A stretch of DNA of 21,686 nucleotides from a virus. Location of the stretch: the IMG/VR virus record IMGVR_UViG_3300033148_010261, positions 1 to 21,686 of that record; one strand, given 5' to 3'. The first letter of the stretch is position 1; each line of letters opens with the position of its first letter. This document shows positions 1-21,686 of this stretch, in pieces. The position numbers were made by a program, and so were the translations under genes. The notes below the pieces were generated by a model, which saw nothing but the letters and a program-made list of their open reading frames with translations, did no database searches and was not told where the DNA came from.

Positions 1-383
1 AATGAATTTCTTTTTCTACTTTTTGCAGGAAAGTTCTCTAAGCATAAAGTATACAATCCATTATTAACAACGGTTTCCACAACTTCATCCATCTCATATA
101 TCCAAGGATGAATAACAAATAAATCCACATTAAACATTTCGCTTAAATTAGTAACCACCCCATCAGGTCGAAAATCAAGTGCTCCTAATCCATTAGGCAA
201 ATGAATAGATGTTATGTTATCCTCATAATCTCCTATCAAACTCGGAGCCAAATCCAAATCATTTCTCGCATGAAAACTCAAATGCACATTAAAATCATAA
301 CTATCTATTACAGATTTTACAAACTGTACATCTGCTTCATCCTTCACAAACACACCCACACTTGGCTTCATTTTATTTTTCAT
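1..383 (-). CDS. Partial TIM-barrel-like protein (N-terminal 127 residues)
   Basis: An open frame runs from ATG at 383 off the left edge without a stop. A very strong ribosome site, GGAGGAGG, lies 7 bases before the ATG, and the start overlaps the end of the upstream gene by 11 bases. The product begins MKNKMKPSVGVFVKD. Alternating strand/helix segments include SFHAR, SIHLP, LFVIHPW and LCLENF. The VIHPW and LENF segments resemble strand ends of the xylose-isomerase/endonuclease IV-type TIM barrel (sugar phosphate isomerase/epimerase-like). The metal ligands of that fold cannot be confirmed because the C-terminus is missing. It is the most downstream visible gene of the glycosyltransferase/sulfotransferase group, so a sugar-related role is possible. 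The family call is inference. Confidence 0.6.
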   Translation of the reverse strand, partial: MKNKMKPSVGVFVKDEADVQFVKSVIDSYDFNVHLSFHARNDLDLAPSLIGDYEDNITSIHLPNGLGALDFRPDGVVTNLSEMFNVDLFVIHPWIYEMDEVVETVVNNGLYTLCLENFPAKSRKRNS

Positions 384-777
384 GGAACTTCCTCCTCCAA
401 GCTTCGTCTATCTCATTAATAGCTCGTTTAATATTTACTTCTCCCGGAAGTATTATTCTCCTTTGTGCTTTCTGCCGCCCTTCCATCACAGCCCCAAACA
501 TATCCTCAACAAATTTAACTACCCTTTCCTTATTTACGGTCTGCTGAACCCGCTCAAACTGCTCATCCGTAATCTGCAAAGCCTCTAACCAATCAATATA
601 ACCCCGCTTCAACCCATTAAAAAACATATGCTCCTCTTTAAAACCCCTATCTTTAGTAATCTTCTCCATATTAATTATAGCCAAATATCTCGTAATCATT
701 TCTGTTATGTCATAATGTACCGGCTTGGTCTTCATTTTTAATTTTGTTTTAGGTACTTTTGGCTTGTTTTTTATCAT
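373..777 (-). CDS. Hypothetical protein, 134 aa, basic N-terminus
   Basis: I do not recognise this family. The first 20 residues are rich in Lys and Pro (MIKNKPKVPKTKLKMKTKP). The rest looks mainly helical, with a charged middle (DEQFERVQQTVNKERVVKF) and an Arg-rich end. There is no signal peptide, membrane segment or metal motif. Its ATG shares one base with the stop of the sulfotransferase-like gene (TAATG junction), and its end overlaps the next gene by 11 bases, so translation is probably coupled along the operon. A DNA- or RNA-contacting role would fit the basic head but is not shown. Confidence 0.75.
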   Translation of the reverse strand: MIKNKPKVPKTKLKMKTKPVHYDITEMITRYLAIINMEKITKDRGFKEEHMFFNGLKRGYIDWLEALQITDEQFERVQQTVNKERVVKFVEDMFGAVMEGRQKAQRRIILPGEVNIKRAINEIDEAWRRKFHEK

Positions 778-1364
778 TATACTAAACCTCTAACATTTAA
801 TTCATTTATCATCCGGGATTCATTTACATCTTTTTTAACTTTATGAGCCATCTCCTCCACCTTCTCTTTACTCAATGAAATCCCCAAATCATCATAAAGC
901 AAAGGCAAATATAAATGAGGAGAAGCCACTAATAAATCAAATGACACTATAACAAAACCAGCCTGCTTTACATTTTCTATGTATTTAAAAATAACACTAT
1001 AAGCACGCCTCAAATTACAATAACTATCCTCAAGCGTATTAACATGCCTACGCTCCACCTGACTCCTTGCAGTAGCCGGAAAATTTCTAGTTGTCACCAC
1101 AAACATACCTTCATCTTCTTGAAAACCTCCAGCCTCTTGAAATTTTCGATAAAGCCCACTTAAATCCCACCACTTGTTCGCATGAGGAACACTTCTTCGC
1201 CATACATAAGATGAATTATTAATTAAACGATCTCCATTCAAAATAACATCATCTAACAACTGAACATCCCCAGCATCTCCTTTACAACCACCATGAATTA
1301 ATATTTCAGTCGTCAGTTTAGTTCCAGTCGACTCTCCACCCACCACAAAATAAAACTTTTTCAC
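777..1364 (-). CDS. Sulfotransferase-like P-loop protein
   Basis: 195 residues. Near the N-terminus, VVGGESTGTKLTTEIL (residues 7-22) fits the 5'-phosphosulfate-binding loop of sulfotransferases (G-x-x-x-S-G-T-x-x-L type), with Thr in place of the usual Gly or Ser. Around residues 89-104, TTRNFPATARSQVERR fits the 3'-phosphate-binding motif (R-[DN]-P-type turn followed by Ser and Arg). Together they suggest binding of PAPS or a related nucleotide and transfer of sulfate to a sugar or other hydroxyl. At about 195 residues it is shorter than most sulfotransferases (250-350), as is common for phage versions. It overlaps the glycosyltransferase gene by 4 bases (ATGA), so both may modify the same glycan. 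A nucleotide-kinase-like P-loop protein is the main alternative. Confidence 0.6.
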   Translation of the reverse strand: MKKFYFVVGGESTGTKLTTEILIHGGCKGDAGDVQLLDDVILNGDRLINNSSYVWRRSVPHANKWWDLSGLYRKFQEAGGFQEDEGMFVVTTRNFPATARSQVERRHVNTLEDSYCNLRRAYSVIFKYIENVKQAGFVIVSFDLLVASPHLYLPLLYDDLGISLSKEKVEEMAHKVKKDVNESRMINELNVRGLV

Positions 1365-2368
1365 TGAATCCTCCTTTCAATTTTATCAATGATCTCTAAA
1401 GCCCGCTCTCCCATACTATCTAAAGAAAAATGCTCTCTTACAAATTTCGAGGCTTTCCGCCCCTTTGATAAAGCCTGAGGATAATTTTTATACACTTTCA
1501 TCATAACCATACCAGCATCTTCTATATCAATATCTGCCATCCTAGTCATACAACCATAATCCATATCAACAAGGTTGTACTTAATAGGATATGAATGCCT
1601 TTTATCCATATAATCTTTCATCCCGCTCCAAGCTGGACCTAGCACAGGCAACCCAGTAGACATAGCCTCCAACGGAGGCAATCCCTGACCTTCACCACGA
1701 CTCGGAAATAAAAAAACATGAGATTTATGATACAATTTACAAAGCTCCTCTCTACTTAACTTTCGAACATCAATCTTAGCTTGAAACTTTGGGAGGTCTC
1801 TCTCATATTCATTACCACTCCTTACTGTTGATTTTATAATTAACTCTACATTATTAATACCCTTTTCAACGAAAGTCTGCAACCAAGCTTTTAACATTAA
1901 ATCATAACCTTTTCGAAAACCAGGGGCTCCGACCCATAAAAATTGAAATTTTTCGGGAGTCCTCTCCCGTTCAATAAAAGGAAAGGACTCCACATCTATG
2001 CCAAGCCTGCATGTGTAAATCGTTTTGGGGTAACCACCCCACTTTATTGCCCTCCGACTATTCTCCGAAGGCACGATTACAAAATCAGCAGGCATTATAT
2101 ATTCCATCATATCTTCCGGCATATGATGCGACTCCCACATAGTAAATAATACATTAACCTTACCCTTTACCGGAGTAAAATGCATAGGAGGAACATAATG
2201 AATATAAATACCACACTCCGGACCCCCCAAGGCGCCTACTCGCTCAAGTACCTTTGCAAATAAACTTCTCCCAGTTACATAACCTAAAACGGTATCTCTA
2301 GCCTTAAATTCAGCCTCTGTCCGCTTTGATTTTTCTCCGGCAATTACAAAAACCTTAGAAGTACTCAT
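1361..2368 (-). CDS. Glycosyltransferase, GT-B fold (GT4-like)
   Basis: 335 residues. The C-terminal half carries the standard GT4 donor-site pattern: LWVGAPGFRKGYDLMLKAW (about 144-162), the basic Arg/Lys site of the 'G-x-x-x-RKG' strand, and FPSRGEGQGLPPLEAMSTG (about 222-240), matching the E-x(7)-E motif that binds the nucleotide sugar. The N-terminal half has YIHYVPPMHF and FTMWESHHMP, typical acceptor-domain strands. It would transfer a sugar from a nucleotide donor to an acceptor that cannot be identified from sequence. The start at 2368 is supported by AGGAGGT 7 bases upstream, inside the 3' end of the polymerase gene (14-base overlap). It acts in the cytoplasm. Confidence 0.88.
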   Translation of the reverse strand: MSTSKVFVIAGEKSKRTEAEFKARDTVLGYVTGRSLFAKVLERVGALGGPECGIYIHYVPPMHFTPVKGKVNVLFTMWESHHMPEDMMEYIMPADFVIVPSENSRRAIKWGGYPKTIYTCRLGIDVESFPFIERERTPEKFQFLWVGAPGFRKGYDLMLKAWLQTFVEKGINNVELIIKSTVRSGNEYERDLPKFQAKIDVRKLSREELCKLYHKSHVFLFPSRGEGQGLPPLEAMSTGLPVLGPAWSGMKDYMDKRHSYPIKYNLVDMDYGCMTRMADIDIEDAGMVMMKVYKNYPQALSKGRKASKFVREHFSLDSMGERALEIIDKIERRIQ

Positions 2369-4502
2369 AAAAATTACCTCCTGTCATTAACATCAATTTA
2401 TCCCTGTCCTTCATATCTATAGAAGTTTTAACAGGAAGCCTCCGCTCCTCTTCCCCCAATTTTAAAATAAGCCCATTCACCCCAGGCTTGCTCTTAATGT
2501 ATGCTTTCAACTCCTCCAGCACACTTTTATTCATGGTCGCTAAAAGATGCTCAGGCAAATCTAATACAAAAATCCTCTCTCCCGGCTCCTCTTTTTCATC
2601 ACCAGAAAGCTCCTTTAAAAGCTTCTCAACATCTCCATTATAATCTTTAAGCTCTTTCATGCTCCCCCAACGATAACCAACACTTGTATTCACAGGAATT
2701 TCAATTCTAGCCCTAAAACCATCTTCCTCCTTTAAGATAAACTTTAAAACCTTCTCAGCCTCCTTTATAAATCCAGATATATTAATTTCCTCAGGAACCT
2801 CATAAGTCAAAGAGTCATGTGTAGTCATTATCAACTTTACTTTGTCTTTAAATACTTTATCCATTTTCAACATCTTCATTTTGAGAATATCTGCCGAGGT
2901 TCCCTGAATCACCGCATTATAAGCCATCCTATCAGCGTCTTCTCTCTTTTCCCAATCCCATACAGAAATATATCTACCAAAAATTGTTTCAACCCTCCCC
3001 CGCGGTCGACCCTCTTTCGCAATCTTTGAAGCCCCATCAAACATCAACCTGTACGCCTCAATGTATTTTCTCCTGAACATCTGAGCTTGTTTAAATGAAA
3101 TATCCATCTCTTCACGCAGCTCATGAAAAAGAGCATTTGCTCCCATCCCATAACTTAAAGCAAAATTCAACTTCTTTCCCAGGTACCTCTGCTTCTTCGT
3201 CACCTTGTCTAAAGGGATCTCAAACACTAAAGAAGCTGTTTTTGTATGATAATCTTCACCTTTTTGAAAAGTGTTCACCAAAGCAGGCTCCCCCGTCACA
3301 GCAGCCGCTACCCTTGCTTCGATCTGAGAATAATCAAACTCCACTAAAAAGCTCCCCTCCGGAGCTATAAAACCTTCTCTCGTATTTATTTCAATCTCTT
3401 TCCCATCTTTCAATTTCCATTTTTCTTTTCTTGGTATATTCTGTAAATTCGGAGAAGAACAACTAAACCGACCAGTAGGAACCCCAGTTTGATTATAAGA
3501 AGCATGGATACGTCCATCATCTTCAACATAACCCAGATATTTATTATAATAGGTAGTAGCTCTTTTACTTATCTCTTTGAAAGCAATAATATCACGAACA
3601 ATCGGATACTTCCACTTCATCTTGTTCAACGATTTTTTATCCACTTTAGGTCTTCCTGTCTTAGTATACCCATCACAAGGATAACCCAAAACATTAAACA
3701 AAACCTCTCCCAACTGCTGTGTGCTGGCTACATTAAAAGAAACCTCCTCCCCAGCCTCAACAGACACCTGAGCTTCAATGGATTTATGAAGAGCAGAAAG
3801 CTCCAAATCTAACCTCTCCTGCTCCTTTTTAAAATAAACCTTGTCAATTAAAACACCATTCTTTATCATCTTGTAAACAACCGGCATCAAACGACTCTCT
3901 ATTTTATAAATCAAGCTCTTCTCAACTAAAGGCTTTAACTTTTTGTAAAGAAGATAACACGCTAAGGCATCCCTCCCACAATAATCAGCCACCTTATCAG
4001 TAGGTAAAGCCCCGATTGTGGCTTTCCTCGGATTTAAACCTTCCTCCTGCATGAACTCTTTAAAACTACCAACTTTAAATGGTAACCTTTCAACTTCCGC
4101 TACCTCTTTAAGGGATAACCCACGATAACGACCTATAACATAACTCATTATCATAGGATCATATACTTCACAATTGTGGACTATACCCTCAGTCTCTTCC
4201 AAAAAACTAAGCTCAAATTGAGCATTGAATGCAATAAATGGATAATCTGTAAATAAACCTCTCAGCACCCTCATAGCCTCTACTCCATCAAAAGGCTGAT
4301 CATGCTGATGCCTAAAAGGCACATAAAAAGCCCCATCTTTTGACGTACAGATGCTTGCTCCGACGATCCGCCCGCTACTGCGGCTTAAAGAATCAGTTTC
4401 AATATCCAGACTGTACAGCACTTTTTTCTTCATCAACTGATCAACAATTCTTTTAAGCTTCTCTAAATCCCGGATAACCGGAAATTTAAAAACTTCACCC
4501 AT
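2355..4502 (-). CDS. polA: Family A DNA polymerase with 3'-5' exonuclease domain
   Basis: 715 residues from ATG at 4502, chosen because AAAGGAG lies 6 bases upstream; an in-frame ATG at 4538 would put that ribosome site inside the gene. Residues about 30-180 are a DnaQ-like exonuclease: DIETDS (Exo I, D33/E35), FNAQFEL (Exo II, with Glu where Asp is usual) and DYCGRDA (Exo III, Y174/D178). The polymerase domain has TGRFS and NLQNIPR (344-358), motif A DYSQIEARV (390-398), motif B R439-x3-K443-x3-F447-x3-Y451-G, and motif C THDS (561-564), where HDE is usual. There is no 5'-3' nuclease domain. A tail of about 90 residues (625-715) follows the usual family A end. It is the likely phage replicative polymerase. 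Array A lies directly upstream. Confidence 0.95.
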   Translation of the reverse strand: MGEVFKFPVIRDLEKLKRIVDQLMKKKVLYSLDIETDSLSRSSGRIVGASICTSKDGAFYVPFRHQHDQPFDGVEAMRVLRGLFTDYPFIAFNAQFELSFLEETEGIVHNCEVYDPMIMSYVIGRYRGLSLKEVAEVERLPFKVGSFKEFMQEEGLNPRKATIGALPTDKVADYCGRDALACYLLYKKLKPLVEKSLIYKIESRLMPVVYKMIKNGVLIDKVYFKKEQERLDLELSALHKSIEAQVSVEAGEEVSFNVASTQQLGEVLFNVLGYPCDGYTKTGRPKVDKKSLNKMKWKYPIVRDIIAFKEISKRATTYYNKYLGYVEDDGRIHASYNQTGVPTGRFSCSSPNLQNIPRKEKWKLKDGKEIEINTREGFIAPEGSFLVEFDYSQIEARVAAAVTGEPALVNTFQKGEDYHTKTASLVFEIPLDKVTKKQRYLGKKLNFALSYGMGANALFHELREEMDISFKQAQMFRRKYIEAYRLMFDGASKIAKEGRPRGRVETIFGRYISVWDWEKREDADRMAYNAVIQGTSADILKMKMLKMDKVFKDKVKLIMTTHDSLTYEVPEEINISGFIKEAEKVLKFILKEEDGFRARIEIPVNTSVGYRWGSMKELKDYNGDVEKLLKELSGDEKEEPGERIFVLDLPEHLLATMNKSVLEELKAYIKSKPGVNGLILKLGEEERRLPVKTSIDMKDRDKLMLMTGGNFYEYF

Positions 4503-4506
4503 TTCG

Positions 4507-4526
4507 CACTCCTTTAAATAAATTTT
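4507..4526. repeat. 20-bp direct repeat, copy 1 (polymerase ribosome site)
   Basis: CACTCCTTTAAATAAATTTT occurs here and identically at 5661-5680. On the minus strand it holds the AAAGGAG ribosome site of the polymerase gene; the other copy holds the ribosome site of the HNH-transposase gene. Both are followed on their upstream side by the 36-bp arrays, so the leader plus array is a duplicated block. Confidence 0.9.
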
Positions 4527-4705
4527 CGCTTTGATCACTTGGGTTCCTTGATTCTCATGACTCGCTTACAGTTAGTGGTCGTCTTGGTTTTCATGGCTCG
4601 CTTAGAGGTCGTGGACTTCTTTTCCCTCTTGGCTCGCTTACCGGTCATGGGTTTCTTTTGAAACTTGGCTCGCTTAGGTAACATGGATACCTTTCCTCTC
4701 TTGGC
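4522..4705. repeat. 36-bp tandem repeat array A
   Basis: Four full units with exact 36-bp period start at 4558, 4594, 4630 and 4666. A diverged unit lies at 4522-4557, and a fragment at 4702-4705 abuts the HNH-transposase stop codon. On the plus strand each unit reads TGGCTCGCTT, 8 variable bases, TGGgTTTCTT (looser), then 8 variable bases. The two 10-base boxes resemble each other (TGG-N-T-N-N-CTT), so the basic period may be 18 bp. The variable segments differ between units. On the minus strand the frame following the HNH-transposase stop stays open for 56 codons and would encode a Lys/Arg-rich 12-residue repeat (KRAK..KKPMTG type). It is not a CRISPR array: there are no long unique spacers. 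Confidence 0.9.
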
Positions 4706-5656
4706 TTAGTAAATCCATCCTCGCTTCTTCGGCTCAATAGTCTTGTGACCAGACTTCAAAACACTCTCTGCATATAAAGAATCTGTAGGCAGCCCCTTTA
4801 AAGTCCTCCCAACCCACCACCAGTCAGCAAGAAAATTCTTCATCACAATACGTAAACCATGCCCATGGCGATGGCTTGGCTTTACATCTTTCCAGGAACA
4901 CTCAATTAACTGCCCCTTTGTATTCCTGCTCTTAACTAATGCAACACTCCTCTCTTTCTTCGCCTTCGCTCTGTCATAAACACCCCTGTAAGCTCCCTTA
5001 GACTTCACCTGGCTGTCAGCCATTGTGTAAAGAATAGTCCTCAAATTCTTGTTGCCTCCACTGGATTTCCCCTTCGTAAACCTCTCATGACTTGAAGTAT
5101 GTAACCCAGCATATTTCCATAAACTCGAAGCATGCCGCGCCTTCTCAAGATCAATATAAACTAAACAATAAGCAACAGTCACTTCACCAACACCTTTAAC
5201 CTGAAGTGCAGACTTGGCTAAGGAGTCCAGCTCCGCATACTCCCTAACAGCCCTCTTCAACTTCTTATCCCGGTCATCTAAAACTTTCTTAACCCGCTGC
5301 CTCTCTTCTTCTAAAAAAGTAACCGTCTGTTCATTTAAAATATCAGTCTTTCTCTGATAAGCCAATAGCTGGTTATTAATTTTCATGTAAGTCTTCATAA
5401 CCTGCTTCCGGTCATCAACTAATGCTTTTAAATTCTCAAACTCTTCTTCCCGCTTTCTAAAAGTCCCATGCCTCTTCATGTGACAAATAGGATGAGCAAT
5501 TCTGTAGTTTTTAGCATCATAACCCCCTCCATTTGCCTTCGGATTAACCCTATCCGTATCAATAAGAGAATACTCTCCCTCAATAGGTAACCCACATAAT
5601 GCACAAATTTTTCCTTTCGTCTTAATGTAACTCTCTTTTAATCCTTCTTTGCTCAT
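4706..5656 (-). CDS. HNH-like domain fused to IS110-type Transposase_20 domain
   Basis: 316 residues. Residues 18-64 form an HNH-like zinc motif: C18-A-L-C21, IDTDRVNPKANGGGY (32-46) and HPICHMKRHG (55-64). The usual first catalytic His is replaced (TDRV), so cleavage by this domain is uncertain. Residues 70-150 are charged helices, probably a coiled coil. Residues 152-235 match Transposase_20, the C-terminal catalytic domain of IS110/IS1111 recombinases: VKGVGEVTVAY, LWKYAGLHTSS, then SSGGNKNLRTIL. The Ser pair at 188-189 sits where IS110 enzymes carry their catalytic Ser. The RuvC-like DEDD domain of IS110 enzymes is absent. A C-terminal segment (260-316) has SHRHGHGLRIVMKNFLADWW. ATG at 5656 has AAAGGAG 6 bases upstream. 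Identical 36-bp arrays flank both ends. It may be a mobile recombinase or a domesticated homing-type enzyme. Confidence 0.88.
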   Translation of the reverse strand: MSKEGLKESYIKTKGKICALCGLPIEGEYSLIDTDRVNPKANGGGYDAKNYRIAHPICHMKRHGTFRKREEEFENLKALVDDRKQVMKTYMKINNQLLAYQRKTDILNEQTVTFLEEERQRVKKVLDDRDKKLKRAVREYAELDSLAKSALQVKGVGEVTVAYCLVYIDLEKARHASSLWKYAGLHTSSHERFTKGKSSGGNKNLRTILYTMADSQVKSKGAYRGVYDRAKAKKERSVALVKSRNTKGQLIECSWKDVKPSHRHGHGLRIVMKNFLADWWWVGRTLKGLPTDSLYAESVLKSGHKTIEPKKRGWIY

Positions 5657-5660
5657 TGAT

Positions 5661-5680
5661 CACTCCTTTAAATAAATTTT
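5661..5680. repeat. 20-bp direct repeat, copy 2 (HNH-transposase ribosome site)
   Basis: Identical to 4507-4526. It carries the AAAGGAG ribosome site of the HNH-transposase gene on the minus strand and is followed upstream by array B. Confidence 0.9.
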
Positions 5681-5681
5681 T

Positions 5682-5861
5682 TGGTTTTCTTCGCCTTTTT
5701 GACTCGCTTTCAAGTCATGGGCTTCTCGACTGTATTGGCTCACTCTCATGCAATGGGTTTCTCGTTTATCCTGGCTCGCTTCCATGATCTAGGTTTCTTG
5801 TTGGCTGTGACTCGCTTCCAGTATCTGGGTTTCTTATTGGCTGTGACTCGCTCTTTATACC
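5682..5861. repeat. 36-bp tandem repeat array B
   Basis: Four full 36-bp units start at 5700, 5736, 5772 and 5808. A partial unit at 5844-5861 ends at the stop codon of the next gene, and a decayed half unit lies at 5682-5691 (TGGTTTTCTT). The unit pattern is the same as in array A: TGRCTCGCTT, 8 variable, TGGGTTTCTY, 8 variable. The last two units share most variable bases (CCAGTATC/CCATGATC and TTGGCTG), suggesting recent unit duplication. In the frame that gives KR..KKP repeats, this array has TGA stops, unlike array A. A plus-strand open frame (5681-5884) simply reads the repeat and starts at TTG without a ribosome site. Confidence 0.9.
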
Positions 5862-6068
5862 TTAATGATAAAAAACAAGATTAGTCAAAACCAGTTCAGC
5901 AGTCGGAGAAACAACTTCCCAAAATGGTGTTGTGATAAGATACCCATTTGGAACCATACTTACTTCTGCAACTACCCCTTTTATGTATTCGAATTTAAGC
6001 ACCTCCCCCATCCTTAAATCTTTTAACCTCTTCTTAAATTCATTTTTGTCTTTGGTGACTGTAACCAT
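5862..6068 (-). CDS. Hypothetical protein, 68 aa
   Basis: Not recognised. The first 20 residues are Lys-rich and helical (MVTVTKDKNEFKKRLKDLR); the rest looks like short beta strands (VLKFEYIKGVVAEVSMVP, GYLITTPFWEVV), possibly a small SH3- or OB-like barrel. The ribosome site AGGTGAG precedes ATG by 4 bases. Its stop codon directly abuts array B. It lies between the small membrane-protein gene and the HNH-transposase and is probably in one transcript with both. Confidence 0.65.
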   Translation of the reverse strand: MVTVTKDKNEFKKRLKDLRMGEVLKFEYIKGVVAEVSMVPNGYLITTPFWEVVSPTAELVLTNLVFYH

Positions 6069-6077
6069 TGTCTCACC

Positions 6078-6299
6078 TCACTTAGAGCCTTTACTCCAGT
6101 TAACCCAACCAATAATATTTATAATAATAAAATAAATCTGTGCTAAAAGAATAAGATATAACCCTTTCATGATGTATAGAGAAATCCAAGCAGGACTACC
6201 AATAAGAAATACTAACCACCCAACTCTTTTCTTGCGTGCTATTAATAATGCTCCGATTCCGGTAGCAATTAATGCCACAATTTCTAATATAATAAGCAT
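6078..6299 (-). CDS. Small membrane protein, PnuC-like C-terminal pattern
   Basis: 73 residues with three hydrophobic stretches: residues 2-20, about 27-44 and about 46-65, separated by RKKRVGW. The end, INIIGWVNWSKG, resembles the Trp-containing helix end of the PnuC nicotinamide riboside transporters, but the protein is only about a third of their length. It may be a reduced relative or an unrelated membrane protein. AAAGGAG lies 6 bases before the ATG, and a good promoter sits at 6368-6396, so this is probably the first gene of a leftward transcript. Confidence 0.7.
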   Translation of the reverse strand: MLIILEIVALIATGIGALLIARKKRVGWLVFLIGSPAWISLYIMKGLYLILLAQIYFIIINIIGWVNWSKGSK

Positions 6300-6367
6300 T
6301 CCTTACTCCTTTAGATACCTTCTTCCTTATATCTTTAAATTATAAATTCAGCTCCTAAAGCTCTTTA

Positions 6368-6396
6368 TATATACCGCTCTAAAATAAAAAATGCAA
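6368..6396 (-). promoter_or_regulatory. Sigma-70-type promoter, leftward
   Basis: On the minus strand: TTGCAT, 17 bases, TATATA. It lies about 70 bases upstream of the membrane-protein ATG at 6299 and just beyond the end of the delta-like gene. It probably starts the transcript for 6299 leftward, including the HNH-transposase and possibly the polymerase. Confidence 0.6.
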
Positions 6397-6400
6397 AAAT

Positions 6401-7339
6401 TCACCAAAAAAGTATCAAAAAATAAATTACGTCTTGAAATTGTGAATAATTTAATAAACGAATAACTAAACTTGCTTTCCGGTAAAGACTTTGTAAATCA
6501 TAAAGCTCGGCTTGCTTTTTCAACCTTTGATATGTATATAATGACTTTAAACCCAACTCTGCTAAATTTTTCTTTTCCTTTTCACTTTTCTGACTCCGGA
6601 TCTCAATAAATAATAAAAGCCGCGCTAACAAAATCTTTAAAAATCTTCTAACAGCAATACTTCTCAAATACTTATAATAACGATTCAATAACCTATGCTT
6701 TCCATGCTGTAAAAAATAATCTACAAGAAATAATTCTTGGTCTGCTCCAGACAAATCTAAACGCATAAGCGCCTCTCTCGTGAATGTTTTACAATTTATG
6801 GGAGTCAACATCTTAAAAGTCGATAAAACTAGCTCATACGAAAATTCTGTGGCTAAATAAGCAACTGCATCAGAAGTCAGATCTATTTCTCCTATCTTCG
6901 CCCTTTTTTCTATAAAATCTTTCAATGCTTCAAAAGTCCCTGGCTTCGGACTACAATCAAGAAAACAAATTTTCTTGTCTTTCTTATAATTATCCATATA
7001 CAGCTTCTTAAACTCTTTACTCTGATTAGAAACAAAAATAAAAATATAAGGCAATTCCTTACATTTATTGATCATCCTTTTTGTTTCTTCTCGATCATAC
7101 CCGGCTTCTCCCCAATGAATAATTCGAAGATTATAGACTCCGCTCTTAGATGCTATAAAATACCACGCAATCTCATCTAAAAAGAAAACTGCCCGGTTTA
7201 ACTTAATACCCTTTCGTTTATACTTTTCCTGAATCAAATATAAACAGTCTTGTACCGCTAACGAATTCTCTCCCTCAATCATATAAACATTCTGCCGAAT
7301 AGACGAATTCCAATAATTAATAAATTGCTTATAAGTCAC
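6401..7339 (-). CDS. DNA polymerase III delta-like (clamp loader) protein
   Basis: 312 residues. The layout matches HolA-type delta subunits: an N-terminal strand, YMIEGENSLAVQDCLYLIQ (residues 19-37), where delta has its 'L-x-G-[ED]-[ED]-x-L' segment; a middle domain with IFIFVSN and FLDCSPKPGTFEALKDFIEKRA, close to delta's 'P......W....A...G'; a short lid-like helical part; and a C-terminal helical collar, FLKILLARLLLFIEIRS followed by LGLKSLYTYQRLKKQAELY. There is no Walker A motif, as in true delta. It would open or load a sliding clamp for the phage polymerase. The overall match is by pattern only. It is translationally coupled to the gene before it by an ATGA overlap. Confidence 0.55.
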   Translation of the reverse strand: MTYKQFINYWNSSIRQNVYMIEGENSLAVQDCLYLIQEKYKRKGIKLNRAVFFLDEIAWYFIASKSGVYNLRIIHWGEAGYDREETKRMINKCKELPYIFIFVSNQSKEFKKLYMDNYKKDKKICFLDCSPKPGTFEALKDFIEKRAKIGEIDLTSDAVAYLATEFSYELVLSTFKMLTPINCKTFTREALMRLDLSGADQELFLVDYFLQHGKHRLLNRYYKYLRSIAVRRFLKILLARLLLFIEIRSQKSEKEKKNLAELGLKSLYTYQRLKKQAELYDLQSLYRKASLVIRLLNYSQFQDVIYFLILFW

Positions 7340-7644
7340 TCAGAAACTCCATGAAACTTATATAAAACAATCCAACTAAAAAATAATTTTGGGTCGAAAG
7401 GAGCAGCAAAACTATCCCAAACTTTTACAAATTTAGTATTCCTCATAAAAGAACATAAATTCAACTCTTCCTCTGAAAAATGCTCAGACCTTGAATACCA
7501 CAATTTAAACCAATAATAATGATCTTGATCTACTTTATCCAAAAACGCACTCACAGCATTAAACTGAGTCCTATTAATCATATCCACTTTGCGTAAAAAC
7601 TCAATAAGTGCCTCTCGTTTTGAAACTTGCTTTGTATCTACCAT
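7336..7644 (-). CDS. Hypothetical protein, 102 aa
   Basis: Not recognised. It looks soluble and helical, rich in aromatic residues in the middle (HYYWFKLWYSRSEHF) and at the end (KLFFSWIVLYKFHG). The strand of small charged helices at the start (KREALIEFLRKVDM) has no known motif. It sits between the sigma-like gene and the delta-like gene and overlaps the latter by 4 bases (ATGA). Position suggests a partner of the replication protein that follows. A weak AGGAG-like site precedes ATG. Confidence 0.7.
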   Translation of the reverse strand: MVDTKQVSKREALIEFLRKVDMINRTQFNAVSAFLDKVDQDHYYWFKLWYSRSEHFSEEELNLCSFMRNTKFVKVWDSFAAPFDPKLFFSWIVLYKFHGVSE

Positions 7645-7653
7645 AAAAATCTC

Positions 7654-8190
7654 CTACCGGTACAATGAAAGCTTCTGCCGCATCGCCTTTAAAGCCAACC
7701 GAACACTCTCTCTTGAAACCCCCAATTCTTTAGCTATTTTCGAATTTATTACTCTGCCCTCTTCAAGAACACAAAAAAGAAGTTTTCCTAAAAGGATTCC
7801 TAAATCAATATTATATGCAATCTGACCAGATAGAATTTCTTTATAACAACAGATCTGACTCATCATTTCTTCCCAATCTACAAAAGAATCCTTTACAGTT
7901 TTTTCATTTTTAATGCCTTCTGATATTCCCACAACAGTTCTCCTTTCCTTTGAAAGCTTTTCACGAATACTATAACATTTTTTTCTTACATAGCTGGAAA
8001 AAAATGCCTCCAGACTTCCTTTTCGTTTATCAAAAGTAGACTTAAAACTTTTACTGCATAAAAGAAAATCTGAAGTTATATCGTGTGCTATTTCTCTTAT
8101 CTCAAATAAATCCACGCCGGAAACCGATCTCGAAACAACTCCAACCGCAATCGGTTTCAAATTTGTGTAAAGACCAGCATAATTAATCAA
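7654..8190 (-). CDS. Sigma-70 family RNA polymerase sigma factor-like protein
   Basis: 178 residues. The N-terminal half resembles sigma region 2: DLFEIREIAHDITSDFLLC (residues 27-45), then STFDKRKGSLEAFFSSYVRK (51-70) with the typical 'fd..kg.f..w' turn, and Arg/Lys pairs after it. The C-terminus has a helix-turn-helix of region 4 type, NSKIAKELGVSRESVRLALK (148-167). Spacing between the two fits short ECF-like factors. It would redirect the host RNA polymerase core to phage promoters. A cytoplasmic DNA-binding regulator without core binding is the alternative. The start codon is TTG or the following ATG near 8190; AAAGGAG lies just upstream. It has its own promoter at 8227-8255. Confidence 0.7.
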   Translation of the reverse strand: MINYAGLYTNLKPIAVGVVSRSVSGVDLFEIREIAHDITSDFLLCSKSFKSTFDKRKGSLEAFFSSYVRKKCYSIREKLSKERRTVVGISEGIKNEKTVKDSFVDWEEMMSQICCYKEILSGQIAYNIDLGILLGKLLFCVLEEGRVINSKIAKELGVSRESVRLALKAMRQKLSLYR

Positions 8191-8226
8191 TTTGTGTCTC
8201 CTTTAAAATTTAGTGGTTCGCCTATA

Positions 8227-8255
8227 ATTCTAGTCTCTTTAAAAATCAAAATCAA
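8227..8255 (-). promoter_or_regulatory. Sigma-70-type promoter for the sigma-like/delta-like operon
   Basis: On the minus strand: TTGATT, 17 bases, TAGAAT. It sits about 40 bases upstream of the sigma-like gene in the 176-base gap after 8367. The rest of that gap is AT-rich, with no further gene seen. Confidence 0.6.
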
Positions 8256-8366
8256 GGAAAGACTAAAATTAAATCTTCTCATAAGTCTCTTATTTAAAAC
8301 AAGTTACATCAAATTAAATTTTTTTCAAAATTTAGGCAGTAAAAATCCTCTCAACCTAATTGACCA

Positions 8367-8633
8367 CTAACGTTCTTTAATAAAAGCAATATTTTCGGCA
8401 GGAACATCTATTTTAGAATTATCAGGACTAAGATAAAACTGGACCCACCAGGGACCTATATATTCTTCATCAGACCTCCTCCTAAAATATCGATACCCAT
8501 CTGCATACAAAACCATAGGTGTCCCAGTTTCTGGATTTTCCTTTGGCTCTTTCAAACAAATAATTAACCTTGCCTTAGAAGGATCTCCATAACCATACTT
8601 AGTTAAACCGGAATTTGATTCTGATTCATTCAT
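8367..8633 (-). CDS. Hypothetical protein, 88 aa
   Basis: Not recognised. Start MNESESNSG is supported by GGAGAGAG upstream. The middle reads as beta strands with aromatic residues (YADGYRYFRRR, GPWWVQFYLS). There is no membrane segment or signal peptide. It is the last gene of the lysis group and follows the M15 peptidase by 11 bases, so it may be a small accessory or an unrelated late gene. Confidence 0.7.
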   Translation of the reverse strand: MNESESNSGLTKYGYGDPSKARLIICLKEPKENPETGTPMVLYADGYRYFRRRSDEEYIGPWWVQFYLSPDNSKIDVPAENIAFIKER

Positions 8634-8644
8634 GTTCTCTCTCC

Positions 8645-9010
8645 TTATTTATATTGAAAATGAAAAATATCATTTAATTCCCAATCTCCACCCCAAGTCC
8701 CTTTAAATATTTTCTTCCAAAGAGAACCAAGGCTCTCGTAATCCGAAGTACGTTCCCAAACACAAGCACCATCTTTCACTATAGCTAAATCAATAGCAAG
8801 CCAATCTTGATGAAAAGACCGCCTCACCACCCCATCACAATTTGTTACTATTCTCCCCGGTTCTGTACGTCCCTGGGCATATCTCGCGACCTGCTGTTCC
8901 TTTGTACGATGGAAGGTGGTTATTATGAACCTAATCCCCAACACCTGTGCCATAACTGTAAAAAGAGCAAACTTCTGAAAAAATATAACACGTTTTATTG
9001 TATTACTCAT
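8645..9010 (-). CDS. Endolysin-like peptidase, M15 family (VanY/L-alanyl-D-glutamate type)
   Basis: 121 residues from ATG at 9010, which overlaps the upstream gene's end; a longer frame from TTG at 9037 lacks a ribosome site. The zinc-peptidase signature is complete: SFHQDWLAIDL gives H67 and D74, and the end NDIFHFQ gives H117. TWGGDWELND before it matches the conserved WGGdw..D..H segment. The enzyme cuts peptide bonds in the peptidoglycan stem. It has no signal peptide and no cell-wall-binding domain, so it would need the holin (9195-9536) to reach the wall. Short single-domain M15 lysins are typical of phages. Confidence 0.88.
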   Translation of the reverse strand: MSNTIKRVIFFQKFALFTVMAQVLGIRFIITTFHRTKEQQVARYAQGRTEPGRIVTNCDGVVRRSFHQDWLAIDLAIVKDGACVWERTSDYESLGSLWKKIFKGTWGGDWELNDIFHFQYK

Positions 9011-9191
9011 GGGCTTTCTTGCGTCTTTCATAACCAACCAAATGAGTAGAAACCCTATGTTCGCCTTTCCCCTTGCTATACCAACCGGCTCTACAGCGCT
9101 TATGTACTCTTTGATAAGGATTACAAGTAACTAACCTTTTACCACAATACCAACAATACCTATAAAAAACTCGTTTCTCTTCCTTCTTCAT
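9003..9191 (-). CDS. Small zinc-finger-like protein, 62 aa
   Basis: Residues 13-33 contain C-W-Y-C-G-K, a second Cys (TCNPYQRVHKRCRAGW), giving CxxC, C, H and C as possible zinc ligands. The protein is very basic. It lies between holin and endolysin; its end overlaps the endolysin start. It may bind nucleic acid or be a small structural zinc protein. The family is not recognised. Confidence 0.65.
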   Translation of the reverse strand: MKKEEKRVFYRYCWYCGKRLVTCNPYQRVHKRCRAGWYSKGKGEHRVSTHLVGYERRKKAHE

Positions 9192-9194
9192 AAT

Positions 9195-9536
9195 TTAAGA
9201 TTTATTAAACTCAACCTTAAAAAGAATACCCATAATTAAAGTCAAAACCGCAATAAGAGACTCTACAGGAAGATTTAATTCAAAAGATTCATTTGCGACA
9301 ACAAGGAGTGCTGAAACAAGACCTAACCAAAATTTAGGATCTCCAAATTTATTAGCCTGCTTTTTTAAAGTCGCTAAATCTAACTTAGCCTCTAATAAAA
9401 CATAGACCAAAAGTGAAGAAATCCCTGCAATTACTGCGGTCGGGTCAATAGAAAGACCAAACTGCTTATCAAAATACGTAATAACCGCTCCTAACAATGC
9501 AACCACAGTTGCTATTGTTTTTCGACTAATATTCAT
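9195..9536 (-). CDS. Phage holin-like membrane protein
   Basis: 113 residues with four hydrophobic stretches, about 6-22, 31-48, 69-82 and 91-107. The segment GDPKFWLGLVSALLVV (65-80) matches the DPKFW motif seen in one class of phage holins, followed by ELNLPVESLIAVLTLIMGIL, as in the same class. It forms holes in the inner membrane to release the endolysin next door. Start ATG at 9536 has GGAG about 9 bases upstream. Two genes separate neither function: only the small zinc protein lies between holin and endolysin. Confidence 0.8.
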   Translation of the reverse strand: MNISRKTIATVVALLGAVITYFDKQFGLSIDPTAVIAGISSLLVYVLLEAKLDLATLKKQANKFGDPKFWLGLVSALLVVANESFELNLPVESLIAVLTLIMGILFKVEFNKS

Positions 9537-9552
9537 TTTTTTCTCCTTTCAT

Positions 9553-9903
9553 TCATTTTAAATAATTATCAATTAATCTGTCAAGGGTTCTACTCCAACC
9601 CGGAGCTATTTTTTTAAATAATAACCAATTTAAGTAATGACTAAATTCATGAAAAACTAATCTCGAAGTCTTCCATAAATTCTTCTGCTTCGTTATTAAA
9701 ATTAAAGGATTTTTGTAAGAAATATTAACAAAAAAACCACCAGCAATTTTAACTTTTTTTCCTAGAACAATGCCCACATTCTCACAGCTATAATTTTTTA
9801 AATCCACCCAAGTTCTTAAATAAAAAACACTTTCACGCATTCTCATTTTCAAAACTCCAGTGGTTTCTGGCTCCTGTATAATAAATCTTGGAAGCTTCTT
9901 CAT
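9553..9903 (-). CDS. Small HExxH protein, putative zinc metallopeptidase
   Basis: 116 residues. Near the C-terminus, LVFHEFSHYLNWLL (82-95) contains HEFSH, the zincin HExxH motif, inside a helix. A third ligand is not obvious. Upstream strands (VGIVLGKKVKIAGGFFVNISY, LILIT) would form the beta sheet of a minimal zincin. There is no signal peptide. It lies between the transglycosylase and the holin, so it might act on the envelope or on a host protein. The motif is clear, but activity is inferred. Confidence 0.7.
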   Translation of the reverse strand: MKKLPRFIIQEPETTGVLKMRMRESVFYLRTWVDLKNYSCENVGIVLGKKVKIAGGFFVNISYKNPLILITKQKNLWKTSRLVFHEFSHYLNWLLFKKIAPGWSRTLDRLIDNYLK

Positions 9904-9917
9904 TTAACAACTCTCCT

Positions 9918-10640
9918 TTACTTCTTAAATTCACCATACTTTTTTTCCACCGATAACGCATACCTCAAACTAGCCTTTGGTGTTCCCTTATCATAAGCTT
10001 CCATCAAACTAGAAACCGCACGAGTACCCCAATTATAACGACTCAATGCCAACTTCCAATCATCTTTTGAAGCAACACCAAAAGCTATAAAACGCCTCTG
10101 TAACGTAATTAAACAATTAACCCCAATCATAAAATTCATAACAGGGTCTTTTAAATAAGAAATAACCTCCTCTCTAGACAAACCCGGCATATTAAAATTC
10201 TTCTCAAGAACCCCAGTAGCAGTCAAAGGCATAACCTGCATTAAACCAATAGCCCCCACATAACTCTCAGCCATAGGATTAAAACCACTCTCAACCTCAA
10301 TAACAGAAAAAATTTTCCAATAATCTAAACCAAGAGGATATGTTGTCCCTGAGGATCCATATTCCTTATGATATTTATAGGTCTTAACTGATAAATCCCT
10401 GATTTCTTGATGAGACAAATATTCTCCGGCTTTAGAAAACCAAATATCCTCTATAACCTGATAAAGCATTATATCATCACTAACTTCTTTAAAAGATTCT
10501 ATTTTAGTTACCAGGTTATTGTTTTTTTCCTCCAACCCTTCTAACCTATGGCTAACAAAGTAAAAACATAACAATGAAGCAAAAATTAAAAGAAAAAACA
10601 AAACAACCAAAATACCCATAAACACATCTCTCTTATTCAT
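9918..10640 (-). CDS. Membrane-anchored lytic transglycosylase (SLT-like)
   Basis: 240 residues. Residues 8-30 are a membrane anchor, followed by a short coiled coil (33-50). The SLT core begins near 107: FSVIEVESGFNP gives the catalytic Glu117 in the 'ES' pair, then GAIGLMQVMPLTA (129-141), the family's GLMQ..P motif, and ALSRYNWGT near 205, equivalent to the conserved 'A-Y-N-x-G' segment. It cleaves the glycan strands of peptidoglycan. With the M15 peptidase it covers both sugar and peptide bonds. Membrane anchoring suggests a role either in lysis or in DNA entry. Start overlaps the methylase end by 4 bases. Confidence 0.9.
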   Translation of the reverse strand: MNKRDVFMGILVVLFFLLIFASLLCFYFVSHRLEGLEEKNNNLVTKIESFKEVSDDIMLYQVIEDIWFSKAGEYLSHQEIRDLSVKTYKYHKEYGSSGTTYPLGLDYWKIFSVIEVESGFNPMAESYVGAIGLMQVMPLTATGVLEKNFNMPGLSREEVISYLKDPVMNFMIGVNCLITLQRRFIAFGVASKDDWKLALSRYNWGTRAVSSLMEAYDKGTPKASLRYALSVEKKYGEFKK

Positions 10641-11185
10641 CTTATAGCCTCCAAATCAAGATCACTTTCAACTTCATCCCCCCAAACATCCCAACCATAC
10701 CGCCTCTCTCTAGCAAAAAGCTCTATTTTATTAAAACCCTCTCTATCAGATACTTTATTAATAAAATGAATAAGCATAAGAGGCTTCTCTGAATGCCGCG
10801 ACCCCCTCGGAGCTAAAATAGCAGTCCTTCCCTGTTGTCTTTTACCATCCACTACTTTGTAAGGGAGCATACCTCGAACACCAAATAAACAATGCTCAGT
10901 CTGCCCCCTAAAATATTGACCTAAGCCTATTCTATCCTTCACCCACGTAATTATAGTCTTATAATCAAAACCCCAGGCTTTCATAACTTTTAAACCATCT
11001 GGCAGAAAATTATTAGTAACCCACAAATACAAATGACAATTATCATCGGCAATCTTTGCTACTGGCAATTTAATAATATCCTCTGTCTTCATCAAAGAAT
11101 AATGCCTATCGGCTCCTCTCTTTATACGACCTCCCCCTCTTTCATACCATGGAGGATCCGCATAAATAATCTGATATTTTTTCAT
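10637..11185 (-). CDS. MT-A70 family adenine-N6 DNA methyltransferase
   Basis: 182 residues. The catalytic DPPW motif is at residues 10-13 (YADPPWYE). Downstream are HYSLMKTEDIIKL (28-40), LYLWVTNNFLPDGLKV (52-67), the G-F-x-Y-K-T-x-x-T-W-V-K pattern (72-83), and RGSRHSEKPLML (127-138), all typical of MT-A70 phage methylases. SAM is the methyl donor and adenine in DNA the likely substrate. It has no partner restriction enzyme nearby, so it probably protects phage DNA or marks it for regulation. Its end overlaps the transglycosylase start by 4 bases. Confidence 0.9.
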   Translation of the reverse strand: MKKYQIIYADPPWYERGGGRIKRGADRHYSLMKTEDIIKLPVAKIADDNCHLYLWVTNNFLPDGLKVMKAWGFDYKTIITWVKDRIGLGQYFRGQTEHCLFGVRGMLPYKVVDGKRQQGRTAILAPRGSRHSEKPLMLIHFINKVSDREGFNKIELFARERRYGWDVWGDEVESDLDLEAIR

Positions 11186-11188
11186 CTC

Positions 11189-12523
11189 TCATCCTTTCAT
11201 TTCTTCTATTAATTGTTTCATATAAGCATGACCACTAAGCTCTTTATTATAAAGATAAGGTTTTACTTCTTTATCAATAAAATCTAATCGAATTGGATAC
11301 CTCCAAGTCACTCCCTTTGTCGGATGCACTCCATAAAATAACTGAGTCGGTCTATCATAAGTAAATAGTTTACTGAATGCATATTCTGTTCCACCAATAA
11401 CACTACCATTTAAAAGGATTTCTCCATTAACCTGATCTAGCTCTCCTGTATTATGAAAATGACCAAGGTTAACATAGTTCAGAATCTGATCCTTTCTCCC
11501 TACAACCTCCCGCAATTGAGCTGTCTTTCTCTGAATTCCATACCAAGGTACACCCGCCCAGCTTCTGATATTATCTCCATGAAGATTTAAGAATAACCAA
11601 TTATATATCTTCTTAGTCAAAAAGAAAGACTTAGGAAAACTACATTTAATTCTATTATTAACTGCTAGAAAAGTACCCATGAATTGATAGAAGACATAAT
11701 CCCAATTCACGTGTGGTCTTTTTGAAGGTTTCTTTTTTGTCAACCTTCCATGATTACCAACTACTCCATAAACCTCTACTTCAGGAAACACCTGAGACAA
11801 TTCCAGGATCATTTGGGCTGTCACAAAAGAACCATTCAAAGTCTGAAAAATCACATCCTCAGAATTTTCAATTAGCTCTTGATGAATCAGACCACTTACC
11901 ATATCCCCAAGACAGAAAATAATCAGCCTAGGGATTTCCTGATTATTTAAGTAGTTAACTCTCAAATTATGAACCGCATGTGCAAGATATCTCAACCTCT
12001 TATTCATAATCAAAAAGTCATACTCACCCAAACCAATCATGGCTTCTCTGTCTACAATCTCTCCAGTATGAAGGTCGCTTAATAACAAAACCGCAGTCTC
12101 TTCCGTCTTTACCCGCTGCTTATCTGGTACCCACTTCAATTCAACACTAGGAAGTGCCTTTACTTCTTCCTTTATAGTATTAACCAAACGCTCTTCTAAA
12201 GAGAGCTCTCTAGTTATTGCAGTATACTTATCAGATAACAACTTTAACTTATCCTTTAAATCTTGAATTGTGCGGTCTCTTTCAACCCGCCTTTTCACAG
12301 GAAGCTTCTCCTCCTTTTCCAATAACCGCTTCTTCTCTACCGGCACCCTTCCCATATAAGAAATTCCATTTTTATTTAAAAATTTATTTATTCCCTCTAT
12401 TGTCCTAGGAGGAAATTTTTTATTCTTGTTATGCTCTTTCATAATATCCTTAGGATGCAACCCCTTCTCATTTAAAGAAAGAACAAATTTCTTTTCTTCA
12501 AAAGTCCAATGAGCACCAGCCAT
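11189..12523 (-). CDS. Myb-like N-terminal domain plus calcineurin-type metallophosphoesterase
   Basis: 444 residues. Residues 1-55 look like a Myb/SANT-type helix-turn-helix (HWTFEEKKFVLSLNEKG...TIEGINKFLNKNG). A charged coiled coil follows (about 63-125). The phosphoesterase domain has all five motifs: SDLHTGE (D150, H152), LGDMVSG (D207), VVGNHGR (N257, H258), LHGDN (H315) and GHFHNTG (H355, H357). These bind two metal ions and hydrolyse phosphodiesters, often in DNA. With a DNA-binding head it is plausibly a nuclease or DNA-repair-type phosphodiesterase, as seen in phages. No SMC-like partner is present in the window. Start MAGAHWT has GGAG upstream. Confidence 0.88.
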   Translation of the reverse strand: MAGAHWTFEEKKFVLSLNEKGLHPKDIMKEHNKNKKFPPRTIEGINKFLNKNGISYMGRVPVEKKRLLEKEEKLPVKRRVERDRTIQDLKDKLKLLSDKYTAITRELSLEERLVNTIKEEVKALPSVELKWVPDKQRVKTEETAVLLLSDLHTGEIVDREAMIGLGEYDFLIMNKRLRYLAHAVHNLRVNYLNNQEIPRLIIFCLGDMVSGLIHQELIENSEDVIFQTLNGSFVTAQMILELSQVFPEVEVYGVVGNHGRLTKKKPSKRPHVNWDYVFYQFMGTFLAVNNRIKCSFPKSFFLTKKIYNWLFLNLHGDNIRSWAGVPWYGIQRKTAQLREVVGRKDQILNYVNLGHFHNTGELDQVNGEILLNGSVIGGTEYAFSKLFTYDRPTQLFYGVHPTKGVTWRYPIRLDFIDKEVKPYLYNKELSGHAYMKQLIEEMKG

Positions 12524-12540
12524 AAGATCTTCTCCTTAAC

Positions 12541-12801
12541 TTATTTTTTATACAGTCTCTCATAAATAGCCAGCTTCTCTTTTAAATTTTCATTTTCAAG
12601 TTGTATCCAATAAAACTTTTGAACAAAACCCTCACTTACTTCCCAATGACCATTCTCCATCTTTCCAAAAACCTTAACTTCTCCCACAGGCACCAAGACT
12701 ACCCTAGACTCCCGACAACTTCCGATTAATAAGCTGATTAATAGTATCAGCATCACCGGACCGTAGAGCTTCCATAAACTTCTGTTTTTCTTTCTTATCA
12801 T
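12541..12801 (-). CDS. Predicted lipoprotein, overlaps the gene before it
   Basis: 86 residues. The start has basic residues (MIRKKNRSLWK), then a hydrophobic core (VMLILLISLLIG), then SC at 28-29, a plausible lipobox (I-G-S-C). The mature part is soluble and ends in a charged helix (WIQLENENLKEKLAIYERLYKK). The AGGA site lies 4-5 bases before ATG at 12801. The first third of the gene is embedded, in another frame, in the 3' end of the upstream gene (98-base overlap). An Rz1-like spanin is possible, because such overlaps are typical of Rz/Rz1, but the upstream partner lacks a membrane segment. Confidence 0.7.
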   Translation of the reverse strand: MIRKKNRSLWKLYGPVMLILLISLLIGSCRESRVVLVPVGEVKVFGKMENGHWEVSEGFVQKFYWIQLENENLKEKLAIYERLYKK

Positions 12802-12913
12802 CTTTTCCTATCTCCCCTAAAGCATTAATTAATTTTTCAGAAACTTCTGGTTTTAAAATGCTTAAAATTTGAGATATTAATTTAGAAATTTCACCTATAG
12901 GCAGGGCTTGCAT
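12704..12913 (-). CDS. Hypothetical helical protein, 69 aa
   Basis: Not recognised. The protein is helical and soluble (ISKLISQILSILKPEVSEKL, then KDDKKEKQKFMEALRSGD). No signal peptide or membrane segment is present. GGAG lies about 8 bases before ATG. Its end shares 98 bases, out of frame, with the lipoprotein gene. It is the first gene of the leftward unit started by the promoter at 12942-12970. Confidence 0.7.
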   Translation of the reverse strand: MQALPIGEISKLISQILSILKPEVSEKLINALGEIGKDDKKEKQKFMEALRSGDADTINQLINRKLSGV

Positions 12914-12941
12914 TTAAAATTCTCCATTACTTCTCTACTTA

Positions 12942-12970
12942 TTAATACCTTAATTTTTTAATTTTTGCAA
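12942..12970 (-). promoter_or_regulatory. Sigma-70-type promoter, leftward
   Basis: On the minus strand: TTGCAA, 17 bases, TATTAA. It lies about 30 bases upstream of ATG at 12913 and is divergent from the promoter at 12986-13014. The -10 box is a moderate match. Confidence 0.45.
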
Positions 12971-12985
12971 ATTTTTATTTTTTTA

Positions 12986-13014
12986 TTGAAAATTTAATCA
13001 CAAAAACGTATTAT
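12986..13014 (+). promoter_or_regulatory. Sigma-70-type promoter for the rightward JAMM gene
   Basis: TTGAAA, 17 bases, TATTAT, a near-consensus promoter. It lies about 28 bases before a GAGGGAG ribosome site and is the only rightward promoter in this part of the window, giving the JAMM gene its own transcription, as in phage morons. Confidence 0.75.
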
Positions 13015-13041
13015 AAAAATAGAGCAAAGAGGGAGTAAAAA

Positions 13042-13200
13042 ATGTTTAAAATTGAACTCCGATGCTTAAAAAAATTATTGGTTTTCTGGTTATCAAACTT
13101 CTGGTCATCTCCTGGTGCCCAGCTATGCAACAGGTACTCTATTCCTCCTGGCTTAATTTATATGCAGAACCCTTTAAAAATCCATTTGAAACCGTCATAA
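13042..13200 (+). CDS. 52-aa upstream frame with the ribosome site; possible frameshift entry
   Basis: ATG at 13042 has GAGGGAG 6-7 bases upstream, the only good ribosome site here. This frame encodes a 52-residue peptide (MFKIELRCLKK...) that ends at 13198. It overlaps the JAMM gene in the +2 frame. Codons TTA-AAA-AAA at 13066-13074 form a canonical -1 slippery heptamer (A-AAA-AAA). A -1 shift there joins MFKIELRC to the JAMM protein in frame. It could be a programmed frameshift, translational coupling or a sequence error. Confidence 0.4.
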   Translation: MFKIELRCLKKLLVFWLSNFWSSPGAQLCNRYSIPPGLIYMQNPLKIHLKPS

Positions 13201-13514
13201 TAATTACCAAAAAAGGAGATGTTTTTTATTTCTCAAACCACCTCGACTCAACTGTTCGCCTTCCATTAGAAAACCTCATACAAACTCTTAAACAAAAAAA
13301 TTCCAAAATTGAAGATATTATTCTTATAATACATAACCATTTTAGAAATCCAAACCCCTCCCCTGGCGATAAAGCTTACCTAAGATCTTTAATCAATAAA
13401 GGATTCCATGGATTTTTTGGTGTTTACCACACCCCCACCAAAACTATTAAATGGGTAAAATATAAAAAACGCCCTGAATCGCTTTCTAACGAACAAACTC
13501 AAAACATTAGGTAG
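13062..13514 (+). CDS. Secreted JAMM/MPN-domain protein (RadC/Mov34-like metal site)
   Basis: 150 residues. The N-terminus is a signal peptide (LKKIIGFLVIKLLVISWCPA). Residues 84-103 have the JAMM zinc motif: IILIIHNHF gives H91 and H93, and NPNPSPGD gives S100 and D103, in H-x-H-x(7)-S-x(2)-D spacing. A following GFHGFFGVY matches the strand after the site in the RadC family. JAMM proteins are zinc isopeptidases, or RadC-type proteins of unclear function; export makes a peptidase on the envelope more likely. No ribosome site precedes ATG at 13062; the strong one serves 13042 in another frame. The gene is opposite to all neighbours and has its own promoter. Confidence 0.72.
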   Translation: MLKKIIGFLVIKLLVISWCPAMQQVLYSSWLNLYAEPFKNPFETVIIITKKGDVFYFSNHLDSTVRLPLENLIQTLKQKNSKIEDIILIIHNHFRNPNPSPGDKAYLRSLINKGFHGFFGVYHTPTKTIKWVKYKKRPESLSNEQTQNIR

Positions 13515-13577
13515 AAGAACATTACTATTAATATAAACTTCAACCCAAACCTTAAAAATAGAGGAAATTCCCACCAT

Positions 13578-13871
13578 TTATTCCTCTTCCTTCTTCTTTA
13601 CTCGGTAAATCGTTTCTTCTTCTAATTCTTCCCCTTCACGTAATTGATATTTATCTCCAACACATTCTACAACTCTTAAACGTGTACGAGAATATCTACT
13701 TCCATTAAAATCAAACAGCTCCATAAGCTCCCACAAGAACTCTTTCCTACCTTCAATATCCGGCTCCTTTAAATCAGTTTCAAATTTAAAAATTTGCCTC
13801 CTAGAAGGCTCTTCCCGCTCCTTCTCAATCATTAAAACCCCATTTACAGCCGTTATAAGTATTAAAACCAT
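13578..13871 (-). CDS. Hypothetical protein, 97 aa
   Basis: Not recognised. Start ATG at 13871 is preceded by GGAG about 10 bases upstream. Residues 1-14 are hydrophobic (MVLILITAVNGVLM), and the rest is charged (EKEREEPSRRQIFKF ... EGEELEEETIYRVKKKEEE). The head could be a membrane anchor or a buried strand. It converges with the JAMM gene: the ends are 63 bases apart, with no clear terminator hairpin between them. Confidence 0.65.
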   Translation of the reverse strand: MVLILITAVNGVLMIEKEREEPSRRQIFKFETDLKEPDIEGRKEFLWELMELFDFNGSRYSRTRLRVVECVGDKYQLREGEELEEETIYRVKKKEEE

Positions 13872-13872
13872 T

Positions 13873-14166
13873 TTAACTTTTCTCCTTCCCAAAAATCTTC
13901 TTCCTCAAGCTCTCCTCAGCCCTTCTCAACGCCGGCTTTCCTCCAATTCTGCCCTTTTTATAGTCTCTCCGCAACTGCCTCCGCCCTTCTTTAAAAATCT
14001 TATTTAACCTCCGTTTTGTCCTCTCTTTTTCTTTTAATAACCTCTGCTTTCGATGAACTTCTCTCCTCTCTTGTACTTCCTCAGGATGTGCTTTATTCCA
14101 CATCCTTTTCTCCATCATCCACTTTTTAAGTCTCTCCTTTTTTTCTTTTTTCTTTCTTCTTTTCAT
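13873..14166 (-). CDS. Highly basic small protein, 97 aa
   Basis: Nearly half the residues are Lys, Arg or Glu; only short stretches such as WNKAHPEE break the charge. It looks like a long helix. The gene overlaps nothing, lies 1 base from the next, and has a GGAG-type ribosome site at 14173. Such proteins may bind nucleic acid. Low complexity makes the family call impossible. Confidence 0.65.
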   Translation of the reverse strand: MKRRKKKEKKERLKKWMMEKRMWNKAHPEEVQERREVHRKQRLLKEKERTKRRLNKIFKEGRRQLRRDYKKGRIGGKPALRRAEESLRKKIFGKEKS

Positions 14167-14169
14167 TCA

Positions 14170-14364
14170 TCACTCCTTTTTCCCCATACTTTTGTTATTT
14201 TCATTCGATTTCTCCTTAAAGTTATCCCGAATATCACAAAGGACTTCTATGATAAATTCAAAACCCCATCGTAAAATCAATGCCATATCGGCAGTGTTTG
14301 TTCTACAGGAAGTTGTTTGTAAAAAACCACTTACTATTTCCTCTTTACTTCTTTGTTTAGTCAT
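14170..14364 (-). CDS. Hypothetical protein, 64 aa
   Basis: Not recognised. It is helical with a hydrophobic centre (TADMALILRWGFEFIIEVLCDI) and a charged end (NFKEKSNENNKSMGKKE). Its ATG overlaps the end of the upstream zinc-ribbon gene by 4 bases (ATGA). Confidence 0.6.
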   Translation of the reverse strand: MTKQRSKEEIVSGFLQTTSCRTNTADMALILRWGFEFIIEVLCDIRDNFKEKSNENNKSMGKKE

Positions 14365-14555
14365 TTCTTGCCCCTTACCCTTTCATTCCATGCCTCTTTA
14401 GCACCCTGACTTGTATGTGCTTTCGGACCAAGAGCTCCACAATATTCACAACGAATTTGAATCGGTTCGATTTGTGGTTCCAAGAAAAAATTAAATAATT
14501 TCTGCTTACGACTGCCACAAAATGGGCAAGGTTTTAATTCGATTTGTTTAGTCAT
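14361..14555 (-). CDS. Possible separate Lar-like product (internal start), 64 aa
   Basis: Starts at MTKQIELKPCPFCG. AAGGAGATGAAAATG gives a strong ribosome site. The Lar-like family normally begins close to this point. Both the long and the short product may exist. Confidence 0.5.
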   Translation of the reverse strand: MTKQIELKPCPFCGSRKQKLFNFFLEPQIEPIQIRCEYCGALGPKAHTSQGAKEAWNERVRGKK

Positions 14556-14783
14556 TTTCATCTCCTTCTTGGGAGTTTTAACATACTGCGGAAATCTGTA
14601 GGTGCAGTCTTGGCAATATACGTTTAGAAACTCGACCCCTGACCAGTCAGAATCACGATAAGGACTAAACACCCCCCCACCAATCTGGTATGTTCGTCGT
14701 GTTTTTCCACCGCACTTAGGACATTTAGGCGGATTCTCTGTAAAAGGAACCCTATCCTCTGGATAGTAAGTGTAATCACTCAT
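14361..14783 (-). CDS. Double zinc-ribbon protein with Lar-like C-terminal half
   Basis: 140 residues. The N-terminal ribbon has CPKC (21-24) and CQDC (57-60). The C-terminal ribbon has LKPCPFCGSRK (83-93) and CEYCGALGPKAHTSQGAKEAWNER (112-135), which follows the Lar restriction-alleviation family pattern: C-x-x-C-G, C-x-x-C-G-A, then A-x-x-A-W-N-x-R. An internal ATG at 14555 has AAGGAG a few bases upstream, so a 64-residue Lar-like protein may also be made. This is either a fusion of two phage zinc proteins or a gene with two starts. Confidence 0.8.
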   Translation of the reverse strand: MSDYTYYPEDRVPFTENPPKCPKCGGKTRRTYQIGGGVFSPYRDSDWSGVEFLNVYCQDCTYRFPQYVKTPKKEMKMTKQIELKPCPFCGSRKQKLFNFFLEPQIEPIQIRCEYCGALGPKAHTSQGAKEAWNERVRGKK

Positions 14784-14786
14784 TTT

Positions 14787-14987
14787 TCATCTCCTTTCGT
14801 TTAATTTTATCAATAAATTTTCTAAGCATCTTAAACGCTCCTTAATTTGTTCTATATTCAAAGCTATTACTTTTCTTCTTGTTTTTATTGGCAAGGAAGT
14901 GGTGTTTGAAGTTTCTAAAATATCATCTAAAAATTCATATATTTCTTCTACTTCCTTGATTTTAACCTTATCAATAAGATAGCTCAT
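14787..14987 (-). CDS. Hypothetical helical protein, 66 aa
   Basis: Not recognised. It looks like two helices (KVKIKEVEEIYEFLDDILET and NIEQIKERLRCLENLLIKL). AGAGGTAAG precedes ATG at 14987, which overlaps the stop of the small gene upstream (ATGA). Confidence 0.65.
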   Translation of the reverse strand: MSYLIDKVKIKEVEEIYEFLDDILETSNTTSLPIKTRRKVIALNIEQIKERLRCLENLLIKLNERR

Positions 14988-15157
14988 TTCTTACCTCTTT
15001 TCATAAAATCCACTGAAAAAACGAAATTTAAAATGACTAAATGAAAGTACTTATAACCTGGATTAATATCAAAATAAATCTCAATGATGTTAATGGGAAA
15101 AACCCCGCCGGCTTTTAATGAGTTCCCTTTCCACATATTTTCAAACTTTAATCTCAT
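14984..15157 (-). CDS. Small hypothetical protein, 57 aa
   Basis: ATG at 15157 overlaps the stop of the 118-residue gene (ATGA), and AAAGGAGG lies 6 bases upstream. It encodes MRLKFENMWKG... with a hydrophobic centre (FPINIIEIYFDI ... FHLVILNFVFSVDF). The end overlaps the next start in the same way. Coupled overlaps at both ends and the strong ribosome site support it as real. The family is not recognised. Confidence 0.65.
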   Translation of the reverse strand: MRLKFENMWKGNSLKAGGVFPINIIEIYFDINPGYKYFHLVILNFVFSVDFMKRGKK

Positions 15158-15510
15158 CCTTTGCCTCCTTTGTTGGCTTGCTCCTTCTCGCTTTTCAATT
15201 CTTGGTAAATCTCACCAACGGTCTTATTGCAAATTTTACAAATAACTTCTTGCCCTGGTTTTAAATGACTTTGGATATGTTCAACAAATATGTCCCCTTT
15301 TGATTTTTCTCCCCAGGCTTTGTAAATCTTGGTGATATCAGAAAATTCGATATACAATGCCTCATCTGTATCTTCAATCCATTCGCCATTTAAATTCTTC
15401 TCAAGGCTGTTGATAATAACACATTCAGGCTCAGATTGCTCTGGCTTCCTTGCCACTCTTTTATATTTTTCGCCTTCTTCTAGCACAATCTCTTTTGATT
15501 CATTTTTCAT
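15154..15510 (-). CDS. Hypothetical protein, 118 aa, with CxxC pair
   Basis: Begins MKNESKEIV, the same as the next upstream gene. Residues 92-95 contain CKIC, and there is an EEGEKYKRVARKPEQ segment near the start. It ends in ANKGGKG, related to the end of the 71-residue gene (SNKGGKK). Helices and strands are mixed; the family is not recognised. Its start lies in a 37-bp perfect repeat. Confidence 0.65.
   Translation of the reverse strand: MKNESKEIVLEEGEKYKRVARKPEQSEPECVIINSLEKNLNGEWIEDTDEALYIEFSDITKIYKAWGEKSKGDIFVEHIQSHLKPGQEVICKICNKTVGEIYQELKSEKEQANKGGKG
15161..15187. repeat. 27-bp gene-boundary repeat, copy 1
   Basis: Matches 16053-16079 at 25 of 27 positions. Both lie at the end of a small gene (NKGGK end codons) and supply the AAAGGAGG ribosome site of the next. 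Confidence 0.85.
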
Positions 15511-15523
15511 TGGATTCCTCCTT
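15487..15523. repeat. 37-bp perfect direct repeat, copy 1
   Basis: Identical to 15689-15725. It covers the ribosome site (GGAGG) and the first eight codons (MKNESKEI) of the 118-residue gene and the last codons of the 70-residue gene. Confidence 0.95.
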
Positions 15524-15712
15524 CCCCCAAGCTTTCACTATCTTTTGATGGGCATCCAAAGGTAACTCACTGGTAATTTTAAACGTTCTCCATTCTACAA
15601 TGCCTCGTAATCTTTGTTCTTTCACCGCAATAAATTGACCTTCTTTTTCTGCAATCATCCTTAAATCATCTTCTTCCCAAATAACTATAATCTCTTTTGA
15701 TTCATTTTTCAT
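15500..15712 (-). CDS. Hypothetical protein, 70 aa
   Basis: Begins MKNESKEII and ends IVKAWGKEESNEK. Shared start and shared KAWG segment (KIYKAWGEK in the 118-residue gene) suggest duplication. Looks like a small beta-rich fold (RLRGIVEWRTFKITSELP) followed by a helix. The end overlaps the next gene by 11 bases. The family is not recognised. Confidence 0.65.
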   Translation of the reverse strand: MKNESKEIIVIWEEDDLRMIAEKEGQFIAVKEQRLRGIVEWRTFKITSELPLDAHQKIVKAWGKEESNEK

Positions 15713-15725
15713 TGGATTCCTCCTT
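15689..15725. repeat. 37-bp perfect direct repeat, copy 2
   Basis: Identical to 15487-15523. It covers the start of the 70-residue gene and the end (KEESNEK) of the 115-residue gene. Confidence 0.95.
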
Positions 15726-16049
15726 ACTATCTACTTTTTTTGACCACACAACAACATAACTCCCCACAGCCTGGTAATCAAAATAATAATGCCCTCCCCT
15801 TTCTGTCCTTTGCCAAAAAAGAATCCAAAACATCGTTTTTCTTAATTCTGATATAATATCCTCATTACCAGACCACCCACCCGTATGAAGCTCAAAACCA
15901 TCTTTTCCATTGTCAACAAAAAAATTATCATAATGCCATATAGATTTGAGATGAGACAGCATTTTAGGGACTTTTTCCTTTATCGGAAGCTCTAGTTTGT
16001 CAATCTCGTGTATCCTCTCTAGTTGCTCCTTCGTCGGGTACATATTCAT
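15702..16049 (-). CDS. Conserved phage-type hypothetical protein, 115 aa
   Basis: The centre, ELHTGGWSGNEDIISELRK (about 53-71), followed by FWILFWQRTERGGHYYF, is a pattern I associate with small phage proteins of unknown role. The fold looks alpha/beta with many Trp and aromatic residues. It ends in KEESNEK, like the 70-residue neighbour. Its ATG overlaps the end of the 71-residue gene by 4 bases. The function is not known. Confidence 0.75.
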   Translation of the reverse strand: MNMYPTKEQLERIHEIDKLELPIKEKVPKMLSHLKSIWHYDNFFVDNGKDGFELHTGGWSGNEDIISELRKTMFWILFWQRTERGGHYYFDYQAVGSYVVVWSKKVDSKEESNEK

Positions 16050-16261
16050 TTCTTGCCTCCTTTGTTGGATTGCTTCTTCCCCCCAAGTTTTTCCTTTAGC
16101 ACTTTGATGCAGTATTTAAGGGATTTGATATCATAATCAATATGAGGCATTGGTTCTCCTGTGCTTTTTTTTAATAAATTGTAATTAACAATCATCCATT
16201 CCAATTTTGTAATCCACCTTTCCAGCATTTTTCGTTCCTGTTCTTTTGGTTTATTTGTCAC
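16046..16261 (-). CDS. Hypothetical helical protein, 71 aa
   Basis: Not recognised. Helical (QERKMLERWITKLEWMIVNY, then DIKSLKYCIKVLKEKLGGKK), with a basic end. It overlaps the genes on both sides by a few bases. There is no export signal. Confidence 0.6.
   Translation of the reverse strand: MTNKPKEQERKMLERWITKLEWMIVNYNLLKKSTGEPMPHIDYDIKSLKYCIKVLKEKLGGKKQSNKGGKK
16053..16079. repeat. 27-bp gene-boundary repeat, copy 2
   Basis: Partner of 15161-15187, with two differences. It encodes the SNKGGKK end of the 71-residue gene and carries the ribosome site for the 115-residue gene. Confidence 0.85.
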
Positions 16262-16730
16262 TAGATTGCTCCTTTAATAACTTAATTCCATAATCTATGA
16301 TTAGGTCTCTTCTTCCATCAACATACTTGCCAGCCTTAGTAACAGCCGAAACAGCCCAAGCAACAACCCTAACGACAGCCCTAGTAACTCCTATTTCAGC
16401 AACATAAGTAGCCTCAATCAACTCGACAACAGACCTTACAGCATATTGAATGGCATCCCTAGTGTCTTTTGTTGCCTTTCGATAACATCCATCCTCGATT
16501 ATAGGTAATGCAATAAACTCAACACAATATGCAGCAAATCTGACCCTGTCTCTCTTTGTTTTAATGAGTCTCGGAATAGCCCAACACAACCAATCATATT
16601 TATCCCTAACCTCAGACTTGCGAAGCCTGTCAATTAACTCAAATACATCTTTTGTCCCCTGTTCTTCAATCCACTTTACAGCCTCGTCACAAGGCTCCCA
16701 TTTTTTAATCCATGCCTTTGTTATCTTCAT
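16251..16730 (-). CDS. Phage-type hypothetical, helical, 159 aa
   Basis: The first 26 residues (KAWIKKWEPCDEAVKWIEEQG) resemble a common head of small phage proteins (KITKxWI...ACxxAVxWxxEQ). The remainder is a run of Ala/Val-rich helices (YAVRSVVELIEATYVAEIGV, then AVVRVVAWAVSAV), possibly repeats. No function is known to me. Confidence 0.7.
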   Translation of the reverse strand: MKITKAWIKKWEPCDEAVKWIEEQGTKDVFELIDRLRKSEVRDKYDWLCWAIPRLIKTKRDRVRFAAYCVEFIALPIIEDGCYRKATKDTRDAIQYAVRSVVELIEATYVAEIGVTRAVVRVVAWAVSAVTKAGKYVDGRRDLIIDYGIKLLKEQSSDK

Positions 16731-17069
16731 TTAAAACTCCTCACCAGGATCCTTTTCTGAAAACCCAGCGTCTATCTGCTTTAACCAAGCAATAAAACTG
16801 TAAACCGCGATCTTAAAATAATTAACCTCCTGCGGCTTTCCCCCAGCTCTCTTTGCATTCACAATCTCCCCTGTGTACTTTATAATGTTCCCCATAATCC
16901 AGTTGGCTTTATCATGGCTGCTCCCCCCATCAAGAGCCTCAGTAATCAGATCAGTGAATTCCTTGTCTTCTGATAATGCATAACGCTCTCCCCCACATTT
17001 CCACTGGGATTCACAACCCTTTAAAAATTTATCCCAATAAGCTTTCTTTTGCCTCACAGATGTATTCAT
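16731..17069 (-). CDS. Hypothetical protein, 112 aa
   Basis: Not firmly recognised. YALSEDKEFTDLITEALDGG and ANWIMGNIIKYTGEIVNAKR suggest a helical small phage protein, with GNIIKY resembling a motif seen in phage nucleotide-metabolism-associated proteins. GAGGAG precedes ATG at 17069. It sits between the HAD-like gene and the 159-residue gene. Confidence 0.65.
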   Translation of the reverse strand: MNTSVRQKKAYWDKFLKGCESQWKCGGERYALSEDKEFTDLITEALDGGSSHDKANWIMGNIIKYTGEIVNAKRAGGKPQEVNYFKIAVYSFIAWLKQIDAGFSEKDPGEEF

Positions 17070-17073
17070 AATA

Positions 17074-17454
17074 TCACTCCTCTTTAACTTTTAATAATAC
17101 TTCCTCCCAAGTCGTAAACTGTATAGCACGATCATCTATGTAATAGTCTGCCAGCGGCTTGCCTCTCCCTAACCAAATCGAATCATAAATAATACCATAC
17201 TTCTTGAAGACCCGCTTCACCCTTTCTAAAGCACCTTCAAGCGTCTCCTTGCAGCCTTCATACGCAGCAGGAGAAAAACGACAGGAATAAATTATAACCC
17301 GGAAACCCCTTCTCCTTAATTCTTTAAGACCTTCAACCGCACCAGGCTTCGGCTCTCCAAAATAATAAAACCCCCCTTTCTGAAATTCTTCCCAATCAAA
17401 CTCCAGTATAGTCCTGTCTAAATCAACCGCTATATACCTTTCAAATTTTTTCAC
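17074..17454 (-). CDS. HAD-superfamily phosphatase-like protein
   Basis: 126 residues with a GTG start at 17454. VDLDRTILEF (residues 9-18) holds the nucleophile motif D-x-D-x-T. VIIYSCRF (52-59) matches motif II (hydrophobic then Ser/Thr). GKPLADYYIDDRAI (100-113) gives Lys and the acidic DD pair of motifs III/IV. It lacks a large cap domain, fitting C0-type phage HAD phosphatases that act on nucleotides or on 3' phosphates of nucleic acid. The substrate is not determined. Ribosome site is weak (AGAGAG). Confidence 0.82.
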   Translation of the reverse strand: MKKFERYIAVDLDRTILEFDWEEFQKGGFYYFGEPKPGAVEGLKELRRRGFRVIIYSCRFSPAAYEGCKETLEGALERVKRVFKKYGIIYDSIWLGRGKPLADYYIDDRAIQFTTWEEVLLKVKEE

Positions 17455-17533
17455 CGGCTCTCTTTTTCTCCTCTCTATATGTACCCCTCTCAGTGGCTTT
17501 TTGCAATAAGTATCTTCCTCCAGGTAAATGCAT
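17441..17533 (-). CDS. Possible 30-aa leader peptide upstream of the HAD gene
   Basis: ATG at 17533 has AGGTGG about 8 bases before it. It encodes MHLPGGRYLLQ... ending in a basic stretch and overlaps the HAD gene start by 14 bases. It may couple translation to the GTG start. The evidence is modest. Confidence 0.35.
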   Translation of the reverse strand: MHLPGGRYLLQKATERGTYREEKKRAGEKI

Positions 17534-17594
17534 AACTATTTCCACCTCGATGGAAAATCTGAAAATTTCAGGGTGCCGGGTGTTGCCCCTATGG

Positions 17595-17623
17595 TACCTA
17601 GATAACACATGCAAAATTGTCAA
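17595..17623 (-). promoter_or_regulatory. Sigma-70-type promoter, leftward early operon
   Basis: On the minus strand: TTGACA (consensus -35), 17 bases, TAGGTA (weak -10). It lies upstream of the first leftward genes (17533 and 17454). Confidence 0.5.
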
Positions 17624-17655
17624 TCTTTTTTGCGTTTTGCCTGGGGCGGGTGAAC

Positions 17656-17690
17656 TGGCATGAATCTTGCTATATGCAAGAGTTGTGCCA
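17656..17690. promoter_or_regulatory. 35-bp palindrome, copy 1 (back-to-back sigma-54 consensus)
   Basis: TGGCA, 6, TTGC, 5, GCAA, 6, TGCCA: perfect dyad arms. Read leftward it is TGGCAC-N5-TTGCA, an exact match to the sigma-54 -24/-12 consensus. Read rightward it is TGGCAT-N5-TTGCT, one base off. The match to the second copy at 18937 extends into AATTAAT. It could be a sigma-54 promoter pair or an operator for a dimeric phage protein. Confidence 0.75.
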
Positions 17691-17731
17691 AATTAATTTA
17701 ATGTAAGTTATTGATTATAAAACACTTACAC

Positions 17732-17748
17732 TGTTCAATATCTGAACA
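17732..17748. promoter_or_regulatory. Operator-like dyad TGTTCA-N5-TGAACA
   Basis: Perfect 6-base inverted arms. It may bind a LexA- or Cro-like repressor; no such gene is in this window. Confidence 0.5.
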
Positions 17749-17778
17749 CACAAAAAAACACTGTTATAAAAATTATAC

Positions 17779-17841
17779 GTAAATCATTGATAATAAAGAA
17801 GTTAACAGGACAAGTTAACTTGTTTAAAATCAATAACTTAC
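17779..17841. repeat. 63-bp imperfect palindrome
   Basis: The outer arms are the forward repeat at 17779 and the reverse repeat at 17823; the centre is AAGTTAAC, AGGACAA, GTTAACTT. It could extrude a cruciform and is a good origin or terminus candidate. Confidence 0.7.
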
Positions 17842-17944
17842 ACGAATTGATAAGCTAGTCAAATAAAAACTTTAAACTTTTTTCTTTTCTCTTCCAAGCT
17901 ATTGATAATAAAAAAGATACAAGCAAAAAATAATACTAACATAC

Positions 17945-17973
17945 TTGACAAAACTACACAAAAAACTTATTAT
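17945..17973 (+). promoter_or_regulatory. Consensus sigma-70 promoter, rightward
   Basis: TTGACA, 17 bases, TATTAT. It points to the three-gene rightward operon (18111-18847) with a long leader of about 130 bases. Confidence 0.85.
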
Positions 17974-17979
17974 GAATAT

Positions 17980-18002
17980 AGTGCTTATAGGTTATAAGTA
18001 CT
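17980..18002. promoter_or_regulatory. Operator-like dyad at the rightward start site
   Basis: AGT, G, CTTATA, GGT, TATAAG, T, ACT: a 23-bp near-perfect dyad centred about 18 bases after the -10 box. A bound protein would block transcription. Confidence 0.65.
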
Positions 18003-18061
18003 TAAATGTTCATTGACAAATAGAGTCTCTTAAACAGTTGCATTGCATTGACTCTTATCTC

Positions 18062-18089
18062 GTTTATGTTGTTCATGGAGTCTATGACA
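18062..18089. repeat. 28-bp inverted repeat, left arm
   Basis: Pairs with 18608-18635 as reverse complement at 27 of 28 positions. It lies in the leader of the 115-residue gene. See the right arm. Confidence 0.95.
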
Positions 18090-18110
18090 AAACTAAAAAG
18101 GATAGACAAA

Positions 18111-18458
18111 ATGACACAAAAACAAAATAACAAAAATGAAGAGAGTATATCTCTTAACTCTATTGCTGGAGCTAGTGGAGCTAGCTTTGACACAATAGTC
18201 AAGGATATTAAAGAACTTGGTGAATTACGGCTAGCCGATATAAAAAGCTATAAAGATAAGGTTATAGCAGATTATAGAGGCAAAGGAAAACACTTGTTTT
18301 TTGTACAAGGTAAAACTAGAAATTGGAGTGTTGGGGCTACTTCTCTTAAAAGACTAGAAAAAGAAACAGGTATGCAGGCAGTGATGGACAAAAGCTTGCT
18401 AGACAAATTTCTGAATAGCAAGCATATTGTACTTTACAGGAACGCCAAAACAGAATAA
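18111..18458 (+). CDS. Hypothetical protein, 115 aa, rightward operon
   Basis: ATG at 18111 has AAGGA 8 bases upstream. Two in-frame ATGs upstream, at 18084 and earlier, sit inside the inverted repeat and lack a ribosome site. The N-terminus is polar (MTQKQNNKNEE), then SLNSIAGASGASFDTIVKDI (a helix-rich region that might bind DNA), and a basic stretch (KGKHLFFVQGKTRNW). No known motif was recognised. It is the first of three genes and is flanked by the 28-bp inverted repeats. It could be a regulator of the origin region. Confidence 0.75.
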   Translation: MTQKQNNKNEESISLNSIAGASGASFDTIVKDIKELGELRLADIKSYKDKVIADYRGKGKHLFFVQGKTRNWSVGATSLKRLEKETGMQAVMDKSLLDKFLNSKHIVLYRNAKTE

Positions 18459-18586
18459 TGTCAATAATACCTTTTTTGCTTATGGTGTTATTGCTAGGAT
18501 TTATTGGAGTTATGGATTATCTTTTTATTGCAGTGATTCGAATAATTCTTTCAGTACAGAATTATCTTCACAAAATGAAAAGATAA
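18458..18586 (+). CDS. 42-aa single-helix membrane protein
   Basis: The ATG shares its A with the stop codon of the previous gene (TAATG), so it is translationally coupled. Residues 3-33 are almost all hydrophobic (PFLLMVLLLGFIGVMDYLF...), ending in HKMKR. One or two membrane helices with a basic tail are expected. Small membrane regulators, superinfection exclusion factors or toxins look like this; no family was recognised. It lies inside the inverted-repeat pair. Confidence 0.75.
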   Translation: MSIIPFLLMVLLLGFIGVMDYLFIAVIRIILSVQNYLHKMKR

Positions 18587-18607
18587 AATTCAATCTATAG
18601 CTTCACA

Positions 18608-18635
18608 TGTCATAGACTCCATTAACAACATAAAC
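18608..18635. repeat. 28-bp inverted repeat, right arm
   Basis: Reverse complement of 18062-18089 with one mismatch. The pair encloses 518 bases holding the 115-residue gene and the 42-residue gene, and leaves the 63-residue gene just outside. Confidence 0.95.
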
Positions 18636-18655
18636 AAAAAACAGGAGCATATATC

Positions 18656-18847
18656 ATGAAACAGACTAACAAAGAATTAATCGAAACAATTAATGTCTTG
18701 AAACAGGTCAATTCTCTAGAAAAAGAAGTTAATGAATTACGAACTCTTTTGAATGAAAAAGAAAAAGAACTCGATAGACAAAAAACTCTGTTATGCATGC
18801 GATTGCAAAAGTACTACTACATAAGAGATATTCTTAATGACTACTAA
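18656..18847 (+). CDS. Coiled-coil protein, 63 aa
   Basis: CAGGAG lies 9 bases before ATG. Heptad pattern throughout (INVLKQVNSLEKEVNELRTL, then LNEKEKELDRQKTLL). The end is aromatic (QKYYYIRDILNDY). It probably dimerises. It is the last gene of the rightward operon; a terminator follows. Confidence 0.75.
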   Translation: MKQTNKELIETINVLKQVNSLEKEVNELRTLLNEKEKELDRQKTLLCMRLQKYYYIRDILNDY

Positions 18848-18875
18848 AGATAATTATTGTTTTGGTTAAAAAGAC

Positions 18876-18919
18876 AAAAAAGCATAATTTGAGTTTAATT
18901 GCTTAAATTATGCTTTTTT
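18876..18919 (+). terminator. Rho-independent terminator of the rightward operon
   Basis: A perfect 15-bp stem: AAAAAAGCATAATTT at 18876-18890 and AAATTATGCTTTTTT at 18905-18919, with a 14-base loop and a run of T. It could work in both directions because of the matching A tract. Confidence 0.88.
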
Positions 18920-18936
18920 TGTTTATTCTAAAAATA

Positions 18937-18970
18937 TGGCATGAATTTTGCATATGCAAGAATTGTGCCA
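18937..18970. promoter_or_regulatory. 34-bp palindrome, copy 2 (back-to-back sigma-54 consensus)
   Basis: TGGCA, 6, TTGC, 4, GCAA, 6, TGCCA. The leftward strand again gives TGGCAC-N5-TTGCA. It differs from copy 1 by one deleted central base and two or three changes; the match runs on through AATTAAT. It sits just past the terminator. Confidence 0.75.
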
Positions 18971-19003
18971 AATTAATCCGAGTAAATCGATCGGGTAAAT
19001 AAC

Positions 19004-19048
19004 TTCTAAATTAATAATTATTCTAAATTAAAAATAATTCTAAATAAG
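19004..19048. repeat. AT-rich 17-bp tandem repeats (three)
   Basis: TTCTAAATTAATAATTA at 19004-19020, TTCTAAATTAAAAATAA at 19021-19037, then TTCTAAATAAG from 19038. A related TTCTAAATTAAAAA lies at 19570. AT-rich tandem repeats next to binding sites are typical of the unwinding part of an origin. Confidence 0.75.
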
Positions 19049-19059
19049 CCCCGACCTGC

Positions 19060-19200
19060 CAAACCCTATTTCCGCCCCTTTTGCCACCCGAAACCAATCT
19101 ACCTACCAGCCAACCTACCCACGTCTGCAACCTCTATATTAAAAGAAAAAACAACCTACCCATCCAACCCTATTTCCGACCTCTATGCCGCGAGAAACCA
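19060..19200. repeat. Two 37-bp C-rich direct repeats
   Basis: 19060-19096 and 19164-19200 match at about 29 of 37 positions, sharing AACCCTATTTCCG, TGCC and GAAACCA. They lie between the AT-rich 17-mers and the paired GTAACCTACC repeats. No gene is seen in this stretch. Confidence 0.7.
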
Positions 19201-19260
19201 TAACCATTTCTCAAAATGGTTAAAATATCCAGTGAAAATTCATACCTCCAACCCCCTTTG

Positions 19261-19445
19261 TTAACCTACCTCCCACCATGTAACCTACCTCCTCGATATC
19301 CAGTGAGAAAATGGTGGTTTTTTCTTCAGTAACCTACCGTATCTTGGGTAACCTACCTTGGTAACCTACCACATGTCGTGTAACCTACCTCCATACACAC
19401 CTAGGGTTAAACTAACCACATCCAGAAGCGAATTGGTAACCTACC
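19261..19445. repeat. Paired GTAACCTACC repeats (iterons)
   Basis: Perfect copies at 19280, 19329, 19348, 19361, 19380 and 19436, and TTAACCTACC at 19261. Three pairs are exactly 19 bp apart (19261/19280, 19329/19348, 19361/19380), each with a different 9-base spacer. Looser AACCTACC copies lie at 19112, 19153 and 19641. An initiator or partition protein bound at pairs of sites would fit. The repeat region has no believable gene on either strand. Confidence 0.85.
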
Positions 19446-19550
19446 AGTGCATGTAAGTTGTTGATAAGGTTGAGTTTATGCATACCCAGCCTGCCTCCCC
19501 ACCAACCCCCTTAACTTCTACCCCAGTTATCCTACAACCATCCCCATTCT

Positions 19551-19592
19551 TTACACCAGCTTAGAACCATTCTAAATTAAAAACTGGTGTAA
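19551..19592. other. Nested hairpin / cruciform
   Basis: TTACACCAG (19551-19559) pairs with CTGGTGTAA (19584-19592); inside it TTAGAA pairs with TTCTAA (19561-19575). No T run follows, so it is not a clear terminator. Confidence 0.6.
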
Positions 19593-19693
19593 CTTAATAA
19601 CCACTATAACTACCCCCCTCTACACTACCTACCACTATATAACCTACCTCTACCTACTACCTCCCCTTTATATATAACCACATACCTTGTATG

Positions 19694-19825
19694 CTAAACC
19701 ATTACTCTATACCATGCTATAGTAAACCTAGATATATTTGTATAAAAGAATACCTCTACCATATACTTGACCAAAGAAAGTAAACCCTGTAACCCCCTCT
19801 TTGCAGGTAATCCATAAAATCTCAT
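19694..19825 (-). CDS. Small basic protein, 43 aa
   Basis: ATG at 19825 overlaps the stop of the upstream gene (ATGA), with GGGGGAAG before it. It encodes MRFYGLPAKRG... rich in aromatic and basic residues, with an amphipathic centre (LLSLVKYMVEVFF). A longer TTG-started frame would conflict with the upstream gene. It is the last gene of the leftward chain before the repeat region. Family unknown. Confidence 0.6.
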   Translation of the reverse strand: MRFYGLPAKRGLQGLLSLVKYMVEVFFYTNISRFTIAWYRVMV

Positions 19826-19980
19826 TTCTTCCCCCAATCCATATTTAAAAGCTCTGCTCCTGCCCACATAAAACATAAGGTGAATACCAGTAACCAAAAA
19901 AGTCTACCTTCTTGTATGCTTATAACTATGGATACCCCACAAAAGACTTCCAGTATACCAAACATAAACTTTTCTGCCAT
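19822..19980 (-). CDS. Small membrane protein, 52 aa
   Basis: AAAGGAGG lies 7 bases before ATG at 19980. Two hydrophobic helices are seen: FMFGILEVFCGVSIVIS (5-21) and LFWLLVFTLCFMWAGAELL (27-45), ending in DWGKK. Strong ribosome site and coupling to the next gene support it. The role is unknown. Confidence 0.7.
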   Translation of the reverse strand: MAEKFMFGILEVFCGVSIVISIQEGRLFWLLVFTLCFMWAGAELLNMDWGKK

Positions 19981-20063
19981 TTTCAATCCCTCCTTTGCTC
20001 AGACCCCAAAATTTCATTCTTTCTCTCTTTCCATCTCAGAGTCCTTAAACTTTTTTCCACTCT

Positions 20064-20366
20064 TCATTCCTTAAACTTCTCAACCCCAAACATTTTTCCA
20101 GCTCCCCCAGCCTTGCACCAAAGCTCTACCTTTTCCTCCGAACCCCAACAACCTATAGGTAACTCATTAAGAACAAACATAACCCAATCATGAATATGTG
20201 CCTGATTCACTTCATCTGCCCTCGTTATAGCCCCTACAAGATCATTCTTCAACACAGCAGTTAAAAACCCTCCAGGACGAACCCCTCTCTCTACATATAA
20301 CCGCATCCCATATCTCATATGTTTAGGTATCCTTAAATAATTAATACCATATGTACTTTCCGTCAT
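20064..20366 (-). CDS. Conserved phage-type hypothetical, 100 aa
   Basis: The pattern YLRIPKHMRYGMRLYVERG, then RPGGFLTAVLKNDLVGAI and ADEVNQ, then PIGCWGS, is one I associate with a widespread small phage protein of unknown function. It has no membrane part. Start overlaps the upstream gene by 4 bases. Confidence 0.75.
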   Translation of the reverse strand: MTESTYGINYLRIPKHMRYGMRLYVERGVRPGGFLTAVLKNDLVGAITRADEVNQAHIHDWVMFVLNELPIGCWGSEEKVELWCKAGGAGKMFGVEKFKE

Positions 20367-20683
20367 CTTTCTCCTCCTAAACGCTTTCTTTTTCCATTCA
20401 TTACATCATATGAATAATTAATCATTTCTTTAATGAAATCACAAGCCTCCTTCCCAAAAACTTCCAATATATAATCATGCAAACTTCTTCCCTCCTTCAT
20501 CTCATAACCCTTCGCGGAAGAAAGCCAACTTTCAAACCCCAATAAATCAAAATCATAAACACCACAAGCCAAAGTCACCATACTAAAAAAAGAGTTATGT
20601 ACCCCAAAATGTTTCTTAAACCCTTTCTTTATTTCAGTAACTTCTGCCACCAACATATTATGCCCTTTATTTTTCTCTTTCAT
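20363..20683 (-). CDS. Hypothetical protein, 106 aa
   Basis: Not recognised. Mostly helical, with aromatic residues (GVYDFDLLGFESWLSSAKGY). GGAGG lies 8 bases before ATG, within the end of the Cys-rich gene. There is no export signal. Confidence 0.65.
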   Translation of the reverse strand: MKEKNKGHNMLVAEVTEIKKGFKKHFGVHNSFFSMVTLACGVYDFDLLGFESWLSSAKGYEMKEGRSLHDYILEVFGKEACDFIKEMINYSYDVMNGKRKRLGGER

Positions 20684-20855
20684 CTTTTAAACCTCCAACA
20701 GGAAAAGTACCTGCCTCTATTTTTCTTAAAATGTTCTTACCTCCACACTCATCTGTCCCGCGCATAGGACAATCTTGACATGCAGATATCCCCCAAAACT
20801 GAACCAACCAACAATCTGAAGTCAGACCACTTTGCTTAATAACCTTTGTCTTCAT
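20667..20855 (-). CDS. Cys-rich small protein, 62 aa
   Basis: VQFWGISACQDCPMRGTDEC holds C26, C29 and C37, followed by GGKNI. The arrangement CxxC-x7-C looks like a small metal or iron-sulfur site seen in other small phage and bacterial proteins. GGGAGGG precedes ATG. Confidence 0.7.
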   Translation of the reverse strand: MKTKVIKQSGLTSDCWLVQFWGISACQDCPMRGTDECGGKNILRKIEAGTFPVGGLKDEREK

Positions 20856-20869
20856 TTTCCCTCCCTTCT

Positions 20870-21112
20870 TTATTCAAAAAACTTATCCCATTCATGACTA
20901 AACCTATCTAAAAGCTTCTTTGACCCAAATTCCTTTGCTGCAAGAATTAAAACATCAATTAACCCTTCATAAAAAATCGAATATTCCTTATCCAAACACT
21001 GATCCTCTTTATTCCAGATCCTTAAAAAAATAAGGTCAATACCTCCCATTTTAGAAAACTCCACAGTTTCTTTCTCTGCACCATCCTCATATAAAACATA
21101 TTCTTTCTTCAT
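20870..21112 (-). CDS. Hypothetical protein, 80 aa
   Basis: Not recognised. It is acidic, with VEFSKMGGIDLIFLRIWNKE in the centre and a helical end. It starts in the tail of the upstream gene (4-base overlap). Confidence 0.6.
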   Translation of the reverse strand: MKKEYVLYEDGAEKETVEFSKMGGIDLIFLRIWNKEDQCLDKEYSIFYEGLIDVLILAAKEFGSKKLLDRFSHEWDKFFE

Positions 21113-21543
21113 TTCCCTGCCTCCTCGACTTCCTTCGGAATAAAAATTTCATCTGCCACAATTACTTCTGCATCACAGTAATTACCACCAACTACCCTAG
21201 CCTTTCGATACTTCACTTTCACACATTTTACATCACCTCTTGATAACTCAACAAAATCTGCAACCTCAGCATCCTTCTTCCTTTTGTAAATATGCCATCC
21301 TGAAAAATAAAAATCCGAAGAACCCCTACATTTAATTTTAAAATCAGTATTAGCCAATAACCACACTCCTTTTGGTCTTTTTTCATGACTAATAAAAGGG
21401 TTACTACTAACAAGCATACAACCAGCACTCCAGGAATAAACAAAAAAACCATAAAGATTTCCTGATGAGTCTACCCTAAAAGTCTTATAACCTTCTCCAG
21501 ATCTACCTTTAGGAAATTTCTCATAAATTGAAACTAAACACAT
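21109..21543 (-). CDS. Phage-type hypothetical protein, 144 aa
   Basis: Begins MCLVSIYEKFPKG, similar to small phage proteins that start MCLV. Beta-rich, with GWHIYKRKKDAEVA near residue 82-95. No catalytic motif was found. AGGAGG lies 6-7 bases before ATG, inside the end of the partial gene upstream. Confidence 0.7.
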   Translation of the reverse strand: MCLVSIYEKFPKGRSGEGYKTFRVDSSGNLYGFFVYSWSAGCMLVSSNPFISHEKRPKGVWLLANTDFKIKCRGSSDFYFSGWHIYKRKKDAEVADFVELSRGDVKCVKVKYRKARVVGGNYCDAEVIVADEIFIPKEVEEAGK

Positions 21544-21544
21544 A

Positions 21545-21686
21545 TCAACCTCCTAACTTTTTAATTATCTTAAACTCACCAACATAAAAGTCCTCTCTTG
21601 CTTCTTCCCGCCGAATAACTTCATATTTATCATCAAACACCATAACACCATCATAACCAACTAAACCAATATCTTCATCAGCATAA
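21545..21686 (-). CDS. Partial protein, last 46 residues
   Basis: The frame is open from the right edge to TGA at 21545-21547. The end reads DDKYEVIRREEAREDFYVG and then EFKIIKKLGG. Too little is seen for a family. The next gene starts 1 base after the stop. Confidence 0.55.
   Translation of the reverse strand, partial: YADEDIGLVGYDGVMVFDDKYEVIRREEAREDFYVGEFKIIKKLGG

What the first reader, a model, noticed from the sequence alone, without database searches (positions are those of the whole stretch)
4507..5861. HNH-like / Transposase_20 fusion framed by two matching 36-bp arrays
The protein joins an HNH-like zinc domain to the catalytic C-terminal domain of IS110 recombinases but lacks the RuvC-like DEDD domain that IS110 enzymes need. 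IS110 enzymes use a structured bridge RNA encoded next to the gene. Here both ends of the gene carry the same array, with conserved 10-base boxes alternating with 8-base variable segments. The arrays could make a guide or bridge-like RNA, or be recombination sites. The domains and arrays are seen; the RNA idea is inference.
Basis: partly seen in the sequence, partly recalled or inferred. Interest (0 to 1): 0.88.

Follow-up and report, generated by a model that had tools for sequence, protein, structure and literature searches.

The report
TIGR-TasH RNA-guided DNA cutter in phage
This phage stretch carries a recently described type of RNA-guided DNA-cutting system (TIGR-TasH), with two short guide arrays on either side of its nuclease gene; it is a clear new member of a known kind, and what its guides aim at is still unknown.

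Summary
In detail: on the minus strand, two 36-bp arrays (10-base box, 8 variable, 10-base box, 8 variable) flank a 316-aa HNH plus Transposase_20-like protein. "Bridge RNA", "IS110-like recombinase" and "recombination sites" are not supported.

This is a TIGR-TasH system (Faure et al., Science 2025, PMC12045711). The protein passes NCBIfam's curated TIGR_Tas_endo cutoff and fails the IS110 cutoff. It is 46-49% identical to SpTasH of Salicola phage CGphi29, which has been tested biochemically and solved by cryo-EM. The edge repeat (AAGCGAGYCA), 8-nt spacers and 36-nt period equal those of SpTIGR. All 23 further TasH loci found in IMG/VR carry same-strand arrays. The edge repeats show the base-pair covariation expected of a tigRNA.

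Nine complete tigRNAs (36-nt guides) are encoded. Each should direct a TasH dimer to about 16 bp of DNA, spacer A pairing with one strand and spacer B with the other. No target was found: five composite targets gave roughly chance-level hits in IMG/VR.

Modest extras: the arrays sit in the leaders of tasH and polA without an obvious terminator. Two related phages keep shared spacers nearly unchanged while other units are replaced mid-array.

The parts
4706..5656 (-). tasH gene (316 aa): N-terminal HNH nuclease (about residues 1-65; D33, N50, H59), coiled coil (71-141), Nop-type RNA-binding C-terminal domain (145-316)
   Evidence: NCBIfam NF052498 TIGR_Tas_endo 117 bits, cutoff 100; PDB TasH 1.1e-89; AlphaFold model pLDDT 89, Foldseek top hits are TasH-tigRNA complexes, Z 30
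5682..5853 (-). Upstream TIGR array: edges at 5853-5844, 5817-5808, 5781-5772, 5745-5736, 5709-5700; four complete units with spacers A/B CAGCCAAT/GATACTGG, CAGCCAAC/GATCATGG, GGATAAAC/TTGCATGA, ATACAGTC/TGACTTGA; a fifth unit (AAAAGGCG) ends after its loop repeat
   Evidence: none in 100 shuffles
4526..4705 (-). Downstream TIGR array: 5'-truncated edge GCCA (4705-4702) directly after the tasH stop codon, five units with spacers A/B AGAGAGGA/TGTTACCT, AGTTTCAA/TGACCGGT, AGAGGGAA/CGACCTCT, TGAAAACC/CTAACTGT, TGAGAATC/AGTGATCA, 3'-truncated edge AAGCGA (4531-4526)
   Evidence: the truncated first and last edge match the published array anatomy
5661..5680 (-). 20-bp direct repeat AAAATTTATTTAAAGGAGTG, leader with ribosome-binding site of tasH
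   Evidence: 20-bp perfect match to 4507-4526; shuffled 95th percentile is 10
4507..4526 (-). Second copy of the 20-bp repeat, leader with ribosome-binding site of polA (ATG at 4502-4500)
2355..4502 (-). Family A DNA polymerase gene (715 aa) directly downstream of the array; its leader carries the array end
   Evidence: Pfam DNA_pol_A 3e-91; phrog_17

Best explanation
A phage-borne TIGR-TasH system. The two arrays are transcribed with the gene and cut in the middle of each edge repeat into 36-nt tigRNAs (half edge, spacer A, loop, spacer B, half edge). A TasH dimer binds one tigRNA through its two Nop domains, one on the edge and one on the loop repeat. It searches DNA for a site in which spacer A pairs with one strand and spacer B with the other; the top strand of a target reads spacer A, a 0-2 nt gap, then the reverse complement of B. 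Each HNH domain nicks one strand, giving a staggered double-strand break without a PAM. Shown here: gene, predicted fold, arrays, unit anatomy, covariation, conservation of the arrangement. Inferred from the characterised relatives SpTasH and TaTasR: processing, pairing rule, cleavage. Most likely biological role (inference only): destruction of competing mobile DNA in the same host.
For: NCBIfam TIGR_Tas_endo 117.1 bits, cutoff 100. SpTasH 46-49% identical over the full length, PDB TasH E 1e-89. AlphaFold model matches TasH-tigRNA-dsDNA 9w04 at Z 30.3 over 308 residues. Same edge AAGCGAGYCA, 8-nt spacers and 36-bp period as SpTIGR. Arrays at 23 of 23 IMG/VR TasH loci, same strand. Edge positions 4-7 covary C-G/U-A (245 of 254 paired, 193 expected; top mutual information 0.67 bits) while the loop repeat does not (56 against 55), as described for TasR edges. 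Truncated first and last edges as published.
Against: No RNA, cleavage or target data for this locus. No target was found. No rho-independent terminator on the minus strand by a simple scan, although published arrays typically end in one. HNH Pfam score is just below cutoff, although the HNH residues D33 and N50 are invariant and H59 nearly so.
Confidence: 0.95

Rival explanations
1. An IS110-like RNA-guided recombinase with a bridge RNA, in which an HNH domain has replaced the DEDD domain.
For: Transposase_20 match; IS621 and ISCro4 structures match the Nop/coiled-coil part at Z about 15.
Against: IS110 equivalog 43.8 bits against a cutoff of 140; no DEDD domain; many 36-nt units with different spacers rather than one bridge RNA; nearest solved relatives are TasH nucleases at Z 30.
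Confidence: 0.02
2. The arrays are protein-binding or recombination sites (iterons, attachment sites) and are not transcribed guides.
For: Repeats flank the gene on both sides; a 20-bp direct repeat precedes tasH and polA.
Against: Variable 8-nt segments differ in nearly every unit; arrays are always on the gene's strand, often on one side only; the edge covariation is that of paired RNA and is absent from the loop repeat; homologous arrays are known to be processed to 36-nt RNAs.
Confidence: 0.02
3. A TIGR-TasH system that has lost cutting activity and acts by binding (silencing a gene), or is decaying.
For: Short arrays (9 complete units); the last upstream unit lacks its 3' edge; some edges deviate (GAGTGAGCCA); other Tas proteins have no nuclease.
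Against: Open reading frame is intact and HNH residues D33, N50, H59 are kept.
Confidence: 0.08

Closest known systems
SpTIGR-TasH, Salicola phage CGphi29 (HQ634153; PDB 9w04, 9vzx, 21kl)
   Same: HNH-Nop protein, 46-49% identity over full length; edge AAGCGAGYCA; 8-nt spacers; 36-nt period; phage genome; same-strand array downstream.
   Different: Loop AAGAAACCCA instead of AAGACAACCA; arrays on both sides instead of downstream only; no terminator found; lies between a short ORF and polA.
TIGR-TasR (Thermoproteota LB_CRA_1, PDB 9mty)
   Same: Nop domain, coiled coil, dual-repeat array, 36-nt units, edge pair covariation.
   Different: RuvC instead of HNH nuclease; 9-nt spacers; UG/CCA boxes instead of AG/YCA.
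IS110/IS621 bridge-RNA recombinases (PDB 8wt6)
   Same: Nop-like RNA-binding and coiled-coil region (Z about 15).
   Different: DEDD catalytic domain, single bridge RNA, recombination; none of these found here.

Membership tests
TIGR-TasH | Nop-domain protein of the Tas family | tested here: met
   NCBIfam NF052498 117.1 bits, cutoff 100; TasH fold Z 30
TIGR-TasH | N-terminal HNH nuclease domain with conserved residues | tested here: met
   PF01844 20.4 bits, slightly under cutoff 21.4; full-length match to TasH chain 9w04_B; D33 and N50 invariant, H59 nearly so in 24 proteins
TIGR-TasH | Adjacent array of two alternating 8-12 nt repeats with short spacers, 36-nt unit | tested here: met
   0 matches in 100 shuffles; 8-nt spacers as in SpTIGR
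[quoted passage not shown]
   Met for the downstream array (GCCA 4705-4702, AAGCGA 4531-4526); the upstream array starts with a near-full edge and ends after a loop repeat
TIGR-TasH | Array followed by a rho-independent terminator (typical, not defining) | tested here: inconclusive
   None on the minus strand in a simple consensus scan of 4300-6400
TIGR-TasH | Processing into 36-nt tigRNAs bound by the protein | not testable with these tools
   Shown for SpTasH in PMC12045711, not for this locus
TIGR-TasH | tigRNA-guided dsDNA cleavage, spacers on opposite strands | not testable with these tools
   Shown for SpTasH and TaTasR
IS110 recombinase | Passes the curated IS110 equivalog model | tested here: not met
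   NF033542 43.8 bits, cutoff 140
IS110 recombinase | N-terminal RuvC-like DEDD catalytic domain | tested here: not met
   The N-terminus is HNH and aligns full length with TasH chain 9w04_B
IS110 recombinase | Single structured bridge RNA next to the gene | tested here: not met
   Two arrays of many short units instead; no Rfam family at gathering threshold

The most novel reading that the evidence does not exclude
Because both arrays sit in the leaders of tasH and polA inside what looks like one operon without an obvious terminator, cutting out guides would also cut these messages. Guide production would then be coupled to, and could tune, TasH and phage DNA polymerase expression.
Probability: 0.15. 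Interest if true: 0.5.

Novelty: new member of a known kind. Interest (0 to 1): 0.3.

Why it matters
TIGR-Tas systems were described only in 2025, and TasH has few characterised members. This locus and the related ones parsed here give 282 guide units for asking what TIGR guides target and how arrays change, which the discovery paper lists as open. In one pair of related phages (L005/L006), shared guides are nearly unchanged while third codon positions have drifted about 20%, so the guides appear to be under selection, and whole units are swapped in the middle of the array, unlike CRISPR's end-on growth. That is one pair only.

Tried and rejected
(1) Target search in 1.09 Mb of held loci (282 units, gap 0-2): no exact A+rc(B) match and no self match at up to one mismatch; the other three geometries and mispaired controls gave as many or more hits. 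(3) The idea that near-duplicate units differ at codon-third positions of a coding target: one pair (L013) fits, others do not; too few pairs. (4) Empty site: no relative of this phage's polA was found in IMG/VR by pattern scan and no near relative in GenBank phages, so exact cassette ends could not be tested. (5) Leader repeats as general cassette ends: seen in the window and in Microcystis phage Mvi-JY20, not in 24 other TasH loci. (6) TasH in cellular genomes: two pattern scans of GTDB genomes found none. (7) PADLOC weak hits (LmuB, BrxL) are most likely coiled-coil similarity. (8) Whether such arrays occur without a tas gene was not tested.

Full report
What is there. The window is a 21,686-bp IMG/VR virus record, with genes almost all on the minus strand: a glycosyltransferase, a family A DNA polymerase, an MT-A70 methylase, a phosphoesterase/exonuclease, lysis genes and others. 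ORF 4706-5656 (-) encodes 316 aa with an HNH-like N-terminus and a Transposase_20 match. On both sides lie arrays with a 36-bp period, on the same strand: edge AAGCGAGYCA, 8 nt, loop AAGAAACCCA, 8 nt. The combined pattern gives 8 matches at up to three mismatches and none in 100 shuffles.

Anatomy. Downstream array, reading the minus strand: the stop codon TAA is followed at once by GCCA (a 5'-truncated edge), then five units, then AAGCGA (a 3'-truncated edge) at 4531-4526. The next bases, AAATTTATTTAAAGGAGTG, are the leader and ribosome-binding site of polA, whose ATG is at 4502 (not the GTG at 4538 listed mechanically). Upstream array: it starts nine bases after the stop of ORF 5862-6068 and has five edges and four complete units; the fifth unit ends after its loop repeat and runs into the tasH leader, which repeats the same 20 bp. 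Nine complete guides in all.

Identity. The protein passes NCBIfam NF052498 'TIGR-Tas system RNA-guided endonuclease' (117.1 bits, cutoff 100) and fails IS110 NF033542 (43.8, cutoff 140). It matches the solved TasH over its full length (E 1e-89); its nearest GenBank phage relative is SpTasH of Salicola phage CGphi29. The SpTIGR array read from HQ634153 has the same edge consensus, 8-nt spacers and 36-bp period. An AlphaFold model built from 21 sequences (mean pLDDT 89) matches TasH-tigRNA-dsDNA at Z 30, TasR at 19.5 and IS621 at 15.7. [quoted passage not shown]

Test of the association. A profile-guided scan of IMG/VR returned 23 nearly full-length TasH loci. All 23 have arrays on the gene's strand: 21 found with the window's own edge pattern, and L013 and L014 with a diverged edge AAATGAATCA. 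No TasH was found by two scans of GTDB genomes, in agreement with a viral habitat, though pattern scans are not exhaustive. Neighbouring genes differ among loci; a polA relative lies within about 6 kb of tasH in six of them, including the window.

Covariation. Across 254 units (near-identical loci removed) edge positions 4 and 7 are the strongest covarying pair (0.67 bits; next 0.24): C-G 134, U-A 100, U-G 11; 245 paired against 193 expected by independence. Positions 3 and 8 are G-C, G-U or A-U in most units. The loop repeat shows no 4-7 pairing (56 against 55 expected). This is the rule reported for TasR edges, here seen in TasH arrays. Both C-G and U-A occur within single arrays (L026, L014), so the changes are not only inherited by descent; still, sequences are related and the counts are not independent events.

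Targets. From the published C-5 rule and the 8-nt 3' overhang I derived that the top strand of a target reads spacer A, 0-2 nt, reverse complement of B (inference). With 282 units no exact site exists in 1.09 Mb of held loci, and no self-site at up to one mismatch. IMG/VR scans for five composites gave 29-82 hits each, about the number that chance should give, with no shared gene for the two window guides and none from the source metagenomes of L005/L006. The target question stays open.

Array change. L005 and L006 are related phages (tasH 91.7% identical; 64 of 78 differences at third codon positions). Of 15 units each, seven are shared in order with 2 changes in 112 spacer bases, against 64 of 313 third codon positions (Fisher p 2e-7); an eighth keeps spacer A and differs in four bases of spacer B; the others are unrelated and lie between or beside shared ones. 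Units were matched by spacer similarity, which could bias this, but no pair shows intermediate divergence apart from that eighth unit. Within arrays, near-duplicate units occur (the first two of the window's upstream array, L010, L013, L021), suggesting growth by unit duplication.

Verdict. Ordinary in kind, well supported: a new TIGR-TasH member. What is unusual is the placement of both arrays in gene leaders without an obvious terminator. That guide excision affects tasH and polA expression is a guess.

Noticed in passing
window 4507-4526 and 5661-5680 (-); L003 2915-2951 and 4044-4080: Perfect direct repeats (20 bp in the window, 37 bp in Microcystis phage Mvi-JY20) precede both the tas gene and the gene after its array; possible cassette junctions. 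Not seen in 24 other TasH loci.
   Followed up: partly
L157 1920-2965 (Mycobacterium phage Moose gp72, MH479919): A group of mycobacteriophage genes annotated 'transposase' matches the Nop part at about 30% identity; upstream lie about four hairpins with variable interiors, which look like the stem-loop type of TIGR array, near Cas4-like exonuclease and DnaB genes.
   Followed up: partly
L003 2953-4020 (Microcystis phage Mvi-JY20): Gene annotated hypothetical looks like a TasA (no nuclease domain) and is followed by a dual-repeat array (edge ATGCGAGCC, loop ACGAAACCC, 9-nt spacers).
   Followed up: partly
L005 and L006, about 10945-11500: Related phages share seven identical or nearly identical TIGR units in order, an eighth with only spacer A kept, and unrelated units in between: internal turnover of units, not growth at one end.
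   Followed up: yes
window 18062-18089 and 18608-18635: 28-nt inverted repeat, 96% complementary; the left arm lies inside a plus-strand ORF (18048-18458) and the right arm beyond its end.
   Followed up: no
window 18997-19651: Largely non-coding stretch with repeated AACCTACCTCC and TTCTAAATTAA motifs, possibly a replication origin.
   Followed up: no
window 14361-14783 (-) and 10637-11185 (-): Lar-like restriction alleviation protein and MT-A70 DNA methylase, possible anti-restriction genes.
   Followed up: no
window 5681-5884 (+): ORF of 12-aa repeats is the reverse strand of the upstream array, not a gene.
   Followed up: yes
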